Source: Sphingopyxis sp. QXT-31 (GTDB lineage Bacteria; Pseudomonadota; Alphaproteobacteria; Sphingomonadales; Sphingomonadaceae). From it: a stretch of 64,000 bases of DNA. The stretch lies in contig NZ_CP019449.1 of the NCBI RefSeq assembly GCF_001984035.1, positions 2,170,001 to 2,234,000 on the forward strand, in the 5' to 3' direction. Made by a program: the position numbers and the translations under genes. The notes below the pieces were generated by a model. It had not been told where the DNA came from, did not search any database, and saw nothing but the letters and a program-made list of their open reading frames with translations. Positions 1-64,000 of this stretch are shown here, piece after piece; position 1 is the first letter of the stretch; every line of letters starts with the position of its first letter.

Positions 1-2
1 TT

Positions 3-2486
3 TATCTCGGCCTCACCATCGCCGGGCTCGCTGGGGTCGCGCGGATGAAGCGCTGGCCGTGGCTCGCGCTCGCCGCCTTCTTCGGCGGCGTGGGCTGGAG
101 CCTGTGGATGCTGCTTGCGACCACCGCGCTCGATACGCTCGGCTCGCTGTCGATCGGCGGCTATGTGCTTCTCCTCGCGCTCGCGCTGCCGATGATCGCC
201 TTCGACGGCCCGCGTGCCGCGCTGCTCCGCGCCGGGTCGGCGATCGTCGGCGCGTTGCAACTCGCCCTGCTCGTCGGCATCGGCGGCTTCGCCCCGCTCC
301 ACTGGGGGCTCTTCATCCTGATCGCCGCGGCGGGCCAGTGGCTCGCCTGGCGCGAGAAGGATTTTGCGATCGTCCCCTCGATCAGCCTCGCGCTGTCGGT
401 GCTGCTGCTTGCGGTCTGGCCCGATCCGGCGGCGGGCTGGTTCGCGACCATCGGCCTCGCGCTCGCCGCGATCCACGCTTTGCCCTTGCTCGCGAAGCTG
501 TGGGGCGAGACGCGAACGCTGCGCCGCACGCTCGAGCTTTGCGCGCTGGCGCTCGCCGCGCCGCCGCTGGTCAAATGGCATTTCTGGGATATCGCCGACA
601 GCGGACTGGCGCTCGTCGCGCTCGGCGCCGCGCTGGTCGCCGGCGCGGGCATCGCGCTCGGCTGGAAGGTCGAGGACCGCACCGGCGATAGCCGTTTCGC
701 CTGGCTGACCGCCGTGACGGGCATCCTCGTCGCGGTCGCCGCCTGCCTGATCGCGCCCGACTGGACTGCGCCGCTCGCGGTCGGCGCCGTCGCGGCCGCA
801 TTGCTCTTCTTCGGCAAGGCGGCAAAGGACCGGCGCATCGAGCCGATCGCCGCGAGCTTCGTCGCGCTCGCGCTGGTCGCGCTGATCGCCACCCCGCTCG
901 CGCTGGTCGAACTGCCGCGGCTGGTGGTCGGGGCCGGCGACGCCTTCGCGGGGCAGGCGCTGGTCCGCTGGGGCGGGCTGACCGCGCTGCTCGGCCTGTT
1001 CGCGGCCAGGGCCGTGGACCGCTACCTACGCTTCCTCGCGCTGACGATCGCCGGCGGCCTCGCTTATGGCGCGCTCGCACAGCTCGTCCCCGCCTGGAGC
1101 CTGACGCTCGCGATGGGCGCGATCGCAGCGGCGCTGTTCGCGCTCGCGCGGCGCCGCGGTACCCTGCCGATCGAGGGCCTGTCGCTCGCCTATGCGCTGC
1201 TCGCCGTGCTGCTGCTCGCATCGACGGGCCCCGGCGTCATTGCGCAATGGACGCGCCTCTATGGCAGCGATGAGGTGGCCACCGGCACCGCCATCCTGCG
1301 CTGGGGCGGCCTCACCCTGCTCGGCCTGCTCTACGCCGCCCTGTCGGCGCAGCCCGCGATCCGCCGCGTCGGCCAAGTTGCCGCCGCGCTGCTCGCCTAT
1401 GGTGCGCTCGCGCAGGTCGTGCCGGGGGCGTATCTGATGTTGGTCCCCGCACTCGGCGGTGCAGCGATGCTGCTCGCGGCGCGCCGCATCGACCTCGCGC
1501 GCGTCGATGCCGCGGCAGTCAGCTTCGCGGCAGTGAGCCTTGCTTGGGCCGTGCTGCCCGTCGGGGTCTGGGCGACCAAGGCCGTGCTCTCGCTCGGCGG
1601 CGTGCCGATGCTGTTCGACGCCCCTGCGCTCGCCATCGACCAGCTGTTATTGCGCCTGCTGCTCCCTGCCTTGCTCTTCGGCGCACCGCTGCTGCTGCTG
1701 CGCGAAGCGCTGCCGCGCTGGCTGTTGATCGGGGCTTTCGCGGTCATCGGCATCCTGGCCGGGATCGCGCTCCACTGCCTCTACCGCCTCGGTTTCGCGG
1801 CGGCGTTCGGCGGCGATTTCGTCGCCACCGGGGTCGCGCAGCGCATCGTCTGGGGCGCCCTGCTCGTCGGCAGCGGCTGGCTCGCGATGCGCCGCGGCCT
1901 CACCAGCCTCGCGCGGCCGCTCGTCGTCGCGGGGACCGCGCATGCGATCTGGTACGGCCTGCTGCTCCACAACCCACTGTGGACCGGGCAGGCAGTCGGA
2001 TCGCTGCCGATCGCCAACTGGCTCGCCCCGCTCTTCCTGCTGCCGGGTATCGGCCTGGTGCTCATCCGCACCCTCTTCCCCGACGCGCGCGCCGCGCTCG
2101 ACCGGATCGTGCAGGTCGCGGCGATGCTGCTCGTCGCGGGTTTCGCCTGGGCGACGCTGCGCCAGATCTTCCACGGCGGCCTGCTGGTCGCACCAGGGGT
2201 CACCGCGAGCGAGAATATCCTGCGCTCGATCCTGATCCTCGCGCTCGCGATCGGCTTCCTGCTCTGGGGCATCAGGCAGAACCGCCACGACTGGCGCATC
2301 GCGTCGCTGATCCTGATGCTCGGCGCGGTGGGCAAGGTCTTCCTGTTCGACGCCTCGGGGCTCGAAGGATTGCTGCGCATCGGCTCGTTCGTGGTACTGG
2401 GGTTCAGCCTGATCGGCATCGGCTGGCTCTACAGCCGCCAGCTCGCGCGGCCGGCAGCGCCGGCGGCACCCGAAAGGACAGAATGA
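3..2486 (+). CDS. DUF2339 polytopic membrane protein, 5'-truncated by window
   Basis: This is a very hydrophobic protein with many consecutive predicted transmembrane helices and a low-complexity Ala/Leu composition, as in the DUF2339 (COG5373) family of predicted membrane proteins. The first ATG is at 45, but the same frame stays open to base 3 and already encodes a hydrophobic segment (YLGLTIAGLAGVAR), so the true start lies upstream of the window. The C-terminus (YSRQLARPAAPAAPERTE) is complete. Function is unknown; the family is usually 800-1000 residues long, so some 100 or more N-terminal residues are probably missing. The tmRNA gene lies downstream on the other strand. Confidence 0.8.
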   Translation, partial: YLGLTIAGLAGVARMKRWPWLALAAFFGGVGWSLWMLLATTALDTLGSLSIGGYVLLLALALPMIAFDGPRAALLRAGSAIVGALQLALLVGIGGFAPLHWGLFILIAAAGQWLAWREKDFAIVPSISLALSVLLLAVWPDPAAGWFATIGLALAAIHALPLLAKLWGETRTLRRTLELCALALAAPPLVKWHFWDIADSGLALVALGAALVAGAGIALGWKVEDRTGDSRFAWLTAVTGILVAVAACLIAPDWTAPLAVGAVAAALLFFGKAAKDRRIEPIAASFVALALVALIATPLALVELPRLVVGAGDAFAGQALVRWGGLTALLGLFAARAVDRYLRFLALTIAGGLAYGALAQLVPAWSLTLAMGAIAAALFALARRRGTLPIEGLSLAYALLAVLLLASTGPGVIAQWTRLYGSDEVATGTAILRWGGLTLLGLLYAALSAQPAIRRVGQVAAALLAYGALAQVVPGAYLMLVPALGGAAMLLAARRIDLARVDAAAVSFAAVSLAWAVLPVGVWATKAVLSLGGVPMLFDAPALAIDQLLLRLLLPALLFGAPLLLLREALPRWLLIGAFAVIGILAGIALHCLYRLGFAAAFGGDFVATGVAQRIVWGALLVGSGWLAMRRGLTSLARPLVVAGTAHAIWYGLLLHNPLWTGQAVGSLPIANWLAPLFLLPGIGLVLIRTLFPDARAALDRIVQVAAMLLVAGFAWATLRQIFHGGLLVAPGVTASENILRSILILALAIGFLLWGIRQNRHDWRIASLILMLGAVGKVFLFDASGLEGLLRIGSFVVLGFSLIGIGWLYSRQLARPAAPAAPERTE

Positions 2487-2500
2487 AGGGAAAGGTGGGA

Positions 2501-2554
2501 CGATTCTGTTGCCCGGCTCGTCCCCAGCCGCTGGTATCCGATTCTGTTGCCCGG
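2501..2554. repeat. 16-bp direct repeat next to the 3' end of the tmRNA gene
   Basis: CGATTCTGTTGCCCGG occurs at 2501-2516 and again at 2539-2554, 38 bp apart, with imperfect similarity continuing past the second copy. The second copy runs into the palindrome CGGTTCGGTCCGAACCG (2552-2568) at the end of the tmRNA coding piece. tmRNA genes are classic integrase targets, so this could be an attachment-site duplication left by an excised element. That is inference; no integrase gene is in the window. Confidence 0.6.
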
Positions 2555-2852
2555 TTCGGTCCGAACCGCGTTCTATTTGAATAACCTTAGGCCGTGAGGC
2601 TTATCGGTTACGCAGCCAGAGCGAGTGCTTCGTTATCGTTAGCACTTATTGGTTTTGAGCCTTTAACGGGTTACTCAGCCCGGAAGAAACTACCGTCTTT
2701 GAACACACGTCGATCCTAGTTCGGCCCCGTCAGAAACCCGCGCACCCCTTCACAAGGGCGCGGGTTCGTGGTGGAGCCGCCGGGTACTGCCCCCGGGTCC
2801 GCTGTGCCTATTCCACGGCAACATTTATCCTCATAGTCGGCCGAAACCGACC
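2552..2852 (-). ncRNA. ssrA: Two-piece (circularly permuted) tmRNA
   Basis: tmRNA rescues stalled ribosomes by acting as an alanyl-tRNA and then as mRNA for a degradation tag. On the minus strand the acceptor piece comes first (about 2852 to 2769). It starts with a small hairpin (GGTCGG pairing with CCGAC) and ends in CGGCTCC-ACCA (2779-2769). A 40-nt spacer (2768-2729) with its own hairpin follows, and then the coding piece begins GGGGCCG (2728-2722). GGGGCCG and CGGCTCC form a full 7-bp acceptor stem with one G-U pair. The tag frame begins at the resume codon GCT (2643-2641) and reads ANDNEALALAA then TAA (2610-2608), a standard hydrophobic AA-ending proteolysis tag. The coding piece probably ends in the palindrome at 2552-2568. 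Outer ends are estimates. Confidence 0.93.
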
Positions 2853-2866
2853 TTCCCCATATAGGA

Positions 2867-2901
2867 AGCCCGCCCGCACTTGGAAAGAGCGCGGACGGGC
2901 T
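2867..2901 (-). terminator. Hairpin downstream of mscL
   Basis: AGCCCGCCCGC (2867-2877) pairs with GCGGACGGGCT (2891-2901) with one mismatch around a 13-nt loop. It lies 24 bp beyond the mscL stop and just before the tmRNA acceptor piece. Only a weak T-run (TTCCTAT) follows on the minus strand, so it may be a partial terminator. The same TTCCTATAT could be part of the tmRNA promoter. Confidence 0.55.
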
Positions 2902-2924
2902 AGGCCTTGAAAAGCGGTGGAAAA

Positions 2925-3341
2925 TTATTTCTTGCGCAGTTCGTCGCGGATTTCGGTGAGGATATCGACCTCGGTCGGGCCCGCGGGGGCATCGGGCGCC
3001 TTGCGCACGACCTTGTTCACCGTCTTGACCAGCAGGAAGATGATCCACGCCAGAATCAGGAAGTTGATCGTCGCAGTGATGAACGCGCCATAGCCGAACA
3101 TCGCGACCCCGGCTTCCTTCAGCTTGGCATAGTCGGTCGGCGAGACGCCCGCGGGCACGTCGCCCAGCAGGATGAACATGTTCGAAAAATCGACCCCGCC
3201 GAAGATCCAGCCGACGACGGGCATGATCAGATCTTCGGTCAACGACTTGGTGATCGTCGCGAAGGCGCCGCCGATGATGACGCCGACCGCCAGGTCGATG
3301 ACATTGCCGCGCGCGATAAATTCCCTGAACTCTGCCAACAT
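2925..3341 (-). CDS. mscL: Large-conductance mechanosensitive channel MscL
   Basis: MscL forms a homopentameric inner-membrane pore that opens under membrane tension to release solutes on osmotic downshock. The 138-residue length fits the family. The N-terminal signature ([20 protein letters not shown], residues 5-24) is near canonical. TM1 spans about 14-40 and TM2 about 82-108, separated by a periplasmic loop, with a short charged C-terminal helix ending in RDELRKK. The ATG at 3341 is preceded by GGGGAGAG at good spacing. The gene is monocistronic and divergent from lemA. Confidence 0.96.
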
Positions 3342-3464
3342 CTTGGCTCTCCCCGGAGGATTGGTCCTGCGCCCCGAAAGTGCCGCGCGGATTGCACAAA
3401 GGCAAGCGCCATCCTATTATCTGTATTGTTGCGGCAAAACGCCGCCGGAGGGAGCCTTAAGACC

Positions 3465-4061
3465 ATGACCATGCGTTCCGCCCGCTGGATGATCCTGCCC
3501 GTCGCCGCGATGAGCCTGTCCGCCTGCGGCATCAACAGCGTGCCCACCAAGGAAGAGGCGGCGAAAGCGCGCTGGGCCGAGGTTCAGGCCGCCTATCAGC
3601 GCCGGTCCGATCTGATCCCCAATCTGGTGGAGACCGTAAAGGGCGCGGCAGGCATGGAGAAGGCGACGCTCGAGGGCGTGATCCAGGCGCGTGCATCCGC
3701 GACGCAAGTCACGCTGAGCGCCGACGATCTCAGCGACCCGGCCAAGGTCGAGGCCTTTCGCCAGGCGCAAGGCAATGTGTCGAGCGCGCTCGGTCGCTTG
3801 CTCGCGATCTCCGAGCAATATCCCGACCTCAAGAGCCAGGGACGCTACGCCGTTCTGATGGTCTCGCTCGATTCCACCGAGACCAAGATCAACACCGCGA
3901 TCCGCGATTACACGCTGGCGGTGCAGGATTATAATACGACGATCCGCACCTTCCCCGACATCATCGGGGCCAAGATCGTGCATGGCGCCAAGCCGATGAT
4001 CCCCTATGAGGCGGTGACCCCGAACGCCGAAATCGCGCCCAAGGTCGATTTCGGGCAATAG
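3465..4061 (+). CDS. lemA: LemA family lipoprotein
   Basis: LemA-family proteins are membrane-anchored helical-bundle proteins of poorly defined role, often encoded with TPM-domain proteins. The ATG at 3465 is chosen because the Shine-Dalgarno-like CGGAGGGA lies about 12 bases upstream and because the product begins with a lipoprotein signal (lipobox LSAC, Cys21). The open frame extends back to 2907, but that extension overlaps mscL antisense and is not credible. The 198-residue product carries the typical LemA core (AYQRRSDLIPNLVETVKG near the N-terminus and the motif RYAVLMVSLDSTETKINTA). It is followed two bases later by the first of three TPM genes, so the four probably form one operon. 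Confidence 0.92.
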   Translation: MTMRSARWMILPVAAMSLSACGINSVPTKEEAAKARWAEVQAAYQRRSDLIPNLVETVKGAAGMEKATLEGVIQARASATQVTLSADDLSDPAKVEAFRQAQGNVSSALGRLLAISEQYPDLKSQGRYAVLMVSLDSTETKINTAIRDYTLAVQDYNTTIRTFPDIIGAKIVHGAKPMIPYEAVTPNAEIAPKVDFGQ

Positions 4062-4063
4062 CC

Positions 4064-4606
4064 ATGGCAGCCGCCGCCCGCGCGGTTCTGCTCGCCATCC
4101 TGCTGGTCGTCGGCGGCTGTCAGGCCTCGCCGACCGTCGATCCGGAAGACGCCCCGCACTCCCGGCTCGCACCGGCGGCTTGCGATGGCGTGCCGCCGGT
4201 TGCTCTGCGCGGGAGGATAACCGACGCAGCCGATATCTTGACGCCCGAAGTCGAAGCCTCGCTGTCGCAGCGGCTTGCCCGCTATCAGGAACGGACGCAG
4301 CACCAGATGGTCGTGGCGACGACGACCGACCTGAACGGCGTCGATGTCGGGAATTTTGCCACCTGCCTGGGCAATCGCTGGGGAATAGGGCGCAAGGGGC
4401 ATGACGACGGTATCGTCATCCTGCTGGCGCCGAAGGAAAAACAGATGCGGATCGCGACCGGCGACGGACTGCGGAAGCAACTGACCGACGAGCGGGCGCT
4501 TTCGATCGTGAACAGGATGACACCCCGGTTCCGGCAGGGCGATTATTCCGGCGGTCTCGAATTGGGTATCGACTCGATCGCCGCACAGACGGGAGACCGG
4601 CCATGA
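4064..4606 (+). CDS. TPM-domain lipoprotein
   Basis: TPM (TLP18.3/Psb32/MOLO-1) domains are thioredoxin-like-fold modules found in bacterial envelope proteins and in photosystem II repair. This 180-residue protein has a lipobox VGGC (Cys19). The TPM core runs from about residue 50 (GRITDAADILTPEVEASL) to about 175, including NRWGIGRKGHDDGIVILLAP. It lacks the C-terminal membrane helix and Gly-rich tail of its downstream paralogue. It starts two bases after lemA and overlaps the next gene by four bases (ATGA), which indicates translational coupling. Confidence 0.85.
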   Translation: MAAAARAVLLAILLVVGGCQASPTVDPEDAPHSRLAPAACDGVPPVALRGRITDAADILTPEVEASLSQRLARYQERTQHQMVVATTTDLNGVDVGNFATCLGNRWGIGRKGHDDGIVILLAPKEKQMRIATGDGLRKQLTDERALSIVNRMTPRFRQGDYSGGLELGIDSIAAQTGDRP

Positions 4607-5427
4607 AAGCGATCTTGTTCAGCTGGGCCATCGCGCTGTCCCTGATCTCCGTTCCCGCGGCGGCGCAGACCTATCCGGCATTGACCGGCCGTGTCGTCGA
4701 CGAGGCCAACGTCATACCCCCTGCCGAAGAGGCGGCGCTCGACACCCAGTTGGAGGGGATCGAGACCCGCACCGGCCACCAGTTCGTCGTGGCGACAGTC
4801 AAGGATCTACAGGGCTATGACGTGGCCGATTATGGAATCGGGCTCGGGCGGCACTGGGGCATCGGCAAAAAGGGCGCCGACGACGGCGTCCTCCTGCTGG
4901 TCGCGCCCAATGAACGCCGCGTCTACATCGCGGTGGGATATGGGCTGAACTCGGTTTTTACCGACATCCATGCGGGCCGCATCATTCGCGGCGATATTAC
5001 ACCGCGCTTCAAGGACGGCGACATGCCCGGCGGCATTCAGGCGGGCGTAAACGCCATCGCTGAGCAGATCCAACTCACCCCCGAGGAAGCCGCGGCGCGC
5101 GCCGCGCAGATCGAGGCCGAGGAGCGCGACCGCGCCGACGACGGCGATATCGGCGGGCTGATCTTCGTCGCGATCATCATCTTTTTCTTCTTCATACTGC
5201 CGATCCTGTCGAGCCTCGGGCGCAAGGGCCGGAAGCGGCGCCGCAAGAACAGCCCGTGGGGCGCCCCGATCATCATCTGGGGCAACGATGACGACTGGGG
5301 CGGCGGCAGCAGCGGCGGATCGTCATGGGGTGGCTGGAGCAGCGGCGGCGGTGGCGGGGGTGGCTTCGGCGGCTTTTCGGGCGGCGGCGGCAGCTTCGGC
5401 GGCGGCGGCGCGTCGGGCGGCTGGTAA
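4603..5427 (+). CDS. TPM-domain protein with Gly-rich tail (YgcG-like)
   Basis: This 274-residue secreted and membrane-anchored protein has a signal peptide cleaved near residue 21 (AAA-Q). A TPM domain covers about residues 25-155 (LGRHWGIGKKGADDGVLLLVAP is its core). A single transmembrane helix lies at 186-206, followed by a basic patch (RKGRKRRRK) and then a Gly/Ser/Trp-rich tail of about 45 residues. This is the usual architecture of YgcG-type proteins that pair with LemA. The start overlaps the preceding TPM gene (ATGA). The exact role is unknown; envelope maintenance is a family-level guess. Confidence 0.88.
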   Translation: MKAILFSWAIALSLISVPAAAQTYPALTGRVVDEANVIPPAEEAALDTQLEGIETRTGHQFVVATVKDLQGYDVADYGIGLGRHWGIGKKGADDGVLLLVAPNERRVYIAVGYGLNSVFTDIHAGRIIRGDITPRFKDGDMPGGIQAGVNAIAEQIQLTPEEAAARAAQIEAEERDRADDGDIGGLIFVAIIIFFFFILPILSSLGRKGRKRRRKNSPWGAPIIIWGNDDDWGGGSSGGSSWGGWSSGGGGGGGFGGFSGGGGSFGGGGASGGW

Positions 5428-5440
5428 GGGGTAGCGGACC

Positions 5441-6121
5441 ATGAAAGTCAATCACGTCAGCGCCGCCGATCACGACCTCGTCACCGCCGCGGTCGCCGCG
5501 GCCGAGGCGCGCACCAGCGGCGAGATCGTCACGGTCATCGCCGCGCAATCGAACGATTATGACGACATCGCGCTCGTCTGGGCCAGCGTCATCGCCTTTA
5601 TCGCGATGTCGGTGATCGCGCTCTTCCCCGAATATTATCGCGGCCTCTACGACCGGCTGACCGGCGGCTGGGGCTATGACCTCACCGCGAACGAATGGCT
5701 CGACAGCGTGATCGCAATCGGCGTCATCAAATGGATCGGTATTTGGCTGATCCTGCTGTGGCGCCCGCTGCGGCTGTGGCTGACCCCACGCGCGATCCTC
5801 GCGGGCCGCGTCCGTGCGCGAGCGGTGGATCTGTTCAAAGTGGGGACCGAGGCGAAGACCCTCGGCCGCACCGGCGTGCTGCTCTACGTCAGCCTGAAGG
5901 AGCATCGCGCCGACATCGTCGCCGACGAAGCAATCGCGGCGAAAGTGTCGCCCGACGTGTGGGGTGACGCCATGGCGGCGCTGATCGACCATGTCCGTGC
6001 CGGGCGCCCCGGCGAAGGCATGGCCGAGGCGGTACGCCAGATGGGCGTCGTGCTCGCCGAGCATTTCCCGCGCGGCAGCGAAAATCCGAACGAGCTGCCC
6101 GATCGGCTGATCGAATTGTAA
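5441..6121 (+). CDS. TPM-domain integral membrane protein
   Basis: This is the third TPM protein of the cluster, at 226 residues and without a signal peptide. An N-terminal segment (AAVAAAEARTSGEIVTVIA) begins the TPM fold. Two transmembrane helices (about 45-67 and 86-108) are inserted into it, and the remaining TPM half (RTGVLLYVSLKEHRADIVAD, then GMAEAVRQMG) follows. It lies 13 bases after the previous gene and almost certainly shares its transcript. Function is unknown; mscL-lemA-TPM linkage suggests an envelope role. Confidence 0.82.
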   Translation: MKVNHVSAADHDLVTAAVAAAEARTSGEIVTVIAAQSNDYDDIALVWASVIAFIAMSVIALFPEYYRGLYDRLTGGWGYDLTANEWLDSVIAIGVIKWIGIWLILLWRPLRLWLTPRAILAGRVRARAVDLFKVGTEAKTLGRTGVLLYVSLKEHRADIVADEAIAAKVSPDVWGDAMAALIDHVRAGRPGEGMAEAVRQMGVVLAEHFPRGSENPNELPDRLIEL

Positions 6122-6134
6122 GATTCCCTTTCAG

Positions 6135-6218
6135 CCGTTCGTGCTGAGCTTGTCGAAGCACCGTTCTTGCCTCTAACGTCGAAAAAGAACGGCCCTTCGA
6201 CAAGCTCAGGGCGAACGG
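6135..6218. repeat. Extragenic palindrome, family A
   Basis: Two inverted arms (about 34 nt each, 6135-6168 and 6185-6218) share the core CTGAGCTTGTCGAAG and its complement, separated by a 16-nt loop. A second element of the same family is at 34187-34275. These REP/BIME-like pairs are common between sphingomonad genes. This one may fold as a hairpin at the 3' end of the TPM operon. Confidence 0.85.
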
Positions 6219-6234
6219 ACTTGGAAGGATCAGC

Positions 6235-6783
6235 ATGTCCCGCCCCGCCCCCGGCACCCCCATCGAAACGCGCTGGGAGGGCCGCTTCGTCACGGTCAAG
6301 CAGCAGGGGACGTGGGAATATGTCTCGCGCGCGCGCGGCATTCATGCCGCGGTGATCCTAGCGATCGACGACGGCCCCGACGGGCGGCATATCATCCTGG
6401 TCGAGCAATATCGCGTGCCGATGGGCATGAACTGCGTCGAGATGCCCGCGGGGCTGGTCGGCGACGACACCGCGGGCGAAGCCGCCGAACTCGCCGCCGC
6501 GCGCGAACTCGACGAAGAGACGGGCTATGCCGCCGCCCACTGGCGCACCGTCGGCGAATTCTACTCCTCGCCCGGCATGGTCAGCGAAAGTTTCACCCTG
6601 CTCGTCGCGACTGGGCTGACGAAGATCGGCGAAGGCGGCGGGGTCGACAGCGAGGACATCATCGTCCACCGCGTGGCGCTCGCCGGGATCGAGGATTTCA
6701 TCGCAGCGAAACGCGCCGAAGGCTGCGGCATCGACGTGCGCGTCGCGATGCTGCTGGTGGGCGGGTTATTGGCCCATATCTAA
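6235..6783 (+). CDS. NUDIX hydrolase (ADP-ribose pyrophosphatase-like)
   Basis: NUDIX enzymes hydrolyse nucleoside diphosphates linked to other moieties. The complete Nudix box G-x5-E-x7-R-E-L-x-E-E-x-G is present (G at about residue 79, then RELDEETGY). The context ([11 protein letters not shown] before the box, [14 protein letters not shown] after it) matches the ADP-ribose pyrophosphatase subgroup, in which the SPG motif helps position the substrate. It has 182 residues, a normal length. The ATG at 6235 follows GGAAGGATC. The substrate is inferred from the subgroup. Confidence 0.85.
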
Positions 6784-6786
6784 TTC

Positions 6787-6860
6787 CCGTTCGTGTCGAG
6801 CGAAGTCGAGACACGTCTGGCGTGGTGTCGGCGTGTCTCGACTTCGCTCGACACAAACGG
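6787..6860. repeat. Extragenic palindrome, family B (perfect arms)
   Basis: GTGTCGAGCGAAGTCGAGACAC and its exact 22-bp reverse complement flank a short loop, bordered by CCGTTC and its complement. Family B copies also occur at 27304-27420 and 36388-36469. It lies between the convergent NUDIX and rhomboid genes, where a strong hairpin could end both transcripts. Confidence 0.9.
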
Positions 6861-6877
6861 AACGGGGAAGCTGGGCC

Positions 6878-7525
6878 TCAGCGCCCCTTGAAGCGCCAGC
6901 GCAGCAGCGGGCGCGCCAGCAGCAGCCCGGCGAGGAAGCCGCCGACATGCGCCCAGATTGCGATATTGGCGAAGTCCCCGCCGCCCGCGAAACCGATGAG
7001 CAGTTGCAGCCCGATCCACGCCGCGGCAAGCCACAGGGCGCGCACCCAATGGCCGGGGATCGGCCCGATCGCCGCGGTTCGCGTGCGGCTGAAGATCAGC
7101 GCATAGACCGCGAGCAGCGCCGAAATCGCCCCGCTGGCGCCGATCACCACGACGAGCGAGCCGGGGTTCGCGATCCACTGCGCGAGCGCGCCGGCATAGG
7201 CCCCCGCGACGAGCAGGAAGGCGGTCGCCGACGAACCGAGCGGCGCTTCGAGCTGGCGTCCGATGAAGATCAGCATGACCATGTTGAAGACGAGGTGCAG
7301 CACCCCGGCGTGCAGGAAGGCCGAGGACAAGGGCGTCAGTATGAACGGCAGCAGCGTCCCCGGCGGCGCGATCAACTCGCTGCCGAACCGCCCCGGGATG
7401 AACCCCGCGCCGACGAAGGCCTGCTGCTCATAACCGGTGATCGCGAGCAGCACGAAAACGACGGCGCACGCCACCGCATAGCCGGTGATGACGGGTGTCC
7501 GGGCGGCGTTCATCGACGCGGGCAC
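6878..7525 (-). CDS. Rhomboid family intramembrane serine protease
   Basis: Rhomboids cleave transmembrane substrates inside the bilayer. The catalytic serine is in GASG (Ser131), the catalytic histidine in AHVGGF (His193), and the oxyanion-hole Asn in HLVFNM (Asn81). Several transmembrane helices cover the 215-residue protein, the usual length for small bacterial rhomboids. The frame opens at a GTG (7525); an ATG four codons later (7513) is equally possible, and no clear ribosome site distinguishes them. It lies four bases after greA, so it is probably cotranscribed with it. The substrate is unknown. Confidence 0.9.
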   Translation of the reverse strand: MPASMNAARTPVITGYAVACAVVFVLLAITGYEQQAFVGAGFIPGRFGSELIAPPGTLLPFILTPLSSAFLHAGVLHLVFNMVMLIFIGRQLEAPLGSSATAFLLVAGAYAGALAQWIANPGSLVVVIGASGAISALLAVYALIFSRTRTAAIGPIPGHWVRALWLAAAWIGLQLLIGFAGGGDFANIAIWAHVGGFLAGLLLARPLLRWRFKGR

Positions 7526-7529
7526 CCGG

Positions 7530-8006
7530 TCAGACGAATTCGATCTTGGTCACCACATAATATTTGTCGCCCGCGGGCACGGTCACCTCGATCTCGTCGT
7601 CGACGCGGCGCCCGATCAGCGCGCGGCCGAGCGGCGAGTTGTAGCTGATCTTGCCGTCCTTGGCATCGGCCTCGGCCTGCCCGACGATCTGGTAACGGAT
7701 CGGCTTGTCGTCCTCGTCGGCGAGAGTGACGGTGGCGCCGAACACGATGCGGTCGCCCGACAGCGTCGTCGGATCGATGACCTGCGCGCGCGAAAGCTTG
7801 TCTTCGAGGTCGCCGATCGTCGCTTCGACCTGGCCCTGACGCTCTTTCGCGGCGTGATATTCGGCATTTTCGCTAAGGTCGCCATGCGCGCGCGCTTCCT
7901 CGATCGCATCGACGATCAGCGGCCGCTCGGCCTTGAGCGCACTGAGCTGCGTGCTCAGCTTCTCATAGCCTTCTGCCAGCATCGGCACCTTTTCAACGCT
8001 TGCCAT
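7530..8006 (-). CDS. greA: Transcription elongation factor GreA
   Basis: GreA binds the RNA polymerase secondary channel and stimulates cleavage of backtracked RNA. The ATG at 8006 gives [10 protein letters not shown] and 158 residues, the canonical GreA length, with AAGGA upstream. The open frame continues seven codons back to a TTG (8027), which is less likely. The coiled-coil N-domain carries the acidic tip ([20 protein letters not shown]), and the C-terminal FKBP-like domain contains [18 protein letters not shown]. It lies downstream of carB on the same strand, with the rhomboid gene after it. Confidence 0.97.
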
Positions 8007-8102
8007 TATCCTGTTGTCCTTCGTCAATAATCCTGCCCCGGCGGGAGAGCGCCGGGCGGCAGAGCCGCTGGTTCCGTCGATGTCGGGGGGTGAAGCGGTC
8101 CC

Positions 8103-11100
8103 TCAATAATAGTCCTGAAGCGGCTTCACTTCAAGACTGTGCGAGCGCAACGCTCCAATGGCCTGAGTGGCTGCATCGCTGGCCGCCGCGGTGGTATAAT
8201 ATGCGATGTCGGCCGCCAGCGCCGACGCGCGGATCGACTGCGAGTCCTGAAGGCTCTGCCACCCCTCGGTGGTGTTGAAGATCAGTTGCACGTCGCCGTC
8301 CTTGATCCGGTCGACGATATGCGGGCGGCCCTCGGCGACCTTGTTAACGCGTTCCACCGCTATGCCCTGTCCGTCGAGATAGTCGGCGGTGCCGCCGGTC
8401 GCGATGACGCGCCAGCCCCAGGCGCGAAGCTGGCGGACCGCGCCCACGATGCGTGGCTTGTCGCTGTCCTTGACCGACACGAACAGCCGCCCGTCGGTCG
8501 GCAGCCGGTCGCCCGCGCCGAGCTGTGCCTTGGCAAAGGCCAGGTTGAAATTACTGTCGATTCCCATGACTTCGCCGGTGGACTTCATTTCGGGCGACAG
8601 CACCGGGTCGGTCCCGGGGAAGCGCGCGAAGGGGAAGACCGCTTCCTTCACCGCGACATGCGCGATGTCGCGGTTGATCTTCGGCAGGTCGGCAAGCTTC
8701 TCGCCCGCCATCACCCGCGCCGCGATCTTCGCGATCGGCGACCCGACGGCCTTGGCGACGAAGGGCACGGTGCGGCTCGCGCGCGGGTTGACCTCGATGA
8801 GGTACACCTCGTTGCCCTTGACCGCGAACTGGATGTTCATCAGCCCGCGAACCTCGAGCGCGCGCGCCAGCGCATCGGTCTGACGCTCGATCTCGGCGAC
8901 GATCTCGGCCGACAGGCTGTAGGGGGGGATCGAGCAGGCGCTGTCGCCCGAATGGACGCCGGCTTCCTCGATATGCTGGAGCACGCCCGCGACGACCACG
9001 TCGGTGCCGTCGCAGAGCGCATCGACGTCGACCTCGATCGCGTCGCGCAGATAGCGGTCGATCAGCACCGGCGAATCGCCCGACACCTGCACCGCGGTCT
9101 CGATATAATTTTCGAGCTGCGCCTGATCGTCGACGATCTCCATCGCGCGGCCGCCGAGCACATAGGAGGGGCGCGTCAGCACCGGGTAACCGATGCGCGC
9201 CGCGACCGCGACGGCTTCCTCGCGGCTGCGCGCGATGCCGTTCTCGGGCTGTTTCAGGCCGAGCTTGTTGACCAGCGCCGCAAAGCGCTCGCGGTCCTCG
9301 GCGAGGTCGATCGCGTCGGGCGAGGTGCCGAGGATCGGGATGCCCGCGTCGGACAAGGCTTGCGCCAGCTTCAGCGGCGTCTGCCCGCCGAACTGGACGA
9401 TGACCCCGACCAGCGTGCCCTTCGACATTTCGACGTGCAGGATCTCGAGCACATCCTCGGCGGTCAGCGGCTCGAAATAGAGGCGATCCGAGGTGTCGTA
9501 ATCGGTGCTCACCGTCTCCGGGTTGCAGTTGATCATGATCGTCTCGTAACCCGCTTCCTCGAGCGCGAAGCACGCGTGGCAGCAGCAATAATCGAACTCG
9601 ATCCCCTGCCCGATCCGGTTCGGGCCGCCGCCCAGGATGACGATCTTCTGCCGCTCCGACGGGTTCGCCTCGCACTCGGGGGTGCCGAAGGTCGGCGCCT
9701 CATAGGTCGAATAGAGATAGGGCGTCTGCGCCTGGAACTCGGCGGCGCAGGTGTCGATGGTCTTGAACACCGGGCGCACGCCGAGCTTGTGGCGCAGCGC
9801 GCGCACTTCGGCCTCGGTCACCCCGCCGGTCATCGCCTTGACCGCCTCGTGGATCAGGCCCGAACCACGCGCGGTCGCGCGGCGGGTGCCAGGGTGAAGG
9901 TTCGCCGACTGGAGCGCCAGATAGGCGAGCCGCTTGTCCGAAAAGCCCATCGCCTTCAGCTGGCGCAGCCCTTCGGCATCGCGCGGCAGGCCGTCGCGGC
10001 ACACTTGCTTCTCGGCGTCGACGATTTCTTCGATGCGTTCGAGGAACCACATGTCGTAACCGGCGACACGGTTGATCTCGGTCAGCGGCAGCCCTTCGCG
10101 GATCGCCTGCGCGGCGTTGAGCAGCCGGTCGGGGGTGCGCTTGGCGAGCTCGCTGCGCAGCACGTCGTGGCTCGCGCCGACCAGCCGGTCGACGAAATTG
10201 AAGCCCGACAGGCCGGTCTCCAGCCCGCGCAGCGCCTTCTGCAGGCTCTCGTGGATGGTGCGCCCGATCGCCATCACCTCGCCGACCGACTTCATCGCGG
10301 TCGACAAGGTCGCCTCGGCGCCCTTGAACTTCTCGAAGGCGAAGCGCGGGATTTTGGTGACGACATAGTCGATCGTCGGTTCGAACGACGCCGGGGTGAC
10401 CCCGGTGATGTCGTTCATGATCTCGTCGAGCGTGTAGCCGACCGCGAGCTTTGCCGCGACCTTGGCGATCGGGAAACCGGTCGCCTTCGACGCCAGCGCC
10501 GACGAGCGCGACACCCGCGGGTTCATCTCGATCACGATCAGGCGGCCGTCGGCCGGGTTCACCGCGAACTGGACGTTCGACCCGCCGGTTTCGACCCCGA
10601 TCTCGCGCAGGCACGCGATGCTCGCGTTGCGCATGATCTGATATTCCTTGTCGGTCAGCGTCAACGCTGGCGCGACGGTGATGCTGTCGCCGGTGTGCAC
10701 GCCCATCGGATCGACGTTCTCGATCGAACAGATGATGATGCAATTGTCCTTGCGATCGCGCACCACCTCCATCTCATATTCTTTCCAGCCGAGGAGCGAT
10801 TCCTCGATCAGGACCTCGGTCGTCGGCGAGGCGATCAGGCCGCCCCGGACGATATGCTCGAATTCCTCGCGGTTGTACGCGATGCCGCCGCCGGTGCCGC
10901 CGAGCGTGAACGACGGGCGGATGATCGAGGGCAGTCCGGTGCGTTCGAGCACCGCAAAGGCTTCGTCGAGCGTGTGCGCGACACCGCTGCGCGCGCTTTC
11001 CAGCCCGATCTTGTCCATCGCGTCGCGGAACTTCTGCCGGTCCTCGGCCTTGTCGATCGCCTCGGCATCGGCGCCGATCATCTCGACGCCGTACTTCGTC

Positions 11101-11423
11101 AGCGTGCCGTCGTTGAACAGCGCCAGCGCGGTGTTGAGCGCGGTCTGCCCGCCCATCGTCGGCAGCACCGCGTCGGGGCGCTCCTTGGCGATGATCTTCG
11201 CGACGATCTCGGGCGTGATCGGCTCGACATAGGTCGCGTCGGCGAGGTCGGGATCGGTCATGATCGTCGCCGGGTTGGAGTTGACGAGGACGATGCGATA
11301 GCCCTCCTCCTTCAACGCCTTGATCGCCTGCGTCCCCGAATAGTCGAACTCGCACGCCTGGCCGATAACGATCGGGCCGGCGCCGATGACGAGGATGGAT
11401 TGGATGTCGGTTCTTTTGGGCAT
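8103..11423 (-). CDS. carB: Carbamoyl-phosphate synthase, large subunit
   Basis: CarB makes carbamoyl phosphate from bicarbonate, ATP and ammonia delivered by CarA, feeding arginine and pyrimidine synthesis. At 1106 residues it has the usual two ATP-grasp halves. The N-half ([36 protein letters not shown]) forms carboxyphosphate. The C-half ([33 protein letters not shown]) makes the final product, and a C-terminal MGS-like allosteric domain ([12 protein letters not shown]) follows. An insertion of about 30 residues relative to E. coli is normal for alphaproteobacteria. The start overlaps no other gene. Transcription from carA must cross the DUF559 cassette or use a promoter near 11424-11440. 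Confidence 0.98.
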
Positions 11424-11441
11424 TATGGCACTCTATAAACG

Positions 11442-11498
11442 CCCTCGCCCCCTTTAGGGGGAGAGGGAAGAGCCGCGAAGCGGCGAAGGGAGAGGGGG
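11442..11498. repeat. Palindromic repeat family C, copy 1 (left of DUF559)
   Basis: This unit of about 57 bp contains two nested hairpins: CCCCCTTTAGGGGG and GCCGCGAAGCGGC. It begins CCCTCG and ends GAGAGGGGG. It lies between the carB start and the divergent DUF559 gene. It matches copies 2 (11866-11922) and 3 (11955-12014, inverted), with copy 3 nearly identical apart from the hairpin loops. Confidence 0.88.
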
Positions 11499-11506
11499 AA
11501 CAGCAG

Positions 11507-11863
11507 ATGACGAAGCGCGACATCCCGACCCGAAATTTTGCGAAGACGCTGCGTACGGAGCAGACGCCGCCCGAAGCGGCGTTGTGGAATATCGTTCGCG
11601 CCAAACGCCTCGGCGGCGTCAAATTCGTCCGCCAACTCCCGATCGCGCCGTATGTCGCCGACTTCGCGGCGCGCGAGGCGCGACTGGTGATCGAACTCGA
11701 CGGCGACAGCCACGCTGGGCGTGAAGCCTATGACGCGGCGCGCACCGCCTTCATCGAGGGCAAGGGCTACCGCGTCATCCGCTTCACCAACGGCGACGTG
11801 CTGACCAACCCCGCAGGTGTCGCCCGCGCCATATTGGTCGCGCTCGGCAACGACTTCACCTAA
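11507..11863 (+). CDS. DUF559 endonuclease-like protein
   Basis: DUF559 proteins have a restriction-endonuclease-like fold related to Vsr mismatch endonuclease; most are uncharacterised. This one has 118 residues, the full domain. It shows EAALW (23-27), KFVRQLPIAPYVADF (39-53), VIELDGDSH (61-69) and GYRVIRF (87-93). Likely catalytic residues are Asp52, Glu63, Asp65 and His69. It is encoded against carA and carB in the middle of the car operon. Copies of one palindromic repeat lie directly on both sides, suggesting that gene and repeats arrived together. No partner methylase is nearby. Any role in DNA repair or in moving the repeat is inference. Confidence 0.88.
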   Translation: MTKRDIPTRNFAKTLRTEQTPPEAALWNIVRAKRLGGVKFVRQLPIAPYVADFAAREARLVIELDGDSHAGREAYDAARTAFIEGKGYRVIRFTNGDVLTNPAGVARAILVALGNDFT

Positions 11864-11865
11864 CT

Positions 11866-11922
11866 CCCTCGCCCCCTTAAGGGGGAGAGGGACGGCGACC
11901 GCAGGGAGCCAAGGAGAGGGGG
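11866..11922. repeat. Palindromic repeat family C, copy 2 (right of DUF559)
   Basis: It starts three bases after the DUF559 stop and has the same orientation as copy 1. The outer parts (CCCTCGCCCCCTTAAGGGGG and GGAGAGGGGGC) are conserved, while the second hairpin is diverged (GGCGACCGCAGGGAGCC). Confidence 0.88.
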
Positions 11923-11954
11923 CATGCAAGAAGCGCAGGCCAAGGACGCGAACT

Positions 11955-12014
11955 CGCCCCCTCTCCCTTCGCCGCATACGCGGCTTTTCCCTCTCCCCCT
12001 GAAGGGGGCGAGGG
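11955..12014. repeat. Palindromic repeat family C, copy 3 (inverted)
   Basis: This is the reverse complement of copy 1 with a slightly changed loop (GCCGCATACGCGGC). Copies 2 and 3 therefore form a head-to-head pair of the BIME type to the right of the DUF559 gene, separated by about 32 bp. Confidence 0.88.
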
Positions 12015-12033
12015 AGAAAGGCTGCATGATCGC

Positions 12034-12339
12034 TCACTGCACATTCCGATCGACGCCGATCTGCGGGTCGGTCCCGCCGACTTCGGCGATGAAGTCGAGC
12101 ACCGGCCGCGCCGTCGCCGCGACCCACGCCGCGTCGGGCACGACATCCGCATATTCGAAGATCAGGTGATGCCGCCCGACCCCCCGCGCTTCGCCGAACC
12201 CGCGCGCCTCGGCGAGCTGCACCGCCTCATAGGGCAGCCGCCGCGCGCAAGTGATGTTGAGCCGCACCCCCGCGCCCCAGCGCTCGGGATGCGCCGCCGC
12301 ATCGGCCGCCAGCGCGTCGAGCTGGTCGGCGAAGCTCAT
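12034..12339 (-). CDS. Hypothetical protein coupled to carA
   Basis: This 101-residue soluble protein of unknown function begins MSFADQLDALAADAAAHPERW and contains an aromatic/His-rich centre (GVGRHHLIFEYADVVPDAAW). Its ATG overlaps the carA stop (ATGA), so it is translationally coupled to carA. No signal peptide or membrane segment is visible. A family could not be recognised. The overlap and GC-rich codon use argue that it is a real gene. Confidence 0.65.
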   Translation of the reverse strand: MSFADQLDALAADAAAHPERWGAGVRLNITCARRLPYEAVQLAEARGFGEARGVGRHHLIFEYADVVPDAAWVAATARPVLDFIAEVGGTDPQIGVDRNVQ

Positions 12340-13532
12340 TTCAGCCCGCCCACGAACTTCTCGAACAGGTAGAAGCTGTCTTGCGGCCCCGGGCTCGCCT
12401 CGGGGTGATATTGCACGCTGAACGCATTCTTCCCCGTGATCGCGATGCCGCAGTTCGACCCGTCGAACAGGCTGCGGTGCGTCTCGACCACGCCCTTGGG
12501 CAAGGTCGCGGTGTCGACCGCGAAGCCGTGGTTCATGCTGGTAATCTCGACCACGCCGTCATCGAAATCGCCGCCGACGCGCTGTACAGGATGGTTCGCG
12601 CCGCGGTGGCCTTGATGCATCTTTACGGTCTTGGCGCCCGCCGCCAGCCCGAGCAGCTGATGGCCGAGGCAGATGCCGAAGATCGGCACGTTACGCTCGA
12701 GCAGCCCCTTGATCACCGGCACCGCATATTCGCCCGTCGCGGCGGGATCGCCCGGGCCGTTCGACAGGAATACGCCTGCGGGGCGCAGTGCCATGATGTC
12801 GTCGAGCCCGGTCTTGGCAGGTACCACCGTGACCCGCGCGCCGGCCTTGACCAGGTTGCGGAAGATATTGTCCTTCGCGCCATAGTCGACCGCGACGACA
12901 TGCGGCGCGGCGTCGCCCGCGCGCTTGTGGTCCGAGACCTCATAGCCCGAGCCGAGGTGCCACACGCCCGCGTCCCACGCACCCTGCCGTTCGCGCGTCA
13001 CCGTCTTGGCGAGGTCCATGCCCTCCAGCCCCGGCCAGCCCTGTGCCAGCAGCAGCAGCCGGTCGATGTCGAACTGGCCGTCGGGGCTGTGCGCGACGAC
13101 GCCGGTCGGCGCGCCCGCGTCGCGGATGCGGCGGGTCAGCGCGCGCGTGTCGATGCCGGCGAGCCCGATCAGCCCCTGCGCCTTCATCCAGTCGGGCAGC
13201 GTCTGCACGCTGCGAAAGCTGCTCGGCGCCGTCGGCAGCTCGCGCGTGATGCAACCGATCGCGGCGCGCTTTTCACGCTCCATATCCTCGGGATTCGCGC
13301 CGACATTGCCGATGTGCGGAAAGGTGAAGGTGATGATCTGGCCCGCGTAAGAGGGGTCGGTCAGGATTTCCTGATAGCCGGTCATCGCGGTGTTGAAACA
13401 AATCTCGCCTACGCCCGCCCCTGCGGCGCCATAGCCCAGCCCCCACAGGATCGTGCCGTCGGCCAGGACGAGGACGCCGGTGGCACCGGCAGGGGGCGTT
13501 TTGGGCGCGGCAGAGGGGTTGGCTGGTGCCAT
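12336..13532 (-). CDS. carA: Carbamoyl-phosphate synthase, small subunit
   Basis: CarA is the glutaminase subunit that hydrolyses glutamine and channels ammonia to CarB. The N-terminal CPSase domain begins near residue 18 (VLVLADGTILWGLGYGA). The class I glutamine amidotransferase domain follows, with nucleophile Cys288 in FGICLGHQ and the partner His376/Glu378 in YHPEAS. The loop signature SNGPGDP is at 257-263. It has 398 residues, of normal length. It is the first gene of the car operon; the 130-bp gap to divergent yqeY should hold both promoters. Confidence 0.97.
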   Translation of the reverse strand: MAPANPSAAPKTPPAGATGVLVLADGTILWGLGYGAAGAGVGEICFNTAMTGYQEILTDPSYAGQIITFTFPHIGNVGANPEDMEREKRAAIGCITRELPTAPSSFRSVQTLPDWMKAQGLIGLAGIDTRALTRRIRDAGAPTGVVAHSPDGQFDIDRLLLLAQGWPGLEGMDLAKTVTRERQGAWDAGVWHLGSGYEVSDHKRAGDAAPHVVAVDYGAKDNIFRNLVKAGARVTVVPAKTGLDDIMALRPAGVFLSNGPGDPAATGEYAVPVIKGLLERNVPIFGICLGHQLLGLAAGAKTVKMHQGHRGANHPVQRVGGDFDDGVVEITSMNHGFAVDTATLPKGVVETHRSLFDGSNCGIAITGKNAFSVQYHPEASPGPQDSFYLFEKFVGGLK

Positions 13533-13664
13533 TCAACATGCTCCGGACGGGGGGCTAAACGGCCGACCAAGTAGGCGGCAAAAAAGTGATTCACAAGCTA
13601 TCCGATTCGGAAACTTGCCGCTAGAGAGGGCCTTTCCGAAATTTGCAGCGCATGGGAACACGCA

Positions 13665-14117
13665 ATGATTCGTGACGACATCAAGGCTGCGCAGGTTGCC
13701 GCGATGAAGGGCGGCGACAAGGCGCGGCTCGGTACCATCCGGCTGATGCTGGCCAAGATCAAGGACAAGGACATCGAACTGCGCACCGGCACCGCGCCGG
13801 CCGACGACGACGTGCTCGTTACCGACGTGCTCCAGAAGATGGTGAAACAGCGCCGCGAGTCGATCGCGATGTACGAACAGGGCGGCCGCCAGGAACTCGC
13901 CGACATCGAGGCGGCGGAAGTCGCGGTGATCGAGGACTTCCTGCCCGCGCAGCTTTCGGACGAGGAAGCAACCGCCGCGATCAAGACCATTGTCGACGAA
14001 CTCGGCGCGACGAGCCTCAAGGACATGGGCAAGGTGATGGCCGCGGTGAAGGACCGGCTGGGCTCGCAGCTCGACATGAGCAAGGCGAGCGGGTGGGTGA
14101 AGGCGGCTTTGAGCTAA
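13665..14117 (+). CDS. yqeY: GatB/YqeY domain protein
   Basis: YqeY proteins resemble the tail domain of the amidotransferase subunit GatB and may interact with tRNA, but their role is unsettled. The 150-residue protein shows the family hallmarks: an N-terminal helix (IRDDIKAAQVAAMKGGDKARLGTI), the motif RRESIAMYEQGGR (about 63-75), and FLPAQLSDEE followed by the compact domain LKDMGKVMAAVKDRL. It precedes dnaG and rpoD, an order seen widely in Proteobacteria. A GC-rich palindrome (about 14128-14157) without a T-run lies between it and dnaG. Confidence 0.92.
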   Translation: MIRDDIKAAQVAAMKGGDKARLGTIRLMLAKIKDKDIELRTGTAPADDDVLVTDVLQKMVKQRRESIAMYEQGGRQELADIEAAEVAVIEDFLPAQLSDEEATAAIKTIVDELGATSLKDMGKVMAAVKDRLGSQLDMSKASGWVKAALS

Positions 14118-14172
14118 ACCCTAACGCCCCGCCCCGCTTGCGGGCGGGCGCGGGGGTGGGCATATCCATATT

Positions 14173-15972
14173 ATGGCGCTCACCCCGCAATGGCTGGACG
14201 AACTGCGTTCGCGCATCACGCTGTCGACCCTGATCGGGCGCTCGGTGAAGGTCACGCGCGCCGGCCGCGAATATAAGGCCTGCTGCCCCTTCCATAACGA
14301 AAAGACGCCCAGCTTCACGATCAACGACGAGAAAGGCTTCTACCATTGCTTCGGCTGCAGCGCCCACGGCGATGCGATCCGCTGGATGACCGATCAGCGC
14401 GGCCTCTCCTTCATGGACGCGGTCAAGGAACTCGCCGCCGAGGCCGGCATGGAGGTCCCCGCCGCCGACCCGCGCGCCGCCAAAAAGGCCGAGGAGGCAG
14501 CGAGCTTGCGCGATGTTGTCCAGGCCGCGGCCGACTGGTTCACCCAGCAGCTCGGCAGCAGCAACGGCGCCCCGGCGCGCGACTATCTGGCGAAGCGCGG
14601 CATCTCGGAGGCGACGCGCAAGGCCTTCGGCTTCGGCCTCGCCCCCGACAGCCGCAGCGCGCTCAAGGAAGCGCTCAAGAAATTCCCGACCGCGATGCTC
14701 GTCGAATCGGGCATGCTCATCGCGGTCGATGAGAAGGAGCCTTACGACCGCTTCCGCGGCCGGCTGATGATCCCGATCCGCGACGCGCGCGGCCGCGTGA
14801 TCGCGTTCGGCGGGCGCATCCTCGGCGACGGCGAGCCCAAATATCTGAATTCGCCCGACACGCCGCTCTTCGACAAGGGGCGCACGCTCTACAATCTCGA
14901 CAAGGCCTCGCCCGCCTCGCGCCAGACGAACCGCATCATCGTCGTCGAGGGCTATATGGACGTCATCGCGCTCGCCGAGGCGGGGATCGTTGACGCCGTC
15001 GCGCCTCTCGGCACCGCGCTGACCGAGAACCAGCTCGGCATGATCTGGCGCATGGTAGACGAACCAGTTCTCTGCTTCGACGGCGATAACGCAGGAACGA
15101 AAGCGGCAAGGAGAGCCGCGAACTTGGCAATCAAGATTTTGCCTAACGGTAAAACCGTAAAAATTGCACAATTGCCTCCGGGCCAAGACCCGGATGATGT
15201 GGTCCGGAATCAAGGAAGCCAAACATTTGAAAACCTGATTGCGGGCGCTGTACCGTTGTCAGAGTTCACTTATCAGTCAACGCTTCTGGAAACAAACTTC
15301 AACGTCCCTGAAGGAAGAGCCAAGCTTCTAAATTCGCTCACTGAAATCGCGGATTCTACGCCGGACAAGGTGATCTCAGATCAGTACAGGAGCTGGTTCA
15401 AAACACGCTTTTATCAGGATTTCGGATGGAACGCGAAAGACCGACACACCATCTACCAGTCAGCTATCGCGACTTCCGAAAAACAGAACATCGTTCTGTA
15501 CAAATCATACGTGAGAAGCGCATTCCACGCCGCTTCGCGGTTCCCGCAATTCTTGCTGAATCACTATGAAAGCATTGGCGCGATCAAGATGCTCGACGAC
15601 AAAATTTACGATGACCTGAAGCGCTGGCAGGACGTCATTTGTGATTTCTTGTTCAAAAACCCTGGAAGTGACGATGACGCCATTGCTCAAATCGTGGCGA
15701 GGGGCGAGTTCGATTCAATTCACAAATTTGATCTCCAAAAGGATCTTCGATTTAGCTGGAACATAGAGCCTGAACTCGTCCAAGAACGCCTGCCAAAATT
15801 CATAAATTTCCTTGCCGTTGAGACCGATTTGAATCTGGAATTCGAGAGGCTGGATAGAGACCTGATCAACAACTTCTCCCCTGAAACATACGACGCGATC
15901 CAAAGGCGCCAACAGCTTCTGAGGGCCGAGCGCTCAAGGCTCTATGGTGAGGCGTTGGATTGGATGGACTAA
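14173..15972 (+). CDS. dnaG: DNA primase DnaG (composition-chimeric)
   Basis: DnaG synthesises RNA primers at the replication fork. The CHC2 zinc site is Cys38, His41, Cys59 and Cys62. The TOPRIM catalytic residues are Glu259 (VVEGYMDV) and Asp303/Asp305 (CFDGDNAG). At 599 residues the protein is near normal size and the frame is intact. From about base 15060 (residue 297, just before the DGD motif) to the stop, the DNA changes sharply. Hand counts give 157/240 GC for 14821-15060 but 112/240 for 15121-15360, with many AT-ending codons. The N-terminal half looks native and the C-terminal half, including the helicase-binding region, looks foreign. It is followed by rpoD. Confidence 0.95.
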   Translation: MALTPQWLDELRSRITLSTLIGRSVKVTRAGREYKACCPFHNEKTPSFTINDEKGFYHCFGCSAHGDAIRWMTDQRGLSFMDAVKELAAEAGMEVPAADPRAAKKAEEAASLRDVVQAAADWFTQQLGSSNGAPARDYLAKRGISEATRKAFGFGLAPDSRSALKEALKKFPTAMLVESGMLIAVDEKEPYDRFRGRLMIPIRDARGRVIAFGGRILGDGEPKYLNSPDTPLFDKGRTLYNLDKASPASRQTNRIIVVEGYMDVIALAEAGIVDAVAPLGTALTENQLGMIWRMVDEPVLCFDGDNAGTKAARRAANLAIKILPNGKTVKIAQLPPGQDPDDVVRNQGSQTFENLIAGAVPLSEFTYQSTLLETNFNVPEGRAKLLNSLTEIADSTPDKVISDQYRSWFKTRFYQDFGWNAKDRHTIYQSAIATSEKQNIVLYKSYVRSAFHAASRFPQFLLNHYESIGAIKMLDDKIYDDLKRWQDVICDFLFKNPGSDDDAIAQIVARGEFDSIHKFDLQKDLRFSWNIEPELVQERLPKFINFLAVETDLNLEFERLDRDLINNFSPETYDAIQRRQQLLRAERSRLYGEALDWMD

Positions 15973-16217
15973 GCGCCGGTGGGCTTGACAACTCAAGCCG
16001 TCGCGAAGGGCTTGATTGCGAGGGGTTGCTTGCCATATTGGGGGCAATGAAAGTGTATAATAGGGCAACGACATTGCTTAGAGCCCGCGGATTGCACTTC
16101 TCATTCAATCGATGGCTGGAAAGCGACAGAGGCCGAAGTGGCGCGAAAACTGCGGCACTCCACCTCCAAACGTGCAGTCCGAACAGCTCATTAGTGCCCC
16201 TTAGGCAGGAACCGTAA
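15973..16217 (+). promoter_or_regulatory. AT-rich spacer with candidate rpoD promoter
   Basis: This 245-bp spacer continues the low-GC composition of the dnaG 3' half. It holds a perfect -10 box, TATAAT at 16056-16061, with TTGCCA at 16030-16035 as a poor -35 candidate at 20-bp spacing. No convincing gene is seen. The short frame at 15960-16217 has no ribosome site or recognisable protein. Confidence 0.45.
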
Positions 16218-18239
16218 ATGGCCACCAAGAACACCGACACCGATACCGACACCGACGGCCCGCTGATCGACCTGAACGAGGCCGATGTCAAAAAGCTGAT
16301 CGCGCGCGGCAAGAAGCGCGGTTACCTGACCTATGACGAGTTGAATGCGGCGCTGCCGCAGGACGAGATGTCGTCGGAGCAGATCGAGGACATCATGTCG
16401 GCGATCTCCGACATGGGCATCAACATCGTCGAGAGCGACGAGGACGTCCAGGAAGAGGCCGACCAGGAACCCGACGACGAGGTCGACGTCAGCGCCGGCA
16501 CCGGTTCGCTGTCGAACCCCGCGATCGAGAAGAAGAAGGAAACGGTCGATCGCACCGACGATCCCGTCCGCATGTACCTGCGCGAAATGGGCGCGGTCGA
16601 ACTGCTCAGCCGCGAGGGCGAAATCGCGATCGCGAAGCGCATCGAGGCGGGCCGCGACACGATGATCCTGGGACTGTGCGAAAGCCCGCTGACCTTCAAC
16701 GCGATCATCGAATGGTCGAACGCGCTCAACAACGGCGACATGCAGCTGCGCGAGATCGTCGATCTCGAAGCGATGCTGTCGAAGGATCCGGCGCCCGAAA
16801 ACCTCGAGGAAGAGGGCGCCGAGGATGACGGCGAGATCAGCGAAAAGACCGCCGGCGTCTCGTTCAAGGACGAGGACGAGGTCGAGGAAGAGCCCGCCGC
16901 CAGCGATGACGACGAGGACGGCGAAGGCACCTCGGGCAAGCGCGAGAGCTTCGAGGAAGACGACGAGGACAATACGCTGAGCCTCGCGGCGATGGAGGAA
17001 TTGCTCAAGCCCGACGCGCTCGAGAAATTCGCCAACATCACCAAGAGCTTCAAGGCCTTTTCGAAGCTGCAGGAAACCCGGCTAGACGCGCTGTCGGGCA
17101 TCGGCGAATTTCCGGCGGCATCGGAAAAGAAATATCACAAGCTGCGCGAGGACCTCACCGCGCAGGTCGAAGGCGTGCAGTTCCACAACACCAAGATCGA
17201 ATATCTCGTCGACCAGCTCTACAGCTACAACCGCCGCCTGACCGCATTGGGCGGCCAGATGCTGCGCCTCGCCGAGCGCCACAAGGTGCCGCGCAAGGCG
17301 TTCCTCGACAATTATGTCGGGCGCGAGCTCGAAGAAACCTGGCTCGAGGCGGTCGGTTCGATCGACAAGAAATGGGCCGCCTTCGCCGAGAACGAAGCGA
17401 GCGCGGTCGATCGCATCCGCGTGGAAATCAGCGAAATCGCCCAGGCCGCGGGCATGAGCCTGACCGAATTCCGCCGCGTCGTGAACATGGTCCAGAAGGG
17501 CGAGCGCGAAGCCCGCATCGCTAAGAAGGAAATGGTCGAGGCGAATTTGCGCCTCGTGATCTCGATCGCCAAGAAATACACGAACCGCGGCCTGCAGTTC
17601 CTCGACCTCATCCAGGAAGGCAATATCGGCCTGATGAAGGCGGTCGACAAGTTCGAGTACCGCCGCGGCTACAAGTTCTCGACCTATGCGACCTGGTGGA
17701 TCCGGCAGGCGATCACCCGCTCGATCGCCGACCAGGCGCGCACGATCCGTATCCCGGTCCATATGATCGAGACGATCAACAAGCTGGTGCGTTGCAGCCG
17801 CCAGTTCCTCCACGAGAGCGGCCGCGAGCCGACGCCCGAGGAAATGGCCGAGCGCCTGTCGATGCCGCTCGAAAAGGTCCGCAAGGTGATGAAGATCGCC
17901 AAGGAGCCGATCAGCCTCGAAACGCCGATCGGCGACGAGGAAGACAGCCACCTCGGCGATTTCATCGAGGACAAGAATGCCGTCATCCCGGTCGATGCCG
18001 CGGTGCAGTCGAACCTCAAGGAAACGGTCACGCGCGTGCTCGCGTCGCTCACCCCGCGCGAGGAACGTGTCCTGCGCATGCGCTTCGGCATCGGCATGAA
18101 CACCGACCACACGCTCGAGGAAGTCGGCCAGCAGTTCAGCGTGACGCGCGAGCGTATTCGCCAGATCGAGGCGAAGGCGCTGAGGAAGCTCAAGCACCCG
18201 AGCCGCAGCCGCAAGATGCGGTCGTTCCTCGACCAGTAA
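16218..18239 (+). CDS. rpoD: RNA polymerase primary sigma factor RpoD
   Basis: This is the housekeeping sigma-70, of 673 residues. Region 1.1 lies in the first 90 residues ([21 protein letters not shown]). Region 1.2 is near 112-148 ([20 protein letters not shown]). A long acidic non-conserved region runs to about 360. Region 2, about 437-515, contains the -10 binding and melting helix ([17 protein letters not shown]). Regions 3 and 4 follow, with the -35 helix-turn-helix ([20 protein letters not shown]). A short TDTDTDTD run from ACCGAC repeats sits at residues 6-13. Composition returns to high GC here. Confidence 0.98.
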
Positions 18240-18262
18240 GCGCGGTTTGCTGGGTTAGATTT

Positions 18263-18296
18263 AGGGCGCGGGGTAAGATCCGCGCCCTTTTTCTTT
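18263..18296 (+). terminator. Rho-independent terminator of rpoD
   Basis: The stem AGGGCGCGG/CCGCGCCCT (18263-18271 and 18280-18288) has an 8-nt loop and is followed by TTTTCTTTT. It starts 24 bp after the rpoD stop. Confidence 0.92.
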
Positions 18297-18342
18297 TGGG
18301 GCGCAAGCGCGAGGGCCGCTTTCGGGCGAGAGCGGACGTTGA

Positions 18343-18455
18343 TCTCCCCTCCCTGCAAGGGAGGGGCCGGGGGTGGGTGGCCGCCGAAGGCGGCGCTCTG
18401 CCTCTTGCTCGCTACGCTCGCTACCCACCCCTAACCCCTCCCTACAAGGGAGAGG
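18343..18455. repeat. Extragenic palindrome, family D-like pair
   Basis: Two inverted units (CTCCCTGCAAGGGAGGGG on the left, CCCCTCCCTACAAGGGAG on the right) enclose inner hairpins such as GGCCGCCGAAGGCGGC and CTTGCTCGCTACGCTCGC. It fills most of the gap between rpoD and the deacetylase gene; no gene is seen there. Confidence 0.8.
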
Positions 18456-18538
18456 AATGGCTTAGTTCCAACCCAAAGCCGCCACCCCCACGACAAATAC
18501 TTTGAACCCCGCCCCCAGATTTGCCATTGGCATCAACG

Positions 18539-19390
18539 ATGCCCGCCACGCCGACCTTTGCCGAAACCGCCGCCGAGGCCTGGCCCCCCATAAGCGGCTG
18601 GGGCGCCAGAGCGCGCAGCGCGGCCCGCGCCGCACGCATCCGGCTCGAAGCGCTGAAGCAGCGCCGGCAAACGGAGCCCTTCGTCCGCTGCCTCTATGCC
18701 CATGCGGTTTTCCCCGACACCGTCCCGACCTTCCGCGCTTTCCTGAAGGCCGCGAAGCAGGAGGGCGAGTTCGTCGACACGCCGACGCTCCGCGCGATCA
18801 TCGCGGACGGCAGGCCAAGCGACGGTCGCTTCTTTCACCTGAGCTTCGACGACGGCTTCGCCAGCGTCTATGAAGCCGGCGGCCCGGTGATGGAGGACGA
18901 ACGCGTTCCCTATATCATGTTCGTCGCGACCGACCTGATCGACGCCGATCCCGACACGCTCGCCGCCTATTTTGCGCATATGCCCGCTTACCAGGCGCGC
19001 GTCCGCACGCTCGACTGGGACCAGGCAAAGGCCGCCGCTACGGGCATCGGCGAGATCGGCTGCCACACGCGCACCCACGCGCGGCTGTCGAAGATCGGAC
19101 ACGATCCCGCACGGCTGACCGATGAGATCGCGGGTGCCAAGGCGATCATCGAGGGGCATATCGGCCAGCGCTGCGACAGCTTCGCCTGGCCCTATGGCAC
19201 CGCGAGCGACATCGACGAGCACGGCCGCGCGGCGATCGCCGACGCGGGCTTCACCAGCAATTTCAGCGCGGTGCGCGGCGCCGTCCGCCCCGGCGTAACC
19301 GACGTCATGGACATCCCGCGCCACCAGCTCGAATTCCACTGGCCGCTCCACGAATTGATGGTCTGGGCGCGGGGTTTCCGCGAGGCATGA
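18539..19390 (+). CDS. Polysaccharide deacetylase family protein
   Basis: This NodB-type carbohydrate esterase is predicted to remove N- or O-acetyl groups from a glycan. The metal site is visible: HLSFDDGFASV (DD of motif 1) and the GCHTRTHARLSKI motif (His-x3-His of motif 2). The later motif SFAWPYGTASDID matches motif 3. The ATG at 18539 is used; the open frame starts six codons earlier at a TTG. There is no signal peptide, so it probably works in the cytoplasm. It overlaps the following formyltransferase by four bases, suggesting a shared pathway for an acylated sugar. Confidence 0.85.
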   Translation: MPATPTFAETAAEAWPPISGWGARARSAARAARIRLEALKQRRQTEPFVRCLYAHAVFPDTVPTFRAFLKAAKQEGEFVDTPTLRAIIADGRPSDGRFFHLSFDDGFASVYEAGGPVMEDERVPYIMFVATDLIDADPDTLAAYFAHMPAYQARVRTLDWDQAKAAATGIGEIGCHTRTHARLSKIGHDPARLTDEIAGAKAIIEGHIGQRCDSFAWPYGTASDIDEHGRAAIADAGFTSNFSAVRGAVRPGVTDVMDIPRHQLEFHWPLHELMVWARGFREA

Positions 19391-20160
19391 CCTTGCGCGT
19401 CGCCTTGATGACCAGCGGGCCGATCGGCGGCTCGGGCGTGGTGCTCGAACGGCTGACGCGCGTTCCCGAGGTCGAACTTGTCTGCCTGATCGTCTCCGAA
19501 ACCATCGTCGCCAAGCGCAGCCGCAAGAAGATGCTCCAGAAAATCTGGAAGATCGGGCCGCTGGGTGCGCTCAACGGCATCCGCATCCGCAAATGGTTCG
19601 GGCACGATATGCGCACCGACGCGCGCGAGGTCGCCAAGGCGCACGGCATCCCGATCGTCACCGTCCCGCGCGTCAATTGCGACGAAACCGTCGAGGCGCT
19701 GAAACACTACGCCCCCGACGTCGGTCTGTCGGTCGGCAACTCCTATATCGCCTCGCGCGTGTTCAGTGTGCCCGTCCAGGGCTTCGTCAATTTCCACGGC
19801 GAGCTGCTCCCCGAATATCCGGGCGCGCAGAGCGTCGTGTGGCCGATCTATTTCGGGCGGACGCAGTCGGGCTATACGATCCACCGCATCAACAAGGGCA
19901 TCGACACCGGCGACATCCTCTACAAGCGCGCGGTCGACATCGATTTCCAGCCGAGGCTCGCCGACACGATCCGCCGCACCAACGACAAGGTGCGCGAAGA
20001 GCTGCCCGAGGCCTTTGCGGCATTGCTCGCCGACTGGGACGCGCACACCGCGGCGGCGACCCCGCAGCAGGCCGGGCGCCATTTCACCACCCCGACCTTC
20101 TGGGAATATCTGCGCATGGAGCGCAACAACAAGCGGCTGTGGCGCGAGAGCCAGCGCTGA
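19387..20160 (+). CDS. Formyltransferase family protein
   Basis: The 257-residue protein has the formyl-transferase fold of Met-tRNA formyltransferase, PurN and sugar N-formyltransferases. The catalytic Asn-x-His motif is in GFVNFHGELLPEYPGAQSV (about 131-150), followed by SGYTIHRINKGIDTGDIL, which carries the third catalytic region (D-x-G-D). It lacks the C-terminal tRNA-binding domain, so it is not the initiator-tRNA enzyme. Its coupling with the deacetylase suggests that one enzyme frees an amine and this one formylates it on a nucleotide sugar. That is inference; no glycosyltransferase is nearby. Confidence 0.85.
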   Translation: MTLRVALMTSGPIGGSGVVLERLTRVPEVELVCLIVSETIVAKRSRKKMLQKIWKIGPLGALNGIRIRKWFGHDMRTDAREVAKAHGIPIVTVPRVNCDETVEALKHYAPDVGLSVGNSYIASRVFSVPVQGFVNFHGELLPEYPGAQSVVWPIYFGRTQSGYTIHRINKGIDTGDILYKRAVDIDFQPRLADTIRRTNDKVREELPEAFAALLADWDAHTAAATPQQAGRHFTTPTFWEYLRMERNNKRLWRESQR

Positions 20161-20405
20161 CGATCGGCGCCCGCGGTTGTGCACCGCACAATTATTTTTG
20201 CCAAGCCCCTTAAAATCTTCATCTTTGCGCCCCAGATAGCGCCCCGGCGATGATCGCGGCGGGGATATAGGCATTGTAACCAGCTGCCGTTCCGCTGCGA
20301 ACAAATGGTCGATTTTCCCGTCCGATGGGAATTCGCCCGAGACCCAAAGCAGCGGCGCGCGCGGCCGAAACCGAAAAAATCCCGGAAATCCGGGAGAGCG
20401 CAAAA
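20161..20405. other. Non-coding region upstream of pspC
   Basis: No gene is seen in this stretch. It contains the palindrome TCCCGGAAATCCGGGA (about 20380-20395), directly upstream of the sigma-54 site, and TTGTGCACCGCACAA (about 20176-20190). Either could be an activator or regulator site. The AT-rich stretch at 20190-20230 might aid DNA bending. Confidence 0.4.
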
Positions 20406-20423
20406 TTGGCACGCCCATTGCTT
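20406..20423 (+). promoter_or_regulatory. Sigma-54 promoter (-24/-12) for pspC
   Basis: TTGGCACGCCCATTGCTT matches the sigma-54 consensus TGGCACG-N4-TTGCW fully. The invariant GG (20408-20409) and GC (20420-20421) are at the required spacing. The predicted start is near 20433, giving a leader of about 45 nt before pspC. Sigma-54 control of psp genes through PspF is established in enterobacteria; the activator is not in this window. Confidence 0.85.
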
Positions 20424-20478
20424 AACATGGGACAGAGCCGCGGTATCCCCCGCCGCGGGCAAGAGGAAAGACAAGACG

Positions 20479-20775
20479 ATGAGCCAGGACACGACCAGCA
20501 CCAATCTCTTCCAGCGCCGCGACACGATGTTCGGCATCTGCGAAGCCGTCGGTCAGGACTTCGGCTTCAACCCGACCTGGCTGCGCCTGGCGTTCATCGC
20601 GCCGCTCTTCTTCTTCCCCGTCCAGACTTTCGCCGCTTATTTCGGCCTCGGCGCCGTCGTGCTCGCCTCGCGCCTAATCTTCCCCGCGAAGAAGGCCGCG
20701 GCCCAGCCCGCGCTGACCGCGGTCGAGGGTGCGCGACCGGCCGAGGCCACCGAGGAACTCGCCCTCGCAGCTTGA
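20479..20775 (+). CDS. pspC: PspC-domain phage-shock-type membrane protein
   Basis: PspC proteins are small inner-membrane sensors of envelope stress. The ATG at 20479 (MSQDTTSTNLFQRRD) is preceded by AAGAGGAAAG and gives 98 residues. A longer frame upstream overlaps the promoter and is rejected. The PspC domain spans about 9-70: LFQRRDTMFGICEAVGQDFGFNPTWLRL, then hydrophobic helices (FIAPLFFFPVQTFAAYFGLGAV). An Ala-rich tail follows. It stands alone, without pspA or pspB next to it, but has its own sigma-54 promoter and terminator. Confidence 0.85.
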   Translation: MSQDTTSTNLFQRRDTMFGICEAVGQDFGFNPTWLRLAFIAPLFFFPVQTFAAYFGLGAVVLASRLIFPAKKAAAQPALTAVEGARPAEATEELALAA

Positions 20776-20830
20776 TCGACGCCGGGCGGGCACTCCCTCT
20801 CCCCGCGCCCGCCCGCTTCGATCCGCAACC

Positions 20831-20870
20831 GGCGCCGGCAAGCATCCCCCGCTTGCCGGCGCCTTTGTGT
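20831..20870 (+). terminator. Terminator after pspC
   Basis: A perfect 13-bp stem, GGCGCCGGCAAGC/GCTTGCCGGCGCC, has a short loop and is followed by TTTGTGT. It lies 55 bp beyond the pspC stop. Confidence 0.85.
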
Positions 20871-20992
20871 CTCGCCCTGACACACAGATTCCGCAGATGG
20901 CGGACCCCTCATAAACGCGCTGTTTACTGCGTTGCTTTATGCCGTCCGGATGAAGTTCGGCAGCCGCGCTGCCCGCAGGCAAGGAAGACGCG

Positions 20993-21661
20993 TTGAGCCA
21001 GTCGCCCCAGCTCCAGTCGCAGGCGCGCAGCGTCGCCGAAATGCTCGATTCGCTGGTCGCCAGCGAGGGCACCGGCGCGCATCGCCACGTCCGCGCGGGC
21101 GGGCTGTCGAACGGCCCCGACGCCATGCGCAACCTCGCCGACGCCGTCCATTTCCTCTGCCTCCTCCACGGGCGCCATCCGGGCGTCATCGACCTCGCCG
21201 CGCGCAAGTCGGTCGCCCCCGCGTCGCGCGCGTGGATGGACGAGGCCGCCGACGCCTTCGTCCAGGAACGCGCCTTCCTCTCGAAGATCGCCGCCGCGGT
21301 CGGCCCGGTGCCCAGCACCCAAGGGCAGGACCAGTGCGAGGCCGCCGTCGCCGCGCAGCGCAAGGCGCTCGACATGCTCGCCGAATCGGACCGCCACGGC
21401 TGCGCCGTCGGTGCCGCGATCGCGCTGACGCTCGACTGGCGCACGATCCGCGTGCTGCTCGATATCAGCGCCCAGCGCCTCGACATGGCGCCGCCGCGCT
21501 GCGCCCTTCCCGACCTCCGCGACACCGCGCGCCTCGCCGGCGCGGTCGCCGATACCCCGGCGGCAGAACGCGCGCTCGTCTTCGGCGCACAGCAGCTGAT
21601 CGCGCAGCACAGCGGCCTGTGGGACCTGCTCGAAGCCCGCGCCGCGAGCCGCAATCATTAA
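20993..21661 (+). CDS. Conserved hypothetical helical protein (DUF6975-like)
   Basis: This 222-residue, Ala-rich, mostly helical soluble protein has no signal peptide or membrane segment. The likely start is the TTG at 20993, eight bases after AAGGAAG. Recognisable stretches include VHFLCLLHGRHPGVIDLAA and TLDWRTIRVLLDISAQRLDM. It resembles conserved sphingomonad proteins annotated as DUF6975, but I am not sure of that assignment. Function is unknown. It precedes moxR with only a short gap. Confidence 0.65.
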   Translation: MSQSPQLQSQARSVAEMLDSLVASEGTGAHRHVRAGGLSNGPDAMRNLADAVHFLCLLHGRHPGVIDLAARKSVAPASRAWMDEAADAFVQERAFLSKIAAAVGPVPSTQGQDQCEAAVAAQRKALDMLAESDRHGCAVGAAIALTLDWRTIRVLLDISAQRLDMAPPRCALPDLRDTARLAGAVADTPAAERALVFGAQQLIAQHSGLWDLLEARAASRNH

Positions 21662-21713
21662 CTGACGCCTCGTCAGGCGCGCTTGCGCCGCCCCGCATGC
21701 GCCGCTATGCCCC

Positions 21714-21729
21714 TTGACGTTCACGTTAA
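21714..21729. promoter_or_regulatory. Imperfect palindrome upstream of moxR
   Basis: TTGACGTTCACGTTAA is a 16-bp pseudo-palindrome (pattern TTrACGTnnACGTyAA) 19 bp before the moxR start. It resembles operators of MerR-type regulators of acyl-CoA catabolism, and the TTTACGTAAA palindrome upstream of the VWA gene (26029-26038) shares the ACGT core. Regulator and function are unproven. Confidence 0.35.
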
Positions 21730-21747
21730 GGGAAAGGCTCTCCGCCC

Positions 21748-22593
21748 ATGCGCTTCGAAGGAACCAGCGCCTATATCGCGACCGACGACCTGAAGGTCGC
21801 GGTCAACGCCGCGACATTGCTGCGCCGCCCGCTGCTCGTGAAGGGCGAACCCGGCACCGGCAAGACCGTGCTGGCCGAAGAAATCGCGAAGGCCTTCGAT
21901 GCGCCGCTGATCACCTGGAACATCAAGTCGACCACCAAGGCGCAGCAGGGCCTCTACGAATATGACGCGGTCGCGCGCCTCCGCGACGGCCAACTCGGCG
22001 AAGAGCGCGTCCACGACATCCGCAACTACATCCGCAAGGGCAAATTGTGGGAGGCGTTCACCTCGCCCAAGCTCCCCGTGCTGCTGATCGACGAGATCGA
22101 CAAGGCCGACATCGAATTCCCGAACGACCTGCTCCAGGAACTCGATCGCATGGCGTTCCACGTCTATGAGACCGACGAGACGATCACCGCCAAGGAACGC
22201 CCGATCGTCGTCATCACCTCGAACAATGAGAAGGAACTGCCCGACGCGTTCCTGCGCCGCTGCTTCTTCCACTATATCAAATTCCCCGACCGCGACACGA
22301 TGGCGTCGATCGTCGAGGTCCATTTCCCCGGCATCCAGAAGACGCTCGTCAGCCGCGCGATGGACATCTTCTACGAAGTCCGCGACGTCCCGGGCCTCAA
22401 GAAAAAGCCCTCGACCAGCGAGCTGATCGACTGGCTGAAACTGCTCCTCAACGAAGACATGCCGCTCGAGGTGCTGCAGAACCGCGACGTCGGCAAGGCG
22501 ATCCCGCCGCTCCACGGCGCGCTGCTCAAGAACGAGCAGGATGTGATGCTGTTCGAAAAGCTCGCCTTCATGGCCCGCCGCCAGGGCAGCTGA
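21748..22593 (+). CDS. MoxR-type AAA+ ATPase
   Basis: MoxR ATPases act as chaperones that remodel or load metal centres of partner complexes, usually together with a VWA protein. Walker A is KGEPGTGKT (about 32-40), Walker B LLIDEIDKAD (about 111-120), sensor 1 ITSNNEKELPDAFLRR (about 155-170). At 281 residues it is the short CoxD/MoxR form. The ATG at 21748 follows GGGAAAGG. The usual VWA partner (CoxE-like) is found 3.5 kb downstream instead of adjacent; the region between carries a chemotaxis-type gene and an AT-rich patch. Confidence 0.9.
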   Translation: MRFEGTSAYIATDDLKVAVNAATLLRRPLLVKGEPGTGKTVLAEEIAKAFDAPLITWNIKSTTKAQQGLYEYDAVARLRDGQLGEERVHDIRNYIRKGKLWEAFTSPKLPVLLIDEIDKADIEFPNDLLQELDRMAFHVYETDETITAKERPIVVITSNNEKELPDAFLRRCFFHYIKFPDRDTMASIVEVHFPGIQKTLVSRAMDIFYEVRDVPGLKKKPSTSELIDWLKLLLNEDMPLEVLQNRDVGKAIPPLHGALLKNEQDVMLFEKLAFMARRQGS

Positions 22594-22600
22594 CAACTCG

Positions 22601-22736
22601 ATCCTCCCTGTCGCGGAGCGATGGGGAGGTGGCAGCGCGAAGCGCTGACGGAGGGGCCATGGCGCAACGTTGCTGGCCCCTCCACCATTCGCTTCGCGAA
22701 CGGTCCCCCTCCCCATCGCTTCGCGACAGGGAGGAT
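22601..22736. repeat. Long extragenic palindrome between moxR and MCP
   Basis: The outer arms ATCCTCCCTGTCGC... (22601-22628) and ...GCGACAGGGAGGAT (22703-22736) are inverted. They enclose smaller hairpins (GCGCGAAGCGC and a GGGGCCATGG...GGCCCC stem). It lies between convergent genes and may terminate both. No gene is seen in it. Confidence 0.85.
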
Positions 22737-22740
22737 TTAC

Positions 22741-24138
22741 TCAAAGCTGGTAGGCCACTTCGACGTCGCCCCAGCGGCGGCCGTTGATCACCACCGGCAT
22801 ATAGACGTTGCGCACCGTAACATAGTTGGTGCCGTCGCCCTCCTGGCGATAGACCGCCATGAAGAAGGGCGCGTTGCTCTTTTTCGCCGCCTTGTCGGTG
22901 TCGTCGAACAGGATGCGACCGTTGCGGCAATGCGCGGTATCGTGAACGACATCGCCCGTCGGGGCGCGCGAGCAGTCGGTGATATGCGTCGGCAGGAAAC
23001 CGTTCATATCGCCCGCCGAGGACATCTTTACCTCGGGATGGTTCGCCACGACATGGTCGAACAGCGGCCGCCAATTGGTGTCGGCCCAGTCGCACAGCGT
23101 GGTGCGGAAACGTTCGGGGTTCGACCCCGGCACGCGCACATAATTGGTGTCGAACAATTGCTCCATCGACAGCTCGCCCTTGGCGAGCGCCAGTTCGGCG
23201 ATCGCGACAAACTGGTCGCGCACGCGCGAGGCGAGCTCGACCACCGCCGAATCCTTCGGCGACACCCCGGCCGAGATCACCGCGTTGAACATGCGGTTCG
23301 ACACATGCTCCATTTTCAGGATCGAATCGCGCGTGCCGTCCAGCGTGGCGCTATTGTCGCGCACCGACGCGACGACGCGGTCGACCGCGTCGCGCACCTT
23401 GGCGCCGTTTGCATGCACCATCGCGCTCGACTGCGCGATCCGGTCGCTCTGGTCGTCGAGCAGCGCGACGAGATGCGTCGCGTCGTGCAGCGCGTCGGTG
23501 ATCGTTTCGAACTGCGCCTCGGCGCGGCTCGACTGTTCGACCCCCGACTGGATTTCGGTGACGAGGCCGCTGGCCTCGGTCGCGAGGCTGCCGATCGACC
23601 GGCGGATCTCGTCGGTCGCGCTGCGCGTATTCTGCGCCAATTTCTTCACCTCGGCGGCGACGACGGCGAAGGTGCGCCCGGCATCGCCCGCGCGCTCGGC
23701 TTCGATGGCCGCGTTCAAGGCAAGCATGTTGGTGGTCTTGGCGATCTGTTCGATCGACTGGCTGACCTGCTGCACCTGCGCCATCACCGCGGCGAAATTG
23801 GTGACATGCGTGCCGAGCCGCGCGACGAGATCGATGACCGAGCGGAACTCGCTGACCGCCGCGTTGACGCGCTCGGCGCCGGTGTCGAGCTGCTCGCACG
23901 CACGCGCCGACAGCAATTTCGCTTCATCGGTCGAATCGGCGATCTGACGCTGGTCGGCCTCGAGGCCGACGACGAACTCCTCGAGCCGCCCGAGCTCGAC
24001 GATCTGACGGTCCATCTGGTCGGTCGAGCGCTTGATCCGCCCCGCCGCCTCGCTGCACCCGACGGCCAGCTCGCCGCAGTCGCCCGCCACCGATTGGTCG
24101 AGGATCGGAGCCGCCGGATTTATGGACTCGAATTTCAT
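22741..24138 (-). CDS. Soluble methyl-accepting chemotaxis-type protein
   Basis: This protein has an N-terminal MCP signalling domain. The hairpin tip lies in [20 protein letters not shown] and [14 protein letters not shown], the region that contacts CheA/CheW. No transmembrane segment precedes it, so it is cytoplasmic. The domain order is reversed: about 130 C-terminal residues ([50 protein letters not shown]) look like a sensory module of the Cache type placed after the signalling helices. I prefer the ATG at 24138 ([11 protein letters not shown], 465 residues); an upstream ATG at 24246 would add 36 residues and overlap the next ORF. Confidence 0.85.
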
Positions 24139-24242
24139 TGCGCCACCCACGTTCGGAATCATCCGCAGGTGATGACCGATAATGGTTAACGCAGGGTCAA
24201 TGGGAAGCGAGAGCCAAAGGTCGGCTTCGGGGTGGGAAGCAG

Positions 24243-24575
24243 TCATTCGTTCGTAAGCCGATCGCCTCCCGCCACTAATGAGAACGCTCTGTCGGCGACA
24301 GTTTGAAGTGCTTCTATTGCATCGTGGCTGGGATGTTTAGAACGTAGATCCAATAGCGGGATCAAGGCGTTTCGAACCTCGGAGATCGCTTTCAGCTCAT
24401 CAGAAGCATAGCCATCCGAATCCAAAAAATCCGACAAACGCTCGTTCATCGCGTCCAAATAATCGCTATAAGGCACTTTGCCGGCCATCTGCCTATTACC
24501 ACGTAGCTGATTCAGCGCCTCTATTGCGCGTTCACGGATATCTTGGCGCGCCCATTCTGGTGATCTGTAAGGCAT
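24243..24575 (-). CDS. Small hypothetical protein in AT-rich patch
   Basis: This 110-residue soluble, charged, helical protein ([20 protein letters not shown]... ending GGDRLTNE) has no recognised family. Its DNA is AT-richer than the neighbours and uses codons such as TTA, AGA and ATA that are rare in this genome. Its 3' end lies just before the MCP gene. Possible foreign gene, perhaps an immunity or toxin-partner protein by size and charge, but nothing in the sequence proves this. Confidence 0.6.
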
Positions 24576-24603
24576 GATCCATCTTACGGCCCAACTTGAG
24601 CTT

Positions 24604-24625
24604 CCGCAATCGGTCGGAAGCGGAC
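24604..24625 (+). repeat. 20-bp repeat family E, copy 1
   Basis: CCGCAATCGGTCGGAAGCGGAC is the first of four copies of the consensus CCGCAAyCGGTCGnnAGCGG in the accessory patch; CCGC and GCGG at its ends are inverted. The others are at 24925-24944, 25501-25521 (inverted) and 25696-25715. Confidence 0.75.
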
Positions 24626-24626
24626 C

Positions 24627-24869
24627 CTATCGCAATGTGTGTTGATGGCGAATGTCTCTTTCGCTTGAGAGCGGATACACGCCTTCAGGTGTCAACCAGT
24701 CATCGACGCTCGGAGCCGCTGATTTAGGTTCGCCGACACCATTCCATAGGAGTCCAATCTCGTAAGGCTCCGCGTCGTCACCCCCAAAGAATTGATATTC
24801 AATTTGCCACCCGAGCCGAACTAATTCGGTGGCGTGCCGCGATGATCCTGTTCGCTGCAATCTGCCCAT
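24627..24869 (-). CDS. Small hypothetical protein between family E repeats
   Basis: This ORF of about 80 residues starts at the ATG at 24869 (MGRLQRTGSSRHATELVRLG), with GGGGGCG upstream; the frame stays open to 24914. It has aromatic-rich and acidic segments (WQIEYQFFGGDDAEPYEIGLLWNG) and no recognised family. It sits exactly between two family E repeats. Low GC and isolation suggest recent acquisition. Coding status is probable, not certain. Confidence 0.5.
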   Translation of the reverse strand: MGRLQRTGSSRHATELVRLGWQIEYQFFGGDDAEPYEIGLLWNGVGEPKSAAPSVDDWLTPEGVYPLSSERDIRHQHTLR

Positions 24870-24924
24870 AGCGCCCCCAGCCGTTGGGCTGGAGGTTAAG
24901 ATAAGGCACCACATTTTTCAACGT

Positions 24925-24944
24925 CCGGAATCGGTCGTTAGCGG
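24925..24944 (+). repeat. 20-bp repeat family E, copy 2
   Basis: CCGGAATCGGTCGTTAGCGG, followed by TCATT, lies in the divergent gap between the two small ORFs at 24627-24869 and 25019-25447. Confidence 0.7.
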
Positions 24945-25018
24945 TCATTCGCGCGAAATTGTCGCAACGACCGGTATCGACCGATTGTGGAGTTTCGTCA
25001 GCCCATTATACAGCTCTT

Positions 25019-25447
25019 GTGAAGCGCAAAGATTACACCCCGCAAGCTGAGGCTTTGTTCCAACGCTTCGCCGAACGTCACGGCCTTTCATACTCAGTTG
25101 CGCCAGAAGCACCTATTGAGACGCTTTGGATTTTTCCCGAGCAACAGAAACTTTCTATGCCCATCATGTTAGGTCTTCAGAACGGGGACGCGTTAAACTT
25201 CGGCGTGGCCGATTTTTGGTCATACTTCTCCCCTTTTGAAACAGTTGCGGAAGAATTTGACCGAGCGATCGATGCTTGGGTATCCGGTGACGCCCGGGTC
25301 GCGGTGCACCGCGGCCGGGGCCGGAAGCTTCAAATGCGCGATGGCGATAACTGGAAAACGCTCTACAGCGCGAACGGAGGCCTTTTTCCCATACTGTCCA
25401 ATCCACTCCGCTTCATATCGAACCGGCCATTGAATCAGCAGCATTGA
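25019..25447 (+). CDS. Hypothetical protein between family E repeats
   Basis: This ORF of about 142 residues starts at a GTG (25019); a TTG at 24959 is an alternative and no strong ribosome site supports either. The product looks like a real folded protein: ETLWIFPEQQKLSMPIMLGLQNGDALNFGVADFWSYFSPFE, then GRGRKLQMRDGDNWKTLY. No family was recognised. It is AT-rich relative to the chromosome and bounded by family E repeats on both sides. Confidence 0.6.
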   Translation: MKRKDYTPQAEALFQRFAERHGLSYSVAPEAPIETLWIFPEQQKLSMPIMLGLQNGDALNFGVADFWSYFSPFETVAEEFDRAIDAWVSGDARVAVHRGRGRKLQMRDGDNWKTLYSANGGLFPILSNPLRFISNRPLNQQH

Positions 25448-25500
25448 GGTCCGCGCTCTACTCGATCCCTCTCCTCTCTCGCGCGCTCGGCGTCGAATCG

Positions 25501-25521
25501 TCAGCAATCGACCGGTTGCGG
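25501..25521 (-). repeat. 20-bp repeat family E, copy 3 (inverted)
   Basis: Read on the minus strand this is CCGCAACCGGTCGATTGCTGA. The first 13 bases match the consensus and the GCGG end is degraded. It lies 54 bp after the stop of the ORF at 25019-25447. Confidence 0.6.
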
Positions 25522-25596
25522 ACACATCCAACGATGTTATGTCTGTGTTGGCCCTGACACGGTCGGCGTGGGCGCAATAGCTTACTGTTGCGTCTC

Positions 25597-25626
25597 GGCG
25601 GGTTCGACTCCCGCCCGTGGGTCCGC
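25597..25626 (+). pseudogene. tRNA 3'-end remnant (T-arm and acceptor strand)
   Basis: GGCGGGTTCGACTCCCGCC (25597-25615) is a complete tRNA T-stem and T-loop with the invariant TTCGA, followed by CGTGGGTCCGC, which looks like an acceptor 3' strand. The expected 5' strand (GGACCCAC) and a standard 7-base anticodon loop are missing upstream. This is a tRNA relic or an attachment-site fragment rather than a working tRNA. Confidence 0.6.
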
Positions 25627-26078
25627 TTCTTCTTCAACGCCGAAGGCCGCTCCCCACCCCATTTAGGCCAATCAGCCCCGATCCGGACGGAATGACCGCA
25701 ACCGGTCGTCAGCGGCCATTTGCGCCAACCCGATCAAAAACCGCTTTCCGAATAAATCCCGCTGTGGCATGTTCTTCTTTCGTTCTTTGATTCCGTGGAT
25801 ATCCGCCCGCCGTCCCCGCCGTCCGGGGGCAATCCTCGTGGTCGGCCACCGGAGACAAAACCCGTCGCCCAACCAGCAGGGAAGACCTCGAAAAAAATGC
25901 GTCATTGGGCTGAACTTTCCTGAACTTTGCCCCGGCGCCGGTTAAAAATCGCGCCGCATCGCTAATTCGCGAATGAAGGTGCGCCGTTTTCCGCCACTCT
26001 GTCGCGATCCAATGGCGCGCACTTTCCGTTTACGTAAAGCAGTTGCGCCCGCCCCCGCGACCGTTTACGCTTTGCCCC
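25627..26078. other. Gene-free region before the VWA gene
   Basis: No supported gene lies here. It holds family E repeat copy 4 (25696-25715), a short direct repeat CTGAACTTT (25912-25929 region), a GC-rich hairpin near 25812-25836, and the palindrome TTTACGTAAA at 26029-26038, about 40 bp before the VWA start. The last is the best regulatory candidate. Confidence 0.5.
25696..25715 (+). repeat. 20-bp repeat family E, copy 4
   Basis: CCGCAACCGGTCGTCAGCGG, flanked by ATGA and CCATT, fits the consensus fully. It lies 70 bp beyond the tRNA remnant. Confidence 0.75.
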
Positions 26079-27257
26079 ATGCTGTTCGGCTTCCTCGAAG
26101 AACTCCGCACCGCGGGCATTCCCGTAAGCATGAAGGAGCATCTGCTGCTGCTGGAAGCGCTCGACCGCGAGGCGATCGATCGCAGCCCCGAGCAATTCTA
26201 TTACCTCAGCCGCGCCATCTATGTGAAGGACGAGGGCCTGCTCGACCGCTTCGACCAGGTGTTCAACAAGGTCTTCAAGGGCCTGCTCACCGATTATGGC
26301 CAGAACCCCGTCGACGTCCCCGCCGACTGGCTGCGCGCGGTGGCCGAGAAATTCCTGACCCCCGAGGAGATGGCCGCGATCGAATCGCTCGGCGACTGGG
26401 ACAAGATCATGGAGACGCTGAAGGAGCGGCTCGAGGAACAGCAGAAGCGCCACGAGGGCGGCAGCAAATGGATCGGCACGGGCGGCACCTCGCCCTTCGG
26501 CAATTCGGGCTATAACCCCGAGGGCGTGCGCATCGGCGGCGAGAGCAAGCACAAGCGCGCGCTCAAGGTCTGGGAAAAGCGCGAGTTCCAGAACCTCGAC
26601 AACACCAAGGAACTCGGCACCCGCAACATCAAGATCGCGCTCCGCCGCCTGCGCAAATTCGCGCGCGAGGGCGCGGCCGACGAACTCGACATCCCCGGCA
26701 CGATCGACGGCACCGCGCGCCAAGGCTGGCTCGACATCCAGATGCGCCCCGAGCGGCGCAATGCTGTCAAGCTGCTGCTGTTCCTCGACGTCGGCGGCTC
26801 CATGGATCCCTTCATCAAGCTCTGCGAAGAACTCTTCAGCGCCGCGACGACCGAGTTCAAGAATCTCGAATTCTTCTATTTCCACAATTGCCCGTACGAA
26901 GGCGTGTGGAAGGACAACAAGCGCCGCTGGTCCGAACGCCACCAGATGTGGGACATCCTCCACAAATATGGCCATGATTATAAAGTGATCTTTGTCGGCG
27001 ACGCGTCGATGAGCGCCTATGAAATAACCCATCCGGGCGGCAGCGTCGAACATTTCAACGAGGAATCGGGCGCGGTCTGGCTCCAGCGGATAACCCATGT
27101 CTATCCCGCCGCGGTGTGGCTGAACCCGGTGCCCGAGGCGCATTGGGGCTACACCCAGTCGGTCAAGCTGATCAAACAGCTGATGAACGACCGCATGTAT
27201 CCGTTGACGCTCGAAGGGCTCGACAAGGCGACGCGCGAGTTGACGCGGAAGCATTGA
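26079..27257 (+). CDS. CoxE-like VWA-domain protein
   Basis: This 392-residue protein belongs to the VWA (CoxE) family that works with MoxR ATPases. It starts MLFGFLEELRTAGIPVSMKEHLLLLEAL. The VWA domain begins near residue 230 (VKLLLFLDVGGSMDPFIKLCEELF). Its MIDAS motif is D-V-G-G-S rather than the textbook D-x-S-x-S, which is usual in this subfamily. The late motif HVYPAAVWLNPVPEAHWGYT is also typical. The frame opens 12 codons earlier at 26043, but the conserved N-terminus begins at 26079. Its MoxR partner is 3.5 kb upstream. Confidence 0.87.
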   Translation: MLFGFLEELRTAGIPVSMKEHLLLLEALDREAIDRSPEQFYYLSRAIYVKDEGLLDRFDQVFNKVFKGLLTDYGQNPVDVPADWLRAVAEKFLTPEEMAAIESLGDWDKIMETLKERLEEQQKRHEGGSKWIGTGGTSPFGNSGYNPEGVRIGGESKHKRALKVWEKREFQNLDNTKELGTRNIKIALRRLRKFAREGAADELDIPGTIDGTARQGWLDIQMRPERRNAVKLLLFLDVGGSMDPFIKLCEELFSAATTEFKNLEFFYFHNCPYEGVWKDNKRRWSERHQMWDILHKYGHDYKVIFVGDASMSAYEITHPGGSVEHFNEESGAVWLQRITHVYPAAVWLNPVPEAHWGYTQSVKLIKQLMNDRMYPLTLEGLDKATRELTRKH

Positions 27258-27303
27258 CGGCGGCCCACTTAGGCCGTGACGATTTCAAGCCGATCCCCTA
27301 ATC

Positions 27304-27420
27304 CCGTTCGTGTCGAGCGTAGTCGAGACACCCATCGGTAGCGCACGGCATCGGGGTGTCTCGACGAAGTTTACCCAGAGCGCCCGCCCTGCGGGCAGCC
27401 GAAGGGCTCGACACAAACGG
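27304..27420. repeat. Extragenic palindrome, family B with inserted segment
   Basis: The left arm CCGTTCGTGTCGAGCGTAGTC is normal. The right arm is split by about 38 bp (TTTACCCAGAGCGCCCGCCC...CCGAAGG) before GCTCGACACAAACGG resumes. The insert itself contains a hairpin (GCCCGCCCTGCGGGC). It lies between the VWA and amj genes. Confidence 0.8.
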
Positions 27421-27445
27421 ATTTCATAAGTTCCGCTAGGCCCCC

Positions 27446-28252
27446 ATGTTCGACCTCCCCCTCCTCACCATCCTCCTGCTCACCGGCTTCATCAACCTGA
27501 TCGGCGCGCTTGCCTATGCCGCGCGCATCGCCGGGGTTCGGACGCGGCGGATCGCCATGTCCTTCGCGCTGTTCAACATCCTCGTGCTTTTCTCGCGCAC
27601 CTCGAACAGCTTCCTCGGCCCCTTCCTCGCCAAGCGCATCGAGACGCGCATCCACGACGGCAGCGGCCTGTCGCTGTTCCTCGACATGCAGCTCGTGCTC
27701 GCGGCGGCGAGCGTCGCGACGCTGATCGGCATTTTGCTCGTCCCCACCGGCCAGCGCATGTTCGCCGCGGCGATCGGCTGGTACCAGGACAATCGTTCGA
27801 CGACGCGCCTCGCGCTCAAAGCCGTCAGCCCGACGGGCTTTCGTACGCTCCGCCAGTCGCTGACCTTCCCCAGCCTCTCGCACCTCAAAAGCTGGAAGAT
27901 GCCCAAGGGCATCGGCTGGGGCGTGCTGATCGCCAACTGCCTGGCGCAGTCGCTACTCGCCGTCGGCGTCGTCGCCTCGCTCTACGCCGGCTATCTCGCC
28001 CCCGAATTCCGCGTCACCGCGTCGCAGCTCTCGGCGTTGATCAACGGTTTCGCGACGATATTGTTGTTCGCCTTCATCGACCCGCAATTGTCGGTGATGA
28101 CCGACGACGCGGTCGAGGGCAAGGTCGACGAGGCCGATTTCCGCCGCGCGATCACCTTCATCTCGCTGAGCCGCCTCGCCGGCACGGTCCTGGCGCAGGC
28201 GCTGCTGCTCCCCGCCGCGATGCTGATCGCCTGGGTCGCCGTGCATGTCTGA
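27446..28252 (+). CDS. amj: Lipid II flippase, Amj family
   Basis: Amj (formerly DUF2837) was found in Bacillus subtilis as an alternative to MurJ that exports lipid II for peptidoglycan synthesis. This 268-residue multi-spanning protein has the family start (INLIGALAYAARIAGVRTRRIAMSFALFNILVLFSRTSNSF) and about six membrane helices. The length matches (about 270). The gene overlaps the DUF817 gene by eight bases. Presence beside normal MurJ (not in the window) would suggest redundancy or stress use, since B. subtilis induces amj when MurJ is blocked. Confidence 0.85.
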   Translation: MFDLPLLTILLLTGFINLIGALAYAARIAGVRTRRIAMSFALFNILVLFSRTSNSFLGPFLAKRIETRIHDGSGLSLFLDMQLVLAAASVATLIGILLVPTGQRMFAAAIGWYQDNRSTTRLALKAVSPTGFRTLRQSLTFPSLSHLKSWKMPKGIGWGVLIANCLAQSLLAVGVVASLYAGYLAPEFRVTASQLSALINGFATILLFAFIDPQLSVMTDDAVEGKVDEADFRRAITFISLSRLAGTVLAQALLLPAAMLIAWVAVHV

Positions 28253-29453
28253 ATGGCATGACGGTGCGGGACGCGGCCACAGCCGCTTCCACACCGTCCG
28301 CGCCCGGCTCGAGGCGATGGCGGTCGAGCCGGGGCTGCGCGGCTGGTTCCTTGAATTTCTCGTTTTCGGGTTCAAGCAGGGCTGGGCGTGCCTGTTCGGC
28401 GCGCTGATGCTCGCGCTGCTGCTCGGCACGCATCTCTTCTGGCCCGACAGCGCGCCGCTCCACCGCTACGACGCGATCACCATCGGCGCGGTCCTGATCC
28501 AGCTCGCCATGCTCGCCTTCCGGCTCGAGACGCCGAGGGAAGCGCTCGTCATCCTGATCTTCCACATCGTCGGCACCGTGATGGAGCTATTCAAGACCGC
28601 CGCGGGATCGTGGCAATATCCCGAGGCGAGCCTGCTCCACATCGGCGCGGTGCCGCTCTTCTCGGGCTTCATGTACGCCGCGGTCGGCAGCTATATCGCC
28701 CGCGTCTGGCGCATCTTCGACTTCCGCTACACGGGCTATCCGCCGATGTGGACGAGCTACCTCTTGGCGGCCGCGATCTACGTCAATTTCTTCGCGCACC
28801 ATTGGGTGATCGACATCCGCTGGCTGCTTTTCGCCGCGACCGCGCTGCTCTTCTGGCGCTGCCAGGTGTGGTTCCGCCCGCTCCACGTCCACCGCCGCAT
28901 GCCCCTGCTCGTCGGCTGGGGCCTCGTCGCGCTGTTCATCTGGTTCGCCGAGAATATCGGCACCTTCGCCCGCGCCTGGACCTATCCCAGCCAGGACGAC
29001 GGCTGGCACATGGTCGGCCTCGAAAAGCTCGGCAGCTGGTATCTGCTGATGATCATCAGCTTCGTGCTCGTCAGCCTGGTCCAGCGGCCGAAGGCTCCGG
29101 ATATCGGCGGAGAGGAAGCAACGTCCGGGCTGTATCCCGAATCGCTTTGGGTCGTGACGATCGAAGACGATGTGCTGACAGTCGCCGACGACAAGGGTGT
29201 GAAGCGGGCGATCGCCCTGTCCGCGCTGTCCAGCATCGTCATCGCGACCGACGACAGCGGGCCCTGGGGCGCCGACGTCTGGTGGCTATTCTACGACCCG
29301 CAAGGCCAGCTCGGCCCGGCCTATCCGCAAGGCGCGACGGGCGAGTATGTCCTACTGGACCGTCTCACTCAGCTACCCGGCTTCGATCATTCCGCCATGA
29401 TCGCCGCCATGCGGTCTACCGACGATGCTACCTTCACCGTTTGGCGAAAATAG
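28245..29453 (+). CDS. DUF817 membrane protein with extra C-terminal soluble domain
   Basis: Residues about 30-285 form a DUF817 region with about eight membrane helices (FGFKQGWACLFGALMLALLL, PLFSGFMYAAVGSYIARVWR, YPPMWTSYLLAAAIYVNFFAHHW). Residues about 300-402 form an additional soluble domain (SLWVVTIEDDVLTVADDKG, ...WGADVWWLFYDPQG...) that is not part of standard DUF817 proteins of about 270 residues. Both functions are unknown. The start overlaps amj by eight bases, so the two are coupled, perhaps in envelope biogenesis. Confidence 0.8.
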   Translation: MSEWHDGAGRGHSRFHTVRARLEAMAVEPGLRGWFLEFLVFGFKQGWACLFGALMLALLLGTHLFWPDSAPLHRYDAITIGAVLIQLAMLAFRLETPREALVILIFHIVGTVMELFKTAAGSWQYPEASLLHIGAVPLFSGFMYAAVGSYIARVWRIFDFRYTGYPPMWTSYLLAAAIYVNFFAHHWVIDIRWLLFAATALLFWRCQVWFRPLHVHRRMPLLVGWGLVALFIWFAENIGTFARAWTYPSQDDGWHMVGLEKLGSWYLLMIISFVLVSLVQRPKAPDIGGEEATSGLYPESLWVVTIEDDVLTVADDKGVKRAIALSALSSIVIATDDSGPWGADVWWLFYDPQGQLGPAYPQGATGEYVLLDRLTQLPGFDHSAMIAAMRSTDDATFTVWRK

Positions 29454-29459
29454 CGCCGC

Positions 29460-30704
29460 TCAATCGAACGGCCGGTCGATCGACGGCGGCGGTTCGCTGA
29501 ACCACTTGGGCCCGCTATCGGTCATGTAGAAACAATCCTCCAGCCGGATCCCAAACTCGCCGGGAATATAGATGCCCGGTTCGTTCGAGAAACACATGCC
29601 CGGCGCCAGCTTCGTCGTCTCGCCGCGCACCAGATTCACCGGCTCGTGCCCGTCGAGCCCGATGCCGTGACCCGTGCGGTGCGAAGTCCCCGGCAGCTTG
29701 TAATCGGGGCCCCAGCCGAGCCCGGCATAATAGCTGCGCACCGCATCGTCGACCGCGCCTGCCGGCGTGCCGAGCTTCGCCGCGGCGAAGGCGACGTCCT
29801 GCCCCTTGCGCATCTGGTCCCACACCTGCCGCTGCCGCGCGCTCGCCTTGCCGTAGACGAAGCTGCGCGAGATGTCGGACTGGTAGCCATGGACGGTCGC
29901 GCCGCAGTCCATCAGCACGACTTCGCCTTCGCGCACCGCCTGCGGCTTGCCCGACCCGTGCGGATAGGCGCTGGCCTCGCCGAGCAAGATCAACTCGAAC
30001 TCGCTGCGCCCGCCGAGCGCGGCGGTCGCCGCCGCCATGATCGCGCCGATGTCGGCGGGGGTCATCCCCGCCTCGATGCGCGGCGCGGTGTGGCGATAGG
30101 CGGCGATGGTGATGTCCGACGCGATTTGCATCAGCGCGACTTCGGCCGCCGACTTGTGCATCCGGCACCCGCGCACCACCGGCGCGCCGTTGATGACCGT
30201 CGCGCCCGGCATCGCCTTTTCCAGCCCGTCGACCGCAAAATAGCGCACCGTCTCCTCGACGCCGATGCGCCCCTTCGCCAGCCCGCGCTTGCCGAGCCAC
30301 GCCGCGACCGCCGCGAGCGGATTTTCGTCCTCGTTCCAGGTCAGAACCTCGGCGTCGATGCCCAGGCTCTCGCGCACCGACGGCTCCTCGAAAAAGGGCG
30401 TGACGACCGCGACCTCGCCTTCGCGCGTCAGGATCACCGCAGTCAGCCGCTCGCTGCGGTTCCAGCGCACGCCGGTGAAATAGATCAGGCTCGACCCCGG
30501 CTCGATCAGCAGCGCGCCGATGTCGTTCGCCGCCATCAGTTCCTTCGCCTTGGCGATCCGCGCCAAACGCTCGGCCTTGCCAATCGGCACCGCCTTCGCC
30601 GCAAGATTGGGCAGGCCCCCCGTGTCGGCCGCCAGCACCGATGTGGGCAGCGTCGCGACCAGCCCGGTCAGCGCCGCGGTTCCCAGAAATTGCCGCCGGT
30701 GCAT
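29460..30704 (-). CDS. Tat-exported M24 family peptidase (Xaa-Pro aminopeptidase-like)
   Basis: This is a metallopeptidase of the pita-bread fold. A twin-arginine signal (MHRRQFLGTAALTG) precedes a creatinase-like N-domain and the M24 catalytic domain. Metal ligands are visible: two Asp in MDCGATVHGYQSDISRSF, His in HRTGHGIGLDGHE, Glu in NEPGIYI and Glu in RLEDCF. I use the ATG at 30704 because GAGGGG lies six bases before it; the frame opens at 30722, overlapping the NamZ gene. As the third gene of a minus-strand operon after a muramidase, it may cleave peptides released in the periplasm. Confidence 0.88.
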   Translation of the reverse strand: MHRRQFLGTAALTGLVATLPTSVLAADTGGLPNLAAKAVPIGKAERLARIAKAKELMAANDIGALLIEPGSSLIYFTGVRWNRSERLTAVILTREGEVAVVTPFFEEPSVRESLGIDAEVLTWNEDENPLAAVAAWLGKRGLAKGRIGVEETVRYFAVDGLEKAMPGATVINGAPVVRGCRMHKSAAEVALMQIASDITIAAYRHTAPRIEAGMTPADIGAIMAAATAALGGRSEFELILLGEASAYPHGSGKPQAVREGEVVLMDCGATVHGYQSDISRSFVYGKASARQRQVWDQMRKGQDVAFAAAKLGTPAGAVDDAVRSYYAGLGWGPDYKLPGTSHRTGHGIGLDGHEPVNLVRGETTKLAPGMCFSNEPGIYIPGEFGIRLEDCFYMTDSGPKWFSEPPPSIDRPFD

Positions 30705-30714
30705 GCTCATCCCC

Positions 30715-31923
30715 TCAGTCATAGATCAGCATATCGGCGATCTCCGCGCGCCACGCCGCCTCGTCGGGCCCCGCCAGCGCATCGAGATCGCCCGCCGCGG
30801 CGCCCGCCTCGTCGACCCATTCGCGCAGGCCCGTGCCGCCGTTGATCACGTCGATCGCGAGCACATCGTCGGTATATTCATATTTGAAATCCGTGCCGCG
30901 CCAGATCGGATAGTCGGGATAAAGCGAACGCACCGCCTTGAACCCCAGCGCCTGCACGCGCCACGGCCGGAACGCCGCATGATCGTACCAGCCACCCTCG
31001 GCATGGATGAACACGCCGCTGTTCAGCACCTTCATATGCTTGTGGAAGGTCGGCTCGAACCAGATGTCGCGCAGCCTGCACCCCGCGAGCCATTCGGGTG
31101 CGAGCCGCTGCATTTCGGCGATCACCGCCTTCGCGTCGATATCGGGGGCGCCGAACAGTTCGAGCGGGCGCGTCGTGCCGCGCCCTTCGCTCAAGGTCGC
31201 GCCCTCGACCATCACCGTCCCCGCATAGGCGCGCGCCATGTTGAGGTTCGCGGCATTGGGGCTGGGGTTGATCCACACGCGCTCGTTGGGCCAGCCGAAG
31301 CCCGGCCCATCGGGCAACCAACCCTCCATTTCAATCACGCGGTAGTCGACGTCGAGATCGAAGTGGCGGATGAACCAATGCCCCATCTCGCCCATCGTCA
31401 GCCCGTGCCGCATCGCCATCGGCCCCGCGCCGACGAAGCTTTCCCAACCCGGCTGGAGCAAGGTGCCCTCGACCGGGCGCCCCGCGGGGTTGGGCCGGTC
31501 GAGCACCCACACCGCCTTGCCGTGCGCCGCGGCGGCTTCGAGCACATAGAGCAGGGTGGTGACATAGGTGTAGATGCGGCAGCCCAGATCCTGCAGGTCG
31601 ACGAGCATCACGTCGAAGGTGTGCATCGACTGCCCGCTCGGCCGCCGCACTTCGCCGTACAGGCTGAACACGGGCATGCCGTAAGTCGGATCGGTGAAGT
31701 CGGGCGACTCCATCATATTGTCCTGCAGGTCGCCGCGCACGCCGTGCTGCGGCCCGAACACCGCGGTGACGTCGATCCCGACCGCGACCAAAGCGTCGAT
31801 GCTGTGCGTGAGGTCCGCGGTAACCGAGGCGGGATGCGCGAGCAGCGCGACACGCTGGCCCTCGAGCGGTTTGCGAAGCGCAGGGTCGGCGAGCAGGCGG
31901 TCGATACCGAAGAGGATAGTCAT
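30715..31923 (-). CDS. namZ: DUF1343 exo-beta-N-acetylmuramidase (NamZ-like, GH171)
   Basis: DUF1343 proteins were shown for Bacillus subtilis NamZ to release N-acetylmuramic acid from glycan ends during cell-wall turnover. The 402-residue protein has the family motifs: ALLAHPASVT near residue 27, AVFGPQHGVRGD near 54, DVMLVDLQDLGCRIYTYVTT and LDRPNPAGR, and NMARAYAGTVMVEGATLSEGRGTTRPLE. No signal peptide is visible, unlike B. subtilis NamZ, so location is uncertain. It overlaps both neighbours by a few bases (DOMON-like gene before, M24 peptidase after). Confidence 0.85.
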   Translation of the reverse strand: MTILFGIDRLLADPALRKPLEGQRVALLAHPASVTADLTHSIDALVAVGIDVTAVFGPQHGVRGDLQDNMMESPDFTDPTYGMPVFSLYGEVRRPSGQSMHTFDVMLVDLQDLGCRIYTYVTTLLYVLEAAAAHGKAVWVLDRPNPAGRPVEGTLLQPGWESFVGAGPMAMRHGLTMGEMGHWFIRHFDLDVDYRVIEMEGWLPDGPGFGWPNERVWINPSPNAANLNMARAYAGTVMVEGATLSEGRGTTRPLELFGAPDIDAKAVIAEMQRLAPEWLAGCRLRDIWFEPTFHKHMKVLNSGVFIHAEGGWYDHAAFRPWRVQALGFKAVRSLYPDYPIWRGTDFKYEYTDDVLAIDVINGGTGLREWVDEAGAAAGDLDALAGPDEAAWRAEIADMLIYD

Positions 31924-32447
31924 GCGGGCGGGGGTGCCTCAAGCGTCAGCGCAAAGCAATCGGGATGATGGAAGTCGGGCTTGCCCGGCGGATGGCGGAG
32001 CGCCCAGTAGCTTTTGGTGCCGTCCGTCTCCTCGATCACGACCGATAGCCCGAGCTGCCAGTCGATATCGTGGACGCCGGGCTCACCTGAAAAGTCGAAC
32101 AGCGCCTGAAGGATACCGCCGACGCGATCGAAATCGGGCGCCACCTCGGCGTCGCGCATCCCCGCCCGATAGTCGTCGAAGCGGTAGGACGCCCAGGCGG
32201 TCGAGGGCGACAGGTTGAACTCCCAGTAGTCGTCACGCCTCGCGGGTTTCAGGAACGCCTCGCAGCAGGTCGTTTGCCAAAGCCCATCGGTGCGCCCGAG
32301 CGCACGGCGCGGCGGCATGATGATCTTGTCCATTTCGCCGTCGACGACGAAGCGCAGATAGAGCGAGCCCGGCTGGTTGCGAACCGCATCGACCGAGATG
32401 AACAGGTCGGCGGAACAGGGCGTGTCGGGATGGCAGGTCAGCAGCAT
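31920..32447 (-). CDS. DOMON-like domain protein
   Basis: This 175-residue soluble protein resembles the DOMON-like/CBM9-type beta-sandwich proteins of sphingomonads. It contains [18 protein letters not shown], a CCEAFLKP segment followed by [21 protein letters not shown], the last being the usual family signature. It is the first gene of a three-gene operon (ATGA overlap with namZ), so a sugar- or wall-binding role is plausible. It has no signal peptide. It diverges from tyrS. Confidence 0.75.
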
Positions 32448-32527
32448 GCCCCATCCTACGCCAATCGCGCCGACGCTGGAATGACGGGTTTGAGGAATTT
32501 CTCACACATGCTAAGCGCCCGCGCGCT

Positions 32528-33754
32528 ATGACCAGTTACAAATCCGATTTGCTCCGCGTGCTCGACGGCCGCGGCTATATCCACCAGACTACCGATGCGG
32601 AAGGCCTCGACGCCCTTGCCGCCAAGCAGATCATTCCCGCCTATATCGGCTTCGACGCCACCGCGCCGTCGCTGCACGTCGGCAGCCTGGTCCAGATCAT
32701 GATGCTGCGCCGCCTGCAGCAGACGGGGCACAAGCCCGTCGTGCTGATGGGCGGCGGCACCACGCGGATCGGCGACCCGACGGGGCGCGACGAGAGCCGC
32801 AAGATGCTCGATGATGCGACGATCGAGGCGAATATCGCGTCGATCCGCACGATCTTCGAACCCTTCCTGACCTTCGGCGACGGCCCGACCGACGCGGTGA
32901 TGGTCAACAACCACGACTGGCTGGGCCAGCTCGGTTATATCGAACTGCTGCAGGAGGTCGGCACCCACTTCACGATCAACCGCATGCTGACCTTCGATTC
33001 GGTCAAGCTGCGGCTCGAACGCGAACAGCCGATGACCTTCCTCGAATTCAATTACATGATCCTCCAGGGCTACGATTTCCGCCACCTGTCGAAGGCGATG
33101 GGCGTGCGGCTGCAGATGGGCGGGTCGGACCAGTGGGGCAATATCGTCAACGGCATGGAGCTCGGCCGCCGCATGGACGGCGCCGACCTCTATGGCCTGA
33201 CGACTCCGCTGCTGACCACCGCGGCGGGCGCCAAAATGGGCAAGACCGCTGCCGGCGCGGTATGGCTAAATTCCGATCAACTGTCCCATTTTGACTATTG
33301 GCAGTACTGGCGCAACGCCGACGACCGCGACGTGGGCAAGTTCCTGAGGCTGTTCACCGACCTGCCGCTCGAAGAGATCGCGCGATTGGAAGCGCTCGAA
33401 GGCGCCGAGATCAACGAAGCGAAGAAGATCCTCGCCGACGCCGCGACCGCGCTCTGCCGTGGCGAGGAAGCGGCGCGCACCGCCGCCGAGACCGCCGCGC
33501 AAACCTTTGAAAAAGGGCAGATCGGCGGCGATTTGCCGCAGGTCGCGGCGCCCGCCGAGGGCATCCGCATCCTCGATGCGCTGCGCGAACTCGGTTTCGC
33601 GGCGTCGAACAAGGAGGGGCGGCGCAAGCTCGACGAGGGCGCGGTCAAGGTCGATGGCGTCGTGGTCCGCGACCCCAATCATGTGATTTCGCCCGCCGCC
33701 GACCCGGTGCCGCTCAGCCTCGGCGCCAAGAAGCACGGGCTGGTCACGCGCTGA
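32528..33754 (+). CDS. tyrS: Tyrosyl-tRNA synthetase
   Basis: This class I synthetase charges tRNA-Tyr. The HIGH-type motif is SLHVG (48-52) and the KMSKS-type motif is KMGKT (about 235-239). The tyrosine-binding stretch [12 protein letters not shown] and SDQWGN are present. A C-terminal S4 RNA-binding domain covers about 345-408 ([18 protein letters not shown]). At 408 residues it is of the usual TyrRS-F type length. The upstream gap of 80 bp to the divergent DOMON-like gene must hold the promoter; no T-box or other leader is visible. Confidence 0.97.
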
Positions 33755-33830
33755 CGGCTTGCCGCAGCGTTTACCACTTCTTAGGTGAATCGCGGCGATC
33801 ACTCCTCGCTCGACCAGCGAGAGTGATGGA

Positions 33831-34169
33831 ATGCGCAAGATCGACACCAACAAGGCCCATTATGTGGGGCTCGACCAGCGGCTCGCGCCGCGGAGCGACG
33901 TCTATTGCCGCTTGCCGATGGTCCTGCCCGACGGCAGCCAGGACATGTGCACCTGCGTCAACATCAGTTCCGACGGGCTGCTGATGCGGTACGAGCGCGG
34001 GCTCGAAATCGGCGACCTCGTGGTATTCCGCATGCCGATCATCGGCCGCATCGCCGCCAAGGTCATCTGGTCGCTTGCCGGCAAGACCGGGGTCCAGTTC
34101 GAACAGATGATCGCGGTCGAGGATTACCTGCCGATGATCCGCGCCATGGGCGCCAGAGGCGACATCTAA
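33831..34169 (+). CDS. PilZ-domain-like protein
   Basis: This is a 112-residue single-domain protein. The stretch RLAPRSDVYCRLPMV matches the first PilZ motif only loosely (RxxxR replaced by a spaced Arg pair), and CVNISSDGLLMRY fits the D/NxSxxG motif (NISSDG). The C-terminal strand pair (KVIWSLAGKTGVQFEQ) is typical. It may bind cyclic di-GMP weakly or serve as a protein-interaction module. It is monocistronic. The window also encodes an EAL protein that could act on the same messenger. Confidence 0.78.
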   Translation: MRKIDTNKAHYVGLDQRLAPRSDVYCRLPMVLPDGSQDMCTCVNISSDGLLMRYERGLEIGDLVVFRMPIIGRIAAKVIWSLAGKTGVQFEQMIAVEDYLPMIRAMGARGDI

Positions 34170-34186
34170 CCGCTCCTATTCCAAAC

Positions 34187-34275
34187 CCGTTCGCCCTGAG
34201 CTTGTCGAAGGGCTGTCCTTTCTTTCGACCGCGGAAGAAGGAAGAACGGTGCTTCGACAAGCTCAGCACGAACGG
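34187..34275. repeat. Extragenic palindrome, family A
   Basis: CCGTTCGCCCTGAGCTTGTC on the left and GACAAGCTCAGCACGAACGG on the right are inverted around a spacer of about 36 bp. It is the second family A element of the window and lies between the convergent PilZ and recG genes. Confidence 0.85.
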
Positions 34276-34296
34276 TTTTGAGTTGGTTTGCAGTCG

Positions 34297-36360
34297 CTAA
34301 CCGCTCCGGAGCAGCGGCACCGCCGCATCGCGTTCGAACAGATAGAGGCAGAGCCGCACCGCTTCGCCGCGCGCGCCGTCCATCCCGCCGTCGCGTTCGA
34401 CGAACAGCCGGGCATCGTCGTGGGCCACGGGGAGCAAGCGCACGAGCTGCTCGGCGCTCGCGACGCGGTAATCGGCGTCGCCCGACTGCTTGAGCCCGAG
34501 CAGTTCGCCGCCGCCGCGCAGCTCCAGATCCTTCTCGGCGATCAGGAAGCCATCATTCGTTTCGCGCATCAGCGCCAGCCGCTCGCGCGCGGTCTCCGAC
34601 AGATTCTGCGAGCGCAGCAGCAGGCACACCGACTTCGCCGCGCCGCGCCCGACGCGCCCGCGCAGCTGGTGGAGCTGCGCCAGCCCGAAATTCTCGGCAT
34701 GCTCGACGACCATCAGGCTGGCGGCGGGGACGTCGACCCCGACCTCGATCACCGTCGTCGCGACGAGCACGCCGATCCAGCCCGCCTGAAAGCGCGCCAT
34801 GACCTCGTCCTTGTCGGGGCCCTTCATCCGCCCGTGCACCAGCCCGACGCGATCGTCGCCGAGCCGCAAACGCAGCAGCGCCGCGCGCTCCTCGGCCGCC
34901 GCCAGCTCGCTCGCCTCGCTCTCGGCGACCAGCGGGCACACCCAATACGCCTGCGCCCCGCTCGCGAGATGGCGTTCGAGCCCGCCGATCACCTCGTCGA
35001 GCCGGTCGACCGAGACGACGCGCGTGTCGACCGGGGTGCGCCCCGGCGGCATCTCGTCGATCCGCGACACATCCATCTCGCCATGGTTGGCGAGCTGCAG
35101 CGTGCGCGGGATCGGGGTCGCGGTCATCACCAGCAGGTGCGGCGGCCGCTGACCCTTGGCGGTGAGCATCAGCCGCTGTGCGACGCCGAAGCGATGCTGC
35201 TCGTCGACGACGACCAGCGACAGGTCGCGATAATTCACCGCCTCCTGGAAGATCGCGTGCGTGCCGACGAGGATGTCGATGCTGCCGTCGGCCAGCCCCA
35301 TCAGCGTCGATTCGCGCACCCGCCCCTTGTCGCGCCCTGTGAGGATCGCGATGTTCACCGGCAGCCCGGCAAGCATGCCCTGCAAGGTCGCGAAATGCTG
35401 CCGCGCCAAAATCTCGGTCGGCGCGAGCAGCGCCGCCTGCGTCCCTGCTTCCACCGCGGTCAGCATCGCGCGCAGCGCAACCAGCGTCTTGCCCGACCCG
35501 ACGTCGCCCTGCAGCATGCGCAGCATCGGCACGTCCTGCGCCATGTCACCCGCGATCTCGCGCCCGACCCGTTCCTGCGCACCCGTGAGTCCAAACGGCA
35601 GCTTGAGCGCGCCGGTCAGCCGCCCGTCGCCGGCGATCCCCCGCCCCTTGCGTTTGCGCAGCCCCTCGCGGATCAGCATCAGCGCAACCTGGCTCGCGAA
35701 AATCTCGTCATAGGCGAGCCGGTCGTGCGCCGCGGCATCGTGCGGGCTCGCGTGCGCGCGCGCCAGCGCCTCCTGCCAGCCCGGCCATTCACGCAGCGCC
35801 AGCAACGGCCCGTCGATCCATTCGGCGAGCTCGGGCCGCCGTTCGAGCGCGATCTCGACCAGCTGGTTCAGCCGCGCATTGGTCAGCCCCTCGGTCAGCG
35901 GATAGACCGCCTCGCTCGTCGCGATCGCGGCGTCGCCCGGTTCGCCGACATGGTCGGGATGGACGATCTGGCGCATGTCGCCATAGGCGTCGAGCCGCCC
36001 CGACACCTGCCGCGGCTCACCGAGCGGAAAGAGCTTTTTCGCGAGCCCCGCGGTGCGCCCGAAATAGACGAGCCGGACATGGTCGCCCGCGCCGTCGAAC
36101 GCCTCGACCCCGAAGGGCGCACGCGGGCTCCGGCCGGGGCGATAGTCTTGCGCGGTCAGCGTCACGATGATCTGCTGCCCGACCTGCGCCGCGTCGAGCC
36201 GGTCGACCGGATAGCGCTGTACCAGCCCCGTCGGCAGGTGGAACAGCACATCGATCACGCGCTCGAGCCCCAGCCGCGTCAGCGGCTTGGCAAGCTGCGG
36301 CCCGACCCCTTTGAGGTCGGTCAGCGCGGCAAAGAGCGGATTGAGTATCTCGGGTCGCAT
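34297..36360 (-). CDS. recG: ATP-dependent DNA helicase RecG
   Basis: RecG remodels stalled forks and branched DNA. The 687-residue protein starts at the ATG at 36360 (MRPEILNPLFAALTDLKGVG); an upstream in-frame extension runs into a palindromic repeat and is rejected. The wedge/OB domain covers about 1-200. The helicase motor has Walker A LQGDVGSGKT (about 283-292), Walker B DEQHRFG (386-392), ATPIPRTL and the motif VI region QLRGRVGRG. The C-terminal region contains ELRGGGELLGLKQSG. It diverges from sdhE-mfd, placing two fork-repair and transcription-repair enzymes back to back. Confidence 0.96.
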   Translation of the reverse strand: MRPEILNPLFAALTDLKGVGPQLAKPLTRLGLERVIDVLFHLPTGLVQRYPVDRLDAAQVGQQIIVTLTAQDYRPGRSPRAPFGVEAFDGAGDHVRLVYFGRTAGLAKKLFPLGEPRQVSGRLDAYGDMRQIVHPDHVGEPGDAAIATSEAVYPLTEGLTNARLNQLVEIALERRPELAEWIDGPLLALREWPGWQEALARAHASPHDAAAHDRLAYDEIFASQVALMLIREGLRKRKGRGIAGDGRLTGALKLPFGLTGAQERVGREIAGDMAQDVPMLRMLQGDVGSGKTLVALRAMLTAVEAGTQAALLAPTEILARQHFATLQGMLAGLPVNIAILTGRDKGRVRESTLMGLADGSIDILVGTHAIFQEAVNYRDLSLVVVDEQHRFGVAQRLMLTAKGQRPPHLLVMTATPIPRTLQLANHGEMDVSRIDEMPPGRTPVDTRVVSVDRLDEVIGGLERHLASGAQAYWVCPLVAESEASELAAAEERAALLRLRLGDDRVGLVHGRMKGPDKDEVMARFQAGWIGVLVATTVIEVGVDVPAASLMVVEHAENFGLAQLHQLRGRVGRGAAKSVCLLLRSQNLSETARERLALMRETNDGFLIAEKDLELRGGGELLGLKQSGDADYRVASAEQLVRLLPVAHDDARLFVERDGGMDGARGEAVRLCLYLFERDAAVPLLRSG

Positions 36361-36387
36361 GGCTAGGGCTTGTCTAGCCCCCACATT

Positions 36388-36469
36388 CCGTTCGTGTCGA
36401 GCGAAGTCGAGACACCCAGATGGCATGCGCCAGACCGATGGGCATCCCGACTTCGCTCGATGCGAACGG
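36388..36469. repeat. Extragenic palindrome, family B (degenerate right arm)
   Basis: The left arm CCGTTCGTGTCGAGCGAAGT is intact. The right arm (CCCGACTTCGCTCGATGCGAACGG) has several changes. It lies in the divergent gap between recG and sdhE, so here it cannot serve as a terminator for either gene and sits in a promoter region. Confidence 0.8.
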
Positions 36470-36506
36470 AGTTGGGAATGGCCGAGTAGAAGTTCGAGAA
36501 AAGACG

Positions 36507-36767
36507 ATGACCGACCGCCTCAAACGCCTCAAATTCCGCGCCTGGCATCGCGGCACGCGCGAGGCCGATTATATGATCGGCGGCTTCTTCGATCGCTATG
36601 CAGCCGCATGGAACGACGAGGACATCGCCTGGTACGAGCTGGTGGTCGAGGAGGATGACGTCGACATCATGGCCTGGGCGCTCGGCACCGGGCATCCGCC
36701 CGCGCATCTCGACCGCCCCGACATGATCGCGGCGATGCGCCGGCTGGACTATATCCCGCTGCCATGA
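36507..36767 (+). CDS. sdhE: FAD assembly factor SdhE
   Basis: SdhE (DUF339/YgfY, the homologue of Sdh5/SDHAF2) promotes covalent flavin attachment to succinate dehydrogenase. The 86-residue protein starts MTDRLKRLKFRAWHRGTREADYMIG, and RGTRE is the hallmark RGxxE motif that contacts the flavoprotein. A second segment (ELVVEEDDVDIMAWALG) is typical. The longer frame from 36420 reads through the palindrome and is not used. The stop overlaps the mfd start (ATGA). Confidence 0.93.
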   Translation: MTDRLKRLKFRAWHRGTREADYMIGGFFDRYAAAWNDEDIAWYELVVEEDDVDIMAWALGTGHPPAHLDRPDMIAAMRRLDYIPLP

Positions 36768-39700
36768 CCCGAAGCGCCGCCGATATCTTTGCCGCCATTG
36801 CGTCGGCCAACGCGCCGTTGACGATTTCGCGCGCGGCCGACGGTTTCCTGCCGCTGCTGCTCGCCGACCTCGCGCGCGCCAGCGACAAACGCCTTGTCTA
36901 TATCGCGACCGACGATGCCGCGATGCAGGCGGTCGCCGACGCCGCGCCTTTCTTCGCGCCCGACCTCATCGTCCACCGCTTCCCGGCATGGGACTGCCTG
37001 CCCTATGATCGCGCGGGCCCGTCGATGCGCGTCAGCGCCGACCGGCTCGCGACGCTGTCGGCGCTGCAGGCGGCGCCGAAACGCGGCGAACTGATCCTCA
37101 CCACCGTCGCCGCGGTCACGCAGCGTACGCTGACCCCCTTCCGCATCCGCCAGCTCGCGACGACGCTCGGCCCCGGCATGCGGATCGACCGCGACGCGCT
37201 CGCCGAACTGCTCGTCTCCAACGGCTTCAGCCGCGTCGACACCGTCGCCGACCAGGGCGAGTTCGCGGTGCGCGGCGGCCTGCTCGATCTGTTCCCCGCG
37301 GGCGAAGAAACCGGGCTGCGCGTCGATTTCTTCGGCGACGAGATCGAGAGCATCCGCCGCTTCGACCCCGCCGACCAGCGCAGCCTGGGCCCGGCCAAGG
37401 CGCTGCAACTGCTGCCCGCGGCCGAGACCCTGCTCGACCAGGACACGATCAAGCGCTTCCGCTCGGCCTATCGCGAAATCTTCGGCGCGCAGGCGACCGG
37501 CGACCCGCTCTACCAGGCGGTCAGCGAGGGCCGGCGGCAGGCGGGGATGGATCATTGGCTGCCCTTGTTCGAGGAGCGGCTGGCGACGATCTTCGACCAT
37601 ATCGATCCCGCGACCCCGGTGCTGCGCGGCCACCGCACCGAGGCGACCGCCGAGACGCGCTTTGCCGCGATCGCCGACTATCATGCGAACCGTGTGGCGG
37701 CGGCGCAAGAGCATGCGGGCAGCTATCGCCCGCTGAAGCCCGAAACGCTCTACCTGACGACAAGTGAATGGTCCGACGCCGCGGCGAGCCGCCCGGTGCA
37801 TGTCGTCACGCCCTTCGACGTGCCGCCTGCCGCGAGCGTGGTCGATCTCGAAACCTTCGCCGCACGCGACTTCACCCCCGAGCGCGCCGCCGACCTCAAC
37901 GTCTACGACAAGGTCGCCGACCATCTCTCCGACGAGCGCCGCAAGGGGCGCCGCACGATCATCGCAAGCTATTCGGGCGGCGCGCGCGAGCGCCTGTCGG
38001 GGCTACTCCGCGATCATGGGGTGACTTCGCTCGCCCCCGCCGACGGCTGGCAGGAAGCCCTCGGCACCGCCTCGGCCGAAGCCGGCGGCACCACCGCGAT
38101 GGTCGTCCTGCCGCTCGATCATGGCTTTGCGTCGGACGCGATCAGCCTGCTCACCGAACAGGATATCCTCGGCGAGCGGCTCGTCCGCCGCCAGAAACGG
38201 CGGAAGAGCGCCGACGCTTTCCTGGCAGAGCTCGCGACGCTCAGCGTCGGCGACCTCGTCGTCCATCTCGACCATGGCATCGGGCGCTACGAGGGGTTAA
38301 CCTCGATCCCCGTGGGCAACAGCCCGCACGATTGCGTCGCGCTCACTTACGCGGGCGGCGACAAGCTCTACGTCCCCGTCGAAAATCTCGACGTGCTGTC
38401 GCGTTACGGCGGCGAGAGCGAGGGGGTCGCGCTCGACAAGCTCGGCGGCGAGGCGTGGCAGCGCCGCAAGGCGCGGATGAAGGAGCGCATCCGCGAGATC
38501 GCGGGCGAATTGCTCGCGACCGCGGCGCAGCGCGCCTTGCGTTCGGGCGAACTGCTCGCCGCCGACGCCTCCTATCCGGCCTTCGCCGACCGCTTCCCCT
38601 ATCAGGAAACCGATGACCAGGACCGCGCGATCGGCGACGTGCTCGCCGATATGGCGTCGGGGCGCCCGATGGACCGGCTCGTCTGCGGCGACGTCGGCTT
38701 CGGCAAGACCGAGGTTGCGCTGCGCGCCGCCTTCGTCGCGGCGATGGCGGGGGTGCAGGTCGCGCTCGTCTGTCCGACGACCTTGCTCGCCCGCCAGCAT
38801 TTCACCAATTTCGTCGAGCGCTTCAAAGGCTTCCCGGTCAATATCGGCCGCCTGTCGCGCCTCGTCCCCGCCGCCGAGGCGCAAAGGACGCGCGACGGCC
38901 TCGCGAGCGGCCAGATCGACATCGTCGTCGGCACCCATGCGGTCATCGCCAAATCGGTCGAATTCAAACAGCTCGGCCTCGTTATCGTCGACGAGGAACA
39001 GCGCTTCGGCGTCGTCCACAAGGAGCGGCTGAAGCAGCTCAAGACCGACGTCCATGTCCTGACGCTCACCGCGACGCCGATCCCCCGCACGCTGCAGATG
39101 GCGATGTCGGGGCTGCGCGAACTCAGCGTGATCCAAACGCCGCCGGTCGATCGCCTCGCGGTGCGCACCTATGTCGCGCCGTGGGATCCGGTCGTCATTC
39201 GCGAGTCGCTGCTGCGCGAGCATGATCGCGGCGGGCAGAGCTTCTTTGTCACCCCGCGGATCAAGGACCTGCCCGACATCGAGGAATTCCTGCGCACGCG
39301 GGTGCCCGAGATCAAATATGTCGTCGCGCACGGCCAGATGGCACCGGGCGAGGTGGAAGAGCGCATGGGCGCCTTCTACGATCGCAAATATGACGTGCTC
39401 GTCTCGACCACGATCGTCGAAAGCGGTCTCGACATCCCGAGTGCCAATACGCTGGTGGTCCACCGCGCCGACCGCTTCGGCCTCGCGCAATTGTACCAGC
39501 TGCGCGGGCGGGTCGGGCGGTCGAAGACGCGCGCCTATGCCTATCTGACCACCCCCGACCATGGCGCGATCACCGACACCGCCGAAAAGCGCCTCAAACT
39601 GCTCGGCGATCTCGACACGCTCGGCGCGGGGTTCCAGCTCGCGAGCCACGACCTCGACATCCGCGGCGCGGGCAATCTGGTCGGCGACGAGCAGTCGGGG

Positions 39701-40258
39701 CATATCCGCGAGGTCGGCTTCGAACTCTACCAGTCGATGCTCGAGGAAGCGATCCTGGTGGCCAAGGCCGAGGGCGCGGGGAAGCTGCCGCCGCGCGAAG
39801 CCTTGTCGCCGACGATCACCATCGACGCGCCGATCCTGATCCCCGAGGATTATGTCCCCGACCTGCCGCTGCGCATGGCGCTCTACCGCCGCCTGAACGA
39901 CGCGCAGGACCGCCCCGCGCTCGACGCCTTCGCCGCCGAGATGATCGACCGCTTCGGCCCGCTGCCGCCCGAAACCGCGAACCTCGTCCAGCTGATGGAG
40001 ATCAAGGCGAACGCGAAGCTCGCCGGCATCGCCAAGCTCGACGTCGGGACGAAGGGCGCGCTGGTCAGCTTCCACGGCGACGCGTTCGCGAACGTTCCGG
40101 GCCTGATCGCCTATGTCGAGCGGCTGAAGGGCCGCGCACGCATCCGCCCCGACAACAAGCTGTCGATCAGCGGCGATTGGGTCAGCACGGGCGCGCGGCT
40201 GAACGGCGCGCTGCAATTGTCGAAGGGTTTGGGGAAGCTGGCCAAGCAGGCCGGCTAG
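36764..40258 (+). CDS. mfd: Transcription-repair coupling factor Mfd
   Basis: Mfd pushes RNA polymerase off lesions and recruits UvrA. At 1164 residues it is full length. It has an N-terminal UvrB-like module (HRFPAWDCLPYDRAGPS), an RNA-polymerase-interacting domain (about 490-555: GDLVVHLDHGIGRYEGL) and a RecG-like motor with Walker A GDVGFGKTEVA (about 645), DEEQRFG and ATPIPRTLQMAM. A C-terminal TRCF domain (LPLRMALYRRLNDA) follows. It is coupled to sdhE, and its stop overlaps the stop of the convergent EAL gene by four bases. Confidence 0.97.
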   Translation: MTRSAADIFAAIASANAPLTISRAADGFLPLLLADLARASDKRLVYIATDDAAMQAVADAAPFFAPDLIVHRFPAWDCLPYDRAGPSMRVSADRLATLSALQAAPKRGELILTTVAAVTQRTLTPFRIRQLATTLGPGMRIDRDALAELLVSNGFSRVDTVADQGEFAVRGGLLDLFPAGEETGLRVDFFGDEIESIRRFDPADQRSLGPAKALQLLPAAETLLDQDTIKRFRSAYREIFGAQATGDPLYQAVSEGRRQAGMDHWLPLFEERLATIFDHIDPATPVLRGHRTEATAETRFAAIADYHANRVAAAQEHAGSYRPLKPETLYLTTSEWSDAAASRPVHVVTPFDVPPAASVVDLETFAARDFTPERAADLNVYDKVADHLSDERRKGRRTIIASYSGGARERLSGLLRDHGVTSLAPADGWQEALGTASAEAGGTTAMVVLPLDHGFASDAISLLTEQDILGERLVRRQKRRKSADAFLAELATLSVGDLVVHLDHGIGRYEGLTSIPVGNSPHDCVALTYAGGDKLYVPVENLDVLSRYGGESEGVALDKLGGEAWQRRKARMKERIREIAGELLATAAQRALRSGELLAADASYPAFADRFPYQETDDQDRAIGDVLADMASGRPMDRLVCGDVGFGKTEVALRAAFVAAMAGVQVALVCPTTLLARQHFTNFVERFKGFPVNIGRLSRLVPAAEAQRTRDGLASGQIDIVVGTHAVIAKSVEFKQLGLVIVDEEQRFGVVHKERLKQLKTDVHVLTLTATPIPRTLQMAMSGLRELSVIQTPPVDRLAVRTYVAPWDPVVIRESLLREHDRGGQSFFVTPRIKDLPDIEEFLRTRVPEIKYVVAHGQMAPGEVEERMGAFYDRKYDVLVSTTIVESGLDIPSANTLVVHRADRFGLAQLYQLRGRVGRSKTRAYAYLTTPDHGAITDTAEKRLKLLGDLDTLGAGFQLASHDLDIRGAGNLVGDEQSGHIREVGFELYQSMLEEAILVAKAEGAGKLPPREALSPTITIDAPILIPEDYVPDLPLRMALYRRLNDAQDRPALDAFAAEMIDRFGPLPPETANLVQLMEIKANAKLAGIAKLDVGTKGALVSFHGDAFANVPGLIAYVERLKGRARIRPDNKLSISGDWVSTGARLNGALQLSKGLGKLAKQAG

Positions 40259-41475
40259 GCCTGGAGCAGCGCCACCAGTTCGTCCCCAGGCACCGGCCCC
40301 GACTTCAAAAACCCCTGCCAGGTCGCGACCCCCAGTTCCTTCAGCCGCGCGAGCTGCGGCTCGTGCTCGATGCCCTCGGCGACCACCAGCAGCCCCAGCG
40401 CGCGCGCGAGGTCGACGATCGCGCGCACGACGATGCGGTCGCGGTCGCTGCCGTCGATCGTGCGCGTGAAGCCGCTGTCGATCTTGAGATAATCGATCGG
40501 CAGCCGCGCGAGCAAAGACAGGCTCGAATAGCCGGTGCCGAAATCGTCGATCGCGATCGCGCAGCCGAGTTCGCGGATCTGCGCGAGCTGCGCCGCGGCG
40601 CTCGCGGGGTCGCTCAGCATCGCCTGTTCGGTCAGTTCGAGCGTCAGCCGGTCGGGATCGACCCCCGCCTTATTCGCCATCGCGGCGAAGCGGTCGGCGA
40701 AATCGGGATCGCCGAGGTCGGCGGCGGTGATGTTGAGCGAGACGCGCAGCTTCGCCAGCGCCTTCGGCCACCCTGCCATTTCTTCCAGCGCGACGCGGTG
40801 CGCATGTTCGGTGAGTTCGCATTCGAGCCGCGCCGCGCGCGCCGCGGTGACCAGCGCGCCCGCGCCGAGCAGCCCGAGCTCGGGATGCTGCCAGCGCAGC
40901 AGCGCCTCCACCCCGGTCATCGCGCCGCTCGCGACGTCATATTGCGGCTGATAATGGATCACCACCTCGCCCGCGGCGAGCGCCGCCTTCACCGTCGCGC
41001 CGTCGCGCGCCGAGGCGGGGCGCGCGAGCTGGTCGCTCGCCGTGCGGAGTTGCTCGGCCACCGGCTCGTCGCGCGTGATTCGTGCCGCGGCGATGCGGAT
41101 CGCGAGGCGGCCGTTGGGATCGCCGACCATCGGCTCGGCGAGCGCGACGTGCAGCGCGCGTTCCTGCGCGCGCAGCGCTCCCAGCGACAGCGCCGCCGCG
41201 GGCACGATCAGGAAGCGCGGCCCGTCGAGCCGGTCGACGTGCGAGCCGCGCCCGAATTCGTCGCCCGCGAAATTTTCGAGCCGCCGCGCGACTTCCTCGA
41301 GTACCGCGTCGCCCGCCTCGGTCCCCGCGCTGTTGTTGATTCGCGCGAGCTGGTCGACCTGGACCAGGATGACGCCGATATCGGCATCGTGGCGCAGGTG
41401 GAGCGCCTCGAGATGCCGGACGGCCGCTGCGAACGTGTCAACTATGCGATTCATCGGCGCGGCCATAGCAGGCAT
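40255..41475 (-). CDS. EAL-domain phosphodiesterase with degenerate GGDEF
   Basis: This protein is predicted to hydrolyse cyclic di-GMP. The N-terminal part (about 20-130) looks like a GGDEF fold whose active site is lost (VDRLDGPRFLIV replaces GGDEF). The EAL domain (about 160-406) keeps the signature GVEALLRW, NITAADL, ELTEQAML, the metal motif DDFGTGYSSLSLL and the late EGIE. Catalysis is likely. The start is uncertain: the frame opens at 41505, but AGGGGA favours the ATG at 41475; 41454 is also possible. It diverges from moaA. Confidence 0.87.
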   Translation of the reverse strand: MPAMAAPMNRIVDTFAAAVRHLEALHLRHDADIGVILVQVDQLARINNSAGTEAGDAVLEEVARRLENFAGDEFGRGSHVDRLDGPRFLIVPAAALSLGALRAQERALHVALAEPMVGDPNGRLAIRIAAARITRDEPVAEQLRTASDQLARPASARDGATVKAALAAGEVVIHYQPQYDVASGAMTGVEALLRWQHPELGLLGAGALVTAARAARLECELTEHAHRVALEEMAGWPKALAKLRVSLNITAADLGDPDFADRFAAMANKAGVDPDRLTLELTEQAMLSDPASAAAQLAQIRELGCAIAIDDFGTGYSSLSLLARLPIDYLKIDSGFTRTIDGSDRDRIVVRAIVDLARALGLLVVAEGIEHEPQLARLKELGVATWQGFLKSGPVPGDELVALLQA

Positions 41476-41516
41476 TGCTTGCCAATCCCCTGTCTTTTGC
41501 ATCACAATCGCACAAT

Positions 41517-42521
41517 ATGGCCGCTCCGCTGCCTTCCCCTGCCCCGCTGACCGACGGCCACGGCCGCCGGATCGACTATCTGCGGCTGTCGGTGACCGAC
41601 CGCTGCGACCTGCGCTGCCGCTATTGCATGGCCGAGGACATGACCTTTCTGCCGCGATCCGCGGTGCTCAGCATCGAGGAGATGGGCGAGCTCGCGGCGC
41701 GCTTCGTCGCGCGCGGGGTGCGGCGCATTCGCCTGACCGGGGGCGAGCCGTTGGTGCGGCGCGGCATCGATTTGCTCGCGGGCCGACTCGGCGCACTCAT
41801 CGGGCACGGGCTCGACGAGCTAACGCTGACCACCAACGGCATGCGCCTCGCCGAATATGCACCGATGCTCGCCGAGGCCGGCGTGCGGAGGATCAACGTC
41901 AGCCTCGACACGCTCGATCCCGCCGCGTTCCGCCATATCACCCGCGTCGGCGACGTCGATATCGCGCTGCAGGGCATCGCCGCCGCGCGCGCCGCGGGGA
42001 TCGCGGTCAAGATCAACATGGTCGCGCTCGCGGGGCTCAACGAGGACCAGTTGCTCCCGATGCTGAGCTGGTGCGCCGACAACGGCTGCGACCTGACGTT
42101 GATCGAGACGATGCCACTCGGCGAGATCGCCGACGACCGCAGCGACCATTATATCCCGCTCCATCGGTTCATCGCGCCGCTGCGCGAAACCCACGCGATC
42201 TTCCCCGTCGACAAGAAGACCGGCGGCCCCGCGCGCTATTTCGGGGTCGAGGACAGCCCGGTGACGCTCGGCCTGATCACCCCGCTCAGCGATAATTTCT
42301 GCACCACCTGCAACCGCATCCGCCTGACCGTAGAGGGACGCATCTATATGTGCCTGGGGCAGGACGACCATGTCGATCTGCGTACGGCCTTGCGCGAAGG
42401 CCGCGACGTCGATGGCTTGATTGATGCGGCATTGGCTGGCAAACCCCGCGCGCATGACTTTCATATCGAACGAAAGTCCGCACCGGCGGTCGCGCGTCAT
42501 ATGAGTGCAACGGGCGGCTGA
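41517..42521 (+). CDS. moaA: GTP 3',8-cyclase MoaA
   Basis: MoaA is the radical-SAM enzyme that starts molybdenum cofactor synthesis. The 334-residue protein has the radical-SAM cluster Cys30-x3-Cys34-x2-Cys37 (CDLRCRYC) and the SAM-binding TGGEPLVRRGID. The C-terminal GTP-binding cluster appears in FCTTCNRIRLTVEGRIYMC. The C-terminus ends in the conserved Gly-Gly (ATGG). The frame opens at 41475, but the N-terminal consensus supports the ATG at 41517. The next gene, NAD kinase, starts 26 bases downstream. Confidence 0.96.
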   Translation: MAAPLPSPAPLTDGHGRRIDYLRLSVTDRCDLRCRYCMAEDMTFLPRSAVLSIEEMGELAARFVARGVRRIRLTGGEPLVRRGIDLLAGRLGALIGHGLDELTLTTNGMRLAEYAPMLAEAGVRRINVSLDTLDPAAFRHITRVGDVDIALQGIAAARAAGIAVKINMVALAGLNEDQLLPMLSWCADNGCDLTLIETMPLGEIADDRSDHYIPLHRFIAPLRETHAIFPVDKKTGGPARYFGVEDSPVTLGLITPLSDNFCTTCNRIRLTVEGRIYMCLGQDDHVDLRTALREGRDVDGLIDAALAGKPRAHDFHIERKSAPAVARHMSATGG

Positions 42522-42546
42522 CACGTCGCCCACCAGGGGGACCAAT

Positions 42547-43317
42547 ATGCATCGCAAGATCGCGCTCGTCGCATCGAACGCGCCCGCGGGACTGGAGGCC
42601 GAGGCCGAGCTGCGCCCGCTCTACGACTTCGTCGAACTCAACGAGGCCGACCTGCTCATCGTGCTGGGCGGCGACGGTTTCCTGCTCCACATGCTGCACC
42701 AGTTGCTCGACCAGCGGCGGAGCATGCCGGTGTTCGGGATGAACCGCGGCACCATCGGCTTCCTGATGAACGAGTTTCGCATCGAAGGGTTGCTCGACCG
42801 GCTCGCCGCGGCGCGTCCCTTCCTGATTCATCCGCTGTCGGGCGACATCACGACGGTCAGCGGCGAGCGCCACATCCTGCCCGCGATCAACGAGATCTCG
42901 CTGCTGCGCGAAACGCGCCAGGCGGCGAAGCTCGAGGTGCTGATCAACGAGAAGTCGATGCTCGAGGAACTGTCGTGCGACGGCGTGCTTGTGTCGACCC
43001 CCGCGGGGTCGACCGCCTACAACCTCAGCGCCAACGGCCCGATCCTGCCGCTCGAATCGCAGATGCTGGCGCTGACCCCGATCAGCCCCTTCCGCCCGCG
43101 GCGCTGGCGCGGCGCGTTGGTCCCCGAATCGACGAGCATCCGCTTCAACGTCCGCGAGGCCGCGAAGCGCCCGGTGAGCGCGGTCGCCGACCAGCGCGAA
43201 ATCCGCGACGTGAAGACGGTGCTCGTCACCACCGATCGCAGCCGCCCGCTGACCCTGCTCTTCGATCCCGACCACGGCCTTGATGAGCGCATCGCGATGG
43301 AACAATTTATCGTCTAA
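42547..43317 (+). CDS. nadK: NAD kinase
   Basis: This enzyme phosphorylates NAD to NADP with ATP. The catalytic GGDG motif is at 41-44 (IVLGGDGFLLHML). The NAD-binding stretch DGVLVSTPAGSTAYNLSANGPI follows near 142-163, and ALTPISPFRPRRW is also conserved. At 256 residues it is the short alphaproteobacterial form. The ATG at 42547 is preceded by AGGGGGACC; the longer frame from 42505 overlaps moaA and is rejected. Confidence 0.96.
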   Translation: MHRKIALVASNAPAGLEAEAELRPLYDFVELNEADLLIVLGGDGFLLHMLHQLLDQRRSMPVFGMNRGTIGFLMNEFRIEGLLDRLAAARPFLIHPLSGDITTVSGERHILPAINEISLLRETRQAAKLEVLINEKSMLEELSCDGVLVSTPAGSTAYNLSANGPILPLESQMLALTPISPFRPRRWRGALVPESTSIRFNVREAAKRPVSAVADQREIRDVKTVLVTTDRSRPLTLLFDPDHGLDERIAMEQFIV

Positions 43318-43380
43318 AGGGGCTTGCAATATCGAACGCGCGGCGGCAAAGGGGCCGCCTTGCCCGCCACGGCGGTCTGT

Positions 43381-43455
43381 TCCTCGGTAGCTCAGCGGTA
43401 GAGCTCTCGACTGTTAATCGAGCGGCCGTAGGTTCGAATCCTACCCGGGGAGCCA
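43381..43455 (+). tRNA. tRNA-Asn (GTT)
   Basis: A full cloverleaf is visible. The acceptor strands TCCTCGG and CCGGGGA pair with one G-T. The D-arm is GCTCAGCGGTAGAGC. The anticodon arm CTCGACTGTTAATCGAG has anticodon GTT at 43413-43415, and the T-arm is GTAGGTTCGAATCCTAC. The discriminator G and an encoded CCA (43453-43455) follow. Confidence 0.98.
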
Positions 43456-43745
43456 TTCACCGACATCGACTTTATCAGGCGTCGGCTCGCGTCGTGGCCC
43501 GAAAAGGTGCGCCACGCAGTCCAGAGCGAACCTGTCTCCGGCTGAAATTCGCTGTTTTCAGGGATTTACACGGAAATCATCGAATTTCGGATGCGTTGTG
43601 CGCAGCTTCGCCGCCCCGAACCCCCGGAAAAGTGCGGTATTCGGTCAGCCGGCATCGGAAATTCCCTAAAAAATAACAGGGAAATCCTCTCGCGATAACA
43701 GGAAACATAGTTGCGGCGAACAGGGAAGGCGGGCGCCCCGTCTGG
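43456..43745. other. Non-coding debris after tRNA-Asn
   Basis: No gene is supported. The stretch is mosaic: AT-rich repeats (CCCTAAAAAATAACAGGGAA and a nearby AACAGGAAACA) and a GC-rich part with CCCCGAACCCCCGG. Such debris next to a tRNA gene fits a worn-down integration site. I see no integrase or direct repeat of the tRNA end. Confidence 0.45.
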
Positions 43746-44009
43746 GTGCAACCCGCGCAGGACCCGAGCCCTCTCGCGCATGCTCTCCTCGGCGCGGCGC
43801 GCGAACAAGGCATAGCGACGCTCGCGTATCCCAATGGTGCGATAATGGAAGCGCCGGAAGGCGCCGCCATCAGCGACATGCTTGTGCGCGGCGGCCGACG
43901 CCAGTCGCTCTACCGCGCTTATGTTCATCCCGTATCGGACCAGCCCAACCTCACGATTCTGACGGGCGCACAACCTCGAAAGCCGAAACGCAGCAAGGCT
44001 GGTGGATAG
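43746..44009 (+). pseudogene. Fragment of a GMC-family oxidoreductase
   Basis: The 87-residue frame contains ATLAYPNGAIMEAPEGAAIS, then GGRRQSLYRAYVHPVSDQPNLTILTGA. This resembles the middle of the GMC (choline/alcohol dehydrogenase) N-terminal domain, where a GxRxSaadAYLrP...RPNLtvltga pattern precedes the substrate domain. The FAD-binding N-terminus and the C-terminal half are absent, so this is a remnant. No start codon with a ribosome site is evident. Confidence 0.6.
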
Positions 44010-44228
44010 GCCCAGCTGGAGACAGGCAAATCTCCGAATAGCCGGTAGCGGTCGTTCCGCTTCTAGAGCCAAGGTTCGAAAGCGGTCTTTGCAGACCGGT
44101 CGCCATCTTTTCTATTTTGTGGAACATTGAGGTTAATTTTATCAGCCTGTTTCGCACAAATGCTTCAGCGTAAACCGACCTCGCCCCGAACGGATCGGGA
44201 AGACAGTTTAGCAACAGGAGCTTCAGCC

Positions 44229-44888
44229 ATGTCGACCAAAGCCACCCCGACCCCCGCCAAAGCGCTGCTGGATCCCAGCAACCATGCGCTGGTCCTTATC
44301 GATTTCCAGTCGCAGATGGCCTTCGCCACCAAGTCGATCCCCGCCGAACTGCTGCGCAACAACGCTGCGCTCGTCGCCAATGGCGCCGCCGGCTTCAACG
44401 TCCCGACCATCCTGACCACGGTCGCCGAAAAGAGTTTCTCGGGTCCGATGTTCGACGAGATCACCGAAGCTTTCCCGGGCCAGAAGCTGCTCGACCGCAC
44501 CAGCATGAACACCTGGGAAGACGCAGCGGTGATCGACGAGATCAACCGCATCGGCAAGGACCGCATCGTCTTCGCCGGCCTGTGGACCTCGGTCTGCATC
44601 GTCGGCCCCGTGCTCTCGGCGCTCGAACAGGGCTATGAAGCCTATGTCATCACCGACGCCAGCGGCGACATTTCGGAAGAAGCGCATGAGCGCGCCGTCG
44701 AACGCATGGCGCAGGCCGGCGCGAGGCCGATCACCGCGCTGCAATATCTGCTCGAGCTGCAGCGCGACTGGGCGCGCGCCGAAACCTATGACCTGACCAC
44801 CGGCATCGCCCGCAAATGGGGCGGCGCCTACGGCCTCGGCATCACCTATGCCAAAACGATGTTCGGTGCCTCCGAAGGCGGTCACTGA
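44229..44888 (+). CDS. Isochorismatase-like hydrolase (YcaC-type)
   Basis: This 219-residue cysteine hydrolase belongs to the isochorismatase-like family. The catalytic Asp is in LVLIDFQSQM and the nucleophilic Cys in GLWTSVCIVGPVLSAL. The stretch LLDRTSMNTWEDAAV matches the YcaC subgroup, whose substrates are unknown. The ATG at 44229 follows CAGGAG; the frame upstream (from 44127) is discarded. It is the first gene of a seven-gene plus-strand operon. The 76-bp gap to the next gene has no terminator. Confidence 0.87.
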   Translation: MSTKATPTPAKALLDPSNHALVLIDFQSQMAFATKSIPAELLRNNAALVANGAAGFNVPTILTTVAEKSFSGPMFDEITEAFPGQKLLDRTSMNTWEDAAVIDEINRIGKDRIVFAGLWTSVCIVGPVLSALEQGYEAYVITDASGDISEEAHERAVERMAQAGARPITALQYLLELQRDWARAETYDLTTGIARKWGGAYGLGITYAKTMFGASEGGH

Positions 44889-44964
44889 TAGTCTCGGGAC
44901 CGGGCGCTTTCCGCCCGGCCCGCTTTCCTATCCATCCACGCACAGCGAAACGAAGGAATTCCCC

Positions 44965-45801
44965 ATGGCCTATGTTACCACCAAGGACGGCGTCGAAATC
45001 TTCTACAAGGACTGGGGACCGAAGGATGCCCAGCCCATCGTTTTTCATCATGGCTGGCCGCTGTCGTCGGACGATTGGGACGCGCAGATGCTGTTCTTCC
45101 TCGCGAACGGCTATCGCGTCGTTGCGCACGACCGCCGCGGCCACGGCCGATCGGAACAGGTGAGCGAGGGTCATGACATGGATCACTATGCGGCGGACGC
45201 CGCGGCTGTGATGGAGCACCTCGACCTCAAAAACGCGGTTCATATCGGACACTCGACCGGCGGCGGCGAAGTCGCCGCCTATGTCGCCCGCTATGGCATT
45301 CCGCAGGGCCGCGTCGCCAAGGCGGTTCTCGTATCGGCGGTCCCGCCGATCATGCTGAAAACCGAACGTTATCCGGGTGGCCTGCCGATCGATGTATTCG
45401 ACGGCATCCGCAGCGAACTCGCGGCCAATCGCTCGAAATTCTTCCGCGACCTGCCCTCGGGCCCCTTCTACGGTTTCAACCGCGAGGGCGCGAACATCAT
45501 TCCCGCGGTGATCGACAATTGGTGGCGCCAGGGCATGATGGGCAGCGCCAAGGCGCATTATGAAGGCGTGAAGGCCTTTTCGGAAACCGACCAGACCGAC
45601 GATCTGAAGGCGATCGGCGTGCCGACACTCGTCCTCCACGGCGACGACGACCAGGTCGTCCCCTATAAAAACGCTGGCGTCCTGCAGGCCGAAATCCTGC
45701 CAAACGCGACGCTCAAAATCTACGAAGGCTTCAGCCACGGGATGCTGACGGTCAACGCCGACGTCATCAATCCCGACCTGCTCGCCTTCGTGCAGACCTG
45801 A
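44965..45801 (+). CDS. Alpha/beta hydrolase, cofactor-free chloroperoxidase type
   Basis: This 278-residue protein is close to bacterial non-haem haloperoxidases/arylesterases with perhydrolase activity. The nucleophile elbow GHSTGGG (about 96-102), the acid in LHGDDDQVVP and the His in GFSHGM form the triad. FHHGWPLSSDDWDAQMLFF is the family's oxyanion-loop signature. The ATG at 44965 follows GAAGGAAT. It has no signal peptide. It is probably cotranscribed with the isochorismatase-like gene and xapX. Confidence 0.9.
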   Translation: MAYVTTKDGVEIFYKDWGPKDAQPIVFHHGWPLSSDDWDAQMLFFLANGYRVVAHDRRGHGRSEQVSEGHDMDHYAADAAAVMEHLDLKNAVHIGHSTGGGEVAAYVARYGIPQGRVAKAVLVSAVPPIMLKTERYPGGLPIDVFDGIRSELAANRSKFFRDLPSGPFYGFNREGANIIPAVIDNWWRQGMMGSAKAHYEGVKAFSETDQTDDLKAIGVPTLVLHGDDDQVVPYKNAGVLQAEILPNATLKIYEGFSHGMLTVNADVINPDLLAFVQT

Positions 45802-45824
45802 GGCATAAAGAGGGAGAACGGACG

Positions 45825-46073
45825 ATGAAGATTTACCTGGTCTCGCTCGGTGCCGGACTTCTGGTCGGTATCGTCTACAGCCTGCTCGGCGTCCGTTCTC
45901 CCGCCCCGCCGATCGTCGCGCTCGTCGGCCTCGCCGGAATCCTGCTCGGCGAACAGATCGTGCCGGTTGCCAAGCGACTTGCCGACCGGATCGAACTCGT
46001 TCGCTATTTTCACGAAGATTGTGCCCCGCAGATATTGGGGACGCCGTCCACCGCCAAGGAGCGCGACGCATGA
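45825..46073 (+). CDS. XapX-domain small membrane protein
   Basis: This 82-residue protein carries the XapX (DUF1427) domain: two membrane helices (IYLVSLGAGLLVGIVYSLLG and PPIVALVGLAGILLGEQIVP), with the conserved GVRSPAPP between them. Function is unknown; such genes recur in oxidative-stress and amidohydrolase operons. The stop overlaps the next start (ATGA). Confidence 0.85.
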   Translation: MKIYLVSLGAGLLVGIVYSLLGVRSPAPPIVALVGLAGILLGEQIVPVAKRLADRIELVRYFHEDCAPQILGTPSTAKERDA

Positions 46074-48001
46074 ACCCGATCACCCGCCGCCGGGCGCTCG
46101 CCGGTGCCGCTACGACAGCCCTTCTCACCGCCACGGAAAGTCTTGCCATGACCCAGCCCGACCTCGTCATCGTCAACGCCAAAGTGACCACGCTCGACAA
46201 GGCCAATCCCGAGGCGCAGGCGGTCGCTATCCGCGGGGGCAGATTCCTGAGCGTCGGCAGCGAGCGGGGGGTCCGCGCCGCCGCCGGTCCCGATGCGACC
46301 GTCATCGATGCGAAAGGCCGCCGCCTGATCCCCGGCCTCATCGACAGCCACATCCACGTCATCCGCGGCGGGCTGAACTATAACATGGAGCTGCGCTGGG
46401 ACGGCGTGCCGAGCCTTGCCGACGCGATGGCAATGCTGAAGCGCCAGGCGGCGAACACCCCGTCGCCGCAATGGGTACGCGTCGTCGGCGGCTTCACCGA
46501 GCATCAGTTCGCCGAAAAGCGCCTGCCGACGCTCGACGAAATCAACGTCGCGGCGCCCGAGACGCCAGTCTTCATCCTGCACCTCTATGACCGCGCGCTC
46601 CTCAATGCCGCCGCGCTGCGAGCGGTGGGCTACACCAAGGACACGCCGAACCCGCCAGGCGGCGAAATCGTCCGCGACGCCGCCGGCAACCCGACGGGCC
46701 TGCTGCTCGCGCAGCCCAACGCGACGATCCTCTATGCGACGCTGGCCAAGGGGCCGAAGCTGCCCGAGGACTATCAGGTCAATTCGACGAAGCATTTCAT
46801 GCGCGAGCTCAATTCGCTCGGCGTCACCAGCGTGATCGACGCGGGCGGCGGCTTCCAGAATTATCCCGACGATTACCAGATTATCGAAAAGCTGCACAAG
46901 GACGGCGAGATGACGCTGCGCATCGCGTACAATCTCTTCACGCAAAAGCCGAAAGAAGAGCTCAAGGATTTTGCGACCTGGTCTAGCCAAGTAAAGCCTG
47001 GCGATGGCGACGATACCTACCGTCACAATGGCGCGGGCGAGATGCTCGTCTATTCGGCCGCGGATTTCGAGGATTTCCGCGTCGAGCGGCCCGACATGCC
47101 GGCGAACATGGAAAGCGACCTCGAGCCCGTGGTGCGCCTGCTCGCCGAACGTAAATGGCCGTGGCGCCTCCACGCGACCTATGACCAGACGATCGGCCGC
47201 GCGCTCGACGTGTTCGAAAAGGTCAACAGGGACATCCCGCTTCAGGGTCTCAACTGGTTCTTCGACCATGCCGAGACGATCAGCGAGCGCAATATCGATC
47301 GCATTGCAGCACTCGGCGGCGGCATCGCACTCCAGCACCGAATGATGTTCCAAGGCGAATATTTCATCGAACGCTATGGCGCCAAGGCGGCAGAGGCGAC
47401 CCCGCCGATCAAGCGGATGATGGAAGCCGGCATCCCGGTCGGCGCCGGGACCGACGCGACGCGCGTCGCGAGCTATAATCCGTGGGTCTCGCTCTCGTGG
47501 CTCGTCACCGGCAAGACGCTCGGCGGCACAACGCTCTATCCCGTTCGCAACCGGCTCGACCGCGAAACCGCGCTGCGCCTCTGGACCGAAAAGAACACAT
47601 GGTTCTCGAACGAGGTCGGCAAGAAGGGCCAGATCAAGGCTGGCCAGCTCGCCGATCTCGCACTGCTGTCGGACGATTATTTCGGTGTCGCCGACAGCGA
47701 GATCGTCCATCTGCGTTCGGTGCTCACCATCCTCGGCGGCAAGGTCGTGCATGGCGAAGGCGACTACGGTCCGATCGCCCCCGCTTTGCCCAAGCCGATG
47801 CCCGAATGGTCGCCGGTCGCGACCTTCGGCGGCCATTATCGCAGGCCCGAAGGCGCCCAGAAGATGGCAGCGGCGTGCGGCTGCGCGAGCGCGTGCAACG
47901 TCCATGGCCACGACCATGCCGCGGCGCTCGGCGCCAACGTGCCTGCCGCCGACGTCCAGGACTTCTGGGGCGCCTTCGGCTGCGGCTGTTGGGCGGTCTG
48001 A
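46070..48001 (+). CDS. Tat-exported YtcJ-like amidohydrolase with Cys/His-rich tail
   Basis: This is a metal-dependent hydrolase of the amidohydrolase_3/YtcJ family, 643 residues long. A twin-arginine signal (TRRRALAGAATTALL) starts it. The metal-binding HxH is in LIDSHIHV (His94, His96), and further ligands lie in FDHAETI and GAGTDATRV. The last 45 residues or so form an unusual extension with CGCASAC, HGHDH and CGC, absent from typical YtcJ proteins and likely to bind metal. The start overlaps xapX. The substrate is unknown. Confidence 0.88.
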   Translation: MNPITRRRALAGAATTALLTATESLAMTQPDLVIVNAKVTTLDKANPEAQAVAIRGGRFLSVGSERGVRAAAGPDATVIDAKGRRLIPGLIDSHIHVIRGGLNYNMELRWDGVPSLADAMAMLKRQAANTPSPQWVRVVGGFTEHQFAEKRLPTLDEINVAAPETPVFILHLYDRALLNAAALRAVGYTKDTPNPPGGEIVRDAAGNPTGLLLAQPNATILYATLAKGPKLPEDYQVNSTKHFMRELNSLGVTSVIDAGGGFQNYPDDYQIIEKLHKDGEMTLRIAYNLFTQKPKEELKDFATWSSQVKPGDGDDTYRHNGAGEMLVYSAADFEDFRVERPDMPANMESDLEPVVRLLAERKWPWRLHATYDQTIGRALDVFEKVNRDIPLQGLNWFFDHAETISERNIDRIAALGGGIALQHRMMFQGEYFIERYGAKAAEATPPIKRMMEAGIPVGAGTDATRVASYNPWVSLSWLVTGKTLGGTTLYPVRNRLDRETALRLWTEKNTWFSNEVGKKGQIKAGQLADLALLSDDYFGVADSEIVHLRSVLTILGGKVVHGEGDYGPIAPALPKPMPEWSPVATFGGHYRRPEGAQKMAAACGCASACNVHGHDHAAALGANVPAADVQDFWGAFGCGCWAV

Positions 48002-48004
48002 GCG

Positions 48005-48427
48005 ATGATGGCGCCCGGCCCTGCCCCCGCTCTTGCGGCCCGCCTTCTCGGCGATCAACGCTTCGCGGTTCTCGCCTCGGCGCTTCTCACGCTTCCCTAC
48101 TGGACAAGCGGCTTCGCCAAGCTGCTCGATCTTCCGGGGGCGCTCGGTGAGGCGCGGCACTTCGGGCTCGAGCCGGCGATGCTGACCGTCGCCGCGACGG
48201 TCCTTGTCCAGATCGGCGGTTCGTTGCTTGTCATCCTCGGCCGTCAGGCCTGGGTCGGCGCGGGCGCACTCGGCGTGTTCACTGCGATCGCGACGCTGAT
48301 CGCCCACCCCTTCTGGGAGGTCACCGATCCGGTAGCGCGCTTCCACGAGCGCAACACGTTCCTCGAACATGTCGGGCTGATCGGCGGGCTGATGCTTGTC
48401 GCGATCCTGCGGACGCATAAATCATGA
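48005..48427 (+). CDS. DoxX-family membrane protein
   Basis: This 140-residue protein has four membrane helices in the DoxX pattern (LPYWTSGFAKLLDLPGALGE, VLVQIGGSLLVILG, FWEVTDPVARFHERNTFLEHVGLIGGLMLVAIL). DoxX-like proteins are linked to thiosulfate oxidation in archaea and to an oxidoreductase complex with SodA in mycobacteria; the role here is unknown. It starts three bases after the amidohydrolase stop and overlaps the MFS gene (ATGA). Confidence 0.87.
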   Translation: MMAPGPAPALAARLLGDQRFAVLASALLTLPYWTSGFAKLLDLPGALGEARHFGLEPAMLTVAATVLVQIGGSLLVILGRQAWVGAGALGVFTAIATLIAHPFWEVTDPVARFHERNTFLEHVGLIGGLMLVAILRTHKS

Positions 48428-50004
48428 CCGATACGGCCGCCTCTCCCCCTCGCCCGCTTGCCAGCCCGGTATTCCGCGCCCTCTGGATTGCGACCGTCGT
48501 TTCGAACATCGGCACTTGGATGCACGACGTCGGTGCGGGCTGGCTGATGACTTCGCTCTCGCCCGATCCGCTGATGGTCGCGCTGGTGCAGGCCGCAACG
48601 ACCTTTCCCATGTTCGTTCTCGCGCTTCCCGCGGGCGCACTCGCCGACATCGTCGACCGGCGGAAGCTGTTGATCGGCGCGCAGCTGTTCGGGCTGGCCG
48701 GCGCTGCCATCCTGTCGGCGCTGACGCTTGCGGGCCTCACCAACGCCTGGATCCTGCTCGCCTTCACCGCGACCATCGCGATCGGTGCAGCCTTCTCGGC
48801 GCCTGCCTTCCAGGCGATCGTCCCCGAACTCGTGCCCGGCCCGGCCCTGCAGCAAGCGGTCGCGCTCAATTCGCTCGGCGTCAATATCGCCCGCGCGATC
48901 GGCCCGGCGTTCGGCGGCCTGATCATCGCCGCCTCGGGACCCGCAGCGGTCTTCGCGGTCAATGCCCTGTCGATCCTTGGCATCCTCGTCGTCCTCGCCC
49001 GCTGGCGCCGGATCGCGCCCGGCCGGCACCTCCCCGCCGAACATATGGTCGGCGCGATGCGCGCGGGTCTGCGGTACGCGATGCGTGCGCCCGAGCTCAA
49101 GGTCGTGCTGGTCCGCTCGGTCGGCTTCTTCCTTTTTGCGAGCGGCCTCTGGGCGCTCCTCCCGATCATCGCGCGGCGCGATCTGGGGCTCGGCCCGCTA
49201 GGCTATGGCGGCCTTCTGACCTTTATGGGACTGGGCGCGATCAGCGGCGCGATGGTCATGCCGCGGCTTCGCGGCAAGATCGGTACGAACGCAATCACCC
49301 TCGCCGCCTCGATCCTGCTCGCCATCGCGATGGCCGGACTCTCGCAATCGGCGCAATTCGCCGCCGCTGCCGCAACGCTGTTCGTCGCGGGCCTCGCGTG
49401 GATCGCGATGATGGCCTCGCTCAACGGCGGCGCGCAGGCGACGTCGCCTGGCTGGGTCAAGGCGCGCGCGCTCGCGATCTACCTCCTCGTCTTCCAGGGA
49501 TCGATGACGGCGGGCTCGACCTTATGGGGTTCGGTCGCGTCGCAAATCGGCGTCCCCTCGACCCTGCTCGTCGCGGCCTCGCTGCTCGTCGCGGCTAGCT
49601 TGTTCCTCGGTTGGCGCTTCCCGCTCGACAAGGCGAGCACGCTCGATCTCGCACCCTCGGCGCACTGGCCCGCCCCGATCGTCGATGGCGCTGTCGAGCA
49701 TGACAGCGGCCCGGTCCTCGTCACGATCGAATATCGCGTCGATCCGGCAAAGCTCTCCGAATTTTTCACCGCCGTCCAGGAGATGCGTCGCATCCGTCGC
49801 CGCGACGGCGCCATTCACTGGGGCGTTTACGAGGATACGGCCAACCCGGGCACCGTCATCGAGACCTTCACCGTCGAAAGCTGGCTCGAGCATCTCCGCC
49901 AGCACGACCGCGTGACCAACGCCGACCGCGTGCAGCAGGACGCGCTCGCCGCCTATCTGACCGGCGACGCTCCGCCGGTGGTACGCCATTTCGTCACGCG
50001 CTGA
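48424..50004 (+). CDS. MFS exporter fused to an ABM-like domain
   Basis: Residues 1-400 form an EntS-like (MFS_3) exporter with about 12 helices. It has the typical start SPVFRALWIATVVSNIGTWMHDVGAGWLM and the inner motif GALADIVDRRKLLIG. Residues about 430-526 are soluble (VLVTIEYRVDPAKLSEFFTAVQEMRRI... IHWGVYED... ETFTVESWLEHLRQHDRV) and match the antibiotic-biosynthesis-monooxygenase/dimeric ferredoxin-like fold. Such fusions are known in this MFS subgroup. It probably exports a small compound made or handled by the operon. It overlaps both neighbours. Confidence 0.85.
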   Translation: MTDTAASPPRPLASPVFRALWIATVVSNIGTWMHDVGAGWLMTSLSPDPLMVALVQAATTFPMFVLALPAGALADIVDRRKLLIGAQLFGLAGAAILSALTLAGLTNAWILLAFTATIAIGAAFSAPAFQAIVPELVPGPALQQAVALNSLGVNIARAIGPAFGGLIIAASGPAAVFAVNALSILGILVVLARWRRIAPGRHLPAEHMVGAMRAGLRYAMRAPELKVVLVRSVGFFLFASGLWALLPIIARRDLGLGPLGYGGLLTFMGLGAISGAMVMPRLRGKIGTNAITLAASILLAIAMAGLSQSAQFAAAAATLFVAGLAWIAMMASLNGGAQATSPGWVKARALAIYLLVFQGSMTAGSTLWGSVASQIGVPSTLLVAASLLVAASLFLGWRFPLDKASTLDLAPSAHWPAPIVDGAVEHDSGPVLVTIEYRVDPAKLSEFFTAVQEMRRIRRRDGAIHWGVYEDTANPGTVIETFTVESWLEHLRQHDRVTNADRVQQDALAAYLTGDAPPVVRHFVTR

Positions 50005-51362
50005 TGCGCCTTCCCCTGCTTCTCGCGGCGCTCGCCCCCGGGGCCGCCCTCGCGCAATCGGTCGAGCAGACCAATTTGCGCTATGACGAGGACTGGTCGG
50101 TGCTAAGCGACGAACCGCGCGAAGGCTGGCGGCAGTCCAAATATGTGCCGCTCGACGCAAGCGGAGATGCCTATCTGACCCTCGGCGGCCAAGCCCGCGC
50201 GCGTTTCGAAGGGTTCGACGACAATCTGTGGGGCGACCCGCCCGCGCCCGACGACGGCTATCTGTGGCTCCGCGTCATGCCCCACGCCGACCTCCACGTC
50301 GGCCCTGCGCGTGTCTTCGTGCAGGGCATCGCGGGCTATGTGCGCGGCGTCGGGGCCGGCAAGGGGCCGGCCGACGAAACAGGGATCGATTTGTTGCAGG
50401 GCTTCGGCGACATCAGGCTGAAGCTCGGCACAGACAGCAGCCTCACGCTGCGCGCCGGTCGCGAGCTTGTCGCGCTCGGGTCGGAACGGCTTGTCGGTAT
50501 TCGCTACGGCCCGAACATCCCGCAGGCCTTTGACGGCGTTCGGGCGATCGCCGACCATGGTCCGATCCGCGTCGACGCCTTCCGTCTCCGTCCCGTCGCG
50601 ATCGGTGCCGGCAATTTCGACGACCGGACGTCGAATACGCGGCGGCTCGACGGCATTTACGCGACGCTGGCAGCCGCGCCCAGCATCGGTATCGACGCTT
50701 ACTGGCTCGGTTACCAAAATGAAGAGGCCAGATTTGCCGGTCGCACCGGACGCGAGACCCGCGACACTGTTGGCCTGCGCTTCTTCGGCAAGCGCGGCGA
50801 TCTCGGCTGGAATTGGGAGGCGATGCTCCAGCGCGGTCATTTCGACGGTGCCCGCATCCGCGCCTGGTCGCCCGCCACCGAGACCGCATGGAGCTTTCCG
50901 CATGCGCCGCTCAAACCGGGCCTTCGCCTTCGTGCCAATATCGCCAGCGGCGACCGCGATGCCACCGACGATCGCCTCGGCACCTTCAACGCCCCTTTTC
51001 CCAAAGGAAAATACTTCGGCGAGCTATCACCGATCGGTCCACGCAATATCCTGAACTTACATCCCAGCGTCGATTTCGATCTGGGCAAGGGCGTGACCTT
51101 CGAACTGACGGCCGCGCGCTTCTGGCGCGAAAGCCGCGGCGACGGCATCTACGACATCCCGGGCAGCCTGATCCGTCCCGCGGGAGCCAGCGACGCGCGC
51201 TATATCGGCGACCAGATCGAGATTTCGGCGGGCTGGCAGGTAAGCGCCCTCCTGTCCTTCACCGCATCGCTCTCGGCCTTCCGTCCAGGCGCCTTCATTC
51301 GCGACACCGGCCCCGCGCGGACGATCCATATGATCGGCGCCGAGGCGATGCTAAAGCTTTAA
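50004..51362 (+). CDS. Alginate-export-family outer-membrane porin
   Basis: This 452-residue outer-membrane beta-barrel has a cleavable signal (MRLPLLLAALAPGAALA, cut before QSVEQ). The sequence shows strand patterns of the alginate_exp family (TLGGQARARFEGFDDNLWGD, LRAGRELVALGSERLVGIRYGPN, FDGVRAI) and an aromatic C-terminal strand. These proteins form channels for organic acids and sugars. The start overlaps the MFS stop by one base. Its last four bases overlap the end of the convergent lysR gene. Confidence 0.85.
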   Translation: MRLPLLLAALAPGAALAQSVEQTNLRYDEDWSVLSDEPREGWRQSKYVPLDASGDAYLTLGGQARARFEGFDDNLWGDPPAPDDGYLWLRVMPHADLHVGPARVFVQGIAGYVRGVGAGKGPADETGIDLLQGFGDIRLKLGTDSSLTLRAGRELVALGSERLVGIRYGPNIPQAFDGVRAIADHGPIRVDAFRLRPVAIGAGNFDDRTSNTRRLDGIYATLAAAPSIGIDAYWLGYQNEEARFAGRTGRETRDTVGLRFFGKRGDLGWNWEAMLQRGHFDGARIRAWSPATETAWSFPHAPLKPGLRLRANIASGDRDATDDRLGTFNAPFPKGKYFGELSPIGPRNILNLHPSVDFDLGKGVTFELTAARFWRESRGDGIYDIPGSLIRPAGASDARYIGDQIEISAGWQVSALLSFTASLSAFRPGAFIRDTGPARTIHMIGAEAMLKL

Positions 51363-52318
51363 AGATCGATCATCCCGGCGCGTTCGGCATCGTGCTGGCC
51401 GAGGACGACAAACTGTTCGAGCAGCCACGATGCTGCCGGCCCCGGCGGCGTATCGCGGCGCCAGACGCCCGCGAAACGATAGGTACCCCCCGGATGGTCG
51501 GGCATCGCCAGCTGGACGAGCGTTCCCGCGACCAGATCGGGCTCGATCATCGGCAATGGCATGTTCCCCCACCCAATCCCTTCGCGCAGCAACGCATGCT
51601 TGGCGCCGAGGTCGGCGAGACGCCAGGTCTTGGGGCTCATCACCGAATAGTCGCGCCCTTCGGTAAAGCGCGAACGGTCGGTCAGGACGAGCTGCGTATA
51701 ATCGCGCCCCGCTCGGGGGGGGATGCGCTCCATCCGGCCGAGCGGATGGTCGGGGGCCGCCACCGGGACCATGGAAATCGACCCCGCGGCGACGCATTCG
51801 ACACCCTCGACCCCGGCCGCTAACGGCCCCGATATGCCGAGGATCGCCTTGCGATCGAGCACCATCGCGGTGATGGCGCCGAGCGCTTCGACATGAAGCC
51901 GGAGCTGCACCGTCGGAAACTCGGCGGCAAAGGCGCGCAGCACACGGCCGAGCCGCTCCGACGGCAACATCACGTCGACCGCAAGATCGACCTCGGCCTC
52001 CAGTCCGTCGAGCATCCCCTTCACCTTGGCGCGCAAGCCGTCGATGCCGGCCGAAATCGCCCGCGCTTCTGACAAGAGCGCGCGGCCCGCGACGGTCAGT
52101 TGCGGCTTGCGCGTCCCCTCGCGCTCGAAGAGCGTCAGGCCGAGCTGCGCCTCGAGATTGGAAATGCCGTAGCTGATCACCGAAACGGCGCGATTGAGCC
52201 GGCGCCCCGCCGCCGCGAAACTGCCCGTGTCGACAATCGCGAGGAAGATGCGAAGCTGGTCCAGCGTCGGCGTGCCCGGGTTGTTAACTTTTCCATTTCC
52301 TCGAACGTTTCGAAGCAA
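51359..52318 (-). CDS. LysR-family transcriptional regulator
   Basis: The N-terminal winged helix is clear: PTLDQLRIFLAIVDTGSFAAAGRRLNRAVSVISYGISNLEAQLGLTLF (written here as the HTH of about 48 residues in fragments: TLDQLRIFLAIV, FAAAGRRLNR, SNLEAQLGLTLFER). The periplasmic-protein-like effector domain follows and ends near QFVVLGQHDAERAG. The start is uncertain: no ATG lies near the HTH, and a TTG at 52318 (after GTGGGAT) is preferred over the far ATG at 52462, which overlaps pirin 1. It diverges from pirin 1 and converges on the porin gene, so it may control both units. Confidence 0.85.
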   Translation of the reverse strand: MLRNVRGNGKVNNPGTPTLDQLRIFLAIVDTGSFAAAGRRLNRAVSVISYGISNLEAQLGLTLFEREGTRKPQLTVAGRALLSEARAISAGIDGLRAKVKGMLDGLEAEVDLAVDVMLPSERLGRVLRAFAAEFPTVQLRLHVEALGAITAMVLDRKAILGISGPLAAGVEGVECVAAGSISMVPVAAPDHPLGRMERIPPRAGRDYTQLVLTDRSRFTEGRDYSVMSPKTWRLADLGAKHALLREGIGWGNMPLPMIEPDLVAGTLVQLAMPDHPGGTYRFAGVWRRDTPPGPAASWLLEQFVVLGQHDAERAGMIDL

Positions 52319-52400
52319 TTTATCCCACTGAACCAAATGGGCTGCAATGCCTAAATTCTGTTCAACGGCGGCCGACCCCGGCGCGCCACGGAGATAGAAA

Positions 52401-53099
52401 ATGATCGAACTTCGTCCTTTCGACAGCCTCGGCGGTGCCAACCACGGCTGGCTCGACGCCAAACATCACTTCTCGTTCGCGGGCTATCATGATCCCGCGC
52501 GCACGAGCTGGGGCAGCCTGCGCGTCTGGAACGACGACACGATCGCGCCGCAGACCGGCTTCCCGCCGCATCCGCACCGCGACATGGAAATCATCACCTA
52601 TGTCCGCGAAGGCGCGATCACGCATCAGGACAACCTTGGCAACAAGGGCCGCACCGAAGCGGGCGACGTCCAGGTCATGAGCGCCGGCACCGGCATCCGC
52701 CATTCGGAATATAATCTGGAAGACGTTACCACGAAAATCTTCCAGATCTGGATCATCCCGACCCGCGACGGCGAAGCGCCGCAGTGGGGCGCCAAGCCTT
52801 TCCCCAAGGGCGAACGGTCGGGCAAGTTCGTGACGCTCGCGTCGGGCTATGAAAACGACAATGACGCGCTGCCTATCCGCACCGACGCCCGCGTGGTCGG
52901 CGCCACTTTGCTGGCTGGCGAGACCGCCGAATATCCGCTCGGCAAAGACCGCAAGGCCTATCTCGTCCCGGCCAAGGGCGCAGTCCAGATCGACGACGTC
53001 CGGGTGAATGCCCGCGACGGCGCTGCGATCAGCGATATGGACGTGCTGCGCGTGACCGCGATCGAGGATAGCGAAATCGTCCTCGTCGACGCTGCCTGA
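52401..53099 (+). CDS. Pirin family protein (YhhW-like) 1
   Basis: Pirins are bicupin proteins; E. coli YhhW degrades quercetin, others sense redox state. This 232-residue protein has the metal-binding cupin motif GFPPHPHRDMEIITYV (HxH about 57-59) and MSAGTGIRHSEYN (second His, with a Glu about 12 residues earlier in the fold). The C-terminal cupin is diverged. It is the first gene of a pair under the LysR divergent region and is 50 bp from pirin 2. Confidence 0.9.
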   Translation: MIELRPFDSLGGANHGWLDAKHHFSFAGYHDPARTSWGSLRVWNDDTIAPQTGFPPHPHRDMEIITYVREGAITHQDNLGNKGRTEAGDVQVMSAGTGIRHSEYNLEDVTTKIFQIWIIPTRDGEAPQWGAKPFPKGERSGKFVTLASGYENDNDALPIRTDARVVGATLLAGETAEYPLGKDRKAYLVPAKGAVQIDDVRVNARDGAAISDMDVLRVTAIEDSEIVLVDAA

Positions 53100-53152
53100 C
53101 AATGACCGGAGCGCCGCCTGTCAGGCGGCGCTCCATCTTCCGGGAGAGAGCC

Positions 53153-53851
53153 ATGATCCAGTTCAGGGACCGCGGCGCACGAGGTCGCCACCAAGGCGCT
53201 CAGATCGACGCCCACCACAGCTTCTCCTTCGCCGACTATAACGACCCCAAGCATATGGGATTCCGTGCGCTCCGCGTGCTCAACGAAGACCGCGTCGTTC
53301 CCGGCGCCGGCCTGCCCGAACATGGCCATGGGGACATGGAGATCGTGACGATCGTGCTGAAGGGGGCTGTCGAGCATCGCGACAATCTCGGCAACAGCGC
53401 TGTCGTCCGCGCGGGCGAGGTCCAGCGGATGAGCGCCGGCACAGGCATCCGTCACAGCGAGCGCAACCCGAGCGCCGACGAACGCACCCACTTGCTCCAG
53501 ATCTGGATCATCCCAGCCGAAACCGGCGGTCCGCCGACCTATGAGCAAAGGTCGTTCGCCGACGACGGCGAGCGCAACCGCTGGATCACCATCGCCAGCG
53601 GCGATGGACGCGACGGATCGCTGACGCTGCGTCAGGACGCGGCGATGGCGATCGCCCGGCTTGACGAGGGCATAACGATCAACCGCGAGCTCGACCCGGC
53701 GCGCGGCTATTGGGTCCAGGTCATCGCCGGAATCGTCGGCCTCAACGGAACAGAAATGCGTGAAGGAGACGGTGCCGCGATCACTTCGGAGGAGGAAATC
53801 TCGTTCGAGGCAGACACGGACGCCGAAGTCTTGCTCATCGACCTGCCGTAA
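53153..53851 (+). CDS. Pirin family protein (YhhW-like) 2
   Basis: This is the second bicupin of 232 residues, paralogous to the gene before it (shared FQIW/LQIWIIP and MSAGTGIRHSE). The iron-binding motif is GLPEHGHGDMEIVTIV. The ATG at 53153 follows GGGAGAGAG; an open stretch upstream (from 53102) is not used. The tandem pair probably arose by duplication and may be cotranscribed. Confidence 0.9.
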   Translation: MIQFRDRGARGRHQGAQIDAHHSFSFADYNDPKHMGFRALRVLNEDRVVPGAGLPEHGHGDMEIVTIVLKGAVEHRDNLGNSAVVRAGEVQRMSAGTGIRHSERNPSADERTHLLQIWIIPAETGGPPTYEQRSFADDGERNRWITIASGDGRDGSLTLRQDAAMAIARLDEGITINRELDPARGYWVQVIAGIVGLNGTEMREGDGAAITSEEEISFEADTDAEVLLIDLP

Positions 53852-53917
53852 CTGGAAACCGATGCCTCCAAGAATCGGCCAAGATCGACTGCCCCAAGCC
53901 AGATCAGGAGAAAGACG

Positions 53918-54319
<402 letters not shown>

Positions 54320-54430
54320 GAAACGGATCGGGCGGATGGGGTCCGTCAGCTTCCGAGCGTAAGTCTCGCAGAAACGGGTACTCGGCCTGTTAGAAATCAA
54401 GGGGCTTGCGCTACTCGCGACATCAAATCA

Positions 54431-54444
54431 TGATAGCGCTACCA
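54431..54444 (+). promoter_or_regulatory. LacI-type operator before the sugar porter
   Basis: TGATAGCGCTACCA differs by one base from the perfect palindrome TGGTAGCGCTACCA, with the central CG typical of LacI/GalR operators. It ends 21 bases before the transporter ATG, a position for repression. The second copy is at 57551-57564. Confidence 0.75.
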
Positions 54445-54465
54445 TAACGGAGCTTGGGAGAGCGC

Positions 54466-55875
54466 ATGAACACCACGTCGGGAAGCCAGACCAATCTGGC
54501 GCTCATTTTTGCGATCGTCGCCGTCGCCACGATCGGGGGTCTGCTGTTCGGTTACGACAGCGGTGCGGTTAACGGGACGCAGGACGGATTGCGCACCGCC
54601 TTCGCCCTGGGCGAGGCGGGGCTGGGCTTTACCGTCGGATCACTGCTTATCGGCTGTTTTATAGGCGCATTCCTTGCAGGCAAGCTCGCGGACGTGCTTG
54701 GCCGACGCAATGTGATGATATTGTCTGCGGTGCTGTTCCTCGTCGGTGCGCTGATTCAGGGCTTTGCCCATGTCCAGGCGCTGTTCGTCGTCGCCCGGAT
54801 CATGGGCGGGATGGCGGTCGGCGCGGCGAGCGTGCTGTCGCCGGCCTATATCTCCGAAGTCGCTCCCGCGCATATCCGCGGCCGCATGACGACGGTGCAG
54901 CAGATCATGATCATTACCGGGCTGACCGCCGCCTTCGTCGTCAACTATTTCCTCGCCGCGAGCGCCGGCACCTCGACCGCGCCTTATTGGGCGGGGATCG
55001 AGGCGTGGCGCTGGATGTATCTGATGCAGGCGGTCCCCGCGGCGGTCTTTCTGATCGCGCTGCTCTTCATCCCCGAAAGCCCGCGCTATCTGGTGTCGAA
55101 GGGGCGGATCGACGAAGCCGGCCAGGTGCTGACCAGATTGTTCGGCGCCGACGAAGCGGCGACCAAAGTCGCGGAGATCAAGGCGAGCTTCAACGCCGAT
55201 CATCGCCCGCGGCTGTCGGACATCTTCGATCCGGTGAAGGGCGGGGTGCGCCCGATCGTCTGGGCGGGCCTCCTGCTCGCGGTGTTCCAGCAGCTCGTCG
55301 GGATCAACGTGATCTTCTATTATGGCGCGACGCTTTGGCAGCTGGCGGGTTTTACCGAGGACCAGTCGCTGCAGATCAACATCGTGTCGGGGGTCGTGTC
55401 GATCGCGGCCTGTTTCGGGACGATCCTGCTGGTCGACCGGATCGGTCGCAAGCCGCTGCTGCTGATCGGATCGGCGGGGATGGCGGCGACGCTGTTCGCG
55501 CTCGTCTACGCCTTTGCCAATGGCACGCTCGACGCCGACGGACAGCTGCAACTATCGTCGTCGCTGGGCACGCTCGCGCTGATTGCCGCCAATCTGTACG
55601 TGATCTTCTTCAACCTGAGCTGGGGCCCGATCATGTGGGTGATGCTGGGCGAGATGTTCCCGAACCAGATCCGCGGATCGGCGCTGGCGATCTGCGGATT
55701 TTTCCAGTGGTTCGCGAACTTCCTGATCTCCTTCACCTTCCCGATCATGGCGGTCGGGCTGGGCCTCGCGGTCAGCTACAGCTTCTATGCGGTCTGTGCG
55801 GTGATCAGCTTTTTCCTGGTCAAGCGCTTCATCGTCGAAACCAAGGGCAAGGAACTCGAGGCCATGACCGGCTGA
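54466..55875 (+). CDS. MFS sugar porter (xylose/glucose type)
   Basis: This proton-linked sugar transporter has 469 residues and 12 membrane helices. Sugar-porter signatures are present: GGLLFGYDSGAVNGTQ (TM1), GRRN between TM2 and TM3, PESPRYLVSKGR after TM6, QQLVGINVIFYYG in TM7, and a final VETKGKELE. The ATG at 54466 follows GGGAGAG; a TTG four codons upstream is less likely. A LacI-type operator precedes it and a terminator follows. Proximity to a xylanase and GH3 enzyme suggests a pentose or short oligosaccharide product as substrate. Confidence 0.92.
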   Translation: MNTTSGSQTNLALIFAIVAVATIGGLLFGYDSGAVNGTQDGLRTAFALGEAGLGFTVGSLLIGCFIGAFLAGKLADVLGRRNVMILSAVLFLVGALIQGFAHVQALFVVARIMGGMAVGAASVLSPAYISEVAPAHIRGRMTTVQQIMIITGLTAAFVVNYFLAASAGTSTAPYWAGIEAWRWMYLMQAVPAAVFLIALLFIPESPRYLVSKGRIDEAGQVLTRLFGADEAATKVAEIKASFNADHRPRLSDIFDPVKGGVRPIVWAGLLLAVFQQLVGINVIFYYGATLWQLAGFTEDQSLQINIVSGVVSIAACFGTILLVDRIGRKPLLLIGSAGMAATLFALVYAFANGTLDADGQLQLSSSLGTLALIAANLYVIFFNLSWGPIMWVMLGEMFPNQIRGSALAICGFFQWFANFLISFTFPIMAVGLGLAVSYSFYAVCAVISFFLVKRFIVETKGKELEAMTG

Positions 55876-55900
55876 GCGCGTCCCAGCGAAGCCTGTCGAA

Positions 55901-55927
55901 GGGGGCCGGGCGACCGGCCCCCTTTTT
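55901..55927 (+). terminator. Terminator of the sugar porter
   Basis: GGGGGCCGG/CCGGCCCCC (55901-55909 and 55914-55922) has a 4-nt loop followed by TTTTT. It is 25 bp after the stop. Confidence 0.93.
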
Positions 55928-55938
55928 CGTGGCCGGGA

Positions 55939-57441
55939 TCAGGCGGCGCAATGCTCGCGGATATAGTCGCGGTGGAGCGGCATATGGTCGACCGACGCGG
56001 TGACCGCCGCCTTGATCTGGCGCAGCCGGTCGCGCGTCTGCTCGATCGGCATCAGTTCGGCGACCGGGTCGAAGCCGCGCGCGCCGAGCCGTTGCCCCTC
56101 CATTACCGCGAACCAGCTGGTGTCGTTGAACAATTCCTCATGCTCGCGAAAGGCGCGGCCGCTGCTCTGGAACACACGGATCTTTTCGGCGAGCCGGTCG
56201 GGGATCGGCATCGTGCGGCAATAGTTCCAGAAATCGGAGTCGTCGCGCGTCGTCACATGATAGTGCAGCACGAGGAAATCGCGCACCAATTCGCTCTCCT
56301 CGACCATCAGCCGGTTGTAGCGCTCGATGCTTGCCGGTTCGAAGCCGCGGTCGGGAAAATTCGATAGCAGGCGCGCGATGCCCGTCTGGATCATCCAGAT
56401 GCTGGTCGATTCGAGCGGTTCCATGAAGCCCGCCGACAGGCCGATCGACACGCAGTTCTTTTCCCAGAAGCGCGCGCGGTGGCCGGTCGTGAATTTGAGG
56501 AAGCGCGGATCGGCGAGCGGCTTGCCGTCGAGATTGGCCAGCAGCACCGCCGCCGCCTCGTCGTCGGAGATATAGTCGCTGCAATAGACATGGCCGTTGC
56601 CGATGCGGTGCTGGAGCGGGATGCGCCATTGCCAGCCCGCCGAGCGCGCGGTCGACCGGGTGTAGGGCGTGAACTCCCCGCCATGTTCGCACGGCACCGC
56701 GACCGCGCGGTTGCACGGCAGGAAAGACGACCAGTCGACATAGGGGACGCCGAGCGCGCGCCCGATGAGCAGGCCGCCGAACCCCGAACAGTCGATGAAC
56801 AGCTGTCCGCCGACGACGCGCCCGTCCGCCATCGTGACATGCTCGATATGGCCGGTTTCTCCATTGCGCGCGACGTCGGTGATCTTGCCCTCGACGCGGC
56901 GCACGCCGTTCGCCTCGGCCAGTTCGCGCAGATAGAGCGCGTAGAGGCCGGCGTCGAAATGAAAGGCGTAGGCGATCGACGACAGCAGCGAACCCGGCGC
57001 GGTCGTCGGGCGCATGAACTTGCCGTGGCGGGCGGCCTTCGCCATCACCGAATAATCCTCGACGTCGGCGAACTCGGGTTCGCCGCGCAGCCGCTGCCAG
57101 AAAGCGTGGAAGGACACGCCGCCCATATCGACGCCGATGTTGCCGAAGGGGTGGAAATAGCGCTGGCCGATCCCGCCCCAGTCGACGAACTCGATCCCGA
57201 GCTTGAAGCTGCCCTTGGTGCGGCGGACGAAATCATCCTCGTCGATGCCCAGCATGCGGTTGAAGATGTTGATCTGCGGGATCGTCGCCTCGCCGACCCC
57301 GACGGTGCCGATCTCGTCCGATTCCACCAGGGTGATGCGCGCATAGTCGGGGCCCAGGATGCGGGCGAGGGCGGCCGCGGTCATCCAGCCCGCGGTGCCG
57401 CCGCCGACGATGACAATCGATTGAATTCGGTTCGTTTCCAT
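55939..57441 (-). CDS. Tryptophan-halogenase-family flavoprotein
   Basis: This protein has the flavin-dependent halogenase fold: GGGTAGWM (13-20, FAD), Lys80 in FVRRTKGSFKLGIEF at the position of the PrnA catalytic Lys79, and WQWRIPLQHR matching the WxWxIP motif that excludes monooxygenation. At 500 residues the length fits. In sphingomonads and xanthomonads many such genes sit beside TonB receptors and glycoside hydrolases; some enzymes of this group halogenate indole. A secondary-metabolite cluster is not present. The ATG at 57441 follows GGAGGGGGA (a GTG one codon upstream is possible). It diverges from the TonB receptor gene. Confidence 0.9.
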   Translation of the reverse strand: METNRIQSIVIVGGGTAGWMTAAALARILGPDYARITLVESDEIGTVGVGEATIPQINIFNRMLGIDEDDFVRRTKGSFKLGIEFVDWGGIGQRYFHPFGNIGVDMGGVSFHAFWQRLRGEPEFADVEDYSVMAKAARHGKFMRPTTAPGSLLSSIAYAFHFDAGLYALYLRELAEANGVRRVEGKITDVARNGETGHIEHVTMADGRVVGGQLFIDCSGFGGLLIGRALGVPYVDWSSFLPCNRAVAVPCEHGGEFTPYTRSTARSAGWQWRIPLQHRIGNGHVYCSDYISDDEAAAVLLANLDGKPLADPRFLKFTTGHRARFWEKNCVSIGLSAGFMEPLESTSIWMIQTGIARLLSNFPDRGFEPASIERYNRLMVEESELVRDFLVLHYHVTTRDDSDFWNYCRTMPIPDRLAEKIRVFQSSGRAFREHEELFNDTSWFAVMEGQRLGARGFDPVAELMPIEQTRDRLRQIKAAVTASVDHMPLHRDYIREHCAA

Positions 57442-57550
57442 CACACTCCCCCTCCGGCGTCGGCATTTTTGTCACACCCGATCACCATCGTTGATCCCTA
57501 GCGCAAATCACCGCTTGTCGAAAGCCGGTGTATGCCATATGACATGCAAA

Positions 57551-57564
57551 TGGTAGCGCTACCT
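57551..57564 (+). promoter_or_regulatory. LacI-type operator before the TonB receptor
   Basis: TGGTAGCGCTACCT is one base off the palindrome TGGTAGCGCTACCA. It lies in the 179-bp divergent gap between the halogenase-like gene and the TonB receptor gene, 56 bases before the receptor ATG, and could act on both promoters. Confidence 0.8.
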
Positions 57565-57620
57565 TTTCAGGTTCGCGACTATATGAGGCCGAAAAGGCCC
57601 GTGACATGGGAGGGGTTTAA

Positions 57621-60600
57621 ATGCCTGTTGCAACGATATTTTCTCGTAAAGCGCAGCACACGAATCACGCGGCGCCCTGGCTTCGTATCGGCGCCTCGAC
57701 GCTGGCACTCGTGGCCGCCACGATAATCGCTACCCCGGCCCTGGCCCAGGACAGTGACGAGAGCGAGGTCGCCGAGGCGAGCGGCGACGACGCGATCGTC
57801 GTGACCGGCTTCCGCGCCGCGCTGCAGAGCGCGCAGGGTCGCAAGGAAAATGCGGATACCGTCATCGACTCGATCACCGCCGAAGATATCGGCGCGCTGC
57901 CCGACCGCTCGGTTACCGAGGCGCTGCAGCGTATTCCAGGCGTCACCATCAACCGCTTCTCGGCGGGCGTCGACCCCGACCATTTCTCGGTCGAGGGGTC
58001 GGGCGTCACCATCCGCGGCCTCAGCTATGTCGGATCGCGCTTCAACGGCCGCGACGCATTCAGCGCCGGTAACGGGTCGGGGCTGAGCTTCGCCGACGTG
58101 CCGTCCGAGCTGCTCGCGGGGGTGGATGTCTACAAGACGCCGTCGGCGGACCTGATCGAGGGCGGCATCGGCGGCATCGTCAATTTGCGGACACGCCTGC
58201 CCTTCGACCAGACCGGCCTGCTGATCGCCGGTTCGGCCGAGCTCAACTACGGCGACTTCGTCGAAAAATCGGCGCCGACCTTTTCGGCGCTGGTCAGCAA
58301 TCGCTGGTCGACCGGCATCGGCGAGATCGGCATCCTGGCGAGCGCCTCCTATTCGCAGCTCTATTCGCAGGCCGACCGCATCGGCATCTCGAGCTTTCGC
58401 CCGCGGACGAGCTATTCGGACGGGACGCGCACCGATGTGGTGCCCTTCTCCGGCGCGACCGCAGGACCGTCGGTCCTGTTCCCGCGCGGCGCCGTGCTCG
58501 GCCGCCAGAATTTCAACCGCGAACGCTACGGCTATTCGGGCGCGCTGCAGTGGGAAAGCAACGACGGCACGTTGGCCGCGACCTTCCAGTTCCTGCGGTC
58601 CGACGCGCGTCAGGCGTGGAGCGAGAATACGATCGAAATCGCCACCGACAATGTGTCGAACAACGGCGATTCACGCGCCGTTGCCGGCACCTCGCTTGAT
58701 TTCGACGACAGCGGCGTATTCGAAAATGGCGTGATCACCGGCCCGACCGGCTGGCGCGCCGACCAGCAGACCGACGACGTGCGCACCCCGGTGCTCGGTC
58801 TCCAGTCGAACAATATCCGGCGCGATCATTATGAGCGGATCAAGACCACCGACTATTCGGCCAATCTGCGCTGGACGCCGACCGAGAATTTTGCGCTGAA
58901 CTTCGACTATCAGCACGTCGATTCGAAGAGCGACGTCGAGGACAACACGCTGTGGGGTTCGTCCTATCAGGATGCAGCGATCACGCTGAACGGCAAGGGC
59001 CTGCCGCTGGTGCAGTTCCTGCCGCCGCAGACCTGCATCAATCCGGCCTGCCCGGGTCCGGAAGGATCGACCGGCGGCACGATCGGTTTCGACGACGACG
59101 ACCATCCCTCCTATTTCGGGACCAACCACCAGAGCTTCACCGATCCGTTCAACAGCTTCTATCGCGCGGCGATGGACCATCTGGAAGCGAGCGAAGGCAG
59201 CGAGGACGCCTTCCGCGTCGATGCCGAACTCTCCTTCCCCGACAGCGGCTTCCTGAAGTCGGTGCAGGTCGGCGGGCGCTATGCCGATACCGAGCAGACC
59301 GCGCGTTTCTCGATCTACAATTGGGGCGTGCTCAGCGAGCAATGGGGCAATGGCGGGCCGGTCTGGTTCGACGACAATGTCGACGGCGTGGTCGGCGGCA
59401 CCGGCGGCACCCCGCCGCAGGGCTATGAGCAGGTCTTCTATCCGAACTTCTTCCGCGGCGCCGCCAACAATCCGATCGCGGGCCAAGGGCGCCTCTTCTA
59501 CTCGGGCGACACGGTGAAGGACCGCGAAGCCTATATCGCCTATGCCAACGCCATCGCGCGCGAATGGCAGGGGACGACGACCTGCGGCGTCGATGGCCGG
59601 ACGATCAACGCGGGTTGGAATTCGCTCGCCGACCGCTGCGGCAATGTCGCGGGCACGCCGTTCCAGCCGGGCGAGATCAACCCGCAGCAGAACAAGAATT
59701 TCGCACTCTACGGGATGGTCAAGTTCGACAGCGAATTCGGCGGCGGAACGCGGCTGACCGGCAACGTCGGGCTGCGCTACACGCGCACCAAGCGGACGTC
59801 GCAGGGTTTCCAGCAATTCGCCAACAATCCGACGTCGATCACGACCGAGCAGGCGTGTATCGATGCCGCCAATGCCGGGCAGCCGGCGACCGGTTTCTGT
59901 ACCTTCACGCCCGCCGTGCGCCAGCAGGCGCGCGACTATTTGAACGGCGCGCTGCTGCCGATCGACGCCAAGACGACCTATGATTATTTCCTGCCCAGCG
60001 TGAACCTGAAGCTCGAGGTCGGCGGCGGGTTGCAGTTCCGCGCGGGCTATTTCAAGGGCGTCTTCGCCCCGCCCTTTGGCTTCTCGCGGAATTATTTCAA
60101 TGTGACGGGCCTGTCCGCCGAGCAGAATGTCGACAGTAGCGGCGCGGCGATTCCGGGCAGCTTCCGGATCCAGTCGACGGTGACCGCCGGCAATCCCAAT
60201 CTGTTGCCCACGACGTCGGACAATTTCGACCTCACCGCCGAATATTATTTCAGCAAGGTGGGACAGATCACGCTGTCGCTGTTCCACAAGCGGCTGCACA
60301 ATGTGGTGACCAATGCGACGGTGTCGACCGACCTCACCAACAATGGCGCGACCTTCCCGGTCGTGCTGACGACGGCAGTGAATTCGGAGGACACGGGCAA
60401 GGTCACCGGTGCCGAAGTGTCGTACCAGCAGGTGTTCGACTTCCTGCCGGGGCCGCTATCGGGCCTCGGGCTGCAGGCGACCTATACCTATGTCAAATCG
60501 TCGGGTGTGCCGCAAACGACGCTGTCGGCAACCGACCCCGATGTTGCGGCGGGGCGGCAGTCGGCGATTTCGGGCGACGCGTTCCCGCTCCAGGGGCTGT

Positions 60601-60935
60601 CGAAGCATACGATCAACTTCACCCCGTTCATCGACATCGGTCCGCTGTCGCTGCGCGCGTCCTACAACTGGCGCTCGCGCTACCTGCTGACGATCCGCGA
60701 CGTGATCACGCCGTTCGATCCGATCTTCCAGCGCGCCTATGGCCAGCTCGACGCATCGGCGACGGTCAGCGTCACCGACAATTTCAAGCTGGGCGTCCAG
60801 GCGGTGAACATCCTGAACTCGCAGACCAAGACCGAGGCCGCGGTGCTCAACGGGGCCGGCGAGATCCAGTACGTCCCGCGCCAATGGTATATGAGCGACC
60901 GCCGCTTCACGATCCTGGCGCGCTTCACCTTTTAG
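57621..60935 (+). CDS. TonB-dependent outer-membrane receptor
   Basis: This large receptor (1104 residues) imports a substrate across the outer membrane using TonB. The signal peptide is cut near residue 42 (PALAQ). The TonB box is DDAIVVTG. The plug domain runs to about 200 (TAEDIGALPDRSVTEALQRIPGV is its hallmark). The rest is a 22-strand barrel ending in the aromatic RFTILARFTF. This size and plug type are typical of carbohydrate-associated receptors of sphingomonads. A LacI-type operator and a terminator bound the gene. A xylo-oligosaccharide substrate is inferred from the neighbours. Confidence 0.94.
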   Translation: MPVATIFSRKAQHTNHAAPWLRIGASTLALVAATIIATPALAQDSDESEVAEASGDDAIVVTGFRAALQSAQGRKENADTVIDSITAEDIGALPDRSVTEALQRIPGVTINRFSAGVDPDHFSVEGSGVTIRGLSYVGSRFNGRDAFSAGNGSGLSFADVPSELLAGVDVYKTPSADLIEGGIGGIVNLRTRLPFDQTGLLIAGSAELNYGDFVEKSAPTFSALVSNRWSTGIGEIGILASASYSQLYSQADRIGISSFRPRTSYSDGTRTDVVPFSGATAGPSVLFPRGAVLGRQNFNRERYGYSGALQWESNDGTLAATFQFLRSDARQAWSENTIEIATDNVSNNGDSRAVAGTSLDFDDSGVFENGVITGPTGWRADQQTDDVRTPVLGLQSNNIRRDHYERIKTTDYSANLRWTPTENFALNFDYQHVDSKSDVEDNTLWGSSYQDAAITLNGKGLPLVQFLPPQTCINPACPGPEGSTGGTIGFDDDDHPSYFGTNHQSFTDPFNSFYRAAMDHLEASEGSEDAFRVDAELSFPDSGFLKSVQVGGRYADTEQTARFSIYNWGVLSEQWGNGGPVWFDDNVDGVVGGTGGTPPQGYEQVFYPNFFRGAANNPIAGQGRLFYSGDTVKDREAYIAYANAIAREWQGTTTCGVDGRTINAGWNSLADRCGNVAGTPFQPGEINPQQNKNFALYGMVKFDSEFGGGTRLTGNVGLRYTRTKRTSQGFQQFANNPTSITTEQACIDAANAGQPATGFCTFTPAVRQQARDYLNGALLPIDAKTTYDYFLPSVNLKLEVGGGLQFRAGYFKGVFAPPFGFSRNYFNVTGLSAEQNVDSSGAAIPGSFRIQSTVTAGNPNLLPTTSDNFDLTAEYYFSKVGQITLSLFHKRLHNVVTNATVSTDLTNNGATFPVVLTTAVNSEDTGKVTGAEVSYQQVFDFLPGPLSGLGLQATYTYVKSSGVPQTTLSATDPDVAAGRQSAISGDAFPLQGLSKHTINFTPFIDIGPLSLRASYNWRSRYLLTIRDVITPFDPIFQRAYGQLDASATVSVTDNFKLGVQAVNILNSQTKTEAAVLNGAGEIQYVPRQWYMSDRRFTILARFTF

Positions 60936-60960
60936 GAGTGCATCCCGCCTCCTTCCCTCG

Positions 60961-60995
60961 GGCCGCCGCTTCGCAAGAAACGGCGGCCTTTCTTT
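60961..60995 (+). terminator. Terminator of the TonB receptor
   Basis: A perfect stem GGCCGCCG/CGGCGGCC (60961-60968, 60981-60988) with a 12-nt loop is followed by TTTCTTT. It overlaps the end of the convergent DUF6445 gene by two bases. Confidence 0.9.
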
Positions 60996-61710
60996 ATGCG
61001 GGCGGGCGATAGGCGAGGAACATCGTCGCGGTCAGGCGGCCCGAACGCGGATCGGCGGGATGCGCGACGGCGGGGTCGATGATCCCCGCGTGCAGGCTGT
61101 TGCTGCGATAGAGAATCAGCCGGTCGAACGCCGCCGGGATCGCGGCGACGCGGACATGGTCGGCGGTATCGGGCGACGGATAGGCCGGGCGATGCTGCAC
61201 GGCGAGCGCAGCGTCGCGGGCGCGATCCCACTCCGCCTCGCGGTCGGGCGAAATCGCCTCATAGCCCGTCGACCGCTGCCGGAAAAAGGCGGTGCCGCCG
61301 AAATGGGGCGGGCAGAGATAGTGGACCGTCGCGAAATGCAGCGGATCGCTGGTGTCGATGTGCGGCACCGTCTGGAGCGGGACGAGCTTGGCCGCCGGCG
61401 TCGTGACGATCGAAAAGAAACATTCGGCGCGCGCGAGCCGGGCATCGCCGAGTGCATAGACGCGGCGCACGAGCGGATCGAGCCGCGTCGCCATTGCCCG
61501 CACATAGTCGAGCGGCATCGGGGCGCGAAGGCCGGGGTAGAGATTGCCCGCGACAGGCGAAAAGGCGACGGCGTTGCAGGCGAAATCGACGAGCGCGTTG
61601 GGGTCGGTCGTCGCGCCGTCGATGCGGATCAGCGGCGCGCGCTCGGCGCCGATCGCGAGGACGTCGATGACCGCGCTGTCGGCGGGACGGCAATCGGGCG
61701 CGGTCGTCAT
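60994..61710 (-). CDS. DUF6445 protein (2OG-Fe(II) oxygenase-like fold)
   Basis: This 238-residue protein has the iron-binding pattern of a 2-oxoglutarate dioxygenase: HID at 117-119, a distal His207 in SLHAGII, and Arg222/Arg225 after it. The central part (HFATVHYLCPPHFGGTAFFRQRSTG) resembles prolyl-hydroxylase-type folds. DUF6445 genes often accompany tryptophan-halogenase-like and TonB receptor genes. The ATG at 61710 follows AAGGAAGGG; an upstream open frame overlaps the xylanase gene. It is the last gene of the GH3-GH10 operon. Catalytic function is inferred from the residues. Confidence 0.78.
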   Translation of the reverse strand: MTTAPDCRPADSAVIDVLAIGAERAPLIRIDGATTDPNALVDFACNAVAFSPVAGNLYPGLRAPMPLDYVRAMATRLDPLVRRVYALGDARLARAECFFSIVTTPAAKLVPLQTVPHIDTSDPLHFATVHYLCPPHFGGTAFFRQRSTGYEAISPDREAEWDRARDAALAVQHRPAYPSPDTADHVRVAAIPAAFDRLILYRSNSLHAGIIDPAVAHPADPRSGRLTATMFLAYRPPA

Positions 61711-61741
61711 CCGCCCTTCCTTCGCCGCGATCGCCGCGCGG

Positions 61742-62911
61742 TCAAGTGCGCGGCGCGGCGCCCGCGAACAGCTCGGCCAGTGCGGCGCGCATCGGATGCG
61801 GGCGATAATCGTCGCCATATGGACAGCAGCGCTGCGGCAGGCCGTCGGCGCGCGGGGCAAAGCCTTGCAGCCAGCTATATTTATCGACCATGCCCCAAGC
61901 GAGGATATCGCGCAGCTGCGGATAGGCGAGCATCACCTCCATATAAGCGCGCGTGTAGTTCGCGACGCCGGCGTCGCGCGCGGCATGGTCGGCGGGCAGG
62001 CCATTGTCCTTGACGTCGAATTCGGTGAGCAGCAGCCGGTAACCCATGCCGGTGACCGCGTCGCAAAAGGCGCGCCACTCCTTGAGGTCATAGGGGCCGA
62101 TGCCCGTCTTGCGGTCGATCGTGCGCATTTCGATGTGCGACTGGATGCCGAGCGCGTCGCACGGCACCCCGCGCTTGCGGAACCCCTCGAGCAGGCGCAG
62201 CACGCCGGCGCGGTGGTTCGCATGGCCGGGTTCCCAGCTCATATAGTCGTTATAAACGAGCTCGGCGTCGGGCAATTCGGTCCGCGCGGTGTGAAAGGCG
62301 AGATCGACGACCGCCTCGTGGCTGCCCATCGCCTTCGACATCGACGTATCGACGAAGGCGCCGGTCTTGTCGTCGAACAGTTCATTGACGACATCATAGC
62401 TGTGGATGACGCCGCGATAGCGCCGCGTCACGGTCTCGATATGGCTGGTGATCAGCCGCGCCGCCACGGTCGCGGGGCGCGCTCCATAGTAGTAATTATT
62501 GACCCACTCGGGCAGCCATTTCGGGCGGTGCCAGAGCAGGGTGTGGCCGCGGATATCGAGGCCCTTCGATTTGGCATAGCGGACGATCGCGTCGAAGGCG
62601 GCGAAATTATATTGGTCGGGGCCGGGGCGGATCGCCTGCCACTTCATCTCATTCTCGGCGACGACGAGTCCGCATTCGCGCTCGACTATGGTGCGATAGT
62701 CGGGATTGCCGATCGAGCCGCTGTCCGATCCTTCGGCGCCATAGGCGATTGCCGAACCGAAGCGCAGCCCCTTGCCCTGCGCGATGGCGTGCAGGCCCTC
62801 GTCCGGAGGCGGCGGCGAGGCAGCCGACCCGGCGCCGCCCGCGCAAGCGGCCAGCGATAGGGCCGAGAGGCCGGCGAGCGCCTCGCGCCGGCTGAGCGTG
62901 GTATCGATCAT
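61742..62911 (-). CDS. GH10 endo-1,4-beta-xylanase, lipoprotein
   Basis: This retaining xylanase has 389 residues. The acid/base is Glu177 (SYDVVNELFDD) and the nucleophile Glu297 (LLLTEFDVKD). Other hallmarks are GSAIAYGAEG, AENEMKWQAIRP and GHTLLWHRPKWLPEWV. The N-terminus (LSRREALAGLSALSLAAC) has a twin arginine and a lipobox with Cys23, so it is probably exported by Tat and lipid-anchored. The start overlaps the GH3 stop (ATGA). It supplies xylo-oligosaccharides outside or in the periplasm. Confidence 0.95.
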   Translation of the reverse strand: MIDTTLSRREALAGLSALSLAACAGGAGSAASPPPPDEGLHAIAQGKGLRFGSAIAYGAEGSDSGSIGNPDYRTIVERECGLVVAENEMKWQAIRPGPDQYNFAAFDAIVRYAKSKGLDIRGHTLLWHRPKWLPEWVNNYYYGARPATVAARLITSHIETVTRRYRGVIHSYDVVNELFDDKTGAFVDTSMSKAMGSHEAVVDLAFHTARTELPDAELVYNDYMSWEPGHANHRAGVLRLLEGFRKRGVPCDALGIQSHIEMRTIDRKTGIGPYDLKEWRAFCDAVTGMGYRLLLTEFDVKDNGLPADHAARDAGVANYTRAYMEVMLAYPQLRDILAWGMVDKYSWLQGFAPRADGLPQRCCPYGDDYRPHPMRAALAELFAGAAPRT

Positions 62912-64000
62912 GGCGTGACAACCAGCTTGACGCTCTGCACCTCGGCGGAGTTCGGGCCCACCATGATCTCGAACTCGCCGGGTTCGATGACGCGCTTCAT
63001 CTCGGCATTCCACATCTGGAAGGCCGCGGGGGTTAGCGTGATCGTCACCGGCCTCGTCTCGCCGGGTTTGAGCGTGATGCGCTGGAAGCTTTTCAATTCC
63101 TTGACCGGGCGGGTGACCGAACTGATGCTGTCGCGGACATAGACCTGCACCACCTCGTCGCCTTCGCGCGAGCCGGTGTTGGCGACGTCGACGGTCACCG
63201 AAACCGGCTGCCCCGCCGCGATCGACGGGGCCGACAGGCGCGGCGTCCCGATGGTGAATTTGCTGTAGCTGAGCCCATAGCCGAAGGGGAACAAGGGCGC
63301 CTTATCGTCGAACAGATAACCGCGCCGCGCGGTCGGCTTGTGGTTGTAGAAGAAGGGTAGCTGGCCGACGTTGCGTGCGACGGTGACGGGCAATTTGCCG
63401 CCCGGATTGACGCGCCCGAACAGCGCGTCGGCGATCGCATGCCCCTGCTGCTCGCCGCCGTACCAAGTCTCGAGGATGGCATCGGCCTTGGCGACGACGC
63501 CCGGATAGGAGGGCGGGCGGCCGTTGACGAGCACCACCACGACCGGTTTGCCGAGCGCCTTCAGCGCGTCGAGCAACTCCTCCTGCTCGCCGACGATGTC
63601 GATGTCCGACCGATCGCCGAGATGCGTGTCGGCCCAGCCCTCGCGGCTGGTCTGTTCGGTGTCGCCGATGAAGAGCAGGATATGGTCGGCGCCGCGCGCC
63701 GCCTCGACCGCGGCGGCGATGCGCTGGCGGTTTGCGGCGGGATCGGCGAGCTGGACCTCGTCGGCCCACCAGTCGTCATTTTCGGTGATCTTGACGCCTT
63801 CGCTATAGACGACGTTCGCCTTGTCGCCGACGAGTTCCTTGATCCCGTCGAGCGGCGATACGGTCTTGGGCGGGATGCCGTAATAGCCGCCGAGCCGCGC
63901 CACCGCGGCGTTGGGGCCGATCACCGCGATTTTGGGTTTCGCCGCACCGGCGGCCGGCAGCGCGAGTGGCAGCACGCCATCGTTCTTGAGCAGCACCAGC
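62908..64000 (-). CDS. GH3 beta-glucosidase/xylosidase, N-terminus outside window
   Basis: This is the C-terminal part of a family 3 glycoside hydrolase. It begins LVLLKNDGVLPLALP, the classic start of the GH3 C-terminal domain, runs through the alpha/beta sandwich (GDTEQTSREGWADTHLGDR with the ligand-binding loop, VVVLVNGRPPSYP) and ends in a fibronectin-III-like domain (FPFGYGLSYSKFTIG onward). The gene runs off the end of the window at base 64000; the TIM-barrel domain with the nucleophile is not seen. It is transcribed before the GH10 gene, with which it overlaps. It should cleave oligosaccharides to monomers. Confidence 0.93.
   Translation of the reverse strand, partial: LVLLKNDGVLPLALPAAGAAKPKIAVIGPNAAVARLGGYYGIPPKTVSPLDGIKELVGDKANVVYSEGVKITENDDWWADEVQLADPAANRQRIAAAVEAARGADHILLFIGDTEQTSREGWADTHLGDRSDIDIVGEQEELLDALKALGKPVVVVLVNGRPPSYPGVVAKADAILETWYGGEQQGHAIADALFGRVNPGGKLPVTVARNVGQLPFFYNHKPTARRGYLFDDKAPLFPFGYGLSYSKFTIGTPRLSAPSIAAGQPVSVTVDVANTGSREGDEVVQVYVRDSISSVTRPVKELKSFQRITLKPGETRPVTITLTPAAFQMWNAEMKRVIEPGEFEIMVGPNSAEVQSVKLVVTP

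What the first reader, a model, noticed from the sequence alone, without database searches (positions are those of the whole stretch)
14173..16217. dnaG is a composition chimera: AT-rich 3' half on a GC-rich 5' half
The reading frame is intact and catalytic residues are present, but GC falls from about 65% (157/240 counted, 14821-15060) to about 47% (112/240, 15121-15360) just at the conserved DGD motif (around base 15060). It stays low to the stop and through the 245-bp spacer, then recovers in rpoD. Replacing the helicase-binding half of primase could change coupling to DnaB. One model is an element that integrates inside dnaG and restores the reading frame with its own 3' end; another is a phage- or plasmid-driven allele swap. 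Amelioration limits suggest a fairly recent event.
Basis: partly seen in the sequence, partly recalled or inferred. Interest (0 to 1): 0.72.

Follow-up and report, generated by a model that had tools for sequence, protein, structure and literature searches.

The report
Primase gene with swapped rear half
In this Sphingopyxis-group genome the back half of the essential DNA-copying enzyme primase was replaced by a very different version, while a scrap of the old gene was kept just behind it, probably because it holds the start switch of the next essential gene; relatives in other genera show the same kind of swap.

Summary
dnaG (14173-15972) is intact, but GC3 falls from 0.90 to 0.58 at base ~15055, just before DGD. 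Its GC drop is the largest of 135 family loci read (-0.18; mean -0.005, sd 0.035). The rear half is foreign: ~25% identical to congeners whose front halves are 95-98% identical.

New: part of the old gene is still there. Right behind the new stop lie ~172 bp of the native dnaG tail (15983-16154), then rpoD. This remnant carries a block nearly invariant at DNA level in congeners, with CTTGA-N17-CCATATT, a heat-shock-type motif that normally sits inside dnaG and is probably an rpoD promoter. The replacement ends just upstream of it.

The same anatomy occurs in four further genera, with different new halves. The genome's only DnaB is 99% identical to that of the nearest relative, so the helicase was not exchanged too. 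No repeats and no element genes lie between dnaG and rpoD.

Best explanation: recombination with a divergent dnaG, homologous in the TOPRIM segment and illegitimate on the 3' side, surviving only if the rpoD promoter is kept. Donor and selective cause are unknown; an element integrating inside dnaG is not supported.

The parts
14173..15972 (+). chimeric dnaG, 599 aa (CHC2 zinc finger, DNAG_N, TOPRIM; rear half foreign)
14173..15054 (+). native front part of dnaG (codons 1-294), Sphingopyxis-type
   Evidence: blastn homology to congeners from the start to 15119-15123 in most; front-half trees
15052..15060 (+). 5' join of the incoming block (native MVPVP, window MVDEP as in P0001)
   Evidence: DNA alignment and GC3 change-point 15055
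15055..15982 (+). incoming block: rear half of DnaG with its own stop, then about 10 bp; GC 0.491
15983..16154 (+). remnant of the native dnaG tail (native residues ~511-569), no longer part of the dnaG frame
   Evidence: tblastn with 29 congeners 63-81% aa over 43-63 aa; blastn; alignment
16005..16065 (+). DNA block nearly invariant in congeners, probable rpoD promoter region
   Evidence: 56 of 61 columns invariant in at least 97% of 29 congeners, window keeps 54 of 56; synonymous-codon conservation peak
16011..16039 (+). heat-shock-type motif CTTGATTGCGAGGGGTTGCTTGCCATATT
16056..16061 (+). TATAAT, conserved in the aligned congeners
   Evidence: the sigma-70 pattern scan reports no two-hexamer site here
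16191..16217 (+). native rpoD leader resumes; the last ~60 native dnaG codons before it are missing
16218..18239 (+). rpoD, up to 97% identical to congeners

Best explanation
The rear half of dnaG, from the TOPRIM DGD strand to the stop, was replaced by a divergent rear half from another dnaG-type primase. The 5' join lies in the strongly conserved TOPRIM segment, which suits homologous recombination. The incoming block ends about 10 bp after its own stop and joins the old gene about 28 bp upstream of a probable rpoD promoter that is embedded in the old dnaG coding sequence. The old tail behind the join no longer codes for primase; it is kept as promoter and leader of rpoD, and its last ~60 codons are gone. 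The new rear half keeps the DnaG build (end of the polymerase domain, helical bundle, long helical hairpin) and must work with the unchanged DnaB. Shown by sequence: replacement, both joins, remnant, conserved block, recurrence in other genera, no exchange of DnaB here. Inferred: that the block is the rpoD promoter, that keeping it decides which recombinants survive, and the recombination route. Unknown: donor and selective cause.
For: GC3 and residue change at the same base. DNA homology to congeners stops at ~15121 and resumes at 15983; native tail behind the stop. Synonymous-codon identity 0.87-0.95 at residues 506-550 against 0.70 overall in 29 Sphingopyxis genes. The motif lies inside dnaG in 99 of 153 genomes read, and behind or at the stop in 8, of which 7 keep a recognisable tail of their own genus. 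Front-half identity to congeners falls from 0.71-0.96 to 0.24-0.38 at +16 to +70 residues from FDGD in these 7. Same motif type 100 bp before one groES gene of this genome. Different trees for the halves. DnaB 99%. Precedent of a heat-shock promoter for the sigma gene inside dnaG: PMC2824700, passages.
Against: No transcript start was measured; the sigma-70 scan finds no site in the spacer. The strict motif occurs once in the genome, and so does its backward control, so its mere presence is weak evidence; the case rests on its conserved place. Two of three groES genes gave no such motif, and 45 of 153 dnaG loci have no strict motif, so other promoters must serve there. Point-wise decay of the remnant around the block is not clear: the window keeps 7 of 8 invariant columns upstream and 34 of 39 downstream, against 54 of 56 inside. 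The donor was not found. Illegitimate joining alone does not explain why little native DNA is left upstream of the motif.
Confidence: 0.8

Rival explanations
1. Cassette spread: the displaced allele (new rear half plus remnant with promoter) arose earlier in another Sphingopyxis and reached the window's lineage by ordinary double crossover in the front half and around rpoD. Then the illegitimate join is older than this genome.
For: P0001 (95%) and P0002 (89%) carry the same rear half on other Sphingopyxis front halves. Holding win, P0001 and P0002 together in the front-half tree is rejected at p-AU 0.016, all five with P0003/P0004 at 0.041. The motif spacer of the window matches most congeners rather than the nearest relative G032.
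Against: win and P0001 alone are not rejected as sisters (p-AU 0.17). No DNA of P0001-P0004 was read, so a shared remnant is not shown.
Confidence: 0.5
2. The donor was a mobile-element primase (phage or plasmid), which would explain the low GC of the new half and its lack of an internal rpoD promoter.
For: New halves are AT-rich against the front half in G000, G191 and G210 (and G451). A plasmid of Sphingopyxis carries a TOPRIM protein 45.6% identical over residues 96-478, and one 880-kb sphingomonad record labelled plasmid carries a dnaG 51.8% identical over 93%.
Against: No plasmid match to the rear 190 residues at E 1e-5; phage matches at most 24-33% identical; none in viral contigs beyond residue 138. 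All 14 matches among 396 genomes of the order lie in the same family. G332, with the motif inside dnaG, also has a drop of 0.10, so low GC alone is no mark of an element.
Confidence: 0.2
3. A site-specific element integrated inside dnaG, restored the frame with its own 3' end, and was later lost.
For: A new 3' end followed by the old tail is what such integrations leave.
Against: About 650 bp of native codons are missing; an integrase would keep them. No repeats; no element between dnaG and rpoD in the genus loci read. The 5' joins differ somewhat in place between cases.
Confidence: 0.04
4. The rear half diverged in place, or the chimera is an assembly artefact.
For: None found.
Against: Old tail and new half stand side by side; single-contig genome, completeness 100 and contamination 0.24; independent relatives P0001 and P0002.
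Confidence: 0.02

Closest known systems
Heat-shock promoter of the sigma gene inside dnaG, macromolecular synthesis operon of E. coli, similar in B. subtilis (PMC2824700, passages seen)
   Same: A promoter of rpoD/sigA lies within the dnaG coding sequence, shortly before the sigma gene.
   Different: Here the promoter was left behind by dnaG: it lies in a remnant after the new stop. No start site was measured.
Exchange of C-terminal modules with orphan old ends downstream, as in CdiA/Rhs loci (PMC3150448, passages seen)
   Same: A variable C-terminal part is exchanged at a conserved junction and old C-terminal pieces stand behind the gene.
   Different: An essential housekeeping enzyme, not a toxin; no partner immunity gene; the old piece seems kept for a promoter, not for its protein.
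Homology-facilitated illegitimate recombination in transformation (listing and abstract starts only; otherwise recalled)
   Same: One join in homologous sequence, the other in sequence without homology.
   Different: The illegitimate joins fall in one narrow place in several genera; the uptake route is unknown.
Mosaic genes by intragenic recombination between species (recalled)
   Same: A chimeric gene with a compositional and phylogenetic break.
   Different: Partner halves are only ~25% identical and the event recurs at the same place in different genera.

Membership tests
DnaG primase | CHC2 zinc finger, DNAG_N and TOPRIM domains | tested here: met
   Pfam above cut-off for Zn_ribbon_DnaG, DNAG_N, Toprim, Toprim_2 and Toprim_4
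DnaG primase | C-terminal helicase-binding domain | tested here: inconclusive
   DnaB_bind 17.5 bits, below cut-off 20.6; AlphaFold model has a helical bundle and a long hairpin; Foldseek hits to DnaG C-terminal domains only at E 0.3 or worse; the second look barely covers residues after 416
DnaG primase | binds DnaB and primes replication | not testable with these tools
   needs biochemistry
RpoH-type heat-shock promoter of rpoD inside dnaG | motif at a conserved place before rpoD | tested here: met
   inside dnaG in 99 of 153 genomes read, 291-393 bp before the stop in those; behind or at the stop in 8
RpoH-type heat-shock promoter of rpoD inside dnaG | same motif before classical heat-shock genes of the genome | tested here: inconclusive
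   one of three groES genes
RpoH-type heat-shock promoter of rpoD inside dnaG | measured start site, heat induction | not testable with these tools
   needs RNA data
Site-specific element integrated in a gene | att-like repeats, integrase or element genes, complete displaced native 3' end | tested here: not met
C-terminal module exchange with orphan old end | different C-terminal modules at one conserved junction, old end downstream, in several lineages | tested here: met
   7 genomes in 5 genera

The most novel reading that the evidence does not exclude
The rear half of DnaG is an exchangeable, diversifying module in Sphingomonadaceae: it is swapped again and again because something (phage, plasmid or toxin) targets or exploits it, and the embedded rpoD promoter dictates where swaps can end. 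An essential replisome protein would then behave like a polymorphic toxin or surface gene.
Probability: 0.25. Interest if true: 0.82.

Novelty: new variant of a known kind. Interest (0 to 1): 0.62.

Why it matters
Replisome genes are usually taken to be inherited whole. Here the helicase-contacting half of primase was replaced in genomes of five genera of one family, while in the window's genome DnaB stayed as it was. That makes testable how loose primase-helicase recognition is and what selects for new primase ends. The remnants also show how a promoter embedded in a coding sequence can limit where genes may be exchanged, leaving tails that annotation passes over.

Tried and rejected
Element insertion: no repeats at 14900-16300; among the genus loci read, dnaG and rpoD are adjacent. 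Phage or plasmid donor; nothing close. Family and order searches gave at best 36-38% (G134). Exchange of the partner: DnaB not swapped. Old tail kept as a protein: rejected, because the window lost ~60 of its codons and G444's tail has an internal TAG, while the motif is kept in all. One class of rear half as the driver (classes I/II): rejected, because G505's new half is nearer to class I. In genus g74, G444 and G504 share tail (88%) and rpoD (90%) and may share one displacement; hence I count five genera as surely separate and a second event in g74 (G505) as probable. L165 (G374) and L120 (G154) looked like cases but are frameshifted native genes. G592 and G451 were not counted: motif behind or at the stop, but no recognisable tail.

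Rows dropped: one search left out L033, L077, P0022 and P0023 (no DGD found) and used P0001-P0040 only, of 120 listed proteins; one search left out six more rows; one search left out twelve rows and used my class labels; could not read 18 of 153 loci, read afterwards; L034, L043, L046, L057 and L058 were left out as plasmid-borne, broken or cut. The 153 loci are not a random sample: they come from hits ranked by similarity to the window and from follow-up of cases, so 8 of 153 is no frequency.

Full report
Observation. dnaG at 14173-15972 is an open frame of 599 codons plus stop. GC is 0.654 at 14821-15060 and 0.467 at 15121-15360. A likelihood scan of third-position GC puts the change after codon 294, base 15055, from 0.90 to 0.58. 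The genome is one 4.285-Mb contig, the window is 2170001-2234000, and there is one full dnaG. The genus is Sphingopyxis by two contig matches: G068's 422,455-base contig carries a TOPRIM gene at the place seen in plasmid record NZ_CP009430.1, Sphingopyxis macrogoltabida, and G004's 160,713-base contig has the length of NZ_NIWD01000003.1, Sphingopyxis sp..

Relatives. In 29 of 29 congeneric loci (L003-L031) the C-half GC is 0.64-0.71. The rpoD start was located in 22 of them, 29-49 bp behind the dnaG stop; the script left the other 7 blank. Here the spacer is 245 bp. Over 135 family loci the C-minus-N GC difference averages -0.005 (sd 0.035); the window has -0.181, the extreme, followed by G191 (-0.147), G210 (-0.104), G451 (-0.102) and G332 (-0.100; motif inside dnaG, so no case). 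In 80 genomes of the genus the rear half (289 aa) matched at full length only in G000. Of 72 others with a match, dnaG matched at most to residue 116; one plasmid-borne protein of G068 reached 166; 7 genomes had no match.

Joins. blastn against congeners gives homology up to 15119-15123 in most, none to 15982 apart from one 34-bp piece in L020, homology again from 15983 or 16005 to at most 16154 in most, and again from about 16191-16206 in most. Residues already differ from 15052-15060 on (native MVPVP, window MVDEP as in P0001), so the block begins there. The piece 15983-16154 is the old gene's tail: native residues ~511-569 of L003-L031 match it at 63-81% over 43-63 aa. About 60 further native codons are gone.

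What the remnant is for. In 29 class I Sphingopyxis dnaG genes (L003-L030 and L035) synonymous-codon identity averages 0.70 but is 0.87-0.95 over residues 506-550; the eight best 27-column windows of 533 start at residues 508-516, and the block I had named (residue 518) ranks tenth. The remnant covers this stretch. From 16005 to 16065, 56 of 61 columns are invariant in at least 97% of 29 congeners and the window keeps 54 of 56; outside, it keeps 7 of 8 upstream and 34 of 39 downstream, so faster decay outside is at most suggested. The block holds CTTGA-N17-CCATATT (16011-16039) and TATAAT (16056-16061). The strict motif occurs once in the genome, its backward control also once. A like motif, CTTGA-N18-CCATAT, lies 100 bp before one of three groES genes; the other two gave none. 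A heat-shock promoter of the sigma gene inside dnaG is described for E. coli, with a similar one in B. subtilis (PMC2824700, passages). I infer that the block is an rpoD promoter. Its likeness to the RpoH consensus is recalled, no start site was measured, and the sigma-70 scan found no site at 15900-16260.

Recurrence. I read dnaG-rpoD loci of 153 genomes: 135 and 18 more. The motif lies inside dnaG in 99 (93 and 6), behind or at the stop in 9, and is absent in strict form in 45 (33 and 12). Of the 9, G374 is a frameshifted native gene, which leaves G000, G134, G444, G504, G505, G191, G210 and G592. In 7 of these 8 the DNA behind the stop is recognisably the dnaG tail of the host's own genus, for example G191 83-88% aa to three congeners and G210 67% to G270; G592 gave no tail match. 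G451 has a weaker motif overlapping its stop and no tail match. By blastx the native tail resumes roughly 2-71 bp upstream of the motif in all 7, although in the window's case about 650 bp of native gene separate the 5' join from that point. With evenly spread joins this would be of the order of 1 in 100,000 for five independent cases (my arithmetic, a rough guide only). Identity to congeners falls from 0.71-0.96 to 0.24-0.38 at +16 to +70 residues from FDGD in these 7; four control pairs keep 0.63-0.83 in the second half. In genus g74, 3 of 26 genomes carry remnants, with three rear halves that are 27-31% identical to each other; G444 and G504 share 88% of the tail and 90% of rpoD and may share one displacement. 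In genus g53, 1 of 14 does (G134). So five genera (g1, g53, g74, g110, g45) are surely separate, and a sixth event (G505) is probable.

Histories of the halves. The rear-half search listed 120 of 577 proteins: P0001 95%, P0002 89%, P0003 and P0004 61-62%, the next 36%. In front-half trees the window joins G032 (98% identity; SH-aLRT 85, 95), P0002 joins G022 and P0001 falls in a group of other Sphingopyxis. In the rear-half tree win and P0001-P0004 are one clade with SH-aLRT 100, with warnings of long branches. Holding all five together in the front-half tree is rejected at p-AU 0.041 and win+P0001+P0002 at 0.016; win+P0001 alone is not (0.17) (G032 left out). Two broad rear-half classes need 12 changes on the front-half tree, 6 of them forced by starred branches of a quick tree.

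Function. The window model (mean pLDDT 81) and a congener model (82) share the polymerase domain, a helical bundle and a long hairpin; the congener has a low-confidence linker at about 426-464 that the window lacks. Foldseek finds DnaG cores strongly and DnaG C-terminal domains only weakly, E 0.3 or worse. Pfam DnaB_bind stays below its cut-off in both proteins. The genome's only DnaB by PF00772 is 99% identical over its length to that of G032, whose DnaG has the old rear half. Helicase and primase end were therefore not exchanged together; whether binding changed is untested.

Mechanism. The simplest account is recombination with a divergent dnaG: homologous crossing-over in the TOPRIM stretch, a join without homology on the far side, and survival of recombinants that keep the rpoD promoter. 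It explains the place of the 3' join, the kept old tail, and the lack of element genes or repeats. It does not explain why so little native DNA is left upstream of the motif; a donor whose own promoter lies behind its dnaG would, and G451 has such a layout. The donor remains unknown, and so does the reason for repeated exchange.

Novelty. Searches for Sphingopyxis dnaG-rpoD, primase domain swaps, rpoD heat-shock promoters in dnaG and recombination with the helicase-binding domain listed no report of this by title or abstract start. The library lacks most subscription papers, so absence from print is not shown.

Noticed in passing
L031 (G032) 448-3276; also G010, G027, G034, G069, G095 by frame length: Six of 80 genus genomes have dnaG frames of 945-964 codons. 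In G032 a LAGLIDADG-type intein-like insert interrupts the zinc finger right at a zinc-binding cysteine (the Intein_splicing model stays below its cut-off).
   Followed up: partly
G000:C1:1185887-1186345, locus L002 1432-2430: A second, 332-aa primase-like protein with a CHC2-type start lies elsewhere in the genome, 38% identical to DnaG residues 8-162.
   Followed up: no
L165 (G374) and L120 (G154): dnaG frames end early while the native rear half goes on in another frame: assembly errors or broken genes.
   Followed up: no
L059 (G451) around the dnaG stop: Foreign-looking rear half (GC 0.57 against 0.68) with a weaker heat-shock-type motif overlapping the stop codon and no recognisable old tail.
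   Followed up: partly
window 24001-26000: Second dip of GC in the window, 0.55-0.57.
   Followed up: no
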